Source: Sulfuricella sp. (GTDB taxonomy: Bacteria; Pseudomonadota; Gammaproteobacteria; Burkholderiales; Sulfuricellaceae). From it: a stretch of 64,000 nucleotides of DNA. Position numbers and translations under genes: made by a program. The stretch lies in assembly GCA_023266195.1 (NCBI GenBank), contig JAHFRP010000004.1, forward strand, positions 1-64,000, written 5' to 3'. This document shows positions 1 to 64,000 of this stretch, in pieces (within the stretch, counting starts at the first letter, position 1; each line of letters begins with the position of its first letter). A model generated the notes under the pieces. It did no database searches. It was not told the origin of the DNA and worked only from the letters and a program-made list of their open reading frames with translations.

Positions 1-76
1 TTCGCCGGGATGACCGCTCCCATATGCTGTACCTACCCGAGTCCTGGAAAACCCGCGTGGATACACCATATCAGGG

Positions 77-409
77 ATGTCGGTCATCTCATTTCTCCGT
101 AGGATTTACCGGAAGAGCCCTTTCTTTCATGCCCAACAGGCCATCGAAAAAAGCCTGAAAGCCGTGCTCTTCGCTCGGGGCGAAGAGTTCCGCAAGACCC
201 ACGACCTGTATGAACTGGCCGACCGGCTGGAAAAGGCCGGCATCTTCCCGCCCAGCAACGCCGACGTGTTGGCGCAAATCAATCCCTACGCGGTGGAGTT
301 CCGCTACGGGGACGAAGTCATCTCCACTCTCAGCAGCGAAGAAGTCGACGCCATCGCAACGCAAATGCTGGACTGGGCGGCGGCGATCATAGCGGGGATG
401 GAACCATGA
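77..409 (+). pseudogene. HEPN-domain protein, apparently 5'-truncated
   Basis: FHAQQAIEKSLKAVL...KTHDLYELADRL matches the HEPN core; the usual N-terminal helix before FHAQQ is missing. Confidence 0.6.
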
Positions 410-489
410 GCGTGCCCCGGCAGCAGACCGCTGCCATCGGAAATCGTAGCCTGTATGAGGTACAACGGGATAACGACTCAAAGCAAGAT

Positions 490-963
490 ATGAAAATCGC
501 AAAAAATTGCGTTGTCACACTCAACTATCGCGTTACCGATCTCGATGGAAACCTGGTTGACGAAGGCGCAGAACCCCTCGAGTACTTACACGGGGGTTAT
601 GGCGGCATCTTCTCGAAAATCGAATCGGCCCTGGCTGGAAAAAACGCTGGCGACAAAGTGGAGATCAAGCTAAACCCGGAGGAGGCGTTTGGCCAATATG
701 ACGAATCGCTGGTAAGTACCGAATCGATTTCAATGTTCGACTTTCCTCTTGAAGTCGGGATGCAGCTCGACAGGTCGACAACTGAAGAGGGCGAGAGTGA
801 CGTAAACCTTTACACCGTCACCGAAATCACGGATGACATGGTCGTATTGGATGGAAACCATCCCCTGGCCGGCCTTTCGCTCGTCTTTTCATGTACCGTC
901 GCGAATGTCCGGCCAGCCACGACAGACGAAATAACTCATGGCCATGTTCAGCTTGGGAAGTAG
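490..963 (+). CDS. slyD: FKBP-type peptidyl-prolyl cis-trans isomerase, SlyD-like
   Basis: MKIAKNCVVTLNYRVTDLDGNLVDEG..PLEYLHGGYGGIF..AFGQYDESLV; typical SlyD/FKBP motifs. Internal ATG at 490 preferred. Confidence 0.85.
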   Translation: MKIAKNCVVTLNYRVTDLDGNLVDEGAEPLEYLHGGYGGIFSKIESALAGKNAGDKVEIKLNPEEAFGQYDESLVSTESISMFDFPLEVGMQLDRSTTEEGESDVNLYTVTEITDDMVVLDGNHPLAGLSLVFSCTVANVRPATTDEITHGHVQLGK

Positions 964-1040
964 AAATTCTAGCCGTATGAAACGTAGTGGGATAGGGGGA
1001 AGCCTGGTCAAATGGCTAGTCGCTTCATCAGATTGTTGGG

Positions 1041-1226
1041 ATGCGGGATTCGTTTATCATCGCCAAGGCGGGCAAGCCGATGGTCAAGGTCATCCCGCTG
1101 GAGCCGTCGGAAGCGGGCACAGCCAGCCGCCTGGGCTTCATGACCGGAGAATTCTCCGTGCCGGACGACTTCGACCAGATCGGCAGCGAAGAAATCGAAA
1201 GCCTGTTTACAGGGCGCAAGGCTTGA
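1041..1226 (+). pseudogene. Phd/YefM-type antitoxin, N-terminally truncated remnant
   Basis: FIIAKAGKPMVKVIPLE is the C-terminal half of a Phd-type antitoxin; N-terminal DNA-binding part missing. Confidence 0.65.
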
Positions 1227-1375
1227 ACCTGCTGCTCGACACCCGTCTGCTGCTGTGGGCGGCGAGCGAGCCCAAACGCCTCTCGACCAAAGCGCGCGCC
1301 TTGCTGCTGGACCCTGCCAATCACCTTTTGTTCAGCGCCGCCAGCCTGTGGGAAATCAGCATCAAGAAGGCGTGA
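1223..1375 (+). pseudogene. PIN-domain (VapC-like) toxin, truncated by stop codons
   Basis: TTG start overlapping the antitoxin TGA; LNLLLDTRLLLWA...AASLWEISIKKA* then GRYE* in the same frame; rest of PIN domain missing. Confidence 0.7.
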
Positions 1376-1546
1376 GGAAGGTATGAGTAGGGGCGCGGGA
1401 AATGCAGTGAGGCAAGAACCGACCCAGAGGTTTTCATCTGACCTACCGCTCATCCATCCCTGAGCCCCTCAGAGAGAGGCGAAGCTATTGGCTAACTTAG
1501 CCAGCCGGTGTAAACTTCACAATCAAACTTCTCTCGGGAGCCAACC

Positions 1547-1792
1547 ATGCAATGCAACATGCTCGAAGCCAAAAGCCAGCTTTCCAAGCTTGTCCAGGCC
1601 GCATTGGATGGCGAGGACGTGATCATCGCCAACAAAGGCGTTCCTGTCGTCAGGCTGGTCAAGATCGGCCCGCAGGATTTCGCCCGCAAGCCGGGCGCGT
1701 GGGCGGGGCTGCCCAAGGCAAGCGCCGATTGGGACTCGCCGAAAACCAACGCGGCCATCGTCGAAGAGCTGACCGGCGGCGACCTGCCTTGA
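1547..1792 (+). CDS. Phd/YefM family antitoxin
   Basis: MQCNMLEAKSQLSKLVQAALDGEDVIIANKGVPVVRL; full-length Phd fold. Confidence 0.85.
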   Translation: MQCNMLEAKSQLSKLVQAALDGEDVIIANKGVPVVRLVKIGPQDFARKPGAWAGLPKASADWDSPKTNAAIVEELTGGDLP

Positions 1793-2169
1793 AACGCCAC
1801 CTGCTCGACACCCACCTGATCTACTGGTGGATGACGGCGGATAACCGCCTGGGCAAGGCGACCCAACGTATCATCGCCAAATCCGAAATCGTGGTAAGTA
1901 CAGCCAGCATCTGGGAAATGGTGCTGAAAAATGCAAAAGGCAAATTGCCCTTGCCGCCAGGCTCGTTGACGGAACAACTGGAAGCGCAAGGTTTCGTCCT
2001 GCTGCCCATTCTGCCGCGCCACATCGAAGCGGCGCGCAGCCTGACTTGCGCACACGCCGACCCGTTCGACCGGCTGCTTATCGCACAGGCTTATGACGAA
2101 AGACTGACACTGCTTACCCGCGATGCGGCGATTCTGGAATTAGGATTGGATGGGGTGGCGAAGGGATGA
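1789..2169 (+). CDS. PIN-domain toxin (VapC family)
   Basis: HLLDTHLIYWWM...VSTASIWEMVLKNAKGKLPLP...HADPFDRLLIAQA...LLTRDAAI; PIN acidic residues present; TTG start overlaps antitoxin stop. Confidence 0.88.
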   Translation: MKRHLLDTHLIYWWMTADNRLGKATQRIIAKSEIVVSTASIWEMVLKNAKGKLPLPPGSLTEQLEAQGFVLLPILPRHIEAARSLTCAHADPFDRLLIAQAYDERLTLLTRDAAILELGLDGVAKG

Positions 2170-2269
2170 GGAAAATCGTGGTCTATCCCCGATCGATTCC
2201 GACCGGCTAATGGGTGTCCCCGATTAGTTCCAGGAACTGCTAGACTTACCCGCACGGAGAGGGAAGCAC

Positions 2270-2428
2270 ATGCCAACCATCAGCCAGTTCTTCGGAATTA
2301 TCATCCAGATGTTCTGGCGGGAGCATGCGCCGCCTCACTTCCATGCGCAACATCGCGCAGAGTTGATGGAGGACTGGAACCTATGCCAATCGAAACAGTT
2401 GCCCAGGAACATCGCCCCACTGGAGTGA
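2270..2428 (+). pseudogene. DUF4160 protein with apparent internal deletion
   Basis: My translation: MPTISQFFGIIIQMFWREHAPPHFHAQHRAELMEDWNLCQSKQLPRNIAPLE*. Both ends of DUF4160 present, central part absent. Confidence 0.7.
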
Positions 2429-2706
2429 CGACGGCGGCAGCGCCCTGGCGAGTACGCGCGGTCAGCGCATTGCCCGGCTATCGCCTTTCCGTCACCTGCA
2501 ACGATGGCATTAGCGGCATTGTCGATATGTCTCGGCTGGTTGCGAGTGAGACGGCGGGCATCTATGCCGTCCTGAAGGATGAAGAAATCTTCAATCAGGT
2601 TGGCATCGAGCTAGGCGCGCTGACGTGGCCGAATGGCGCAGATCTCGATCCAGAGTGGGTGCATCAAGAGATCGGAGAAAACAAAACGTGGTCTGTCCCC
2701 GATTAG
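2383..2706 (+). CDS. DUF2442 domain protein
   Basis: PWRVRAVSALPGYRLSVTCNDGISGIVDMSRL...ALTWPNGADLDPEWVH; typical DUF2442, normally downstream of DUF4160. Confidence 0.8.
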   Translation: MPIETVAQEHRPTGVTTAAAPWRVRAVSALPGYRLSVTCNDGISGIVDMSRLVASETAGIYAVLKDEEIFNQVGIELGALTWPNGADLDPEWVHQEIGENKTWSVPD

Positions 2707-2744
2707 TTCGCCCGATTAGTTCGGATGGCGCGGGAAATACATTA

Positions 2745-3245
2745 ATGCGAGACTCGACCCCGAGATTCCTGCTGATATGGCTAATTATTAGCGCGGTTCA
2801 ATTTGGGCTGGCAGCCTGCGCAACGGGAGGAGCCACGGTTAATCACCATTTCAGTTTTGATACGAAGTGGGACAGCTCAGGTGTAGAGGTGCTCGATTAC
2901 CAGTATGGCAGCAGCGGACAGTTCGGAACCCATCCCGAGAAAGAAAGAGTTGCCCTGGGAGAAACTTTTCCAGGCAATAACATCTATGGGGCAATGCAGC
3001 GTGGTGACTTCCTATATGTCAAATGGCGCATCAAACAAACCGGGCAGATATACCAGGATAAGGTGGATCTTCAGCCCCGCCTGCCTGCCGATATAAAAGA
3101 CCTACGGATTCACTTCGTCATCAAAGGACCGCAACTGTATGTTTACCTGATTTGGCCGTTCGACGGGCATCAGTATCCACCGGGTGATTTGAATCGGTAC
3201 GTCGGTCAAAAGCGAGTACAAATTTATCCCGACCAACCCAAATAG
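2745..3245 (+). CDS. Putative lipoprotein
   Basis: N-terminal hydrophobic stretch ending LAAC (lipobox-like); no family recognised. Confidence 0.55.
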   Translation: MRDSTPRFLLIWLIISAVQFGLAACATGGATVNHHFSFDTKWDSSGVEVLDYQYGSSGQFGTHPEKERVALGETFPGNNIYGAMQRGDFLYVKWRIKQTGQIYQDKVDLQPRLPADIKDLRIHFVIKGPQLYVYLIWPFDGHQYPPGDLNRYVGQKRVQIYPDQPK

Positions 3246-3249
3246 CAAG

Positions 3250-3334
3250 CATAGGGCAATAACCAACGGGCATTGCGCTGCATGTAAACCTCGAAAAACA
3301 TCCGGTGCAATGCGCTACGCTTATTGCACCCTAC
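3250..3334. repeat. REP/BIME family E (GTAGGGTGCAATAAGCGNAGCGCATTGCACC)
   Basis: Second arm TCCGGTGCAATGCGCTACGCTTATTGCACCCTAC, degenerate first arm ATAGGGCAATAACCAACGGGCATTGCGC. Confidence 0.75.
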
Positions 3335-3361
3335 ATCACCGACACGGCGATCCATCATCAC

Positions 3362-4858
3362 ATGCCCTCTTCCCTGAATAACCTCCAACCCCACTCCGTC
3401 TGGTCCCACTTCGCCGCCCTGTGCACCATTCCGCGCCCCTCGCTGCAGGAAGCGGCGCTGCGCGATCATCTGATCGAATGGGCACAAGCGCGCGACATCG
3501 AATCCATCGTTGACGCCGCCGGCAACCTGATCCTGAAAAAACCCGCCAGCCCCGGCTGCGAAGGAATGCCCGGCGTGATCCTGCAAGGCCATCTCGACAT
3601 GGTGTGCCAGGCCAACGCCAGTACGCGGCACGATTTCGAGCGCGACCCGATCGATGCGGTGGTGCGCGACGGCTGGGTGGCGGCGGAGAACACCACGCTG
3701 GGCGCGGACAATGGCATTGGCGTGGCGCTCGCGCTGGCGGCGCTGGAGGAACCGGGCCTGATCCATCCGCCGCTGGAGGTGCTGCTCACGGTCAACGAAG
3801 AATCCGGCATGGACGGCGCGCGCGGGCTGATGCCCGGCACGCTGAATGGAAAAACCCTGATCAACCTGGATACCGAGGAATGGGGGCATTTCTATCTCGG
3901 CTGCGCCGGCGGGGTGGACGTGGAAGTGCGCCATGCCTGCCCTCGGGAAACCGTCCCGCCGGGGCATGTCGTCTGGCGGCTGGAAGTGGCTGGGCTGAAA
4001 GGCGGCCATTCCGGCATCGACATCGCGCTCGGGCGCGGCAATGCGATCAAGCTGCTGGCGGAGGCGCTGGACGAACTGGCCGAATTCGCCGACCCGCGCC
4101 TGATTTCGCTTACCGGCGGCACGGCGCGCAACGCCATTCCGCGCGAGGCGTTCGCGGTTTTTGCGCTGCCTGCCGCCGATGCGGCCCGAGTGGAGGCATT
4201 GGCTCGGCAGAAACTGACCGCATGGCACGAACGATTTGCGGAGGCGGATGCGAAGGTCAATTTGGCGATTCTGCCCCTCTCCCTAACCCTTTCCCCGGAG
4301 GGGAGAGGGGATGGCGGTGAGGACAAAGTGATCGGGAAAGCGGAACAGGATCGGCTGCTCGGCTTTCTCGACAGCGCCGCCAACGGCGTGGCGCGCCTGA
4401 GCGATGATTTTGCGGGCGTGGTCGATACTTCCGACAACCTTGGCGTGGCCAACCTTGCGCAGGGCGAATTCCGCGCCACGTTCAAGGTACGCTCGCTGCA
4501 CGACGGCCGCGCGGACGCGCTGGCCGACACGCTCGTCGCCCATGCCCAAGGGCACGGCCTGAACGCCTCGAAAGCGGGCGCTTACCCCGGCTGGACGCCG
4601 AATCCGGCTTCACCGCTACTGGCCTTGTGCCAGCAAGTCTATACGCGGGAGTTCGGCCAGCCCGCCGGATTGCAGGTGATCCACGCCGGTCTCGAATGCG
4701 GCCTGCTCGCCGCCAGCCATCCGCAGCTGGACATGATCTCCTTCGGCCCGGACATACGCGGCGCCCATGCGCCCGGCGAGCGCGTCGAAATCGCCTCGGT
4801 GGAACGCTGCTGGCGGCTGCTCAAGGCGGTGTTGCAGGCGCTGGCGAAGCCGGCATAG
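3362..4858 (+). CDS. pepD: Aminoacyl-histidine dipeptidase (peptidase D)
   Basis: QGHLDMVCQAN, TLGADNGIGVALALAALEEP, VNEESGMDGARGL, GGHSGIDI, HAGLECG; contains in-frame repeat near 4271-4324. Confidence 0.93.
   Translation: MPSSLNNLQPHSVWSHFAALCTIPRPSLQEAALRDHLIEWAQARDIESIVDAAGNLILKKPASPGCEGMPGVILQGHLDMVCQANASTRHDFERDPIDAVVRDGWVAAENTTLGADNGIGVALALAALEEPGLIHPPLEVLLTVNEESGMDGARGLMPGTLNGKTLINLDTEEWGHFYLGCAGGVDVEVRHACPRETVPPGHVVWRLEVAGLKGGHSGIDIALGRGNAIKLLAEALDELAEFADPRLISLTGGTARNAIPREAFAVFALPAADAARVEALARQKLTAWHERFAEADAKVNLAILPLSLTLSPEGRGDGGEDKVIGKAEQDRLLGFLDSAANGVARLSDDFAGVVDTSDNLGVANLAQGEFRATFKVRSLHDGRADALADTLVAHAQGHGLNASKAGAYPGWTPNPASPLLALCQQVYTREFGQPAGLQVIHAGLECGLLAASHPQLDMISFGPDIRGAHAPGERVEIASVERCWRLLKAVLQALAKPA
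4271..4324. repeat. Family A palindromic repeat inside pepD
   Basis: CTGCCCCTCTCCCTAACCCTTTCCCCGGAGGGGAGAGGGGATGG. Confidence 0.85.
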
Positions 4859-4874
4859 GGCAAACAACCGCCCC

Positions 4875-4912
4875 AACATCCGGTGCAATGCGCTTCGCTT
4901 ATTGCACCCTAC
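4875..4912. repeat. REP family E, single arm
   Basis: ACATCCGGTGCAATGCGCTTCGCTTATTGCACCCTAC. Confidence 0.75.
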
Positions 4913-4930
4913 CGAAACGGAGATTACGCC

Positions 4931-5275
4931 ATGATCCGACTCGACAAATCCTTGCGCGCCTGGGGAACGCCCGACTTCGACGCCGTTCTCAAACAGGAAA
5001 TCGCTCAACTGGACCTCGACCGGCTGCCGCTGCAGCAGGGTTTATCGGGCAGCGCCTATGTGGTCGATGCGCCGATCACGACGGTGATCCTCAGTGTCGC
5101 CGAGATGCCGGACGTCATCCGCGTGAAGGCGGGGATTTTCTACAAGGGCGTGATCGCCGGCTGCAGTTGCGCGGACGACCCGACCCCCGTCGGCGAAAAC
5201 GACGAATACTGCGAAGTGCGGCTGGACATCGACAAATCCAGCGCGGCGACTGCGGTTGCGCTGGCGGCGGAATAA
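4931..5275 (+). CDS. Conserved hypothetical protein
   Basis: ORF with CSCADDPTP motif; downstream of pepD, no named family recognised. Confidence 0.6.
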   Translation: MIRLDKSLRAWGTPDFDAVLKQEIAQLDLDRLPLQQGLSGSAYVVDAPITTVILSVAEMPDVIRVKAGIFYKGVIAGCSCADDPTPVGENDEYCEVRLDIDKSSAATAVALAAE

Positions 5276-5673
5276 TGAAATTCATAGGAATGGCCACTAA
5301 ATATTGAAGCTCCGCCATTCCTGCGCAGGCGGGAATCCAGGGGCGAAAGATCCCTGAATTCCGGGTCAAGCCCGGAATGAAGACATTCAATGGCAGAACC
5401 GATAGCAAAGCCTCGATCTTTTCCGCCAAGACGCAAGGACGTACAGGGTTTTCAGGTTTGTCGGGTTATGGCGCAAACTGCCGCGCCCAACCCAACCACG
5501 TTTTCCCGCCAGCTGAAGATAAACGCTAATCAGGTCATTTTTCAGTTTGGCGCCTGCCCCTCTGCTTTCATTCGGACCTGGCGGGGATTGAGCGGACTGG
5601 AAACGATGCGCTACACTTGGCACTGTCACGGCATCCATCGGCGATTCGTTAAAAACAAAATGACGAGCGGCAA

Positions 5674-6738
5674 ATGAAACGGCTGGCCCTGATCCTGCTG
5701 GCAGCGATTGCCGTGCTGGCCGCCGCAGGCTGGCTGGCCATCCCTTTCGCAGTCAAGGCGCTCAAGGGCCAAGTGGTGCATGCCCTGGGCGCGGAAAGCG
5801 AAGTGGGCGAAATCGTGGTCGGCTGGTCTACCGTCGAGCTGCGCCGCATCCGGATTCGTGCGCCGAAAGACTGGCCGGCCGAGGACACGCTGCGCGCCGG
5901 ACGCATCGTCATCGAGCCGGACTTGCGCGGGCTGCTTTCCGCCCGGGTGCGGATCAAGCGCATCACGGTGGAGGACGGCTACCTGTCTATCCGCCGCACT
6001 CGCGATGGCCACCTGCTGGTGCTGCCCAGCCTGCTGGGCAAACCGGCCGAATCAAACACCCGTCCGCGGCCCATTTCCATCGGCACCGTCGAGTTGAAAC
6101 CCAGCGTCATCGAGTTTTACGACGCATCCATCCGCAAGACGCCGCATAAGCTGCGGCTGGAGCGGATCAACGCCACGCTGGACGGCCTCGAGCTGCCCAG
6201 CCTCAAGGGCAGGACGCGGCTCAAGCTGGAAGGCGTCGTCAAGGGAGTGCAACAGGACGGCAGCCTGCTTACCGAGGGCTGGATCGAGCTGGCCAGCAAG
6301 GATTCCGAGATCGACACCCGGTTGCGGGGCGTGGACCTGATCGCTCTTCAGCCTTATCTCATCAAGGCGGCGGAAACCGGCGTGAAACGGGGCGAACTCG
6401 ACCTCGACCTAAAATCCGCCGTGCACGGCAATCGGCTACGGGCGCCGGGCGAGCTGAAGCTCAGCCATCTGGAACTATCCTCCGCCGGCGGCGGCTTCAT
6501 GGGCATACCGCGTCAGGCTGTACTGAGCGCCCTCAAGAACCACCAGGACCAGATCACGATCCAGTTCACCCTGGAAGGCGACATCAACGACCCCAGGTTT
6601 TCCCTCAATGAAAGCATCGGCAAACGCCTCGGCACTTCCCTGGCGCAAAGCCTGGGCATCGACATCGAGGGGCTTTCGCGCGGCATCGGCAACGCCGCCC
6701 AGGGCATCGGGGGCGCGATCAAGAAACTGCTGAAATAG
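5674..6738 (+). CDS. DUF748/AsmA-like membrane-anchored protein
   Basis: N-terminal TM, repeated beta-type segments (IKRITVEDGYLSIRR), glycine-rich C-terminus as in DUF748. Confidence 0.65.
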   Translation: MKRLALILLAAIAVLAAAGWLAIPFAVKALKGQVVHALGAESEVGEIVVGWSTVELRRIRIRAPKDWPAEDTLRAGRIVIEPDLRGLLSARVRIKRITVEDGYLSIRRTRDGHLLVLPSLLGKPAESNTRPRPISIGTVELKPSVIEFYDASIRKTPHKLRLERINATLDGLELPSLKGRTRLKLEGVVKGVQQDGSLLTEGWIELASKDSEIDTRLRGVDLIALQPYLIKAAETGVKRGELDLDLKSAVHGNRLRAPGELKLSHLELSSAGGGFMGIPRQAVLSALKNHQDQITIQFTLEGDINDPRFSLNESIGKRLGTSLAQSLGIDIEGLSRGIGNAAQGIGGAIKKLLK

Positions 6739-6800
6739 GCTCTATGTTCGGCCTGCATTCCGGTAGACTATATCCATCGATATATTCAGGAGTGGCAAGA

Positions 6801-7154
6801 ATGAAACGTTTTATCCCTCTACTGTGTTTCCTGAGCGCGCCGCTCTCCGCCCAGGCGGCCGCGCCCGCCGCCGATTCCGGGCTGGCGGAAATCCGCGATC
6901 TGGGCCGCCTCAACGGTCAGGCGCTGGCTTGTTCGTACGGAGAAACGGCCGCCCGCATCAAGAAGGAAATGATCGGGCACGCCCCCAAATCGCGGCGCTA
7001 TGGCGCGGTTTTCGAGGAAACCACCAACGAGGCCTTCCTCGCACAATCCAAACTGGAACCGACGGACTGTCCCGACGGCCCCACCCTCAACGGCAAGGTC
7101 GATGAGGTAGTCCAGCACTTGCAGGCGGCGCTTCCCGCCGGCGCCGCCCAGTAG
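6801..7154 (+). CDS. Hypothetical secreted protein
   Basis: Signal peptide MKRFIPLLCFLSAPLSAQAA; upstream of SCO gene. Confidence 0.6.
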   Translation: MKRFIPLLCFLSAPLSAQAAAPAADSGLAEIRDLGRLNGQALACSYGETAARIKKEMIGHAPKSRRYGAVFEETTNEAFLAQSKLEPTDCPDGPTLNGKVDEVVQHLQAALPAGAAQ

Positions 7155-7161
7155 GCGCGGC

Positions 7162-7794
7162 ATGATGAAACGGCTATGCATTGCCGCCTGCTGCGCCGTC
7201 GTGCTGGGCGCGCCCGCCGCCTGGGCCGATGCCGCACCGGACGCCCAGAACGAGCAGGTGGAAAGCGGGATCGTTCCCCGCTACCTGCTGATGGACACCC
7301 ACGGACAGGCGATCTCCGACCAGGATTTTGCCGGCCGCTTCCAACTGATCGCCTTCGGCTACACCTTTTGCCCGGACATCTGCCCGACCACCCTGGCGGA
7401 AATGTCGCTGGTGATGCAGAAACTGGGCAGCCAGGCCGGCCGGCTGCAGCCGCTGTTCGTCACGGTGGACCCCGAGCGCGACACGCCCGAGGTGCTGAAC
7501 CGCTACACCAAATTCTTCGACCCGCGCATTGTCGGCCTCACCGGCTCCACCGACCTGGTACACCACGTCGCCGACCACTTCAAGGTACGCTACGAGAAGC
7601 ACTGGGAACCCGGCGCGGCGAAGGACAAGTATTCGGTCGACCATTCGGCGGGAATGTACCTGCTGGGGCCGGATGGGGGCTTCCTCGCCAAGTTCGCCTA
7701 TGCCACCCCGCCGCAGGAAATTGCCGCCCGCATCCAGGCGCTGATGGAAGAAGACGCCAAATCGCACCCTCCGGCGAAGCGGGCCGCCCCGTAG
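7162..7794 (+). CDS. SCO1/SenC family copper chaperone
   Basis: FGYTFCPDICPTTLAEM (CxxxC), FVTVDPERDTP, VDHSAGMYLLGPDG. Confidence 0.92.
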   Translation: MMKRLCIAACCAVVLGAPAAWADAAPDAQNEQVESGIVPRYLLMDTHGQAISDQDFAGRFQLIAFGYTFCPDICPTTLAEMSLVMQKLGSQAGRLQPLFVTVDPERDTPEVLNRYTKFFDPRIVGLTGSTDLVHHVADHFKVRYEKHWEPGAAKDKYSVDHSAGMYLLGPDGGFLAKFAYATPPQEIAARIQALMEEDAKSHPPAKRAAP

Positions 7795-7867
7795 CCCATT
7801 TGGGCAGTGTCGCGGAACGAACGGCTTGTTTAAACTGCAAGTTATTTTCCATTCGGTGCCCAATCCC

Positions 7868-8248
7868 ATGAATCTCTCTTACGACGTAGAAGAAGCCGAT
7901 TTTGAACAACTCGTGGCGGCGCGCTCGCACGATGTGCCGGTGCTGATGGATATCGGCGCCGAATGGTGCTCGCCATGCCGGGTGCTGGGGCCGCTGCTGG
8001 AAAAGCTGGTCAGGGAATACGACGGCGCCTTCGTGCTGGCCAAGGTGGATGCCGACGAGAACATGCGGATCGCCGGCCGTCATGGCGTACGAGGCTTCCC
8101 GACGGTGATCGCCTACAGCCGCGGCAAGGAAATCGACCGCTTTTTCAGCGCGCAGACCGAAGGCTTTTTGCACCGCTTCCTCGACAGCTTCATCGAGCGG
8201 CACAAGGCGACAAGCTGTGCGCCCGAATCTGCGCTTCAGCCCTCCTGA
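7868..8248 (+). CDS. Thioredoxin-like protein
   Basis: AEWCSPCRVLGPLLEKL, VDADEN, GFPTVIAY. Confidence 0.88.
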   Translation: MNLSYDVEEADFEQLVAARSHDVPVLMDIGAEWCSPCRVLGPLLEKLVREYDGAFVLAKVDADENMRIAGRHGVRGFPTVIAYSRGKEIDRFFSAQTEGFLHRFLDSFIERHKATSCAPESALQPS

Positions 8249-8368
8249 TTCAGAACCGGTAAAAAGACGCCCGCAGAAGCGCCGATGGCGCGCAAAGAGA
8301 ACAAAAAATCTCGCTTTATCTTCGCGCCGCTGCGCCTTTGGGTGGATTTCGAATTCTTCACAAGCTAT

Positions 8369-8704
8369 TCAGAGGCATCCGCCGCAGCTGCCGCAGCGCC
8401 AGTCCTGGGCATTCACCGCCCGGTAGAACCAGCGCATGTGCATTTCGTCGAGCGGAATGTCGTGCGCGGCGAACAACTCCGCCAGCCACTCGGCGTTTGC
8501 GAGAATCCAGTCGTCTTCCCGCAGCCCTTCGGCGAAATCTTCCTCGTCGGGGTAGATGTAGCTGAAGATGCCATAGCTGCCCATATCCTTTCCGCCCCGG
8601 TCGGCATCCAGTTGCAGGGGCCGTTCGAGATAGCCGATTTCCCATCGGCCGAGGCACAGATTGTTGCCGGTGGCAGTCCAGCGGGCGGAGAAAGGGTTCG
8701 GCAT
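8369..8704 (-). CDS. Hypothetical protein with Cys-rich C-terminus
   Basis: Compact ORF ending WRCGSCGGCL. Confidence 0.6.
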   Translation of the reverse strand: MPNPFSARWTATGNNLCLGRWEIGYLERPLQLDADRGGKDMGSYGIFSYIYPDEEDFAEGLREDDWILANAEWLAELFAAHDIPLDEMHMRWFYRAVNAQDWRCGSCGGCL

Positions 8705-8827
8705 GGCGGGAATCTTGCGGCGAAATCGACTGACACCCATTATACGCCAAGGGCGGGTGATCGATCCGGGCGTGCAAAACGGATGCTGTAGAATATAATA
8801 GCCCGATTCAACCAAGGACATGAAACC

Positions 8828-9103
8828 GTGAAACGCACCGATCTGGAAAAAAACATCGGCTTAAAAATAAACAGCAAAATCAACCCCGCCGGTGCGGCCG
8901 GGCGATTCGGCAAGGAAGCGGCCGCCGCCCCCGACCGGCGCGAGCAGCGCAAGCTCGACCAGGCGCTCGGACTGGTGCCGTTCGCGGTCAAGCTCAACGG
9001 CGACCTGGTGAAACAACTGCATGCGCTGGCCCAGGCACGCCAAACCGGATTGAACGAAGTAGTGGCCGAGCTGCTGAAAAATGGCCTGGATAGCGGCGCT
9101 TAA
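8828..9103 (+). CDS. Hypothetical protein
   Basis: 91-aa ORF with C-terminal LVKQLHALAQARQTGLNEVVAELL. Confidence 0.6.
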   Translation: MKRTDLEKNIGLKINSKINPAGAAGRFGKEAAAAPDRREQRKLDQALGLVPFAVKLNGDLVKQLHALAQARQTGLNEVVAELLKNGLDSGA

Positions 9104-9283
9104 CGTGAAACTTGCGAAACGAAACCTCGCCCGTCTCGCCGTGGTCGCTGCGCATCAGCGGGAACCCGGCGGGGACACTCCTTGCGGGTGCCGGGAGAGG
9201 GCAACGGTCACGGCGATTCGCCAAGACCGTTAGCCCGGCTATTCTATTTTGCCCACCTCGCTCATCGACAAGGAACCCCGACC

Positions 9284-9970
9284 ATGACCGAACAGGAACT
9301 CGACCGTCTCGAAGATCTGCTGGCCTCGGACGCCTTCAAAGGCGACGCAATGACGCTGGATTTCCTGCAGGGCTTCCTCTGCGCGGTCGCCAGCGGCCCC
9401 GACACGATTGCGCCGACCATCTGGCTGCCGGAGGTTCTGGGCGAATCGCCCGCCTACGAGTCCGAGGCGCAAGCGCGGGAAACAACCGATTTATTGATGA
9501 AGTTCTACGACGGCATCGCCTCGTCGCTTGCCGGCGGCGAGGGATTCGACCTGATTCTCTACGGCCTGGAGGAAGACCCGGACCGGCTGGATTACGCGGC
9601 GTGGTCTGAGGGCTACGTCTACGGCTCGCAGATGGGGGAGTCGAACTGGTTCGAAGCGGCGGGCGAATACATGACCGACTTGAGCGAGAAGATGGAAGTG
9701 TTCTTTCTGCTCAACGGCATGCTCAAGGAAGACGCACTCAAACACAAGGAACCGTGGCTTTCCCCGAAAGAGGAAGAAAGAGCGCTGGCCCAGGCCGAAG
9801 AGGATTTCCCCGACACCATCGGCGAGATCTACCAGTTCTGGCGCGCCCAGACCGCGCCGCCCAGCACGATCAAACGGGAGTCGCCCAAGGTCGGCCGCAA
9901 CGATCCCTGCCCCTGCGGCAGCGGCAAGAAATTCAAGCTGTGCTGCGGCAAGGAACAGACACTGCATTAA
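9284..9970 (+). CDS. UPF0149/YecA-like protein with C-terminal SEC-C motif
   Basis: [20 protein letters not shown] plus YecA-like N-terminus [15 protein letters not shown]. Confidence 0.85.
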
Positions 9971-10111
9971 CAGGGTGTCGAAAAACTACTGCGGGGGCGT
10001 GATGCGTTGTCAAAAACAGGCTCAGAATGCTCATTTACTCGATGTAAACTCCGCTTCTTCGCCTGTTTTTTCCTAGCCTGACGCCCCCTCGCTACGTTTT
10101 TCAACACCCTG
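9971..10111. repeat. About 141-bp imperfect inverted repeat (MITE-like)
   Basis: CAGGGTGTCGAAAAACTACTGCGGGGGCGT...ACGCCCCCTCGCTACGTTTTTCAACACCCTG. Confidence 0.75.
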
Positions 10112-10162
10112 ATAAGAGCCTATTCCGGCCGCAACGCGGGATATGAAATCGACTGAAAAGCT

Positions 10163-10189
10163 GTAGGGCGCGGGCTCTGCCCGCCCTAC
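10163..10189. repeat. GTAG-headed palindrome (single REP-like hairpin)
   Basis: GTAGGGCGCGGGCTCTGCCCGCCCTAC. Confidence 0.65.
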
Positions 10190-10191
10190 GC

Positions 10192-10572
10192 TCACGCCGC
10201 CTGGACGGGGATTTCGCGGCGCTTGTCGACGATGCGGTTATTGGCATCCACGTACACCAGCTCCGGCTGGAATTTTTGCAGCTCCAGTTCGTTGTACATG
10301 GCATAGGTGGCGATGATGATCAGGTCGCCCGGATTGGCCTTGTGCGCGGCGGCGCCGTTCACGGAAATGGTGCCGGAGTTGCGCTCGGCCCGGATGGCGT
10401 AGGTGGTGAAACGTTCGCCGTTGGTTACGTTGTAGATGTCGATCTGCTGGTATTCGCGGATATCCGCCGCCTCCAGCAGGGTTTCGTCGATCGCGCACGA
10501 GCCTTCGTAGTGCAGCTCGGAATGGGTGACGGTGACGCGGTGCAGTTTGGATTTGAGCATCAGTCGTTGCAT
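10192..10572 (-). CDS. panD: Aspartate 1-decarboxylase
   Basis: [25 protein letters not shown]...[20 protein letters not shown]. Confidence 0.97.
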
Positions 10573-10605
10573 TAGCTCACTCCGCTCGGAACAAAGGGAG
10601 GCGTA

Positions 10606-12595
<1,990 letters not shown>

Positions 12596-12669
12596 CGCCT
12601 GCCTCCCTTCAGATAGCCGTTACCCGTCACCACTATATCGATGCGGCTCACCGTCAAGCGGGAATCTCC

Positions 12670-13461
12670 TCAGAAACCATGTTCCGCCGCCGGGAATTCC
12701 CCGTTTTTTACCGCCTGCACGTATTGCGCGGCCGCCGCCTGGACGCTGCCGCCGCCGTCGAGGAAATTCCGGGCGAACTTCGGCGGCTTGCCGGGGTAGA
12801 TACCAAGCATATCATACAGCACCAGCACCTGGCCGGAACAGTCAGGCCCGGCGCCGATGCCGATGGTGGGAATCGCCAGCTCGGCCGTCACCTGCCGCGC
12901 CAGTCCGGCCGGGATCGCTTCCAGCACCAGGAGGCCGGCGCCCGCCTGTTGCAGCGCTTCGGCGTCGCGCAGCAGGCGTTGCGCCGCCTCGTCGGTCTTG
13001 CCCTGCACCCGGTAACCGCCAAGCTGGTGAACCGACTGGGGCGTCAGGCCGACATGGCCGCACACGGGGATGCCGCGCTCCACCAGGAAAGCCACCGTCT
13101 CGGCCATCGCCGCGCCGCCTTCCAGCTTGACCATGTGCGCCCCCGCCGCCATCAGCCGCGCGGCATTGGCCAGGGCCTGTTGCGGGCTTTGCTGGTAGCT
13201 GCCGAACGGCAGGTCGGCGACGATGAACGCCTGCTTTGCACCGCGCGCCACGCAGCGGGTATGGTAGACCATATCGTCCATGCTCACCGGCAGGGTGGTT
13301 TCCTCGCCCTGCAGCACCATGCCGAGGGAATCGCCCACCAGAAGCACGTCCACCCCGGCATTTTCCAGCAGGGTGGCGAAACTGGCGTCGTAGCAGGTCA
13401 GCGCGGCGATCTTCTCGCCCGCCCCGGCCATTTTCTGCAAAGTGCTCAAGGTGGTTCGCAT
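12670..13461 (-). CDS. panB: 3-methyl-2-oxobutanoate hydroxymethyltransferase
   Basis: [32 protein letters not shown]...[21 protein letters not shown]. Confidence 0.96.
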
Positions 13462-13463
13462 GA

Positions 13464-14108
13464 TTACCCCGCCCGGTTGAAAAACTCGCGCCCGCCGCGT
13501 ATCTGGCCGATCCGCTCCAGCAGCAGCTCGAAATCCTCCGGCTGGTCGACGAAATTGAGATTCTCGCTGTTGACGATCAGAAGCGGCGATGCATCGTAAT
13601 TATAGAAATAACGGCTGTAGCTTTCCGCCAGGCGCTCCAGGTAATCCGCCGTGATCGGCATTTCGTAGCCGATGCCGCGGCGGCGGACGCGCTCGACCAG
13701 CGCCTCGACCGGCGCCTGCAAATAGATCACCAGATCGGGAGCCGGCGTCTGCGGCCGCAGGTGGGCGTAGATCTGCTGGTACAGGCGGTACTCCTCGTCG
13801 CCCAGGTTGAGCTGGGCGAACAGGCTATCCTTGTCGAGCAGGAAATCGCTGACCGTGGTGCGGCCGAACAATTCCAGCTGCTTCAGATCCTGCACCTGGT
13901 CGGCGCGCTGGAACAGGAAAAACAGCTGGGTGGGCAAGGCATAGCGCGCCGCGTCCTGGTAGAACAGCGGCAGAAACGGATTGGCGCCCGCGTCCTCCAG
14001 CATCAGCCCGGCCTGGAGCCGCTCCGACAACAGTTTCGCCAGACTGGTCTTGCCCGCGCCGATCGGCCCTTCGATGGCGATATAGCGATATTTGTCGAGC
14101 TTGCTCAT
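13464..14108 (-). CDS. Deoxynucleoside kinase family protein
   Basis: [19 protein letters not shown] (P-loop) and dNK-like fold; located after panB as in other beta-proteobacteria. Confidence 0.85.
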
Positions 14109-14133
14109 CCCAAACCAAGCGGGGAAAAATATC

Positions 14134-14210
14134 GTAGGGTGCAATAAGCGCAGCGCATTGCACCGAACGCCGGCATCCGGCGCAATGCCCGTTGGTTATT
14201 GCGCCCTGCG
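14134..14210. repeat. REP/BIME family E, two arms
   Basis: GTAGGGTGCAATAAGCGCAGCGCATTGCACC...CGGCGCAATGCCCGTTGGTTATTGCGCCCTGC. Confidence 0.78.
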
Positions 14211-14226
14211 GGTTCGACTGCGTTTT

Positions 14227-14724
14227 TCAACCACATATCCTGTCCACCCGCTGATCGGCACATTTTTCCAGGCAATCCGCTACCGGCCCGTGCCCGTCGA
14301 TGACGCAATGCGGCGCGATCTCATGCAGGGGCTGGAGGACGAACGCGCGCTCGTGCATGCGCGGATGCGGCAGGGTCAGGCCGCGCTCGTGGCAGGCCAG
14401 GTCGTTGTAGAGCAGGATATCCAGGTCGAGGATGCGCGGCGCGTTGCGGAATTCGCGCACGCGGCCGTGGCGGTGCTCCATGTCGAGCAGAACCTCCAGC
14501 AGTTGATGGGGTTCGAGGCCGGTTTCGATCTCGGCGACCGCATTGATGAAGTCGGGCTGGTCGGCGTAGCCCACCGGAGCGCTGCGGTACAGCGAAGACT
14601 GCGCCAGCAGGCGGGTGTGCGGCAGCTTGCCGAGTTCGGCGAAGGCTTTATGTATTTGCGCGTCGGGATCGGCCAGGTTGCTGCCCAGGCCGATGAACGC
14701 ACGCTTGCGCTGCGGAGATGCCAT
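14227..14724 (-). CDS. folK: 2-amino-4-hydroxy-6-hydroxymethyldihydropteridine pyrophosphokinase
   Basis: FIGLGSNLADP...APVGYADQPDFINAVAEIET...RILDLDILLYND. Confidence 0.95.
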   Translation of the reverse strand: MASPQRKRAFIGLGSNLADPDAQIHKAFAELGKLPHTRLLAQSSLYRSAPVGYADQPDFINAVAEIETGLEPHQLLEVLLDMEHRHGRVREFRNAPRILDLDILLYNDLACHERGLTLPHPRMHERAFVLQPLHEIAPHCVIDGHGPVADCLEKCADQRVDRICG

Positions 14725-14727
14725 GGT

Positions 14728-16080
14728 TCAATCCTGCGCGCCGGGGGCCGGCACCCCGGCGGCGGCACTTTTGGGCTTGCGCCGGCGTCGTTTTTTCGGC
14801 GCGGCCTCGTCCTTGACCAACATGCGGCCGCGCTCGGCCTCGCCGGTGTCCTGGAAATCCTGCCACCAGCGGCCGACGGCGGCATCCACTTCGCCGCTTT
14901 CGCAGCGCATCACGAGAAAGTCGAAGGCGGCGCGGAAACGCGGGTGCTCCAACAGGCGGAACGGCCGCTGGCCGCCGCGCTGCAGGAAGCGCGGCTGCAT
15001 CATCCAGATTTCCTTCATCACCGCATCGTAGCGGTGCGGAATGGCGAGCTTTTCCTGCTGCGCCGACAAGATCTGGTCCATCGCCAGGTGCAGCGCCGGG
15101 GCCGGCTTCTCGCCGCCGTCCTGGATCTGCTGCCAGGCGGCCAGCACTTCATGCCAGAGCAGCGCGGCAAACAGGAAGGCGGGCGATACCGGCTTGTCCT
15201 CCTCGATGCGCTGGTCGGTCTTTTCCAGCGCCAGCATGACGAAGCGCTCGCCCAGCGGCTGCTCCAGGATCACGTCGAGCATCGGCAGCAGGCCGTGGTG
15301 CAGCCCTTCGCGGCGCAACTGCAGGACGCTCTGCACGGCGTGGCCGGAGAACAGCAGCTTGATCATTTCGTCGAACAGCCGCGCCGCCGGCACCTGCTCC
15401 AGCAGCGGCGCCAGCTCGCGGATCGGTTTCTTCGCCGCGGCGTCGAGCTTCAAGCCCAGCTTGGCGGCGAGGCGCACGGCGCGCAGCATGCGCACCGGGT
15501 CTTCGCGGTAGCGCCGGGCCGGGTCGCCGATCACGCGCATCACGCCGGCCTTGAGATCGGCCACGCCGTCATGGTAATCCCAGATTTCCTGGCTGACCGG
15601 GTCGTAGTACAGCGCGTTGATGGTGAAATCGCGGCGCATGGCGTCTTCCACCTGCGGGCCGAACACGTTGTCGCGCAGCACCCGCCCGCTATCGTCGGTG
15701 TGACGGCCTTCCTCGCCGTTATCTACAGCCGCCGCGCGGAAGGTGGACACCTCGATGGTTTCCGCGCCGCACATCACGTGGACGATGCGAAAGCGCCGGC
15801 CGATGATGCGGGAGCGGCGGAACAGGTTGCGTACCTCTTCCGGTTCGGCGTCGGTGGCCACGTCGAAATCTTTCGGCTCGCGGCCGAGCAGCAGGTCGCG
15901 CACCGCGCCGCCGACGACGAAAGCGTTGAAGCCGGCCTGCTGCAAGGTGGTCGCCACCTTGAGCGCGCAGGGGGTGAGGTGGTCGGCGGTGATGCCATGC
16001 GACTTCAGGCGGAAAATGCGCGGCGCGCCATCTTCTTTCGATTTTTTCTGGAAAACGCGGCGAATCAGCTTGCGGATCAT
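14728..16080 (-). CDS. pcnB: Poly(A) polymerase
   Basis: AFVVGGAVRDLLLGREPKDFDVATDA, RDFTINALYYDP, basic C-terminus. Confidence 0.95.
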   Translation of the reverse strand: MIRKLIRRVFQKKSKEDGAPRIFRLKSHGITADHLTPCALKVATTLQQAGFNAFVVGGAVRDLLLGREPKDFDVATDAEPEEVRNLFRRSRIIGRRFRIVHVMCGAETIEVSTFRAAAVDNGEEGRHTDDSGRVLRDNVFGPQVEDAMRRDFTINALYYDPVSQEIWDYHDGVADLKAGVMRVIGDPARRYREDPVRMLRAVRLAAKLGLKLDAAAKKPIRELAPLLEQVPAARLFDEMIKLLFSGHAVQSVLQLRREGLHHGLLPMLDVILEQPLGERFVMLALEKTDQRIEEDKPVSPAFLFAALLWHEVLAAWQQIQDGGEKPAPALHLAMDQILSAQQEKLAIPHRYDAVMKEIWMMQPRFLQRGGQRPFRLLEHPRFRAAFDFLVMRCESGEVDAAVGRWWQDFQDTGEAERGRMLVKDEAAPKKRRRRKPKSAAAGVPAPGAQD

Positions 16081-16128
16081 TTAGTCAGGAATTTCAGAAA
16101 CAAAGGCTTGGGGGGAAAGTTCAAATAT

Positions 16129-16890
16129 TCACGCCGGAATCCAGCAGCGGCCGTCCGCCGTCGGAACTTCCTGCAAACCGCATTGGTACAGCCGCTCCAG
16201 ATTTTCCCCGGTAAGCAGCTCCGCCGCGGCGCCGGCGACGATTGCGCCGTTATCATACAGCAACAGCGCGTGATCGCAAAAACGCCCGGCCCACAGCGTC
16301 TCGTGCAGCACCATCAGCACGGCCTTGCCTTCTTCCGCGGCGAGCTTGCGCAGCAAGCGCAGCACTTCCGCCTGATGGCCCAGGTCGAGATGCTGCAAGG
16401 GTTCGTCCAGGCAGTAAAGCTGCGGCGCCTGGGCCAGCAGCATGGCGATGCGCACCCGCTGCCGCTCGCCGCCGGACAGGGTATTCAGCGCGCGGCCGGC
16501 CAGACCGGCCATGCCGACCCGGCGCAGCGCCGCCAGCGCGGCCTCCTCGTCGTCCGCCGCCGACGCGAATCCCGCGCTGTGGGGATAGCGCCCGAGCAGC
16601 GCGTAATCCCGCACCGTTCCCCGGAATTCGCCCCCTTCGTCTTGCGGCAGCACGCCGATCCGGCGCGCCAGCTCGCGCCGGGGATAATCCGCCAGCGGCT
16701 GGCCGGCCCACGTGACCACGCCGCGTTCGGGCGTACTCAAGCCCGCAAGGGCATGGAGCAAGGTGGTCTTGCCGCTGCCGTTGCGCCCGAGGATGCCCCA
16801 GCATTCGCCTGGCCGGACCGTCAGCGTCAAATCGCGGCACAGGATTTTGCCTGGAACGGACAGGTTGAGGCGGTCTGCGCGCAGAGCCAT
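16129..16890 (-). CDS. ABC transporter ATP-binding protein (Fe-siderophore/cobalamin type)
   Basis: GILGRNGSGKTTLLHALAG, LSGGERQRVRIAMLLAQ; adjacent FecCD permease. Confidence 0.9.
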   Translation of the reverse strand: MALRADRLNLSVPGKILCRDLTLTVRPGECWGILGRNGSGKTTLLHALAGLSTPERGVVTWAGQPLADYPRRELARRIGVLPQDEGGEFRGTVRDYALLGRYPHSAGFASAADDEEAALAALRRVGMAGLAGRALNTLSGGERQRVRIAMLLAQAPQLYCLDEPLQHLDLGHQAEVLRLLRKLAAEEGKAVLMVLHETLWAGRFCDHALLLYDNGAIVAGAAAELLTGENLERLYQCGLQEVPTADGRCWIPA

Positions 16891-16891
16891 G

Positions 16892-17860
16892 TCAGACTTT
16901 CCGCGCCAGCAAAAACAACAGCAGCGGCACGCCGAGCAGCGCGGTAAGGACGCCGACCGGCAGCTGCTGCGGCGCAACCACGGTGCGCGCCAGGGTGTCG
17001 GCCAGGGTCAGGAAGCTGCCGCCGGCCAGCACGGCGAGCGGCAGCAGGCGGCGGTGGCCGCCGGCCCCGAGCAGGCGGACGAAGTGCGGCACGATCAGCC
17101 CGACGAAACCGATCGCACCGGCCTCGACCACCACCGCCGCGGTGGCGGCGGAAGCCGTGAAGTAAATACCCAATTGCAATGGCCGCACCGCCACGCCCAG
17201 GGAACGGGCCTTGATCTCGCCCAGGCCGAGGATGTCCAGGCTGCCCGCCTGCCACCAGGCCAGCGCCAGCGCAGCCAGCAGAATTCCCCACGCCACCCCC
17301 GGCGCCTGCGCCTGGGACAGATCGCCCATCAGCCAGAACAGCATGCCGCGCACCTCGGCTCCCGGCGCCAGGGTGAGCAGCAGGCTGATCAAGGCGCCGA
17401 AACCCGCCGACAGCACCACGCCGGTAAGCAGCAGACGCACCATGCTGCCGCCGCGGCCGAAACCCAGCGCGAATACCAGCCCAACCGCGCCCAGCGCCCC
17501 GCCCAGCGCGGCCAGGTTAACCGCGGCGGCAGCCAGGCCGAACAGCATCGCCGCCAGCGCCGCCACGGCGGACCCGCCGGAAACGCCCAAAATGTATGGA
17601 TCGGCCAGGGGATTGCGCAGCAGCGCCTGGAGCAGCGTTCCCGCCAGCGCCAGCAGGCCGCCGCAGGCGAACGCGGCGAGCACCCGCGGCAGCCGCAGCT
17701 GCCACACGATGTCCGCCGCCAGCCCGGTTTCACGGCCGGTCAGCGCATGCAGCACCGTGGCGAAAGGCAGATTGACGCTGCCAAGGGCGATGCCGACCAA
17801 TAAGGAACCAAGGGAAATAACGAGTGCCGACGCAAGCCATATCGATAGGTGCGAATTCAT
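16892..17860 (-). CDS. FecCD-family ABC transporter permease
   Basis: LPRVLAAFACGGLLALAGTLLQALLRNPLADPYILGVSGGSAVAALAA. Start at 17860 or 17884. Confidence 0.9.
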   Translation of the reverse strand: MNSHLSIWLASALVISLGSLLVGIALGSVNLPFATVLHALTGRETGLAADIVWQLRLPRVLAAFACGGLLALAGTLLQALLRNPLADPYILGVSGGSAVAALAAMLFGLAAAAVNLAALGGALGAVGLVFALGFGRGGSMVRLLLTGVVLSAGFGALISLLLTLAPGAEVRGMLFWLMGDLSQAQAPGVAWGILLAALALAWWQAGSLDILGLGEIKARSLGVAVRPLQLGIYFTASAATAAVVVEAGAIGFVGLIVPHFVRLLGAGGHRRLLPLAVLAGGSFLTLADTLARTVVAPQQLPVGVLTALLGVPLLLFLLARKV

Positions 17861-17867
17861 TCGCACA
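17845..17867. repeat. REP family F, single arm
   Basis: ATAGGTGCGAATTCATTCGCACA; overlaps start codon of the FecCD permease. Confidence 0.8.
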
Positions 17868-17888
17868 GGGCACTGGGTCGCCATTCGA

Positions 17889-18551
17889 TCAGCGCAGGCT
17901 GATCACCGGCCAGCCGCTGTTCTCCGCATGCGCCTTGAGGGTGGAGTCGGGATCGACCGCCACCGGCCGGCTGACGCGCGCGAGCAGCGGCAGGTCGTTG
18001 AGCGAATCGCTGTAGAACCAGCTTTCCCTGACGCCCGCCCAGCTTAGTCCGCGCCCGGCCAGCCAGTCGTCGAGCCGGGCGATTTTGCCTTCGCGGAAGC
18101 AGGGCGTGCCCGCGACCTGGCCGGTGAATTCTCCGCCGTTTTGTTCCGGATCGGTGGCGATCAGGTGGGTGACGCCGAATTCGCGGGCGATCGGCGCGGT
18201 GACGAAACTGTTGGTGGCGGTGATGATCGCCACCAGGTCCGCCCCTTCCAGGCTGCGCTTGACCAGCTCGCGCGCCTTGGGGTTGACGATGGGCAGGATT
18301 TTCTCGCGCATGAACTGGTGGTGCCATGCGTCCAGCTGCGCGCGGGAGTGGCGCGCCAGCGGCTTGAGCTGGAAATCCAGAAACTCGTGGATATCCAGCG
18401 TGCCGGCCTTGTACTGATCGTAAAATTCCTGGTTGCGCGCCTCGTACACTTCGCGGTCGAGGACGCCGCGCTCGATCAGGAACTGGGCCCACTCGAAATC
18501 GCTGTCGCCGGCCAGCAGCGTGTTGTCCAGGTCGAATAGCACTAGCTTCAA
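17889..18551 (-). CDS. HAD-superfamily IB hydrolase (SerB-like)
   Basis: LVLFDLDNTLLAGDSDFEW, IITATNSFVTAPIA, FYSDSLNDLPLL. Confidence 0.88.
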   Translation of the reverse strand: MKLVLFDLDNTLLAGDSDFEWAQFLIERGVLDREVYEARNQEFYDQYKAGTLDIHEFLDFQLKPLARHSRAQLDAWHHQFMREKILPIVNPKARELVKRSLEGADLVAIITATNSFVTAPIAREFGVTHLIATDPEQNGGEFTGQVAGTPCFREGKIARLDDWLAGRGLSWAGVRESWFYSDSLNDLPLLARVSRPVAVDPDSTLKAHAENSGWPVISLR

Positions 18552-18628
18552 AATTTGGCTCCGCTACTGAAAATAATCGTGAAGTATATCGTAAAATAAA
18601 AAGAGGCTCCCCAGCGACACCTTCCCCC

Positions 18629-19294
18629 ATGAATTTCCCCGACAACTTACTGCCCCTCGACTGGCTCTGGCCGGGATGGGGCCTGTTTGTCCTGGCTTTT
18701 TTCTGGGCCATCCGCACTGCGCCCTGGAAACGCCTCACGGACCCCAGCCAGATCAACGTCTGGCTCGGCGCGTGCGTCGCCCTGATGGCGCTGTGGAGCG
18801 TCAAGACCGGCATCAAGCCGGGGCTGAACTTTCACCTGCTCGGCGCGACGGCGATGACGCTGATGTTCGGGCCGCAGTTGGCCGTCATCGGCCTCGCCAT
18901 CGTCCTTGCCGCCGTCACCCTGGCCGGCATGAGCGGCTGGGAGGGGTTCGGCTGGAACGCCCTGTGCATGGATGTATTTCCGGTGGCGGTCAGCTACGGC
19001 ATCTACCTGCTGGCGGACCGCAAACTGCCCAACAACTTCTTCATCTACACCTTCCTCAACGCCTTTCTCGGCGGCGCCCTGTCGATGCTCGTCGCCGGCA
19101 TGGGCGCGACGCTGGTGCTGGAGATATCCGGCGTCTACCTGACCGCCTATCTCTACCACGACTACCTGCCCTACTTCATCCTGATGGCCTGGTCGGAAGC
19201 GGTCACCACCGGCATGGCGCTGACCCTGATGGTGGTTTACCGCCCCGACTGGGTCGGCACCTTCGACGACACGCGCTATATCCGGCACAAGTAG
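18629..19294 (+). CDS. Energy-coupling-factor (CbiM-like) integral membrane protein
   Basis: Multi-TM protein; NFHLLGATAMTLMFGPQLAVIGLAI resembles the CbiM-like COG3235 family. Confidence 0.7.
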   Translation: MNFPDNLLPLDWLWPGWGLFVLAFFWAIRTAPWKRLTDPSQINVWLGACVALMALWSVKTGIKPGLNFHLLGATAMTLMFGPQLAVIGLAIVLAAVTLAGMSGWEGFGWNALCMDVFPVAVSYGIYLLADRKLPNNFFIYTFLNAFLGGALSMLVAGMGATLVLEISGVYLTAYLYHDYLPYFILMAWSEAVTTGMALTLMVVYRPDWVGTFDDTRYIRHK

Positions 19295-19355
19295 GTCGGG
19301 CAAGCCGCGCCTGGCGGTCTTATGAAATTTGTCGGGCACGGGGTGCCCGACCTAC
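19291..19355. repeat. BIME family C, degenerate first arm
   Basis: GTAGGTCGGGCAAGCC...GTCGGGCACGGGGTGCCCGACCTAC; first arm supplies the TAG stop of the upstream CDS. Confidence 0.85.
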
Positions 19356-19358
19356 CGC

Positions 19359-20276
19359 TCATTTCATCGCCGCATCCACCGTCGCGCGGTCGAGGTGGGG
19401 CGCGAACATTTCGATGAAATCGTAGACGTAGCCGCGCAGGTAGAAATTGCGCCGCAGGCCGATGCGCGTGGTGCTGGGCTCGAACAGGTGGGCGGCGTCG
19501 AGGGCGCGCAGGTTCCGGTCCTGTGCCGGATCGAACGCCATCTTGGCGATGATGCCGATGCCCAGCCCGAGCGCCACGTAGGTCTTGATCACGTCGGCGT
19601 CGATCGCCGTCAGCACCACATTGGGCACCGCGCCGGCGGCCTCGAACGCAGCATTGATGCGGGAGCGCCCGGTGAAGGCGAAATCGTAGGTGACGATGGG
19701 GTAGGCGGCGATGTCGGCGATGGTCGGCTTCTTGCGCCGCAGGATGGGATGCCCCGGCGGCGCGACGATGCAGCGGTTCCACTGGTAGCAGGGCAGCATC
19801 GCGAGGTCGTCGAACAGTTCGATCGCCTCGGTGGCGATGGCGATATCCGCCTCGCCCGACGCCACCTGCTGCGCGATCCAGGTCGGGTTGCCCTGGCGCA
19901 GGCCGAGGCGCACCTGCGGATAGCGCGCGGTGAATTGCCGGATCGCGTCGGGCAGGGCGTAGCGCGCCTGGGTGTGGGTGGTGGCGATGGTCAGGCTGCC
20001 GGCGGCCTGGTCGCCGAACTGCTGCGCCACCCGCTTCAGGTTGCCGGCGTCGAGCAGCATGCGCCGCGCCACCTTGATGATTTCCATGCCCGGCTCGGTC
20101 ACCCCGGTGAAACGCTTGCCCGCGCGCAGGAAAACCGCGACGCCGAGCTCAGCCTCGATCAGGGCGATCTGCTTGCTGATGCCGGGCTGCGAGGTATGCA
20201 ACGCCTGCGCCGCCTCGGTCACGTTGAGACCGCGCTCCGCCACTTCCACCAGGTAACGCAGCTGCTGTAGCTTCAT
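19359..20276 (-). CDS. cysB: LysR-type regulator CysB/Cbl
   Basis: MKLQQLRYLVEVAERGLNVTEAAQALHTSQPGISKQI. Confidence 0.92.
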   Translation of the reverse strand: MKLQQLRYLVEVAERGLNVTEAAQALHTSQPGISKQIALIEAELGVAVFLRAGKRFTGVTEPGMEIIKVARRMLLDAGNLKRVAQQFGDQAAGSLTIATTHTQARYALPDAIRQFTARYPQVRLGLRQGNPTWIAQQVASGEADIAIATEAIELFDDLAMLPCYQWNRCIVAPPGHPILRRKKPTIADIAAYPIVTYDFAFTGRSRINAAFEAAGAVPNVVLTAIDADVIKTYVALGLGIGIIAKMAFDPAQDRNLRALDAAHLFEPSTTRIGLRRNFYLRGYVYDFIEMFAPHLDRATVDAAMK

Positions 20277-20399
20277 ATTAATAACAAATAGGAATAATTA
20301 AGTAATTTAATATTCTTTTGCGAAATATGGCAACCTGAATATCATTGCGTTATCGCCCTGCCGGTGCAGGTGACAACAACCGTTGAACAGGAGACCATC

Positions 20400-20900
20400 A
20401 TGAACGCAGTCGCACACATCCAGAGAAGAGCACAACCCAACGTCACCCTCGACCTGAGCGGCCTGGCCTGCCCCGCCCCCCTGCTCGGCGCCAAGCGGGT
20501 GCTCAACGACCTCTCCGCCGGCGAAGTGCTGGCGCTGATTTCCGATTGCCCCGGCACCAAGGACGACCTGTTCGCCTGGGTGAAGCACACCGACCACGAA
20601 ATTCTGCGGACGACCAAGCTCGGCGTGAAACAGACCGAGTATTTCATCCGCAAAGGCAAGCGTCCGACCTACCATGCCAACGTGGTGCTGGAAATGCGCG
20701 GCGTGACCTGCCCCGGCCCCGTAATCGAGGCAAAAAGGATTGCCGCGGGGCTGAAATCGGGCGATATCATCAAGCTGGTCACCGACTGCCCCGCCGCGCG
20801 CGGCGAAATCGGCACCTGGAGCACGGTGACGGGAAACGAACTGCTGCACGTCGGCGAAGCCGATGCCGGGGTGTGGGAATTTTATATCCGGCGGCGCTGA
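20400..20900 (+). CDS. Tandem-domain TusA-family sulfurtransferase
   Basis: Two TusA/SirA-like domains: LDLSGLACPAPLLGAKRVL and LEMRGVTCPGPVIEAKRIA. Confidence 0.85.
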   Translation: MNAVAHIQRRAQPNVTLDLSGLACPAPLLGAKRVLNDLSAGEVLALISDCPGTKDDLFAWVKHTDHEILRTTKLGVKQTEYFIRKGKRPTYHANVVLEMRGVTCPGPVIEAKRIAAGLKSGDIIKLVTDCPAARGEIGTWSTVTGNELLHVGEADAGVWEFYIRRR

Positions 20901-20905
20901 GGAAT

Positions 20906-20980
20906 GTAGGTCGGGCACCCCGTGCCCGACAAATCCCGCCACCGTCCATCGAACCGTCGGGCACGGGGTGCCCGACCTAC
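20906..20980. repeat. BIME family C
   Basis: GTAGGTCGGGCACCCCGTGCCCGAC...GTCGGGCACGGGGTGCCCGACCTAC. Confidence 0.9.
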
Positions 20981-21028
20981 CGGCTCTCTCAAAAAGGGAG
21001 AGAAGGCTGACGCAACCCGGTGCAACTT

Positions 21029-21226
21029 TCAGGAAAACAGCCGGCCGAGGTAGCCGACGAGGGAGTAGGTCGCCACCCACAGGCTGAAAGCCGCCACCGC
21101 GATCAGGATCGCCAGCACCGCGGCGAAAAGATACGGCTCCAAGGCGTTGAGTCCCCTTCTTTCGCTCTTGCGGTGTTCGGGCTCGTGGTGATGATGGCCG
21201 AATACTCCGGGCATTCTGATGTCCAT
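21029..21226 (-). CDS. Small membrane protein with His-rich N-terminus
   Basis: MDIRMPGVFGHHHHEPEHRKSE..., one TM helix. Confidence 0.6.
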   Translation of the reverse strand: MDIRMPGVFGHHHHEPEHRKSERRGLNALEPYLFAAVLAILIAVAAFSLWVATYSLVGYLGRLFS

Positions 21227-21290
21227 GATTTGTCTCCTTACATTCATGCCTCAGCGGAATCGTGCTGATCATCCATAAGACAACAAAACA

Positions 21291-24200
21291 TCAGTGAAAA
21301 TCCCGCGACCGGGCAACCAGTCCGCCGAGCAGGTGGCTGTAGTCTTCCAGCCGGCCCGCCACCAGATGCACCACGTCGCCCTCCCGCTCCAGCACCCCCA
21401 CCACGCCCATCAGGCGCGCCCCCAGCAGCACGCGGCGCTGTTTTTCCGCCGGGGCGCGCCACACCACCACGTTGACCGTGCCGGTCTCATCCTCCAGGGT
21501 AACGAACACCGCCCCTCCGGCGGTGCCAGGGCGCTGGCGGCCGATCACCAGCCCCGCCGCCCGCGCCAGCTTGCCGTGCTCCAGGGTGCGCAGCTGCGCC
21601 GCGGTCTGCATCCGCATCCGGTCGAGCCGGCCGCGCAGCAGGGCGAGGGGATGGCGCTCCAAGGTGAGGCCCAGGCTGGCGTAGTCGGCGACGATATTCT
21701 CCCCTTCGGTCGGCGGCAACAGCGCCGGCAACTCTTCCTGCACCGGCGCGCCTTGCAGCAGCGGCGGCATGGCTTCGATGCCGGCCACCTGCCAGCGCGC
21801 CTGGCGGCGGTGGCCGGAGAGCGAAGCCAGCGCGCCGGCGGCGGCCAGGCTCTCCAGATCGCGCCGGTCGAGCGCGGCGCGGCGGGCGAGGTCTTCGGCG
21901 TTAACGAATGGCGCAATTTTGCGGGCCACTTCCAGGCGCTCGGCGCCTTGGCGGGAGAGCCCCTTGACCAGGCGCAGGCCGAGACGGAGGGCCGGGTAAA
22001 ACGGTTTTTTTCTAACCGCGTCCTCCGCGGTGAAAGATTTTTTAACTTCCACCATCTCCAGCCCGCAATCCCACCCGCTCGCCGTCACGTCCGCCGGCAG
22101 CACTTCCACGCCATGCCGCCGCGCGTCCTGAATCAGCTGCGCCGGGGCGTAGAACCCCATCGGCTGGCTGTTGAGCAGGGCGCAGGTGAAGGCCGCCGGC
22201 TCGTGGCGCTTGAGCCAGGCGGAGACGTAGACCAGAAGGGCGAAGCTGGCGGCGTGGGATTCGGGGAAGCCGTACTCGCCGAAGCCCTGGATCTGCTGGA
22301 AGACGCGGCGGGCGAATTCCTCCGGGTAGCCGCGCGCGGCCATGCCGTCGATCAGGCGGGATTCGAAATGCGCCAGCCCGCCCTTGCGTTTCCAGGCCGC
22401 CATGGAGCGGCGCAGCTGGTCCGCTTCGCCGGGCGTGAAACCGGCCGCCACCACCGCCAGCTGCATCACCTGTTCCTGGAAGATCGGCACCCCCAGGGTG
22501 CGTCCCAGCACCGCCTTGACTTCCTCGCCCGGATAATCCACCGGCTCCAGCCCCTGGCGGCGGCGCAGGTAGGGGTGCACCATGCCGCCCTGGATCGGGC
22601 CGGGGCGCACGATCGCCACCTCGATCACCAGGTCGTAGAAAGTGCGCGGCCGAAGCCGCGGCAGCATCGCCATCTGCGCCCGCGATTCGATCTGGAACAC
22701 GCCCATGGTGTCGGCGCGGGCGATCATCGCGTAGACCGCCGGATCCTCGGCGGGAATATCGGCCATGGCGAACGGCGCGCCGCGCCGCCGTCCGACCAGT
22801 TCCAGCGCGCGGCGAATGGCCGAGAGCATGCCCAGGGCAAGCACGTCCACCTTGAGCAGGCCGAGCGCGTCCAGGTCGTCCTTGTCCCACTGGATCACGG
22901 TACGGTCCCGCATCGCCGCGTTTTCGATCGGCACCAGGCGCGACAGCGGGCCGCGTGAGATGACGAAGCCGCCGACGTGCTGGGAAAGATGGCGCGGGAA
23001 GCCGATCAGGTCGTTGACCAGGGCCGTCAGCCGCGCCAGCATCGGGTTTTCCGGATCGAAGCCGGCCTCCCGCAGGCGCTCCGGCAGCACCTGGCGCCCG
23101 TCCCACCAGGAATTCGACTTGGCCAGCCGCTCCACCTGCTCCGGGTCGAACCCCAGCGCCTTGCCCACGTCGCGCAGGGCGCTCTTCGGGCGGTAGGTGA
23201 TCACGGCGGCGGCCAGCGCGGCCCGCTCCCGCCCGTACTTGGCGTAGATGTACTGGATCACCTCCTCGCGCCGGTCGTGCTCGAAATCCACGTCGATATC
23301 CGGCGGCTCGCCCCGCTCTTTCGAGATGAAGCGCTCGAACAGCAGGTTGCCCCGCGCCGGATCCACCTCGGTCACGCCGAGGCAATAGCACACCGCCGAA
23401 TTGGCCGCCGAACCGCGGCCCTGGCACAGGATGCCGCGGCTCCTGGCGAAGCGCACGATGTCGTGGACGGTGAGAAAATAAGGCTCGTAGCCGAGCTCGG
23501 CGACCAGCGCCAGCTCATGCTCCACCTGGGCGCTCACGGTTTCCGGCACGCCTTGCGGCCAGCGCGTCCCCATTCCGTCTTCGGTCAGGCGGCGCAGATG
23601 GCCGGCCGGCGTTTCGCCCGCCGGCACCAGCTCCTCGGGGTACTCGTAGCGCAGGCAGTCCAGACTGAAATCGCAGCGGGCGGCGATGCGTAGGGTTTCC
23701 GCCAGCAATTCGGCCGGATAGATGCGGGCGAGCCGCTCGCGCGGCCGCAGGTGGCGCTCGCCGTTGGGGTAAAGGGCGTGGCCCGTCCGCTGCACCGGGA
23801 GACCGGAGCGGATGGCGGTGAGCGTGTCCTGCAGCGCGCGCCGGCCGCGCCGGTGCATGTGCACGTCCCCCGCCGCCGCCAGCGGCAGGCCGGCTTCCGC
23901 GCCCAGCCGCTGCAATGCGGCCAGCCGCCCGCGGTCGTCGGCGCCGCCGAGCAATTCCACCGCCAGCCAGGCGCGGCCGGGAAAGTTTTCCACCAGCCAG
24001 CGCGCGGGCGCAGGCTCCGCCGCCTCGTCCGGCAAAAGCAGCGCCAGGCAACCCGCCGGCCCCGGCTCCAGATCGCGCAGTTCGATGCGGTAGCTGCCTT
24101 TGGACGCCGCCCGCCGCGCCGCGGTGATCAACTGGGAAAGGTTGCCGTAGCCCTCCCGGTCGGCGGCGAGCAACACCAGGCGCGGCCCGTCTTCCAGCCG

Positions 24201-24470
24201 GAATTCGGCGCCGACGATGAGCTCGATGCCGTGTTCCTTCGCCGCGACGTGGGCGCGCACTATCCCCGCCAGCGAGCATTCGTCGGTGACGGCGATGGCG
24301 GTATAGCCCAATGCAGCAGCCTGCGCCGCCAGCTCCTCGGGATGGGAAGCGCCGCGCAGGAAGGTGAAATTGCTGATGCAGTGGAGCTCGGCGCAGGCGG
24401 GAACCGTCGAGCCGCAATCGCTCCCCCCTTTGGAAAAGGGGGGCTGGGGGGGATTTGCCGATGTTTGCAT
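21291..24470 (-). CDS. dnaE2: Error-prone DNA polymerase III alpha subunit (ImuC/DnaE2)
   Basis: [63 protein letters not shown]. Start assigned at the ATG upstream of a repeat. Confidence 0.94.
21998..22056. repeat. Family K hairpin inside dnaE2
   Basis: AACGGTTTTTTTCTAACCGCGTCCTCCGCGGTGAAAGATTTTTTAAC. Confidence 0.7.
24421..24457. repeat. Family B single arm in the dnaE2 N-terminal codons
   Basis: CTCCCCCCTTTGGAAAAGGGGGGCTGGGGGGGATTT. Confidence 0.85.
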
Positions 24471-24479
24471 GTAACTTGT

Positions 24480-24556
24480 GTAGGTCGGTTCAAGCGCAGC
24501 GGAACCGACGATTTCGCTCGCGGCATGTCGGTTCCGCTGCGCTTGAACCGACCTAC
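24480..24556. repeat. BIME family G
   Basis: GTAGGTCGGTTCAAGCGCAGCGGAACCGAC...GTCGGTTCCGCTGCGCTTGAACCGACCTAC. Confidence 0.9.
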
Positions 24557-24571
24557 CAACTACGAACGGCT

Positions 24572-24628
24572 GTAGGTGCGAATTCATTCGCACGGCCCGA
24601 TCGGTTGTGCGAATGAATTCGCACCTAC
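24572..24628. repeat. BIME family F
   Basis: GTAGGTGCGAATTCATTCGCAC...GTGCGAATGAATTCGCACCTAC. Confidence 0.9.
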
Positions 24629-24636
24629 ATCCAGAC

Positions 24637-26037
24637 TCACGCAAAAAGCCCATGCAGGAACCATTTCCGCTCGCCCCGCAGCTCCCGGAATATCCACAGC
24701 CGCGCCCCCTGTGAATCCTCGGCGACGAAGTAGTCGCGCGCCGCGTCCCGCCCGTCCCACCAGCCGCTTTCGATGCGCTCGGGTCCGGCGCGCAGAACAA
24801 ACCCATCCAGCGCACCCATAGGCTCGGGCGCATCCAGCAGCCACAAGGGGCGCGGCCCGGAAACGGGTGCGGGCGCTTTCTCGCCGGGCTCGGCGTAGCG
24901 CCAGGCCAGCTCGGGCCGATGCTCGGCGACGGCGCACAGGCCGCGCACCGCCGCCGCTCCCAGCCGCGCCTGCAAGCGCTCCACCAGCGCGGCCCGCTCC
25001 TCCGACTCCTGCGCTGCATCCGGAAACAGGGAAAAATTTCGACCATCCAGCGGCCGGATGTCGTCGGCGGCAAGCGCCACCGCCTCCACCGCCGCCGGCA
25101 GCGCCAACTGCCCCAGCCGTTCCCGCAGCAGCGCCAGCCAGTGGCGGGCATCGCGGCCGGGCGCGGCGAGGCCGAGCGCCACGGCGGTGGCGGGCTGCTT
25201 GCGGTGGAGCAGGGTCAAATTCAGCCGCTGCACCCCGCCGCCGCGCCCGATCAGATAACCCTCCAGCTCCAGCAGCAGGCGCCGGGTGGCGAACAGCAGC
25301 GCTTCCGTCTCCCACACTTCGGCGGGCAGCTCCAGCCGGGCCTCGAAGCTGGCCGGCGGGACGAAAGGCGGGCGCAGGTCGGGGCTGTGCCCCAGCGCCC
25401 GGTCGAGCCGATCCAGCAGCGCCGGGCCGAAGCGGCGGTTGAGCCCGGCGCGCGGCAGGTTCAGGCAGTCGCCGAGCGAAACGGCGCCGATGCCGTGCAG
25501 CGCCGCAACGGCTGCCGGCTCAAGCCCCAGCAGCGCAAGGGGAAGGGGTTTCAGCCGCTGGGCCAGCTGTTCCATCTCGCCGATCCGCTCCTCCAGGCCG
25601 GCATGGGCCAGCAGCCAGGCACCCAGCGGCGTCGGCGCCGCCGCCAGGAAGCCCCGGTAGCCCAGCCCGGCGACACCATCCCGCACCCGTCCGGCAAGCT
25701 TTTCCAGCCCACCGAACAGCCGCAGGCAGCCGCCCACCTCCAGCAGCAGGCCGTGCGGCGCAACCAGGCTGACGACCGGCGTGAACTGCCCAGCCCAGGC
25801 GCCAAGCCGCGACAGCGCGGCGGCTTCCACGGCCTCGTCGCGGCGGCGGACGCGCAACTGCGGCACCAGGGCCGATGCGGCGGATATCGACATGCCCGGC
25901 CTGACCCCCGCCGCATCCGCTTCCCGGTTGCAGCCCAGCACCAGCCGCCCCTCCGCGACCGCCAGCGGCTCAGGCGAGCCACCCTGGGGAAAGATTTCCA
26001 GGGGCAGAAGGGGAAAATACAGGCCTAGCCAAAGCAT
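24637..26037 (-). CDS. imuB: ImuB-type Y-family polymerase-like protein
   Basis: [15 protein letters not shown]...[22 protein letters not shown]; between imuA and dnaE2. Confidence 0.9.
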
Positions 26038-26124
26038 GACGATTGAACCTAAAAAACCGAGTCACTAACCGCGAAGGCGCGAAGGCGCTAAGAAAACAAC
26101 ATCTGCCTGATTAACCGCAATCTC

Positions 26125-26181
26125 GTAGGAGCGGCCTCCTGGCCGCGAATATCGAAATCGCGGCCAGGAGGCCGCTCCTAC
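26125..26181. repeat. BIME family D
   Basis: GTAGGAGCGGCCTCCTGGCCGCG...CGCGGCCAGGAGGCCGCTCCTAC. Confidence 0.9.
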
Positions 26182-26189
26182 GCCAACGC

Positions 26190-26942
26190 TTAGACGCCAT
26201 CCATCCCCCGGCTGAGGCTGGACTCATCAGGACAGTAACAATTGGAAAACTTATCGCTCATCCCTGACAACCTCGCTTTCTTTGCGCCTTCGCGCCTTTG
26301 CGGTTCAACCGCTTCTTGCGGATCGAAATCCAGCCACACCGGCGCCGCCACCGCACCGCCGCGACGCTTCAGGATGCGCACGGCGAGGCCGCGCGGGGCA
26401 CGCTCCAGTTGAAGGCGCAGCGCCGCCGGCGAGGAACGGTCGGCATCGCGGGAGGAGCCGAACAGCAGACCGCATGCCCCACCCGATTCCGCCGCCAGTT
26501 GCAGGCGGCGCAGGGCGCGCTCGTCGGTTTTGGGAAACCACGCCAGCACCGCCGCGCAGGCGCCGGAGCGCAGCGCCTGCTCCGCCGCCCAGCGGGCATC
26601 CGCGATGGCGGCGGGATCGAGCAGCAGCAGCCGCGACAACTCCACCCCTCCCCGAGCCAGCGCGGGCGCATAGGGCAGGTGCGGCGGCGACACCCAGGCG
26701 AGCCAGCGCGCTTCCTTGCTCAGGCGGGCGAGCAGGGGCAGCACCAGCCGCAGTTCGCCGATTCCTTCCCGTTCCACCAGGATTTCCGTCAGCGCCCCCA
26801 CCGGCCAGCCTCCGCCGGGAAACAGGTCGTCCAGCATGGCGAAGCCGGTGGATACGCCCGCCGAGGCCGCATGGCTGTGCTCGCCGCCGCGCCAGATGGC
26901 GGGGTGTTGCAGCAAGGCATTCAAGGCTGGCTTCATATCCAA
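26190..26942 (-). CDS. imuA: ImuA (RecA/SulA-like translesion synthesis protein)
   Basis: GFAMLDDLFPGGGWPVGALTEILVEREGIGELRLVLPLLA; C-terminus extended by repeat sequence. Confidence 0.9.
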   Translation of the reverse strand: MDMKPALNALLQHPAIWRGGEHSHAASAGVSTGFAMLDDLFPGGGWPVGALTEILVEREGIGELRLVLPLLARLSKEARWLAWVSPPHLPYAPALARGGVELSRLLLLDPAAIADARWAAEQALRSGACAAVLAWFPKTDERALRRLQLAAESGGACGLLFGSSRDADRSSPAALRLQLERAPRGLAVRILKRRGGAVAAPVWLDFDPQEAVEPQRREGAKKARLSGMSDKFSNCYCPDESSLSRGMDGV

Positions 26943-27135
26943 AATCTCAATTCGTTTACCGCAAAGGGCACAAAGGAATGCAAAGAAAATTCGATCTGGA
27001 ATACCGTCATGTAAGCCAATCGAACGCGGAGGACGCGGAGGAATTCAAAGGCTTGCCTTCCATTACGGCAAAAGTCCATCAGCACCTGCTTTTCCGTTTT
27101 TCCTCTGCGTCCTCGGCGGTTTCAGCCGTTTTCAC

Positions 27136-27738
27136 TCACAGCGCGTTCCCATTGCGGATAACTCCCACCCCCAAGCCCTCGATCACCAATGGCTCGCGCC
27201 GCAGATCGACCAGGATCGGCTCGAAATCGGGATTCTCCGGCAGCAGCCGCACCCGGTCCCCGCTGCGCTGGAAACGCTTGACGGTTACCTCGTCCGCCAG
27301 CCGCACCACCACGACCTGACCATTGCGGGCTTCGGAAGTGCGGTGCACGGCGAGCAGGTCGCCGTCGAGAATGCCGGCGTCGCGCATGCTCAGCCCCTGC
27401 ACCCGCAGCAGGTAATCGGCGCGCGGGCTGAACAGAAGCGGATCGAGCTGGTAACGGGATTCGACGTGCTCCGCCGCCAGGATCGGGCTGCCCGCCGCCA
27501 CCCGCCCCACCAGCGGCAGACCGCCGGCCTCCTTCAGCCGGATGCCGCGCGAAGCCCCCGCCTGCATTTCGATCGCGCCCTTGCGCGCCAGCGCGCGCAG
27601 ATGCTCCTCCGCCGCGTTGGGGGAGCGAAACCCCATAGCCTGGGCGATCTCGGCCCGCGTCGGCGGAAAGCCGGTCGCCTCGCCGTATTCACGGATCAGT
27701 TGCAGAATCTGCGCCTGGCGCGGGGTGAGCGGGTCCAT
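27136..27738 (-). CDS. lexA: LexA repressor
   Basis: [52 protein letters not shown] cleavage site, [10 protein letters not shown] Ser, VTVKRF Lys. Confidence 0.97.
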
Positions 27739-27786
27739 CGGGGTGCCTCGTCGGATAGGGAGCCTGGGCGGGATAGCGCAAGCCGA

Positions 27787-27806
27787 TACTGTAATTATAT
27801 ACAGTA
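27787..27806. promoter_or_regulatory. LexA (SOS) box
   Basis: TACTGTAATTATATACAGTA: CTG-N10-CAG, very close to the E. coli consensus; 48 bp upstream of lexA ATG. Confidence 0.93.
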
Positions 27807-28053
27807 TTCGGGTTGGCAATAAAGTGAAGCGGGGAACAAGTTGAGCGCTTCGCGCAGATGATCGATAGCCGGGGGCAGTCCGGCGGCTGATTACTTCTTT
27901 TGCTTCGCTGCATGGGCCGTACAAAGAAAGTATTCCGCCCGCCGGGCGGACGGCACCCAATCAATCGGTACGCATGGCGCACCCACGACTATTTCTGGTG
28001 ATCAAATAGGTAATAGGGGTTTGTCTCTGTTGTTTGGAGCCATCCCCAAACCA

Positions 28054-28239
28054 TCAAGCCGCTTTCTTGACCGGCTGATTCGCTCTTTTACTGACGTAAA
28101 GCACTTCAACGCCAACGACGTTGCCTTCAACGTCGTAGTCCAGGATCACGCCTGGTTTGATTTCTTCGGTTTTTTCAACGTCACCTTCAGCCAGTTCCAG
28201 ATACAACGCATCGGCGATAGGATCGAATTCGATTTTCAT
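28054..28239 (-). CDS. DUF2283 protein (putative antitoxin-like partner)
   Basis: IEFDPIADALYLELAEGDVEKTEEIKPGVILDYDVEGNVVGVEVL. Confidence 0.88.
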   Translation of the reverse strand: MKIEFDPIADALYLELAEGDVEKTEEIKPGVILDYDVEGNVVGVEVLYVSKRANQPVKKAA

Positions 28240-28508
28240 AGGTCGTTCACCTTTTCATCGAAATAAGCGGTGACAATAGTCAGCGGCTCGTTCGTTTCAT
28301 TATAGATAACCCTTAGTACCAGAAAGCCTTTTTCTGGGATCGGCAGCAGGGCATGTACCAGGTTGGGGTCGTCGTTATCGTTTTCTATCCTTGCAGGGTG
28401 TTCCAGGGCCGCGGCGACCCACTCCAGTTTGATCTTCCTTCGCTGGATTCGTTTTTCTGCGTGGCCGCTTAATCTGAATTGCATGCGCCTGATTTTACTT
28501 TCATTCAT
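28236..28508 (-). CDS. DUF4258 protein
   Basis: FRLSGHAEKRIQRRKIKLEWVAAALEHPARIE...FLVLRVIYNETNEPLTIVTAYFD; overlaps DUF2283 gene. Confidence 0.85.
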   Translation of the reverse strand: MNESKIRRMQFRLSGHAEKRIQRRKIKLEWVAAALEHPARIENDNDDPNLVHALLPIPEKGFLVLRVIYNETNEPLTIVTAYFDEKVNDL

Positions 28509-28589
28509 CGATTGACGACAACATACCCCAAAAAAACGCCGCACCGGAATACCGGTACGGCGCAACGGGGGAAACGGGTCAATAAACGG

Positions 28590-32171
<3,582 letters not shown>

Positions 32172-32456
32172 AAATACCCCTTCCAGTTCCAGACAATATT
32201 AGAGCGTTATTCGCGCACACAATCACATTGGAACAAAACCCATCCAGCCGGTTCTGTCGGATGAAAAATTCAGTGCAGCTTCTTGCCAAACTACCACGAC
32301 CTTAAAAGTCAGGCAACAAACTACATAATATATATATCAGATGTCTTATACAAGTGTATCGGCATCGACCGGGTGCGGAAATTCAGGCAAAAAAAACCGC
32401 CCGCCGACGAATCGGCAAGGCGGTAGGGGGTGGCGCGGGGGTGTTGAAACGCTGCG

Positions 32457-32513
32457 GTAGGAGCGGCCTCCCGGCCGCGATGTCGATATTCGCGGCCGGG
32501 AGGCCGCTCCTAC
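32457..32513. repeat. BIME family D
   Basis: GTAGGAGCGGCCTCCCGGCCGCG...CGCGGCCGGGAGGCCGCTCCTAC. Confidence 0.9.
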
Positions 32514-32535
32514 GGAGCTTTGCTGAACTTTCCGA

Positions 32536-32868
32536 TCACACGCAGCCGGTGGGCTTGGGCAAGCCGGCGATGCGGCAGCCCTGCTTGGCCGGGCCGTAAG
32601 GAAACAATTCGTACAGGTACTTGGAATTGCCCTTCTCCGGGCCGTATTCCTTGGTCATCGCCTTTTGCATCAGGCGGATGTTCGGCACGGTGCCGCTCTC
32701 GGCGAAGCCTTGGCGCAGGAAGCCGATCACTTCCCAGTGATTTTGGGTCAGGCTTAGCCCTTCTTTCGCAGCAATCGCGTTGGCCAGGCCTTCGGACCAC
32801 AGGCTCAGGTCGCGCAGGTAGCCCTCCGGGTCGGTGTCGATAACGTTGCCGTCAATTTCGAATTCCAT
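32536..32868 (-). CDS. dsrC: DsrC/TusE family sulfur carrier with both C-terminal Cys
   Basis: IDGNVIDTDPEGYLRDLSLWSEGLANAIAAKEGLSLTQNHWEVIGFLR...KQGCRIAGLPKPTGCV. Confidence 0.94.
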   Translation of the reverse strand: MEFEIDGNVIDTDPEGYLRDLSLWSEGLANAIAAKEGLSLTQNHWEVIGFLRQGFAESGTVPNIRLMQKAMTKEYGPEKGNSKYLYELFPYGPAKQGCRIAGLPKPTGCV

Positions 32869-33014
32869 GCTTCTCTCCTTTCAAATAAGCAGATTTGGTT
32901 TTTGTCTAACAGTTGGTGTTTGTATAATACAAAGCCCGAGTAACTTGGTCAAGTAATTTATCCGAATTGCTCGGTGTATAATTCGACGCACCGCTTTTTC
33001 TCCCCCCAACCGCC

Positions 33015-36000
33015 GTGCAATCAACTCTCCGAACCCTCGCCACCGCCCTGCCCGGCTGCATGATCGCCGACCGCCACGGCTTCCGGCGGCAGATCGACAA
33101 GCTGCGATCCCTGGCCGCCGCGAACAAGCCCATCGCCGCGCCGCTCCAGCAACTGCAAGCCGCCGTCGAAAAATCGGCCGAAACGTTGCGCTGCCGGCTG
33201 GAGCGCCTGCCGCGGCCCGATTACCCCGAAGAGCTGCCGGTATCGGGCAAGCGCCACGAAATCGCCGCCGCCATCGAGAAAAATCAGGTGGTCATCGTTT
33301 GCGGCGAAACCGGCTCCGGCAAAACCACCCAGCTACCGAAGATTTGCCTGGAATTGAAGCGCGGCGCCGCGGGACTGATCGGCCACACGCAGCCGCGCCG
33401 CATCGCCGCGCGCACCGTGGCATCGCGCATCTCGCAGGAACTCAAAAGCCCGCTCGGCCAGGCGGTCGGCTACAAGGTGCGCTTCACCGACAAATCCAGC
33501 CCGGACAGCTACATCAAGCTGATGACCGACGGCATCCTGCTGGCGGAAACGCAGAACGACCGCTTCCTTTGGGCCTACGACACCATCATCATCGACGAGG
33601 CGCACGAGCGCAGCCTCAACATCGATTTCCTGCTCGGCTATCTCAAACAAATTTTGCCGAAGCGGCCCGACCTGAAAGTCGTCGTCACTTCCGCCACCAT
33701 CGACGCCGAGCGGTTTTCCCGGCACTTCGGCGGCGCGCCGGTGATCGAGGTTTCGGGCCGGCTGTATCCGGTGGAGATGCGCTATCGGCCGCTAGCACCA
33801 GCCCGCGCAGCGGCACTTCGTCCCCCTCGCCCGCAGGCGGGAGAGGGCCGGGGTGAGGGCCTGTCGATCGAAGAACCCACGGAAGCCGACCTCGAAGACG
33901 CCATCCTCGATGCGGTGGACGAAGTTTCCCGCCTGGGCTCCGGCGATATCCTGATTTTTCTTCCCGGCGAACGCGAAATCCGCGACACCGCCGAAGCCCT
34001 GCGCAAGCACCATCCCGCCGGCGCAGAAATCCTGCCGCTGTTCGCCCGCCTCTCCGCCGCCGAACAGGAGCGGGTATTCCACCCCGGCGGCGCGCGCCGC
34101 ATCGTGCTCGCCACCAACGTGGCGGAAACCTCGCTCACCGTGCCCGGCATCCGCTACGTGATCGACCCCGGCTACGCCCGCCTCCTGCGCTACAGCTACC
34201 GCTCCAAGGTGGAGCGCCTGCAAATCGAGAAAATCTCGCAGGCCTCCGCCAACCAGCGCGCCGGGCGCTGCGGCCGGGTGATGAGCGGGGTGTGCGTGCG
34301 GCTCTACGCGGAAGACGATTTCAACACCCGCCCCGCCTTCACCGACCCGGAAATCCGCCGCAGCAACCTGGCCGCGGTGATCCTGCGCATGAAGGCGCTG
34401 GGGCTGACCGACATCGACGACTTCCCGTTCCTCGAACCGCCCGATTCCCGCGCCATCGCCGACGGCTTCAAGCTGCTGGAAGAACTCGGCGCGGTGGACG
34501 GCGAGCGCACCCTCACCGAAACCGGCCGCCAGCTTGCCAAACTGCCGATCGACCCGCGCATCGGCCGGATGATCCTGGCGGCCAGGGCGGAAAACTGCCT
34601 GGCGGAAGTGCTGGTCATCGCCGCCGCCCTGTCGGTGGCCGACCCGCGCGACCGGCCGATGGACAAGCAGCAGGCGGCCGACGACAAGCACCGCCAGTTC
34701 CAGGACGAAAATTCGGATTTTCTCGGTTACCTCAAACTGTGGGCGTTCTACGACGAGGCGCTGAAACACAAGAAATCCAACCGCAAGCTGCTCGATCTGT
34801 GCCGTGAGCATTTCCTTTCCGCCACGCGGCTGCGCGAGTGGCGCGAAATCCACGGCCAACTCCACGCCCAGGCGGTCGAGATGGGCCTCAAGCCCAACCA
34901 GGTCCCGGCCGGCTTCGAGGAAATCCACCGCGCCCTGTTGGCCGGTCTGCTCGGCAATATCGGCGTAAAGACCGAAACGGCGGAATACGCCGGCACGCGC
35001 GAAATCAAGTTCCACCTGTTTCCCGGTTCGGCGATCTACAAAAAAGCGCCGAAATGGGTGATGGCGGCGGAGCTGACCGAAACCACCAAGCTCTACGCCC
35101 GCACCGCCGCCAAGATCGAGCCGGAATGGGTGGAGAAGGTCGCCGGGCCCATGCTGCGCCGCCATTACTTCGACCCGCACTGGGAAAAAAACACCGCCCA
35201 GGTCGCCGCCTTCGAGCGCGTCAGCCTGTACGGCCTGACGCTGGTGCCGCGCCGCCGCGTCCACTACGGCACCATCAACCCGGCCGAGTCGCGCGAAATC
35301 TTCATCCGCGGCGCATTGGTGGCCGGCGAATTCAATACGCGGGCACCATTTTTCGTGCACAACCGCAAGCTCGTCGCCGAAGTCGAGGAACTGGAGCACA
35401 AATCCCGCCGCCAGGACGTGCTGGTGGACGAAGAGCGCATCTACGCCTTCTACGACGCGCGCATTCCCGCCGGCATCCACAACGGCGCGGACTTCGACAA
35501 GTGGCGGCGCGGGGCGGAGAGGAGCCCTCTCCCCAACCCTCTCCCGAAGGGCGAGGGAGCAAACGAGAAAGGCGCCCGTTCTGATCGGCTCCTGTTCATG
35601 AGCCGCGACGACCTGATGCGCCACGGCGCCGACGCAATCACCGTCGAACTGTTTCCCGAGACCATGAAGGTGGGCGAAACCGCCTGCAAGCTCGCCTACC
35701 GCTTCGAGCCCGGCCACCCGCTCGACGGCGTCACCCTGACCGTGCCGCTGCACCTGTTGAACCAGATGGACGGCCGCCCCTACGACTGGCTGGTGCCGGG
35801 CATGATCCGCGAAAAACTCACGGCGCTGGTCAAGGCGCTGCCCAAGCGGCTGCGCTCGGCCTGCGTGCCGGTGCCGGATTTCGTGACGGCGGCACTGGTG
35901 GGAATGCTCCATACTCCCCCCTTTGAAAAAGAGGGGCCGGGGGGGGATTTGCGGTCAGACGAACTTGCCTCCGCCGTGAAATCCCCCCTAACCCCCCTTT

Positions 36001-37112
36001 TTCAAAGGGGGGAACACGACGCGGGGAGAGGCCCTTCCCTCCTCGAATCCCTGTCCGCCTTCATCCGCAAAAAAACCGGCCAGGAAATCCCCCCCGACAC
36101 CTGGAAAGACGCCGATATTCCGCCCCACCTCTCGATGAACTTCAAAGTGGTGGACGAAGCCGGCGCCGAGCTGGCTTCCGGCCGCAACCTCGCCGAACTC
36201 AAGGACCAGCTCGGCCAGGCCGCCCGACTCACTTTCGCCCAGGCGCCGCAGCTCGACATCGAGAAGGAAGGCCTGACCAACTGGGATTTCGGCGACCTGC
36301 CGGAGAAAATCGCCTTCACCCACCGCGGCCAGTCCCTCACCGGCTACCCGGCGCTGGAAGACGACGGCGATTCGGTCTCGATCCGCCTGTTCGACACTCC
36401 CGAAGCGGCGCAAACCGCCCTGCGCGCCGGCGTGCGGCGGCTGTTGCGGCTCGCCCTCAACCCGCAGATGAAGCAGCTGGAAAAAAACCTGCCCAACTTC
36501 ACCCAGACCGCCCTGCACCTGCGCGCCGTCGCCAATCCCGACGATCTGAGGGAAGACCTGCTCACCGCCATCGCCGACCGCGCCTTTATCGGCGACGACG
36601 AGCTGCCCCGCACCGTCAAGGCCTTCAATACCCAGAAAGACCGCGCCCGCACCCGCCTCGCCGCCGTGTCGGACGGCGCCTGCCGCGTCCTCGCCGCCAT
36701 CGCCGCCGATTACCAGATCGTGCAAACCCGCCTCGCCGGCAAGCTGCCCCACCCGGTGGCGCAGGACATCCGCGAACAGCTCGGCGACCTGGTCTACAAG
36801 GGCTTTCTCGCCGCCACCCCGTGGGAGCAGCTGCAACACCTGCCGCGCTACCTCAAGGCCATCGTGCGCCGCCTGGAAAAGCTCGCCGGCGCCGCCGAGC
36901 GCGACGCCAAGTGGACGGCGGCGTTCCGCGAGCTGTGGCAGGATTATGCGAAGCGGGCGGAAAAGCACCGCAAGGACGGAACCGGCGACGCCGAGCTAGC
37001 GAAATTTCGCTGGATGCTGGAAGAGTTGAGGGTATCGATGTTCGCGCAGGAGCTGAAAACGCCCTACCCGGTATCGGTAAAGCGCTTGCAGAAAGTTTTG
37101 GAAGGCATGTAG
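33015..37112 (+). CDS. hrpA: ATP-dependent RNA helicase HrpA (DEAH box)
   Basis: VIVCGETGSGKTTQLPKIC, IIIDEAHERSLN, TSATIDAERFS, QRAGRCGR; GTG start; three in-frame repeat insertions. Confidence 0.96.
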   Translation: MQSTLRTLATALPGCMIADRHGFRRQIDKLRSLAAANKPIAAPLQQLQAAVEKSAETLRCRLERLPRPDYPEELPVSGKRHEIAAAIEKNQVVIVCGETGSGKTTQLPKICLELKRGAAGLIGHTQPRRIAARTVASRISQELKSPLGQAVGYKVRFTDKSSPDSYIKLMTDGILLAETQNDRFLWAYDTIIIDEAHERSLNIDFLLGYLKQILPKRPDLKVVVTSATIDAERFSRHFGGAPVIEVSGRLYPVEMRYRPLAPARAAALRPPRPQAGEGRGEGLSIEEPTEADLEDAILDAVDEVSRLGSGDILIFLPGEREIRDTAEALRKHHPAGAEILPLFARLSAAEQERVFHPGGARRIVLATNVAETSLTVPGIRYVIDPGYARLLRYSYRSKVERLQIEKISQASANQRAGRCGRVMSGVCVRLYAEDDFNTRPAFTDPEIRRSNLAAVILRMKALGLTDIDDFPFLEPPDSRAIADGFKLLEELGAVDGERTLTETGRQLAKLPIDPRIGRMILAARAENCLAEVLVIAAALSVADPRDRPMDKQQAADDKHRQFQDENSDFLGYLKLWAFYDEALKHKKSNRKLLDLCREHFLSATRLREWREIHGQLHAQAVEMGLKPNQVPAGFEEIHRALLAGLLGNIGVKTETAEYAGTREIKFHLFPGSAIYKKAPKWVMAAELTETTKLYARTAAKIEPEWVEKVAGPMLRRHYFDPHWEKNTAQVAAFERVSLYGLTLVPRRRVHYGTINPAESREIFIRGALVAGEFNTRAPFFVHNRKLVAEVEELEHKSRRQDVLVDEERIYAFYDARIPAGIHNGADFDKWRRGAERSPLPNPLPKGEGANEKGARSDRLLFMSRDDLMRHGADAITVELFPETMKVGETACKLAYRFEPGHPLDGVTLTVPLHLLNQMDGRPYDWLVPGMIREKLTALVKALPKRLRSACVPVPDFVTAALVGMLHTPPFEKEGPGGDLRSDELASAVKSPLTPLFQRGEHDAGRGPSLLESLSAFIRKKTGQEIPPDTWKDADIPPHLSMNFKVVDEAGAELASGRNLAELKDQLGQAARLTFAQAPQLDIEKEGLTNWDFGDLPEKIAFTHRGQSLTGYPALEDDGDSVSIRLFDTPEAAQTALRAGVRRLLRLALNPQMKQLEKNLPNFTQTALHLRAVANPDDLREDLLTAIADRAFIGDDELPRTVKAFNTQKDRARTRLAAVSDGACRVLAAIAADYQIVQTRLAGKLPHPVAQDIREQLGDLVYKGFLAATPWEQLQHLPRYLKAIVRRLEKLAGAAERDAKWTAAFRELWQDYAKRAEKHRKDGTGDAELAKFRWMLEELRVSMFAQELKTPYPVSVKRLQKVLEGM
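33793..33868. repeat. Family A repeat inside hrpA (copy 1)
   Basis: CACTTCGTCCCCCTCGCCCGCAGGCGGGAGAGGGCCGGGGTGAGGG; matches intergenic copy at 49115-49172. Confidence 0.85.
35520..35580. repeat. Family A repeat inside hrpA (copy 2)
   Basis: AGCCCTCTCCCCAACCCTCTCCCGAAGGGCGAGGGAGC. Confidence 0.85.
35914..36015. repeat. Family B paired repeat inside hrpA (copy 3)
   Basis: CTCCCCCCTTTGAAAAAGAGGGGCCGGGGGGGGATTT...AAATCCCCCCTAACCCCCCTTTTTCAAAGGGGGGAAC. Confidence 0.88.
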
Positions 37113-37123
37113 GAGAATAACCG

Positions 37124-37576
37124 ATGCAAATCTGGGTCGATGCCGACGCCTGCCCAGCCGTGATCAAGGAAATCCTGTTTCGCGCCGCCGAGCGGCGGCA
37201 GATTTTCGTCACGCTGGTCGCCAACAAACTGCTGCGCACGCCGCCTTCGCGCTTCATCAGGGCGATCCAGGTGCCCGCCGGTTTCGACGTGGCCGACGAC
37301 AGGATCGCGCAACAGGTGGAAAGCGGCGACCTGGTGATCACCGCCGACATTCCGCTCGCCGCCCAGGTGATCGAACGCGGCGGCCACGCGCTCAATCCGC
37401 GTGGGGAGTTCTACACCCCGGACACGATCCGGGAACGCCTGAACATGCGCGATTTCATGGATACGCTACGCAGCAGCGGCGTGGAAACCGGCGGCCCGTC
37501 GGCGTTCAGCCAAGGCGACCGAAAAGCGTTCGCCGGCCAGCTGGACCGCTGGCTGGCGAAGAACGTGAAGGCTTGA
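37124..37576 (+). CDS. YaiI/YqxD family protein (DUF188)
   Basis: [23 protein letters not shown]...[27 protein letters not shown]. Confidence 0.93.
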
Positions 37577-37637
37577 TCGCGAGGGGCGGCGTCCGCCGCT
37601 CCGAGTTGCCAGGGAAACGGCTGGACAAATCAAAAAT

Positions 37638-37710
37638 CGTCATTCCGGCGAAAGCCGGAATCTTGGTTTATCAATGGGTTACTGGATACCGGCTTTCGCC
37701 GGTATGACGG
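37638..37710. repeat. Inverted repeat family I
   Basis: CGTCATTCCGGCGAAAGCCGGAATC...ACTGGATACCGGCTTTCGCCGGTATGACG. Confidence 0.8.
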
Positions 37711-37734
37711 GTTCGGCAGTTAATCAGCGCTTCC

Positions 37735-39159
37735 CTAGAAATGCCGGCTGTAAACCAGCTGGCCGTTGAACTGCTCGTGGCTGGTGGTGATGCCGGTCAT
37801 ACCCGAAGTGGCCGTCACCTTGGGCGCATAGCTCACGGCCAGGTCGAGATGCGACAGCTTGTCGAAGGCATAGCCGAAGCCCGCGGTGACGTGATTCTTG
37901 ATGGTGGCGGGAAAAAGCGCGTTGAGATAGGTATCCGGCACCGGGTTGTTCGCCATGTTCAAGCCAGCGCGCAGGGTCAGCGCATCGGTCATGCGGTAGG
38001 CCGCGCCCAGCATCACGACGTTCTGGTCGCTCCAGTTCTGAAAGAACACCACGTCCATCGAGGTGCCGTTGAAGGCCGCGGCCGGCCCGACGTTGCCCGA
38101 GGCGGCGAACACCATCTTGAAATCCTTCAGCACCGCGGCCCAGTTGATGCGCTTGTAGTCCGCCGCCAACGTCCATTTGTCGCTGGCTTCATAGGAAACG
38201 CCGAGGCCATAGGTTTCCGGCCACTGGAAATCCTTCACGGTCATCCTGCCGGCAACGGGAATGGTCTGGTTCGCCGGGCCGCCGCCGGCGAAATCGACGT
38301 TGAACGAGACCGTGGCTTCCTGCGCTTCCAGGTCGTTCAGGCGGGTCTTGGAGTGGTAGGTGGCGCCGATGGTGGTCTTGCCGTCGAGCTTGTAGGTGAA
38401 GCCGATCTTGCCGGCGTAGCCGGTGCCCACCGCCTGGCCGGTGTAGGGGTTGTGGTTGGAGAAATCGAAATAGCCCCAGTTGACGGCGCCGATTTGGCCC
38501 GGCCCACCGCCCATCATGCCGCCGAAAGTGTTCACCATGCTGCCCGACGCCGTCGCCATCGGCGAAGTGCCGCCCGCCATCTGCAGGAACGAAGCGCCGT
38601 TGACCGCCATCTTCAAATCCATGCCGGCCCAGACGTAATCCAGCGAGCCGCCGACTTTCAGGTTCGGGCCCGCGTCGTAGGCGAGCGGGAAAATCACCCG
38701 GCCGACACTCACTTCGGAGCGGTTGACCAGGCCCGGCGAGGGCGTCTGGTTGGCGGGGTTGGACAGGATCGAATCGCTGCCGTATTCGGTGCCCATGCCG
38801 CCCTGGCCGTACATGCCGACGCCGAACAGCAGCCCGTCGCGCTTCCTCGCCCAGCCGAACGCCGGGCCGCCGAACAGGTCGGCGCTGGAACGCGATGTGA
38901 CGCCGCCGGCGGACGACTTCACCTGCGGCGAGAGAAAGCCCAGAGCCAGGTCGAGCGTGGTTCCGTCTTCCATCATCGCCAGCGTCGCCGGGTTGTTCAT
39001 CATCGCCGCGGTGCCGTTGTCGTAGGCCATCGAGGCGCCGCCCATGCCCAGCGCCATGGCGCCGTAGCCCTCCATGTTCATGCCGTTGGTGGCTCCAGCC
39101 AGGCGGGGAAGCAGGCACGCCGCCAGGGCGCCGGCCAGTGCGATTTTTGTTGTTTTCAC
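37735..39159 (-). CDS. FadL/OmpP1/TodX-type outer-membrane transporter
   Basis: ATNGMNMEGYGAMALGMGGASMAYDNGTAAMMNNPATLAMM; C-terminal LVYSRHF. Confidence 0.88.
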   Translation of the reverse strand: MKTTKIALAGALAACLLPRLAGATNGMNMEGYGAMALGMGGASMAYDNGTAAMMNNPATLAMMEDGTTLDLALGFLSPQVKSSAGGVTSRSSADLFGGPAFGWARKRDGLLFGVGMYGQGGMGTEYGSDSILSNPANQTPSPGLVNRSEVSVGRVIFPLAYDAGPNLKVGGSLDYVWAGMDLKMAVNGASFLQMAGGTSPMATASGSMVNTFGGMMGGGPGQIGAVNWGYFDFSNHNPYTGQAVGTGYAGKIGFTYKLDGKTTIGATYHSKTRLNDLEAQEATVSFNVDFAGGGPANQTIPVAGRMTVKDFQWPETYGLGVSYEASDKWTLAADYKRINWAAVLKDFKMVFAASGNVGPAAAFNGTSMDVVFFQNWSDQNVVMLGAAYRMTDALTLRAGLNMANNPVPDTYLNALFPATIKNHVTAGFGYAFDKLSHLDLAVSYAPKVTATSGMTGITTSHEQFNGQLVYSRHF

Positions 39160-39394
39160 GGAATCAGGTCTATCGATAAATTAAAAGCCGGCCAGAATAT
39201 CAGCTAATTCGAGCATTAAAAAACGTTAATATGCTTATTTCGCATGTTCCGCGCCGCGCGATCCAATCTTGCCAACCTGCCGGGCTTTCGATACGCTTCA
39301 AAGGGATAAGCATTACAGCCTTATTCGGCCGCCGATAGCCGCAGGTAACCACCTATATTTCAAGGCGTTGCAAAAGCGATCATGTTGTTATTGT

Positions 39395-39586
39395 GATTAA
39401 TTTTTACTTTGTCAGATTGAATTCGCATCGGATTCGCACAGTGCCATCCCCCTTTGAAAAAGGGGGATTTGAGGGGGATTTAAAAATGCCTGCAGGTCGT
39501 GGCGCCGCTTTAAATCCTCCCTACCCCCCCCTTTTTCAAAGGGGGGAACATTACCGTCAGCCAAGTCTGACAAAGTAGAATTAATC
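39395..39586. repeat. MITE-like element: 24-bp inverted ends enclosing a family-B repeat pair
   Basis: GATTAATTTTTACTTTGTCAGATT ... AAGTCTGACAAAGTAGAATTAATC; inside, TCCCCCTTTGAAAAAGGGGGATTT and CCCCCCCTTTTTCAAAGGGGGGAAC. Confidence 0.7.
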
Positions 39587-39646
39587 GGCGTTTATTTGCG
39601 TTTATCGGCGGTTAACTGTTTTTTTTGGAAACTCGGGAGCCACTCC

Positions 39647-40327
39647 ATGACCACGGACGCAATCAAGCTGGTGGAAGCGATCATCAAGGCGCAGATGGCC
39701 ACCGGCCACGGCAGCCGACGGGCGGACAAGCCGGTCGTCACGCTGTCGCGCGATTTCGGCAGCGGCGGGCGCGAGGTGGCGGAATTGCTGGCCAAGCGCC
39801 TGGCGGTGCCGGTCTACGACAAGGAATTGCTCGACGCCGTGGTGGAGCGCTCCGGCGCCGACCCCCAGTTGATGGCGCAGCTCGACGAGAAGACGCGGGG
39901 TTTTCGGAATTCCTGGCTGGTTTCGCTGCTGTCCGGCGAAAACGTGCTGACGGAGAATTACCGCCATCACCTGGTCAAGGTGGTGCTGGCCATCTTCAAT
40001 ACCGGCAACGGCGGCGTGATCATCGGGCGCGGCGGCCATTTCATCCTGGCGCAGCAGGACGTGTTCCGGGTGCGCCTGATCGCCTCGCCGGAAACCTGCG
40101 CCGAGCGCGTCGCGAAAAGCCAGGGCGTCCCCCTGGAAGAAGCGCGCAAGCTGGTGGCGGAGGTCAACGAGGGGCGCAGCAAATTCGTCCATGACATCTT
40201 CAGGCAGCGGCTCGACAAGCCCGCCGCCTTCGACCTCACCATCAATACCGACCGCCTGAGCAAGCACGACGAGGTGGCCGAAATCATCTTTTTCGCCATG
40301 CAGTGCCGGCACCGCGGCGACATCTAG
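39647..40327 (+). CDS. Cytidylate kinase-like family protein
   Basis: VVTLSRDFGSGGREVAELLAKRLAVPVYDKELLDAV; GGVIIGRGGHFIL. Confidence 0.88.
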   Translation: MTTDAIKLVEAIIKAQMATGHGSRRADKPVVTLSRDFGSGGREVAELLAKRLAVPVYDKELLDAVVERSGADPQLMAQLDEKTRGFRNSWLVSLLSGENVLTENYRHHLVKVVLAIFNTGNGGVIIGRGGHFILAQQDVFRVRLIASPETCAERVAKSQGVPLEEARKLVAEVNEGRSKFVHDIFRQRLDKPAAFDLTINTDRLSKHDEVAEIIFFAMQCRHRGDI

Positions 40328-40339
40328 GCCAGTCAGGCG

Positions 40340-40777
40340 ATGAGCATCCGCGGTGCGACCATCCAGGTCGATATCGTCAGCCTGGAAGAAGAAATCTACT
40401 CCGGCGAGGCGCTGCACGTCACCGCGCCCGCCCTGCTCGGCGAAGTCGGCATCCACCCGCGCCACGCGCCGCTGCTCTCGCCGCTGCGCGCGGGCGAAGT
40501 GCGCATCGTCACGCCGCAAAACACGAAAATCCTGATCTACGTCTCCGGCGGGCTGCTTGAAGTGCAGCCGGATCTCGTCACCATCCTGGCCGATACCGCG
40601 GTGCGCGCGAAGCAAACCGACCAGGCCGCCGCTGCGGAAGCGAAAAAGCTGACGGCGGAGGCGGCGCTGCACCAGGGCCGTTTTACCCGCGAGGACCGGG
40701 CCTACGCGGAACTGCTCGCCGGCATCGCGGAAATGATGGCGGGAAAAACGCCGCATGGAAAGCGCCGGCGCTGGTAG
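40340..40777 (+). CDS. Stand-alone F1 ATP synthase epsilon-subunit-like protein
   Basis: IQVDIVSLEEEIYSGEALHVTAPALLGEVGIHPRHAPLLSPLRAGEVRI...VSGGLLEVQPDLVTILADTAVRA. Confidence 0.88.
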   Translation: MSIRGATIQVDIVSLEEEIYSGEALHVTAPALLGEVGIHPRHAPLLSPLRAGEVRIVTPQNTKILIYVSGGLLEVQPDLVTILADTAVRAKQTDQAAAAEAKKLTAEAALHQGRFTREDRAYAELLAGIAEMMAGKTPHGKRRRW

Positions 40778-40810
40778 CGCGGCTCGATTAACCACAACGT
40801 TTAGCAGCAT

Positions 40811-40875
40811 GTAGGTAGGAGCGGCCTCCTGGCCGCGATTCCGGAAATCGCGGCCAGGAGGCCGCTCCTACCTAC
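40811..40875. repeat. BIME family D
   Basis: GTAGGTAGGAGCGGCCTCCTGGCCGCG...GCCGCTCCTACCTAC. Confidence 0.9.
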
Positions 40876-40935
40876 AGCAAATTTTTCAACGCCATCCCGC
40901 CCCTGCATTTCGCGCAGAAAACCCGCGACGCCCGA

Positions 40936-41823
40936 TCAAGCCCTTTTCCCGACCCCAATCGGGCTTTCCCCGCTGGCGGCGCGTTCCTCGGCACCCAGGG
41001 CGCGCAAGCTATCGAGCGCGTTCGCCAGCATGTCCTCCTGCCGGTCCACCGGGAATACCATATAGGCGGGCAGCGTGAAGGACGGACTGTCCGGCACCCG
41101 CCACAACTGTCCCTGGGCGATCAGCTCGCGGGTCATGCGCAGGGGAAAATACCCCGATCCGCCGCAATGCATGATCTGCTGCATCACCACCCAGCCGATG
41201 TTGGCCGTGATCGCCGACGGCGCGATTTCCGGAAAGCTCGTGGTGAACTGGGCATGGAATTCCGATCCCCAGTCCATGTGGATATAGCCTTTATCCGGCC
41301 AGGGAATGGTCGGCTCGGTGGACACCAGCACCAGCACTTCCTCGAACAGGCGCTCGATTCCCAGCCCCGGCCGGCTCTCCGGCGTGTACATGACGCCGAT
41401 ATCCACCGCGCCCTGCACCAGACCCTGCATGATGCCTTCCTCGAAGCCGACTTCCAGCCACAGGGAAATATCCGGATGGGTTTTCCGCATCCGCTCCACC
41501 CACTGCGGCAGAAAACCGTCCCAGAGCGCAAGGCGCCCGCTTATGGTCAAACTGCCGCGGAAACCGGCCGGAAGGCCGACATCGTGCCTGGCCTGTTCCA
41601 GCGTCTGCACCAGCGTCTTGGCGTGGCGCAAAAAACGGCGCCCGGCCTGGGTGAGTTCGGCGCCGCCCCGTCCGCGCCGGAACAGAACCGCGCCCAACTG
41701 ATTCTCCAGCGCCTGGATGCGGGCGCTGACGGTGGACTGCGTGACATGCAGGCGCTCTGCCGCGCGCACGAAATTTCCGGCAGCCGCGACGGCAAGGAAG
41801 GTGCGCGCGAATTCGATATCCAT
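40936..41823 (-). CDS. LysR-type transcriptional regulator
   Basis: MDIEFARTFLAVAAAGNFVRAAERLHVTQSTVSARIQALENQLGAVLF. Confidence 0.93.
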   Translation of the reverse strand: MDIEFARTFLAVAAAGNFVRAAERLHVTQSTVSARIQALENQLGAVLFRRGRGGAELTQAGRRFLRHAKTLVQTLEQARHDVGLPAGFRGSLTISGRLALWDGFLPQWVERMRKTHPDISLWLEVGFEEGIMQGLVQGAVDIGVMYTPESRPGLGIERLFEEVLVLVSTEPTIPWPDKGYIHMDWGSEFHAQFTTSFPEIAPSAITANIGWVVMQQIMHCGGSGYFPLRMTRELIAQGQLWRVPDSPSFTLPAYMVFPVDRQEDMLANALDSLRALGAEERAASGESPIGVGKRA

Positions 41824-41919
41824 TAGTACATCCTTATATATTGGTTTTTCCGATATATAAGTCATAAAAATATCGTTTGTCAAATAAATAACGAATGGCT
41901 ACTCTGAACTTCGGCAGCT

Positions 41920-41983
41920 GTAGGTCGGGCACCCCGTGCCCGACAATGGCATGGATTTGTCGGGCACGGGGTGCCCGACCTAC
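41920..41983. repeat. BIME family C
   Basis: Same two-arm structure. Confidence 0.9.
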
Positions 41984-42067
41984 ATGATGAGTTGCAGGGT
42001 GCGCCCTATGCGGCGTTTTCCGCGATCGGGGATAACTCGACCCACAAAAAATAACCGGCTCAAGGCA

Positions 42068-43237
42068 ATGCAACCCAATACCCTGTTTTCTTTTCTATTT
42101 CCTGTCCAGTCCTCGGTCACCCACCGCGAGAAGATCGTCTCCGGCCTTGGCGGCGTGCTCGCCATCTTCCTCACTACCCTGGTCACCAGGGATTTCCTCG
42201 GCGCAGTCACCCTGCCTTTCCTGCTCGCCTCCATGGGGGCCTCCACCGTATTGCTGCTGGGCGCGCCGCACAGCCCGCTGTCGCAGCCGTGGTCGTTCGC
42301 CGGCGGACACCTCGTTTCAGCAGCCATCGGCATCACCTGCGCCGTCAACGTCCCGAATGTCTATCTGGCGGCGGGGCTGGCCGTGGGGCTGTCCATCAGC
42401 GCGATGTACTACCTGCGCTGCCTGCACCCGCCCGGCGGGGCCACCGCGCTGCTCACAGTGATCGGCGACCAGAAGATCCACGCGCTGGGCTACCACTTTC
42501 TTTTCATGCCGGTGCTGACCAACGTGGCCATCCTGCTCACGGCGGCCCTGGTCATCAACAACCTGATCCCCGGCCGGCGCTACCCGCTGGCCCTGCGCCC
42601 GCACGGGAAGAGCCATGCCGTGCCGTCGAAAGCGCCGGTCAAACTGGGCTTCGACGCCGAAGACCTGCACCGGGCGCTGCGGGAAATGGACGGCTACATC
42701 GACGTCGCCGAAGAAGACCTGACGCGGATCTACGGGCTCGCCACGCTGCACGCCCATCAGCGCGGCCTGGGCAACCTCACGTTGCGCAGCGTGATGACGC
42801 CCGGGGTGGTCGCGGTGGAGGCCGGCGCCCGGCTGGAGCAAGTGTGGGAACTGCTGCGCCACCACAGCATCCGCGGCGTTCCGGTGATCGACGACGAGCG
42901 CCGGGTGATCGGCATGGTCGCCATCGCCGACTTTCTCAAGCAGGTGAACTGGCGCATGTGCGAGACGCTGGCGCAGCGCCTGAAACTCGTCTTCAAGCGG
43001 CAGTCGAAAATTTCGGTGCACGCCATCATGACCGCGCCGGCGATCACCGCCACGGCGGACACGCCCCTGACCCAGGTGTTCCTGATCTTCAAGGAAAAAG
43101 GCATCAACCACCTGCCGGTCATCGACGAAGGCCGCCGGCTGATCGGCATCGTCACGCGGCTCGACCTGCTCTCGGCGCTGTATGGCGATCTGGGCTCGAC
43201 GCAGTCTCCAATCCCGGTGGGTCAGGCTCCAGCCTGA
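42068..43237 (+). CDS. HPP-family membrane protein with C-terminal CBS pair
   Basis: LASMGASTVLLLGAPHSPLSQPW, CLHPPGGATALL, two CBS repeats (SVMTPGVVAVEAG..., AIMTAPAITATAD...). Confidence 0.92.
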   Translation: MQPNTLFSFLFPVQSSVTHREKIVSGLGGVLAIFLTTLVTRDFLGAVTLPFLLASMGASTVLLLGAPHSPLSQPWSFAGGHLVSAAIGITCAVNVPNVYLAAGLAVGLSISAMYYLRCLHPPGGATALLTVIGDQKIHALGYHFLFMPVLTNVAILLTAALVINNLIPGRRYPLALRPHGKSHAVPSKAPVKLGFDAEDLHRALREMDGYIDVAEEDLTRIYGLATLHAHQRGLGNLTLRSVMTPGVVAVEAGARLEQVWELLRHHSIRGVPVIDDERRVIGMVAIADFLKQVNWRMCETLAQRLKLVFKRQSKISVHAIMTAPAITATADTPLTQVFLIFKEKGINHLPVIDEGRRLIGIVTRLDLLSALYGDLGSTQSPIPVGQAPA

Positions 43238-43345
43238 CCTCGCCGGCGCGGCGCCCCCACAAAGCGCCGGCCTATATCTCATCTTGTCCTGCCGCCCGCC
43301 CCTGCCTACAATGGGCGGCTCGATCCACCGCATCGCAGAAACGAA

Positions 43346-44674
43346 TTGCCCAACCTTTTTGCCCGCCGATCCCGGCATCTCTGGCTGTCGGTACGCCAAT
43401 GGAAGCGTCGGCTGCTGTTCTGGAGCGGCGCCGTTTGCGTCGGCGCGGCCGCCGTGTTCTTCGCCAAGGGGAGCGAACAGGCCAACCTGCTGTTCCACCG
43501 CATCGTCGCGTTCTCTCCTTACCTGCCGCTGCTGATCGCCCCCGCCGGCCTCGCCCTGGTCGCCTGGGTCACGCGCCGGTTTTTCCCCGGCTCACAGGGC
43601 AGCGGCATCCCCCAGACCATCGCCGCGCTGGCCATGCCGGATCGCGGCGCCCGCGCGGCCGTGCTGTCGCTGCGCATCGCCTTCGGCAAGATTTTTCTGA
43701 CGCTGCTCGCCCTGCTGTCGGGCGCATCGGTGGGGCGCGAAGGGCCGACGGTCCAGATCGGCGCCGCCATCATGCATGCGCTGGGCAGCCATATCCGCTT
43801 TACCCGACGGGACATGGAAAGAGGGCTGATCCTGGCCGGCGGCGCCGCCGGCGTCGCCGCCGCCTTCAACACGCCGCTGGCCGGCGTGGTGTTCGCCATC
43901 GAGGAAATGAGCCGCTCCTTCGAGGAAAAAACCAACGGCACCGTGCTCACCGCGGTGATCGTCGCCGGCATGGCTTCGCTCGCCATGATGGGCAACTACA
44001 CTTATTTCGGCCATACCTCCGCCTCGCTCGGCTTCGGCCAGGGCTGGCTCGCCGTGCTGTTCTGCGGCGTTGCCGGCGGGCTGGCCGGCGGTTTGTTCAG
44101 CCGGATACTGACCGCATTCGCGGGCGGCGTGCCGGGCCGCGCCGGCGAGTCGATCCGGCGACACCCGGTGGCGTTCGCGGCCCTGTGCGGCTTTCTCCTC
44201 GCGCTGATCGGGCTGTTGTCGGGCGGCACCACCTACGGCACCGGCTACCAGGAAGCCAAAACACTGCTGGAATCCGGCCACGCCGTGCCGGATTCCTACG
44301 GCGCGCTCAAGATGCTGGCCACCATCGTGTCCTATCTGAGCGGCATCCCAGGCGGCATCTTCGCGCCGTCGCTGGCTGTCGGTGCCGGCTTCGGCGCCAA
44401 CCTGGCCGGCCTGATGCCCTATGCGCCGTCCGGAGCGGTCATCGTCCTCGGCATGGTGGCCTATTTTGCCGGCGTGGTTCAGGCGCCGATCACCGCATTC
44501 GTGATCGTGATGGAAATGACCGACAACCACGGCCTGCTGCTGCCGCTGATGGCGGCGTCCATCATCGCTTCCGTGACCTCGCGCCTGGTATGCCGCAAAC
44601 CGCTGTACAAGGCCCTGGCGGAAAATTTCCTGAAACGCCCGGCCGCTCCCAAGGCAATCACCGGCCAATCCTGA
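43346..44674 (+). CDS. ClC-family chloride channel/transporter
   Basis: GSGIPQTIAAL, GREGPTVQIGAAI, GGIFAPSLAVGAGFG; TTG start. Confidence 0.92.
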   Translation: MPNLFARRSRHLWLSVRQWKRRLLFWSGAVCVGAAAVFFAKGSEQANLLFHRIVAFSPYLPLLIAPAGLALVAWVTRRFFPGSQGSGIPQTIAALAMPDRGARAAVLSLRIAFGKIFLTLLALLSGASVGREGPTVQIGAAIMHALGSHIRFTRRDMERGLILAGGAAGVAAAFNTPLAGVVFAIEEMSRSFEEKTNGTVLTAVIVAGMASLAMMGNYTYFGHTSASLGFGQGWLAVLFCGVAGGLAGGLFSRILTAFAGGVPGRAGESIRRHPVAFAALCGFLLALIGLLSGGTTYGTGYQEAKTLLESGHAVPDSYGALKMLATIVSYLSGIPGGIFAPSLAVGAGFGANLAGLMPYAPSGAVIVLGMVAYFAGVVQAPITAFVIVMEMTDNHGLLLPLMAASIIASVTSRLVCRKPLYKALAENFLKRPAAPKAITGQS

Positions 44675-44788
44675 ACGCCCTTTCCCGCAAGGCACCGAAT
44701 TGGAGCGACGATAGTTTTTACGTCCCCATCATGGTGCGCACTACCCCGGTACGTCGGCCTTTTCCTACCCATCCTGAAGACAAACACA

Positions 44789-44804
44789 TGGCACGAAGTT
44801 TGCG
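44789..44804 (+). promoter_or_regulatory. Candidate sigma-54 (-24/-12) promoter upstream of nasT
   Basis: TGGCACgaagtTTGCG matches TGGCAC-N5-TTGC. Confidence 0.75.
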
Positions 44805-44819
44805 TTGGATTATCGAACA

Positions 44820-45425
44820 ATGACTCAAGCGACCAGAAAGAACGAAAAACCCCTGCGCGTGCTGCTGGTGGACGAAACCTTCGAGCGCGCCGCGCTGCTC
44901 AAGCACGCGCTGCAGGAGGCGGGCTGCAAGATCGCGGCTCACGTCTCGGCCAGCGCCGACCTGCCGGGCCTGGTGGCCGAGCTCAAGCCCGATCTGATCC
45001 TGCTCGACACCGAATCGCCCGACCGCGACACCTTTGAACACCTGTGCGTCATCAGCCGCGACCAGCCGCGCCCGATCGTGATGTTCACCCACGACAACGA
45101 CAGCGACAAGATCCGCGCCGCCATTCGCGCCGGGGTCAGCGCCTATGTGGTGGATGGGCTGAAAAGCGAGCGCCTGAAGCCGATCATGGACGTCGCCATC
45201 GCCCGCTTCAACGAGTTCCAGGCGATGCGGCGCGATCTGGAAAAAGCGGAAAGCCGGCTCGCCGAGCGCAAGGTGGTGGACCGCGCCAAGGGCATCCTGA
45301 TGAAGCAGCGCGGCTGGTCGGAGGAAGAAGCCTACCAGGCATTGCGCAAAATGGCCATGGACAAGGGTTTGCGCCTGTCCGACGTAGCCGGACAGGTAAT
45401 CTCCATCTCCGAACTGTTGGGTTGA
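44820..45425 (+). CDS. nasT: NasT-like response regulator with ANTAR RNA-binding domain
   Basis: LRVLLVDETFERAALL receiver; C-terminal LAERKVVDRAKGILMKQRGWSEEEAYQALRKMAMDKGLRLSDVA ANTAR. Confidence 0.94.
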   Translation: MTQATRKNEKPLRVLLVDETFERAALLKHALQEAGCKIAAHVSASADLPGLVAELKPDLILLDTESPDRDTFEHLCVISRDQPRPIVMFTHDNDSDKIRAAIRAGVSAYVVDGLKSERLKPIMDVAIARFNEFQAMRRDLEKAESRLAERKVVDRAKGILMKQRGWSEEEAYQALRKMAMDKGLRLSDVAGQVISISELLG

Positions 45426-45435
45426 CGCAGCAACC

Positions 45436-45451
45436 TGGCACAACGATTGCT
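45436..45451 (+). promoter_or_regulatory. Candidate sigma-54 promoter upstream of nrtA
   Basis: TGGCACaacgaTTGCT, exact match to TGGCAC-N5-TTGCT. Confidence 0.85.
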
Positions 45452-45466
45452 AAGAGTTAACCAACA

Positions 45467-45517
45467 GCCCAACGGCGGGCCGGCAGGTTTGCAGTAATTT
45501 TTGGTCAAAGACGGCCA
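45467..45517 (+). promoter_or_regulatory. Candidate ANTAR-target RNA: two hairpins with hexanucleotide loops
   Basis: P1 GCCC-AACGGC-GGGC (45467-45480), P2 TGGTC-AAAGAC-GGCCA (45502-45517); both loops have A at 1 and G at 4. Confidence 0.75.
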
Positions 45518-45527
45518 GGTAACGGAC

Positions 45528-45580
45528 AAAGGCGTCCATTCGCGGAATCGGGTTCGGTTTCGCGGGTGCGACGCCTTTTT
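45528..45580 (+). terminator. Leader intrinsic terminator (attenuator) before nrtA
   Basis: AAAGGCGTC ... inner CGCGGAA/TTTCGCG ... GACGCCTTTTT. Confidence 0.78.
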
Positions 45581-45609
45581 GTTTTGCGGATTTGAACAGG
45601 GAGAAAACC

Positions 45610-46863
45610 ATGGATGACGCATTTAAAGACAGCCGGAGGGATTTCATGAAAAAAGGTGCAACCTGGCTCGGCGCCGGGGCGCTGATGGCGATGGTGGACC
45701 CGGCCATTCGCGGCGGCGCCTGGGCGGCCGGCTCCGACGCGCCGGAGAAGACCGAGGTGAAGGTCGGCTTCATTCCGCTGACCGACTGCGCCTCGGTGGT
45801 GATCGCATCGGTGATGGGCTTCGACAAGAAATACGGCATCAGGATCGTTCCCAGCAAGGAGGCCTCCTGGGCCGGCGTGCGCGACAAGCTCACCAACGGC
45901 GAGCTGGACGCCTCCCACGTGCTGTACGGCCTGATCTACGGCGTGCAGCTGGGCATCGGCGGGCCGAAGAAGGACATGGCGGTGCTCATGGGCATCAACC
46001 ACAACGGCCAGGCCATTTCTCTATCCAATCAGCTCAAGGCCAAGGGCGCGGTGGACGGCGCCAGCCTGGCCGCGCTGATCAGGAAAGAGCCGCGCGAATA
46101 CACCTTCGCCCAGACCTTCCCCACCGGCACCCACGCCATGTGGCTGTACTACTGGCTGGCGAGCTACGGCGTAAACCCGTTCAGCAACGTCAAGAACATC
46201 ACCGTGCCGCCGCCGCAGATGATCGCCAACATGCGCGTCGGCAACATGGACGGCTTCTGCGTGGGCGAGCCGTGGAACGCGCGCGCCATCCGCGACCAGG
46301 TCGGCTTCACGGCCGTGACCAGCCAGGACATCTGGAAGGACCATCCGGAAAAAGTGCTCGGCACCACCGCGGAGTGGGTAGCCAAGCACCCCAACACCGC
46401 CCGCGCCCTGATCATGGCGATCCTCGACGCGTCCAGGTACATCGACGAGATGAAGAACCGCTCCGCCGTGGCCAAGGTCATCGCCGAGAAATCCTACGTC
46501 AACACCGACTTCGATTCGATCGAAGACCGCATGCTCGGCAAGTACGACAACGGCAACGGCAGGAAATGGCAGGACGCCAACTACATGAAGTTCTACAACG
46601 ACGGCGCGGTGAATTTCCCCTACCTGTCCGACGGCATGTGGTTCCTCACCCAGCACAGGCGCTGGGGCCTGCTCAAGGAAGACCCGGACTACCTGGCGGT
46701 GGCGAAAAAGGTCAACCAGATCGAGCTGTACAAACAGGCGGCGACCCAGACCAAAACGCCGCTGCCGAAGGACGCGATGCGCAGCAGCAAGCTGATCGAC
46801 GGCAGCGTGTGGGACGGCAAGAACCCGAAGGCCTACGCCGCCGGGTTCAAGGTCAAGGTTTGA
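45610..46863 (+). CDS. nrtA: Nitrate ABC transporter substrate-binding protein, Tat-exported
   Basis: SRRDFMKKGATWLGAGALMAM Tat signal; VGFIPLTDCASVVIASVMGFDKKYGI; NrtA/CmpA family. Confidence 0.9.
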   Translation: MDDAFKDSRRDFMKKGATWLGAGALMAMVDPAIRGGAWAAGSDAPEKTEVKVGFIPLTDCASVVIASVMGFDKKYGIRIVPSKEASWAGVRDKLTNGELDASHVLYGLIYGVQLGIGGPKKDMAVLMGINHNGQAISLSNQLKAKGAVDGASLAALIRKEPREYTFAQTFPTGTHAMWLYYWLASYGVNPFSNVKNITVPPPQMIANMRVGNMDGFCVGEPWNARAIRDQVGFTAVTSQDIWKDHPEKVLGTTAEWVAKHPNTARALIMAILDASRYIDEMKNRSAVAKVIAEKSYVNTDFDSIEDRMLGKYDNGNGRKWQDANYMKFYNDGAVNFPYLSDGMWFLTQHRRWGLLKEDPDYLAVAKKVNQIELYKQAATQTKTPLPKDAMRSSKLIDGSVWDGKNPKAYAAGFKVKV

Positions 46864-46890
46864 GAAGGCTGCTTGTAGCTGGTAGCTACC

Positions 46891-46974
46891 AGCCACAAGC
46901 TACAAGCCACAAGCCACAAGCTACAAGCCACAAGCTACAAGCTACAAGCTACAAGCTACAAGCTACAAGCTACA
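46891..46974 (+). repeat. 12 x 7-bp tandem repeat AGC(C/T)ACA
   Basis: Counted directly; preceded by perfect palindrome GCTGGTAGCTACCAGC (46878-46893). Confidence 0.95.
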
Positions 46975-46991
46975 AGCAAAGGAGAATCAAC

Positions 46992-47897
46992 ATGAACGCC
47001 GTTACTCTCGCGGAAAGCATGGCGAATATCGGAAACATCGGGCAGGCGGCTCCAGCCGCGACGGAGGCGCCCAAAGTGCAACTCAATCCCGCACAGCCGG
47101 AACCCGCCCCCACCCGCCCGCTGTCGGTCTGGCTGGGCGCGGCGATGCGCGCCGCAATCCCGCCGCTGCTCGGCCTGGTGCTGTTCGTCGGCCTCTGGGC
47201 GCTGGTGTCGCAGGCCAGCCCGCAGCTGCCCGGACCGGGCAAGACCTGGGCTTCGGCGGTGCAGCTGTTCAGCGACCCGTTCTACCGCAAGGGCCCCAAC
47301 GACCAGGGCATCGGCTGGAACATCCTGGCTTCCCTGCAGCGCGTCGGCATCGGTTTCGGCATGGCCGCGCTGGTCGGGATTCCGCTCGGCTTCATGATCG
47401 GCCGCTTCGATTTCCTCAACCGCATGACCGCGCCCATCATCAGCCTGCTGCGCCCGGTGTCGCCGCTCGCCTGGCTGCCGATCGGCCTGCTGGTGTTCAA
47501 GGCGGCCAACCCGGCGGCGATCTGGGTGATCTTCATCTCCAGCATCTGGCCGATGATCATCAACACCGCCGTGGGCGTGAACCGGATTCCGTCGGACTAC
47601 ATGAACGTGGCCAAGGTGCTCAACCTGTCCGAATGGAAGATCTTCACCAAGATCCTGTTCCCCGCCGTGCTGCCGCACATGATGACCGGCATCCGGCTGT
47701 CCATCGGCGTGGCCTGGCTGGTGATCGTGGCCGCCGAAATGCTCACCGGCGGCGTCGGCATCGGCTTCTGGGTGTGGGACGAATGGAACAACCTCAATGT
47801 CGAGCACATCATCATCGCCATCTTCATCGTCGGCATCGTCGGCCTGCTGCTGGAGTATGCGCTGATCATGCTGGCCAGGCGGTTCAGCTACGAGTGA
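46992..47897 (+). CDS. nrtB: Nitrate ABC transporter permease
   Basis: GIGWNILASLQRVGIGFGMAALVGIPLGFMIGR..SPLAWLPIGLLVFK. Confidence 0.92.
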   Translation: MNAVTLAESMANIGNIGQAAPAATEAPKVQLNPAQPEPAPTRPLSVWLGAAMRAAIPPLLGLVLFVGLWALVSQASPQLPGPGKTWASAVQLFSDPFYRKGPNDQGIGWNILASLQRVGIGFGMAALVGIPLGFMIGRFDFLNRMTAPIISLLRPVSPLAWLPIGLLVFKAANPAAIWVIFISSIWPMIINTAVGVNRIPSDYMNVAKVLNLSEWKIFTKILFPAVLPHMMTGIRLSIGVAWLVIVAAEMLTGGVGIGFWVWDEWNNLNVEHIIIAIFIVGIVGLLLEYALIMLARRFSYE

Positions 47898-47910
47898 CGA
47901 GGAGACAATC

Positions 47911-48702
47911 ATGGAAAAATACGTCCAAGTCGAAAACGTGCGCATGGTGTTCAACACCAAAAAAGGCCCCTTCGTGGCGCTGCGCGACATCAACCTGAAC
48001 ATCCGGCAGGGCGAGTTCGTCGCCCTCATCGGCCACTCCGGCTGCGGCAAGTCCACTCTGCTCAACCTGGTCGCGGGGCTGACCCTGCCCAGCGCCGGCG
48101 CGATGTTCTGCGCCGGACGCGAAATCGCCGGCCCCGGCCCTGATCGCGGCGTGGTGTTCCAGAACCACAGCCTGCTGCCCTGGCTGACCTGCTTCGAGAA
48201 TGTCCATCTCGCGGTGGAGCGCGTGTTCGGCCGCGCGGAGAGCGCATCCAGCCTGAAGAAGCGCGCCCACGAAGCGCTCGCACTGGTGGGCCTGACCCAC
48301 GCCGAGCACAAGCATCCGCACGAAATCTCCGGCGGCATGAAGCAGCGCGTCGGCATCGCCCGCGCCCTCTCCATGCAGCCCAAGGTGCTGCTGCTGGACG
48401 AGCCGTTCGGCGCGCTGGACGCGCTCACCCGCGCCCATCTCCAGGACGAGCTGATGAAGATCACGGCGGAAACCAAGAGCACGGTGGTGATGGTGACCCA
48501 CGACGTGGACGAGGCGGTGCTGCTGTCCGACCGCATCGTGATGATGACCAACGGCCCGGCGGCCACCATCGGCGAAATCCTGCGGGTAGACCTGCCGCGC
48601 CCGCGCGAACGGCTGGCGCTGGCCAACGATCCCCAATACCATGAATACCGCGGCGCGGTGCTGGATTTCCTGTATCGGCGCCAGCTGCGCCCGGCGGCGT
48701 AG
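47911..48702 (+). CDS. nrtD: Nitrate ABC transporter ATP-binding protein
   Basis: LIGHSGCGKSTLLNLVAGL, SGGMKQRVGIARAL, LLLDEPFGALDALTRAHLQDEL. Confidence 0.93.
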   Translation: MEKYVQVENVRMVFNTKKGPFVALRDINLNIRQGEFVALIGHSGCGKSTLLNLVAGLTLPSAGAMFCAGREIAGPGPDRGVVFQNHSLLPWLTCFENVHLAVERVFGRAESASSLKKRAHEALALVGLTHAEHKHPHEISGGMKQRVGIARALSMQPKVLLLDEPFGALDALTRAHLQDELMKITAETKSTVVMVTHDVDEAVLLSDRIVMMTNGPAATIGEILRVDLPRPRERLALANDPQYHEYRGAVLDFLYRRQLRPAA

Positions 48703-48706
48703 CGGC

Positions 48707-48777
48707 GTAGGTCGGGCACCCCGTGCCCGACAAAACATTTATCGCAAAAACCGTCGGGCACGGGGTGCCCGACCTAC
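48707..48777. repeat. BIME family C
   Basis: Same two-arm structure between nrtD and nirD. Confidence 0.9.
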
Positions 48778-48786
48778 TGGAGAAAT

Positions 48787-49098
48787 ATGATGACCGAATG
48801 GATCGAAATCTGCGCCCTGGAAGAAATCCCCCGCCAAGGCACGCGCAAGGTTAAAAGCGGCGACGCCCACATCGCCCTGTTCCGCACCCAGGAGGATGAA
48901 ATCTTCGCCCTCGCCGACCGCTGCCCGCACAAGGGCGGCCCGCTGTCGGAAGGCATGGTGTGCGGCAAGCACGTCACCTGCGCGCTGCACAGCTGGAACA
49001 TCGGCCTCGCGGACGGCAAGGCGGCGGCGCCGGACGTGGGCGAAACGCCGACCTACCCGGTCAAGGTGGATGCCGGCGTGGTGTTCATCCAGCTTTAA
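48787..49098 (+). CDS. nirD: Nitrite reductase small subunit (Rieske-type)
   Basis: WIEICALEEIPRQGTRKVK...DRCPHKGGPLSEGMVCGKHVTCALHSWNIGL. Confidence 0.92.
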   Translation: MMTEWIEICALEEIPRQGTRKVKSGDAHIALFRTQEDEIFALADRCPHKGGPLSEGMVCGKHVTCALHSWNIGLADGKAAAPDVGETPTYPVKVDAGVVFIQL

Positions 49099-49114
49099 TC
49101 CGAAACTCGCGAAG

Positions 49115-49172
49115 CGAGACTTCGTCCCCCTCGCCCGCTGGCGGGAGAGGGTTAGGGGAGAGGGAGCGCATT
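49115..49172. repeat. Family A repeat between nirD and nasA
   Basis: GCGAGACTTCGTCCCCCTCGCCCGCTGGCGGGAGAGGGTTAGGGGAGAGGGAG. Confidence 0.85.
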
Positions 49173-49198
49173 CCTCAGCAACGAGCCGAAACCAAACC

Positions 49199-51919
49199 AT
49201 GTCCGAGACCAAAACCATCTGCTGTTACTGCGGCACCGGCTGCGGAGTGATCGTCGAGAGCGACGGCGCCCGCGTCACCGGCGTGCGCGGCGACCCGGAT
49301 CACCCGGTCAATGCCGGGCGGCTGTGCAGCAAGGGCGCCAACCTGCACCTGACGGTGCGCGCCGACGCCTCGCGCGTGCTGCGCCCCGAGCTGCGCCGCG
49401 AGCGGCAGGCGGAGCGCCGGCCGGCGGGCTGGGACGAGGCGCTGGATTTCGCCGCGGACAAGTTCGCCGCCGCGATCCGGGAACACGGCCCGGACAGCGT
49501 CGCCTTCTACGTTTCCGGCCAGCTGCTGACCGAGGACTATTACGTTTTCAACAAGCTGGCGCGCGGCCTGGCCGGCACCAACAACATCGATTCCAACTCG
49601 CGCCTGTGCATGTCCTCGGCGGTGGCGGGATACAAGGCCACGCTGGGCGCGGATGCACCGCCGGCCTGCTACGACGACATCGAACAGGCCGGCTGCATCT
49701 TCATCGCCGGCGCCAACCCGGCTTTCGCCCATCCGATCCTGTTCCGCCGCATCGAAGCGGCCAAGGCGGCCAATCCCACGCTGAAACTGATCGTGGTCGA
49801 TCCGCGCCGCACCGACACCGCGGCCGGCGCCGACCTGCACCTGGCGATCCGGCCCGGCACCGATGTCGCGCTGTTCCACGCCATGCTGCACGTGCTGCTG
49901 CGCAACGGCCTGGCGGATCGCACATTCATCCGCGCCCACACCGAAGGCTTCGCGGCGATCGAGGCCACGGTGCGCGCATTCGCGCCCGAGGCCGCCGCCG
50001 CCCTGTGCGGCGTGGCGGCGGAAGACATCGAGCGCGCCGCGCACTGGTTCGGCCGCTCCGGTGCCGCCCTGTCGCTGTATTGCCAGGGATTGAACCAGTC
50101 CAGCCACGGCACCGACAACAATACCGCGCTGATCAACCTGCATCTCGCTACCGGCATGATCGGCAAGCCGGGCGCCGGGCCGCTGTCCCTCACCGGCCAG
50201 CCCAACGCCATGGGCGGGCGCGAAGTAGGGGCGATGGCGACCCTGCTCGGCGGCCACCGCGACCCGGCCGACCCCGCCCACCGCGCCGAACTGGCAGAGC
50301 TGTGGGGCGTGCCCGCCCTGCCCGAGAAGCCGGGCAGGACCGCGGTGGAAATGTTCGAAGCGGTACGGCGCGGCGAGATCAAGGCGATCTGGATCGCCTG
50401 CACCAACCCGGCCCAGTCGCTGCCCCACCAGCAACAAGTGCGCGAAGCGCTGGAACAGGCCGAGCTGGTGGTGGTGCAGGAAGCCTTTGCCGGCACCGAA
50501 ACCGCGGCTTACGCCGACATTCTCCTGCCCGCCGCCACCTGGCCGGAGAAGGACGGCACCATGACCAACTCCGAGCGCCGCGTCGGCCGCGTCGGCGCCG
50601 CCCTGCCGCCGCCCGGCGCGGCCCGCGCCGACTGGGACATCGCCGCCGATTTCGCCCGGCGCCTGGGCGCGAGGCTGGACAAGGCCGAAATCGCCGAACG
50701 GCTGTTCGCCTACGCCGGCCCCGAGCAGATTTTTGCCGAACACTGCGCCGTCACGCGCGGCCGCGACCTCGACATCGGCGGCCTGTCGTATGCCCAGCTG
50801 GAAGAAAAAGGCCCACAGCAATGGCCTTTCCCGCCGGGCGCGGAAACCGGCGCCGCCCGGCTCTACGCCGACGGCGAATTCCCCACCGCGAGCGGCCGGG
50901 CCGCTTTTGGCGATATCGCCTTGCGGCCGGTGGCCGAGGCGGCCGACGCGCGCTATCCGCTATCCCTCCTCACCGGCCGGCTGCGCGACCAGTGGCACGG
51001 CATGAGCCGCACCGGCCTGGCCGCGCGGCTGTGGAACCATGCCGAGGCGCCGCGGCTGGAAATGTCCCCGTCCGACATGCAGCAGCGCGGCTTGAGCGAC
51101 GGCGGCCTGGTACGGATCGAGAGCCGGCGCGGCGCGCTGACCCTCACGGTGCAGGCGTCGTCCGACCTCCTGCCCGGCCAGGCTTTCCTGCCGATGCACT
51201 GGGGCGGGCGTTTTCTCAAAGGCCTGGGGGTGAACGCACTGACCCTGGATGCCTGCGATCCCCAGTCGCGCCAGCCCGAGTTCAAGCACTGCGCGGTCGA
51301 GGTGGAAAAACTCGACCTGCCGTGGCGGCTGGTGGCGCTGCGCCGCGGCGATGCGGGCGCCTACCTGCGCCGCTTGCAGCCGCTGCTGGCGCGCTTCCCC
51401 TTTGCGGCCGTCGGGCTGGCGGGAGTGGAAACCGAGCTGGTGGTGCTGCGCGCGGCCGCGGCCGAAGCCCCCGACCCTGCGCTGCTGGCCGAGCTGGAGG
51501 AGTTGCTGGAGCTGGACGACGACGCCAATGCGATGGTCTATCTCGACAGCCGGCGCGGCATCGCCAAGCGCCTGCTGGTAGAGGACGGCGCCGTCGTCGG
51601 CGCGCTGCTCACCGGCGAAACCGCCGCAGCGGAATGGCTCAAGGACGGCATGGCGCGCAGCCAGCCGCTGGCCGAAACGCGCGCCTGGGCGCTGGCGCCG
51701 CTGGCCGCGCCGCCGGACGGCAAATCGGGCCGCGGCCGGGTGGTATGCAACTGCCTCAACGTGGCGGAGAAAGAGATCGTAGCCGCCATCGCCGCCGGTG
51801 CGGGCCTGGCGGCGCTACAGGAAAAATTGAAATGCGGCACCCAGTGCGGGTCGTGCGTGCCGGAAATCAGGCGAATGGTAACGAGCAACGGGCAACAAGC
51901 GGCGATGGGGCGCGGATGA
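49199..51919 (+). CDS. nasA: Assimilatory nitrate reductase catalytic subunit with C-terminal BFD domain
   Basis: CCYCGTGCGVIVESDG...GRLCSKGANLHL; molybdopterin oxidoreductase motifs; C-terminal VVCNCLNVAEKEI...CGTQCGSCVPEIRR. Confidence 0.95.
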   Translation: MSETKTICCYCGTGCGVIVESDGARVTGVRGDPDHPVNAGRLCSKGANLHLTVRADASRVLRPELRRERQAERRPAGWDEALDFAADKFAAAIREHGPDSVAFYVSGQLLTEDYYVFNKLARGLAGTNNIDSNSRLCMSSAVAGYKATLGADAPPACYDDIEQAGCIFIAGANPAFAHPILFRRIEAAKAANPTLKLIVVDPRRTDTAAGADLHLAIRPGTDVALFHAMLHVLLRNGLADRTFIRAHTEGFAAIEATVRAFAPEAAAALCGVAAEDIERAAHWFGRSGAALSLYCQGLNQSSHGTDNNTALINLHLATGMIGKPGAGPLSLTGQPNAMGGREVGAMATLLGGHRDPADPAHRAELAELWGVPALPEKPGRTAVEMFEAVRRGEIKAIWIACTNPAQSLPHQQQVREALEQAELVVVQEAFAGTETAAYADILLPAATWPEKDGTMTNSERRVGRVGAALPPPGAARADWDIAADFARRLGARLDKAEIAERLFAYAGPEQIFAEHCAVTRGRDLDIGGLSYAQLEEKGPQQWPFPPGAETGAARLYADGEFPTASGRAAFGDIALRPVAEAADARYPLSLLTGRLRDQWHGMSRTGLAARLWNHAEAPRLEMSPSDMQQRGLSDGGLVRIESRRGALTLTVQASSDLLPGQAFLPMHWGGRFLKGLGVNALTLDACDPQSRQPEFKHCAVEVEKLDLPWRLVALRRGDAGAYLRRLQPLLARFPFAAVGLAGVETELVVLRAAAAEAPDPALLAELEELLELDDDANAMVYLDSRRGIAKRLLVEDGAVVGALLTGETAAAEWLKDGMARSQPLAETRAWALAPLAAPPDGKSGRGRVVCNCLNVAEKEIVAAIAAGAGLAALQEKLKCGTQCGSCVPEIRRMVTSNGQQAAMGRG

Positions 51920-51974
51920 CGGGCATTTTCCCGTCATTCCTCTCCGCATGGCCCACTTTTTAAGGAGCGACATC

Positions 51975-54416
51975 ATGCAAAAAATGAAACTGGTAATGGT
52001 CGGCAACGGCATGGCGGGCGTGCGCACGCTGGAAGAGCTGCTCAAGCTGGCGCCTGGACTCTACGACATCACCGTGTTCGGCGCGGAGCCGCACGGCAAC
52101 TACAACCGCATCATGCTGTCCCCGGTGCTGGCCGGGGAGCAGACCATCCAGGACATCATGCTCAACGATGTGGACTGGTACAAGGAAAATGGCATCACCC
52201 TGCACCTCAACCGGAAGGTGGTCAAGATCGACCGCCGTGCGCGCAAGGTTTACAGCGAGGACGGCACCGCCACCGACTACGACCGGCTGATCCTGGCGAC
52301 CGGTTCCACGCCGTTCATCCTGCCGGTGCCGGGCAACGACCTCGCCGGCGTCGTCGGCTTCCGCGACATCCACGACGTGGACGCCATGATCGCGGCATCG
52401 GGGCACTACCGCCACGCGGTGGTGATCGGCGGCGGCCTGCTCGGCCTGGAAGCCGCCAACGGCCTCAAGCTGCGCGGCATGGACGTGACCGTGGTGCACA
52501 TCGCCGACTGGCTGCTGGAGCGGCAGCTGGACCAGACCGCCGCCAAGTTGCTGCAGAAGAACCTGGAAGAAAAAGGCCTGAAATTCCTGCTGAGAAAGCA
52601 GACGGCGGCGCTGCTGCCGGCGACGCAGGACGGCGGCGAAAAGCGCGTGGGGAGCATTAAATTCTCCGACGGCAGCGAAATTCCCGCCGACCTGGTGGTG
52701 ATGGCGGTGGGCATCCGCCCCAACGCCGCCCTGGCGGAATCGGCCGGCATCCATTGCAACCGCGGCATCGTGGTGAACGACACGATGCAGACCTACGACC
52801 CGCGCATCTACGCCATCGGCGAATGCGTCAGCCATCGCGGCATCGCCTACGGCCTGGTCGCGCCGCTGTTCGAAATGGCCAAGGTGTGCGCCAACCACCT
52901 GGCGGAAATGGGCATCGGCCGCTACACCGGCTCGCTCACCTCGACCAAGCTCAAGGTGACCGGCATCGACCTGTTCTCCGCCGGCAATTTCAGCGGCGGC
53001 GACAAGACCGAGGACATCCTGCTGTCCGACCCGGTGGCCGGCGTGTACAAAAGGCTGGTGATCGAGGACAACAAGCTGGTCGGCGCCGTGCTGTACGGCG
53101 ACACCGTGGACGGCGCTTGGTACTTCCAGCTGCTGCGCGAGGGACGGGACATTTCCGACATCCGCGACCATCTCATGTTCGGCCAGAGCCGCGTCGGCGA
53201 CGTCGGCCACCAGGGCCAGCACAAGGCGGCGGCGATGTCCGACGACATGGAAGTGTGCGGCTGCAACGGCGTCTGCAAGGGCACCATCGTCAAGGCGATC
53301 AAGGAAAAAGGCCTGTTCACCCTGGACGACGTGAAGAAGCACACCAAGGCGGCGTCCTCCTGCGGCTCCTGCACCGGCCTGGTGGAGCAGATCCTGACCT
53401 CCACCCTGGGCGGCGACTACTCGCCGGCGCCGGCGGTCAAGCCGATGTGCGGCTGCACCGACCACACCCACGAGGAAGTGCGCGCGGTCATCCGCAAGCA
53501 AAAGCTGCTGTCGATCCCGGAAACCATGCGCTTCCTCGAATGGCGCACGCCCGACGGCTGCGCCAGCTGCCGTCCGGCGCTCAACTACTACCTGATTTCC
53601 ACCTGGCCGCACGAGGCGAAAAACGATCCGCAATCGCGCTTCATCAACGAACGCGCCCACGCCAACATCCAGAAGGACGGCACCTACTCGGTGGTGCCGC
53701 GCATGTGGGGCGGCGTGACCACCGCCGCCGACCTGCGCCGCATCGCCGACGTGGCGGACAAATATCAGGTGCCGATGATCCGCGTCACCGGCGGCCAGCG
53801 CATCGACCTGTTCGGCATCAGGAAGGAAGACCTGCCGGGCGTGTGGGCCGACCTCGACATGCCGTCCGGCCATGCCTACGGCAAGGCGCTGCGCACGGTG
53901 AAAACCTGCGTCGGCAGCGAATTCTGCCGCTTCGGCACGCAGAATTCGACGCAGATGGGCATCGACCTGGAACAGGCCTTCTACAAGATGTGGGCGCCGC
54001 ACAAGGTCAAGCTCGCCGTGTCCGGCTGCCCGCGCAACTGCGCCGAGGCCGCGATCAAGGACGTCGGCGTGATCGGCGTGGATTCCGGCTGGGAAATCTA
54101 CGTCGGCGGCAACGGCGGCATCAAGACCGAAGTGGCGGAATTCCTGGTCAAGGTCAAGACGGCGGAAGAAGTGCTGGAATACAGCGGCGCCTTCCTCCAG
54201 CTCTACCGCGAGGAAGCGCGCTACCTCGACCGCACCGTGCACTGGCTGCAACGCGTCGGCCTGGATTACGTCAGGAAGCGGGTGCTGGACGACGAGGCCG
54301 GCCGCAAGGCGCTGTATGCCAGGCTGATGTATGCCGTCCAAGGCGAACCGGACCCGTGGCGGGAATGCACCACCGAGGGCGAGGCGCGGCGGGAATTCGA
54401 GGTGCTGGAGGCGTAG
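51975..54416 (+). CDS. nirB: Nitrite reductase [NAD(P)H] large subunit
   Basis: VGNGMAGVRTLEELLK, VCGCNGVCKGTIVKAI, SSCGSCTGLVEQIL, siroheme motif SGCPRNCAEAAIKDVGVIGVDSGWEIYVGGNGG. Confidence 0.97.
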   Translation: MQKMKLVMVGNGMAGVRTLEELLKLAPGLYDITVFGAEPHGNYNRIMLSPVLAGEQTIQDIMLNDVDWYKENGITLHLNRKVVKIDRRARKVYSEDGTATDYDRLILATGSTPFILPVPGNDLAGVVGFRDIHDVDAMIAASGHYRHAVVIGGGLLGLEAANGLKLRGMDVTVVHIADWLLERQLDQTAAKLLQKNLEEKGLKFLLRKQTAALLPATQDGGEKRVGSIKFSDGSEIPADLVVMAVGIRPNAALAESAGIHCNRGIVVNDTMQTYDPRIYAIGECVSHRGIAYGLVAPLFEMAKVCANHLAEMGIGRYTGSLTSTKLKVTGIDLFSAGNFSGGDKTEDILLSDPVAGVYKRLVIEDNKLVGAVLYGDTVDGAWYFQLLREGRDISDIRDHLMFGQSRVGDVGHQGQHKAAAMSDDMEVCGCNGVCKGTIVKAIKEKGLFTLDDVKKHTKAASSCGSCTGLVEQILTSTLGGDYSPAPAVKPMCGCTDHTHEEVRAVIRKQKLLSIPETMRFLEWRTPDGCASCRPALNYYLISTWPHEAKNDPQSRFINERAHANIQKDGTYSVVPRMWGGVTTAADLRRIADVADKYQVPMIRVTGGQRIDLFGIRKEDLPGVWADLDMPSGHAYGKALRTVKTCVGSEFCRFGTQNSTQMGIDLEQAFYKMWAPHKVKLAVSGCPRNCAEAAIKDVGVIGVDSGWEIYVGGNGGIKTEVAEFLVKVKTAEEVLEYSGAFLQLYREEARYLDRTVHWLQRVGLDYVRKRVLDDEAGRKALYARLMYAVQGEPDPWRECTTEGEARREFEVLEA

Positions 54417-54488
54417 GTCGGGCACCCCGTGCCCGACGGTTTGGTGGACGATGGCAAACATTTGTCGGGCACGGCGTGCCCGACCTAC
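54413..54488. repeat. BIME family C
   Basis: Same two-arm structure; head TAG is the nirB stop codon. Confidence 0.9.
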
Positions 54489-54548
54489 GCGCCGCCGCAA
54501 ACAGATCGCCATCTGGTATCTTTGATGTTTTTCCGTGGCGAGAAATCC

Positions 54549-55304
54549 ATGACCCATATCGGCACCATCATCATCGGCGACGAGCTGCTCAGCGGCAAGC
54601 GCCAGGACGGCCATTTCGCCCACGTCGTCGCCGCCCTGGCCGCGCGCGGCCTGGAGCTGAAATGGGCGCGCATCGTCGGCGACGACCCGGCGCTGATCGT
54701 CGAAACCTTGCGCCAGACGCTGGCGACCGGCGACATCGTGTTCTGTTTCGGCGGCATCGGCGCCACGCCCGACGACTACACCCGGCAGTGCGCGGCGGAA
54801 GCCGCCGGCGTGGCGCTTTACCGCCATCCGGACGCCGTCGCCGAAATCGAGGCGCGTTTCGGCGCAGAGGCTTATCCGCGCCGCATCCTGATGGCCGACC
54901 TGCCGCAGGGCAGCCGCATCATCCCCAATCCGTTCAACCGCGTGCCGGGCTTTTCCCTCGGCCATCATCATTTCCTGCCGGGCTTTCCGCAGATGGCCTG
55001 GCCGATGATGGACTGGGTGCTCGACACGCTCTATCCCGAAATCCGCAACCAGGCGCCCGAAACGGAAGCCATCGTCACCGCGCTGGACGCGATGGAAAGC
55101 CCGCTGCTCGACCTGATGAACGAGTTCGTGCGGCGCTATCCCGACCTGCGCTTTTCCAGCCTGCCGCACATCGGCGCGGACGGAGTGCGCAAGGTGGAAT
55201 TCGGCCTGCGCGGCGAGCGGAGGCGCGTGGCCGAAGCCATGACTTTCCTGAAACAGGGCATCGAGGCGCAGGGCTTTCGCTGGACGGAGCCGCCCCAACC
55301 GTAG
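54549..55304 (+). CDS. Molybdopterin-binding (MoCF/CinA N-terminal-like) protein
   Basis: IGTIIIGDELLSGKRQDGHFAHVVAALAARGLEL...FGGIGATPDDYTRQ. Confidence 0.88.
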   Translation: MTHIGTIIIGDELLSGKRQDGHFAHVVAALAARGLELKWARIVGDDPALIVETLRQTLATGDIVFCFGGIGATPDDYTRQCAAEAAGVALYRHPDAVAEIEARFGAEAYPRRILMADLPQGSRIIPNPFNRVPGFSLGHHHFLPGFPQMAWPMMDWVLDTLYPEIRNQAPETEAIVTALDAMESPLLDLMNEFVRRYPDLRFSSLPHIGADGVRKVEFGLRGERRRVAEAMTFLKQGIEAQGFRWTEPPQP

Positions 55305-55359
55305 TTTTTCAACGCCCTGCTAGAATGAAATCAGGAACAGCCTGATTTAGGAGCGCGCG

Positions 55360-55848
55360 ATGGGACTGCCTATCGATATCGCCACCACGGTCAGCGACGA
55401 GCTGTCGCGGATCCTCGAAGCGGCGGTGAACGACCCGGACGCCGACGAGCCGCCCTCCCTCGGCCTGGTCAGGACCCGCATCGCCACCATGACCGACGGC
55501 GATGCCCTCGAAGCCGACCGCCTGCACTTCGACGAAGGCAAATCGCCGATCGAGGAGATCGACCAACTGATCGAGGCATTCGGCGAAGACGCCCCCGCCA
55601 TCGATTTCGTCAGCGTCAAGGCCAGCGAAGACCTCACCCGCATCATCGAAACCGTGATGGACACCGGCGCCAGTCCGCCCTCCCTCGGCGCCGTGCGCGA
55701 CGCCATGCAGAACGGGCTGGTGGCTCGACTGGCCGGCGAAGGCATCATCGATCCCGATGCCGCCGAGACCGCGTTTACCCAGATCGACGCGCTGATCGAC
55801 CGCTACGGCCGGGATACGGCGGCGGAAGAGTTCCTGCGCTACGAGTGA
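55360..55848 (+). CDS. Hypothetical protein with internal duplication
   Basis: Halves align: SRILEAAVN..PPSLGLVRTRIA..IDQLIEAFGEDAPAIDF / TRIIETVMD..PPSLGAVRDAMQ..IDALIDRYGRDTAAEEF. Confidence 0.65.
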   Translation: MGLPIDIATTVSDELSRILEAAVNDPDADEPPSLGLVRTRIATMTDGDALEADRLHFDEGKSPIEEIDQLIEAFGEDAPAIDFVSVKASEDLTRIIETVMDTGASPPSLGAVRDAMQNGLVARLAGEGIIDPDAAETAFTQIDALIDRYGRDTAAEEFLRYE

Positions 55849-56019
55849 CTTCATCCAAACGAGAATCCGCCAAGTAGCAGTTTCGTTATTATTTCCTATA
55901 CTGCAATCTCATCCCCCGCCCGGGGGCTTTTCATTGAATCCACGAATCTTCCCGGCATCCGGCCTCGTCAGAGGACGCGTCCGCCGGCAAAAGGCTTGTG
56001 TCTCGTAAGGAGCTTAACC

Positions 56020-56349
56020 ATGAAGAAACTTCTGCTTTTGCTGGCCAGCAGCGCGTTCGTCGCCAATTTCGCCGTTTCTGCCCACGCCGACGAATATGGC
56101 GGCATGGACAAGAAGGGCATGGACAACAAGATGATGGGCGATCACCAGATGCCGATGGGCAAAATGATGGGCATGCACAAGATGACCGGCACCGTCGAAA
56201 AAATGGACGCCAAAGGCATGATGACGCTGAAGACCGGCGAAGGCGACCTGATGCTGCACTTCCCGCCCGCCGCGCTCAGGGACATCAAGCAGGGCGACAC
56301 CGTCACCGTCCAGTTGGGGATCATGAAGGAAGGGGCGATGAAGAAGTAA
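56020..56349 (+). CDS. Met/His-rich exported protein, one beta-type domain
   Basis: Signal MKKLLLLLASSAFVANFAVSAHA; GGMDKKGMDNKMMGDHQMPMGKMMGMHKM; domain TGTVEKMDAKGMMTLKTGEGDLMLHFPPAALRDIKQGDTVTVQLG. Confidence 0.7.
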   Translation: MKKLLLLLASSAFVANFAVSAHADEYGGMDKKGMDNKMMGDHQMPMGKMMGMHKMTGTVEKMDAKGMMTLKTGEGDLMLHFPPAALRDIKQGDTVTVQLGIMKEGAMKK

Positions 56350-56384
56350 TCGGGTATGCCAGCAACGAAAAAAGGAGAATCACC

Positions 56385-56900
56385 ATGAAGAAAGCATTTT
56401 TCTTGCTGGCTGCCGCAATGCTCGCCGGCACCGGCGCCGCCCCGGTTCTGGCGGACAACGCCGACACCCAGAAGGGCGAGCGGATCGCGGAGGTTTACAA
56501 CGATCTCCAGCTGCCCGGCACCATCGAAAAAATCGACCGCCAAAACGGCCGGCTCACGCTGGATTCCGAGCTGGGCAGGGTGGAGCTGAATTTCCCGCCC
56601 GAGGCGCTGCGCGGCTTCCAGAGCGGCGACCCGGTAGTGGTCGATCTCGGCTTCTCGCAGCAGGGGCGCTCCATCGGCAGGAACCGCATGTCCGAAGTGA
56701 TGGAAACCTTCAACGAGCTGGAAGTCACCGGCACGGTCCGCAATGTCGATTACCGCACCGGCGCGCTTACCCTGAATACCAAGGCCGGGGACATCACGCT
56801 CAACTTCCCGCCCCGTGCGGTCAGGGATCTCAAGCGGGAAGACACGGTCACGGTCAACATGGGATACTCGAAGCAGGGCCGCACCATCCAGAAGAAATAG
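56385..56900 (+). CDS. Exported protein with two copies of the same domain
   Basis: [53 protein letters not shown] and [53 protein letters not shown]. Confidence 0.72.
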
Positions 56901-56902
56901 CC

Positions 56903-56978
56903 GTAGGTCGGGCACGCCGTGCCCGACAAATCCCCTATCCGGCACTCACCAAACCGTCGGGAAGCGTGCCCGACCTAC
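56903..56978. repeat. BIME family C, slightly degenerate
   Basis: GTAGGTCGGGCACGCCGTGCCCGAC...GTCGGGAAGCGTGCCCGACCTAC. Confidence 0.85.
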
Positions 56979-57024
56979 ACCCTTCATATCGCGGCGGCCG
57001 CCGCAGGCGTACAATGGCGCCTCG

Positions 57025-59361
<2,337 letters not shown>

Positions 59362-59516
59362 TTCCGCGAATCTTTCCGCGCCGCGAAAACAATCGCTTCG
59401 GCATATTGCCGAATCCGGCGTTTTCCTCTAGACTTCACCACTACATATTGACGTCAACAAAAACAATCGGCCAACATGTTGTGGTCATGACTTCATTCAC
59501 TGCCAGGGAGGAACCT

Positions 59517-59909
59517 ATGCCGTACGCTGAAGCCTCTGTCTTGGAACAACGCGCAGCCCAGGAAGACCCGACCGTCAAGCTCCGCCTCATCCCCGGCGGG
59601 CGCCAGAAGAGCAGCAAGGGCGAGATGCGCAACGCGCGGCGCATCCCGCTCAACTGCCAGGTAAAAATTCGCGCCACCGAAAGCGGCGAGACCGCTTACG
59701 GCACCACCAAGGATTTGAGCGTGGACGGCGTGGCCATCGTCACCGACTATGTCCCGCGCTTCGGCCAGCTGCTTGAGATCCACGTCCTCCCGCCGCAAGG
59801 CTCCGCCACCAAGCCGCTGCGCGCGCTGGTCCAGGTCCGACGCTGCGTCCAGCTGGTTGCCGGCCGCAGCTATGAAATCGGCACGGCGATATTGAAAATT
59901 CGGGAATGA
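59517..59909 (+). CDS. PilZ-domain protein
   Basis: RNARRIPLNCQVKIRAT..TTKDLSVDGVAIVTD PilZ-like core. Confidence 0.82.
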   Translation: MPYAEASVLEQRAAQEDPTVKLRLIPGGRQKSSKGEMRNARRIPLNCQVKIRATESGETAYGTTKDLSVDGVAIVTDYVPRFGQLLEIHVLPPQGSATKPLRALVQVRRCVQLVAGRSYEIGTAILKIRE

Positions 59910-59995
59910 GCTGGTAGCTGGTGGCGGGTAGCTGGTAGCTAAAAAAGAGCGCTTCGCGCTCCAGCCACAAGCTACCAGCTACAGGCCACAAGCCA
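59908..59995. repeat. AGCTGGTAGC-type inverted repeat, related to the heptamer array
   Basis: GAGCTGGTAGCTGGTGGCGGGTAGCTGGTAGC...GAGCGCTTCGCGCTC...CCACAAGCTACCAGCTACAGGCCACAAGCC. Confidence 0.7.
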
Positions 59996-59999
59996 TCCC

Positions 60000-60335
60000 T
60001 CACCCCTTTTCATCCAGCGTCGTCGCCACGTCATCGCCGCGCCGCACCTTCTTTCTTCTCTCCACCCGGCTGCGGGTATCCAGAAACGGCTCGACGCGCG
60101 CGACGCGGCGGCACATGTCGCGCCGATCGGTGCGGACGCGCTGTTCGATCTGGGTGGGGGCGGCCTCTCTGTTCGGTCCGTCGGGCTTCTTGGCCCTGGG
60201 GTTGAAGCGCTGCGCCACCAGGGGCGCCAGCGTGCGCGGTTCGACCTGCCGCGGAGGCTGGACGGCGAAGAGGGGGCCGGGCAGGTCGGTTTCGGCGGCC
60301 GGGGCCACCGGCGGCAAATCGGGGGTGTAGCGCAT
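60000..60335 (-). CDS. Hypothetical protein
   Basis: 111-aa ORF, basic, no recognised family. Confidence 0.4.
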   Translation of the reverse strand: MRYTPDLPPVAPAAETDLPGPLFAVQPPRQVEPRTLAPLVAQRFNPRAKKPDGPNREAAPTQIEQRVRTDRRDMCRRVARVEPFLDTRSRVERRKKVRRGDDVATTLDEKG

Positions 60336-60535
60336 AATCCTCGGAACCCTTTCAAATCCAAAAGACCGGCGGTCAACCGCCAATAGGAACCACAATGCCG
60401 ATATCGATATCGGTGCTCAACTGCATTAATCGGCCGCAGATCGAATTTCTTTAGGGGAACACTGAAAAAATACTGGATCCTCACCCGCGCAAGCGGGAAT
60501 GACGAAGTCGGAATAATCCTTAAAACCTCAGTTCA

Positions 60536-60672
60536 AGCCACAGAGATCACAGAGAACACAGAGATGACGCGGGTTTTTGGACATTTCCGTATTCACCAAA
60601 TTGGTGAGAACCGTTAGCCCGCAACCCATTGTTTTTCCTCTGTGAACTCTGTGTTCTCTGTGGCTAAATGAT
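60536..60672. repeat. Inverted repeat family J
   Basis: AGCCACAGAGATCACAGAGAACACAGAG...CTCTGTGAACTCTGTGTTCTCTGTGGCT. Confidence 0.75.
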
Positions 60673-60689
60673 TTTTCTAGGATTCAGCC

Positions 60690-60762
60690 GTTCCCCTCTC
60701 CCCTAACCCTCTCCCGCAAGCGGGCGAGGGGGACATGGCCTCGCTTGGCGAGTTTCACCCTA
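60690..60762. repeat. Family A repeat upstream of prfC
   Basis: CCCCTCTCCCCTAACCCTCTCCCGCAAGCGGGCGAGGGGGACATGGCCTCGCTTGGCGAGTTTC, reverse complement of the 49115 copy. Confidence 0.85.
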
Positions 60763-60847
60763 AATATTAGTTTCCGCCAGGCTATTTATCAATTGGCCAA
60801 ACCGCTATAATTTCGCCTCATTTTAGCTGCCGAAACAATCTTTTGCC

Positions 60848-62422
<1,575 letters not shown>

Positions 62423-62643
62423 GCATCTCCCTTCTCTCCCGAGGAGCGAGGGGCGTCCGCAGCGCCTGCAACCCTCTGTGACGCCTTGCCGTCGCCTTCA
62501 CTCGTCATAACCGGACAACTGTTCTCGGGATTTTATTGCCTACTCGTTCATAAGAAATCGTAGGGGCGAGACACGAACCGCATCGTTGGCGCCACCGCCG
62601 GCTCGGAGCGGCCGCGAGGCCGCTCCCACAGTCCGTCTCAGGA

Positions 62644-63030
62644 TCAGCCCCCGGTAAATCGCACGATATGGCGGCGGTCGCGCTTGGTGGGGCGGCCCTG
62701 GCGCTCCGCGCCGGGGGTCGCCTCGGCTTTCAGCTGCGCAGCCAGCGCCTCGCGCGCAGCCCGGCTTTCGGCGGTTTCCTGGTACAGCTTCGCCGCCTCG
62801 CTGGCCGGTCCGCGGCGCGCGGACAGGCCCAGCACCAGAACGGCGAATTCGAACCGGCCGATGTGGATTTCGAGCCGGTCGCCGACGCACACCGCCTTGG
62901 CCGGCTTGACGCGCGCGCCGTCGAGGTGCACCTTGCCGCCGTCCACCGCGTCCGCCGCGAGCGAGCGCGTCTTGAAGAAGCGCGCCGCCCACAGCCATTT
63001 GTCGATGCGCAGCTTATCTTCCGCGCTCAT
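62644..63030 (-). CDS. hslR: Hsp15-like S4-domain RNA-binding protein
   Basis: LRIDKWLWAARFFKTRSLAADAVDGGKVHLDGARVKPAKAVCVGDRLEI. Confidence 0.92.
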   Translation of the reverse strand: MSAEDKLRIDKWLWAARFFKTRSLAADAVDGGKVHLDGARVKPAKAVCVGDRLEIHIGRFEFAVLVLGLSARRGPASEAAKLYQETAESRAAREALAAQLKAEATPGAERQGRPTKRDRRHIVRFTGG

Positions 63031-64000
63031 GCCGCGCCGCGACCCAAGCGCGCCAGCACCAGTTCCGCCAGCGTAGGCGAGCCGGTATCGCGGGCCGCGA
63101 ACCTCGCCCGCGCCACCGGCTGGGCAATGCCGGCGACTTGCGCCAGGTCGGCGGGCGTGCCGAGCAACACCGCGTCGCACGGCGTGGCGGCGATGGTGCG
63201 GCGCAGCTCGTCCAGCTGCTGCGCGCTGTAGCCCAGGGCCGGCAGCACCGCGCCCATCTGCGGGAAGCGCTCGTAGGCCGCGCGCAGCGAGCCGACCGCC
63301 CAGGGACGCGGATCCACCGGACGCGCGCCGAGCCGGCGCGCCGCCCAGGCGCCGACCGCCTCGGACAGCCCGCCGTGCGTGACGGAGGGGCCGTCTTCCA
63401 CCACCAGCACGTTTTTATCCCGGATCAGCTCGGGCCGGTCCACCGTCGCCGCCGAGTCCATCGGCACCACCGGCGCGGCGGGGTTGAGCGCCCGCGCCGC
63501 CGCCCGTGCGTGCGCGAGGCCCTCTTCAGTGGCGGCATTCGCCTTGTTGATGACAATGATGTCCGCCGCGCGCACGTTCGCCTCGCCGGGAAAATAGGCG
63601 TCCTCCTCGCCGGGGCGCAGCGGGTCGAGCACGACCACCGTCACATCGGGCCGGTAGAAAGCCATATCGTTGTTGCCGCCGTCCCACAGGATCACGTCCG
63701 CCTCGGCCTCCGCTCGCTCCAGGATGGCGCCGTAATCCACCCCGGAAAACACCACGCCGCCTTCGTCCACGTGCTGCTGGTATTCCTCCATTTCCTCGAC
63801 GGTGATGCCGGAGCCGGTCACGTCCCGGCTGGCGGCATAGCGTTCCACGCTCTTGTCGAGGCGCCCGTAGGGCATGGGATGACGCACCGCCACCGCCCGC
63901 CGCCCCGACTCGGCCAGCGCCGCGCGCAGGTAACGGGTCACCGTGCTCTTGCCGGCGCCGGTGCGCGCGGCGAGCACGGCGACCACCGGCCGGGCGGACT
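63027..64000 (-). CDS. Cyclic 2,3-diphosphoglycerate synthetase-like GTPase (5' end outside window)
   Basis: AARTGAGKSTVTRYLRAAL, HPMPYGRLDKSVERY, ILWDGGNNDMAFYRPDVTVVVLDPLRPGEE; overlaps hslR start by ATGA. Confidence 0.82.
   Translation of the reverse strand, partial: SARPVVAVLAARTGAGKSTVTRYLRAALAESGRRAVAVRHPMPYGRLDKSVERYAASRDVTGSGITVEEMEEYQQHVDEGGVVFSGVDYGAILERAEAEADVILWDGGNNDMAFYRPDVTVVVLDPLRPGEEDAYFPGEANVRAADIIVINKANAATEEGLAHARAAARALNPAAPVVPMDSAATVDRPELIRDKNVLVVEDGPSVTHGGLSEAVGAWAARRLGARPVDPRPWAVGSLRAAYERFPQMGAVLPALGYSAQQLDELRRTIAATPCDAVLLGTPADLAQVAGIAQPVARARFAARDTGSPTLAELVLARLGRGAA

Follow-up and report, generated by a model that had tools for sequence, protein, structure and literature searches.

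Antitermination by ANTAR proteins through two leader hairpins is known from EutV/eutP and NasR/nasF (PMC3369931, PMC7496416, PMC8934654), and the published target rules are an A1/G4 hexaloop and a second hairpin, P2, overlapping the terminator (PMC3369931, PMC7496416). The need of ANTAR targets for two hairpins, when one dimer holds only one, is an open question; a proposed answer is that the protein hops from a recruitment hairpin onto the antiterminator (PMC8934654). In the NasS-NasT systems, with nasA leaders described from Paracoccus (PMC3795266, PMC5424462), Azotobacter and Pseudomonas, NasT binds leader RNA and NasS makes NasT nitrate-responsive, nitrate freeing NasT from NasS (PMC3795266). 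Sigma-54 promoters ahead of nasT-type genes were predicted earlier (PMC12316311), and sigma-54 plus ANTAR attenuators are already established. Two Rfam families are also close: P11 (RF00625), the leader of a Pseudomonas nirB-type operon, and narK (RF03032).

The locus described here lies in Sulfuricella sp. (Burkholderiales; Sulfuricellaceae), assembly GCA_023266195.1, contig JAHFRP010000004.1, positions 1-64,000 of the forward strand; this 64,000 nt stretch is called the window. The leader between nasT and nrtA shares with the ANTAR two-hairpin systems the A1/G4 hexaloops, the CG closing pair and the mutual exclusion of second hairpin and terminator. It differs from them in having three hexaloops (H1, H2 and H3), in a first hexaloop fixed to the predicted transcription start, and in the distance of H1 from H2 (21 nt, or 36 nt loop to loop), which is beyond the length tolerated for the EutV linker. 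Common to the window and the NasS-NasT nasA leaders are a NasT ortholog, a nitrate-assimilation operon, leader hairpins with a terminator, and nitrogen control, whereas in the window it is the leader of an nrtABD-type operon that nasT immediately precedes, and NasS was found neither in the genome nor in the family. P11 has a sigma-54 element, GGAC-AAAGGC-GTCC and a terminator; a member of the class above the P11 cut-off has the same plan as the window leader, which itself scores 22.4 bits, below the gathering cut-off of 70. The narK family likewise has a sigma-54 element, a hexaloop and a GGAC-AAAGGC-GTCC-type hairpin, but several of its members are short two-hexaloop leaders, while the window has the long three-hairpin form (23.9 bits, below the gathering cut-off of 43.2). 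What is new is the number of hexaloops, three, the anchoring of the first hairpin at the 5' end, and the setting without a detected NasS; an earlier description of them is possible. Taken together, the sequence comparisons make it highly probable that nrtABD-nirD-nasA-nirB is under two-step control, by sigma-54 initiation and by NasT antitermination via H3.

Gene order and promoters

The features are listed below in order of position.

44789..44804, + strand: sigma-54 -24/-12 element of nasT, TGGCACGAAGTTTGCG; predicted start about 44815, about 5 nt 5' of the nasT ATG
44820..45425, + strand: nasT, pseudo-receiver plus ANTAR RNA-binding antiterminator (Pfam PF03861, 9.4e-22, and PF00072)
45426-45609: nasT-nrtA gap, 184 nt
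45436..45451, + strand: sigma-54 -24/-12 element of the nrtA operon, TGGCACAACGATTGCT; predicted start about 45462
45467..45480, + strand: H1, GCCC-AACGGC-GGGC, hexaloop hairpin at the transcript 5' end; proposed recruitment hairpin
45502..45517, + strand: H2, TGGTC-AAAGAC-GGCCA, predicted ANTAR P1 of the canonical pair; proposed optional relay
45524..45537, + strand: H3, GGAC-AAAGGC-GTCC, very probable antiterminator (ANTAR P2), overlapping the terminator 5' arm
45528..45580, + strand: intrinsic terminator, AAAGGCGTC...GACGCCTTTTT, about -35 kcal/mol, with U tract
45610..46863, + strand: nrtA, Tat-exported nitrate-binding protein (PF13379, 5e-104), first gene of the controlled operon
46992..54416, + strand: nrtB, nrtD, nirD, nasA-type nitrate reductase and nirB, the remainder of the operon

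The gap thus contains, in order, the sigma-54 element, H1, H2, H3 and the intrinsic terminator. The export signal of NrtA is the Tat motif SRRDFMKK. Assignment of nrtB, nrtD, nirD and nirB is based on matches to TIGR01183, TIGR01184, TIGR02378 and TIGR02374, and the nasA-type product carries molybdopterin oxidoreductase domains (Pfam). The genes just 5' of nasT on the same strand (41936-44674) encode a CBS-domain-containing HPP transmembrane protein and a ClC-type channel; a role in nitrite/nitrate or anion transport is possible. In a search for further leader copies the exact H3 sequence, GGACAAAGGCGTCC, occurred once in the genome; a plasmid search with the leader as query gave no matches.

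A sequence-only reading of this DNA had claimed a perfect -24/-12 element between nasT and nrtA, and the element at 45436-45451 indeed fits TGGCAC-N5-TTGCW exactly, as the sole exact match across the 64 kb window. By itself the motif is weak evidence, because 2.4 matches are expected in the window at one mismatch allowed. It is kept in relatives whether NasT is present or absent. The first T of the nasT element lies only 31 nt 5' of the ATG, so that the predicted nasT transcript is nearly leaderless; a candidate nasT ATG 27-31 nt after a sigma-54 element is kept in about 30 nasT loci of varied beta and gamma lineages. The genome encodes RpoN and a full-length, true NtrC, and initiation at the nrtA operon is most likely under NtrC. 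A search of the window for an NtrC site near the nrtA promoter returned none stronger than chance. In NasT-less relatives (L143, L145, L146, L147), NtrC-like palindromes, CGCACCATTCGGGTGCG for example, lie about 94-107 nt 5' of the nrtA sigma-54 element.

Hexaloop hairpins and the terminator

H1, H2 and H3 are each CG-closed hexaloops with A1 and G4. Within the 149 nt that run from the predicted start to nrtA, three such loops were obtained in 4 of 20,000 dinucleotide shuffles, and the whole leader has a folding energy of -54.5 kcal/mol (z = -4.9). The hexaloops of H1 and H2 and the terminator had been named in the sequence-only reading and can be read directly from the letters; H3 was missed there, and it is H3 that competes with the terminator. 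The loop AAAGGC and 3' arm GTCC of H3 form the 5' arm of the terminator, and since 45528-45537 is common to both, the two structures are mutually exclusive. This geometry is the one published for the second ANTAR hairpin.

Growing RNA prefixes were folded from the predicted start. Between +20 and +28 the best fold is H1; H2 has appeared by +60 and H3 by +76, and H3 is displaced only once the 3' arm of the terminator is made, after +110. At about -35 kcal/mol against -4 kcal/mol for H3 alone, the terminator wins without protein. H1 has only 4 bp in the window, and after about +36 the minimum free energy (MFE) fold prefers a hairpin at 45475-45492 instead, a displacement that is lineage-specific, absent in most relatives and a reservation about H1. 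This overlapping hairpin is terminator-like, with the tail AGTAATTTTT; a tandem attenuator formed by it was considered and rejected, there being no T-run after H1 in relatives, and the resemblance is treated as chance.

Covariation was assessed in 18 aligned leaders from the host family and neighbouring families. Loop positions A1, A2, G4 and C6 of H1 are invariant, and two-sided changes affect three stem pairs of H1 and four of H2. Over H1 and H2 together 95.5% of cells pair, against 22-47% with the partner slid, and 30 cells are two-sided, against 11 in shuffles. H3 is paired in 18 of 18 and is the most conserved hairpin; both it and the terminator are near-invariant, and low variation is expected of a stretch obliged to form two structures. 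When the H1 and H2 regions of 49 leaders were each folded alone, with no condition on the loop, an A1/G4 hexaloop was the MFE structure in 24 and 28 leaders, respectively, compared with 1% of shuffles. Several relatives (e.g. L013, L018, L105) have a decayed H2 with H1 kept; judged from the leaders compared, H2 is an optional part.

H3 is, on this pattern, very probably the ANTAR antiterminator, with H2-H3 rather than H1-H2 as the predicted canonical P1-P2 pair. The opposite assignment, with H1-H2 as the ANTAR pair, nitrate releasing NasT and the terminator as a separate downstream element, is consistent with the A1/G4 loops and the covariation of both hairpins. It is nevertheless very improbable: the H2-H3 gap of about 6 nt is in the published P1-P2 range (5-12 nt for EutV targets, PMC3369931) whereas the H1-H2 gap is 21 nt, only the most conserved hairpin, H3, overlaps the terminator, and NasS was not found in the family genomes.

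Distribution of the leader in relatives

Within the host family 22 genomes were searched, of which 19 were compared: 13 with a nasT ortholog and six with nrtA but without such a nasT (G001, G002, G006, G009, G010, G012; completeness is 79-89% for three of these assemblies). In 13/13 NasT-containing members nrtA is preceded by H3, by the terminator and by one or more further hexaloops. All six NasT-less members have a sigma-54 element before nrtA, and hexaloops or a terminator between this element and the nrtA start codon were found in none of them. Such a split has a chance of 1 in 27,132 with genomes counted as independent, which serves as a guide only, the genomes being related. The NasT-less members keep the promoter without the hairpins; promoter and hairpins can therefore be separated, and it is NasT that the hairpins accompany, a co-occurrence in favour of binding by NasT. 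The sequence-only reading would have failed if relatives with nasT-nrtA synteny lacked the hairpins; instead, these are kept and covary in such relatives, and are gone without nasT while the promoter stays.

Beyond the family, 83 of the 399 genomes from the host order and 34 of the 369 from the class have the core pattern GGACAAMGGCGTCC-N20-50-TTTTT; the reversed pattern, used as control, gave near zero. Among 59 distinct leaders, by the criteria used here, 30 have two hexaloops, 21 have three and 8 have H3 only. In some genomes (L068, L070, G387, G351, G183) one nitrate cluster carries a pair of ANTAR leaders, separated by about 1-4 kb. In other genomes the hairpin/terminator core also occurs away from nasT. 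This occurrence, the perfect conserved promoter between nasT and the stem-loop, and hexaloops that covary and are far above chance, all speak against taking the stem-loop at 45528-45580, which lies 100 nt after the nasT stop, merely as the nasT transcription terminator with fortuitous hexaloops, a reading that is left with next to no probability.

Matches to the P11 and narK models have a common plan of sigma-54 element, one or more hexaloops, GGAC-AAAGGC-GTCC or a close variant, and terminator, and both Rfam families would be NasT-type leaders. P11 has been reported as a regulator of the nirB-type nitrogen assimilation operon of P. aeruginosa that also acts on C. elegans (PMC12080996). This report and the weak match of the window leader to the P11 model (22.4 bits) would suit a terminated leader that is mainly a stable trans-acting small RNA, as proposed for Pseudomonas P11, with read-through secondary. 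The P11 locus itself, with promoter, hexaloop, H3 and terminator, fits an attenuator by-product, and the hairpins vanish along with NasT; a mainly trans-acting role is thus improbable, and antitermination by NasT is preferred.

A sigma-54 element could be recognised in 79 leaders, and in these the distance from the T of TGGCAC to H3 ranges from 57 to 149 nt. The first hexaloop starts 33-43 nt after this T in 52 of the 79, compared with a mean of 21 and a maximum of 37 under random placement (2000 trials). For the 50 leaders collected by pattern or Rfam model, not by NasT similarity, the count is 33 against 14 at random (maximum 25). This placement puts the loop near +10 and ties the first hairpin to the transcript 5' end, not to the terminator. 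Measured from the predicted promoters, the first hexaloop of sigma-54-driven leaders is mostly at a fixed 5'-end place, whatever the terminator distance. No counterpart of it was found in the literature compared, the P11/nirB and Azotobacter NasT studies lying outside that comparison. In loci L167, L169 and L170, which strain a short-linker rule most, about 110 nt separate the first hexaloop from H3, and no other A1/G4 hexaloop was detected between.

NasT without NasS, and the proposed mechanism

The sole PF13379 match in the window genome is the Tat-tagged NrtA. A separate NasS was found in none of the 22 family genomes, where a NasS query gave only NrtA-type proteins (19 of 22 genomes with any match); as positive control, the NasS/NrtA family model recognises true NasS. 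As no NasS was found, nitrate responsiveness is not transferable from the model systems, and NasT activity is probably set by the amount of NasT or by another nitrate-binding partner, e.g. the NrtA precursor. Dosage is an option because nasT has its own sigma-54 element (44789-44804). The NasT receiver has VDG where the usual Lys stands, in groups with and without NasS; an explanation of NasS loss by the NasT phosphorylation residues was rejected, the receiver being alike in both groups. A second ANTAR protein with a full receiver domain is encoded elsewhere in the genome (L002, C12:113918-114493), beside a histidine-kinase-like ORF. Of the control scheme first suggested for this operon, sigma-54 with NasT/ANTAR antitermination of the nrt-nas-nir genes is upheld by conservation, covariation and co-loss; its nitrate dependence is not, as the family has no detected NasS.

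Sequence and comparison give the promoter, the three hexaloops, the exclusivity of H3 and terminator, the covariation, and the presence of the hairpins only with NasT; NasT binding, its order and the signal are what we infer. Sigma-54 RNA polymerase would start about 5 nt 5' of H1, and by default the nascent RNA would fold into the strong terminator. NasT, from the gene directly upstream, would bind the A1/G4 hexaloops, being recruited at H1 and/or H2, and would then hold H3, so that the terminator is blocked and the operon read. By analogy with the hopping model (PMC8934654), H1 may be the recruitment hairpin, H2 a relay and H3 the antiterminator. With RpoN and full-length NtrC encoded, the separate sigma-54 promoter of nasT may make this a feed-forward AND gate that responds to nitrogen limitation. 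A tentative and rather doubtful extension is a NasT switch that works without NasS through an H1-H2-H3 relay anchored at the 5' end, in which NasT loads on the first hairpin to emerge and the signal is NasT dosage or folded cytoplasmic NrtA precursor sensing nitrate. If true, sigma-54/NasT leaders in general, the narK and P11 RNAs among them, would keep a fixed distance from start to first hexaloop.

Leaders that differ in hexaloop number, from one to three, and mostly have the first at a set place relative to the predicted start would provide ready-made tests of the hopping model. The narK and P11 RNAs, differently named in Rfam, would be tied to one mechanism, and the host lineage appears to keep NasT without its nitrate sensor.
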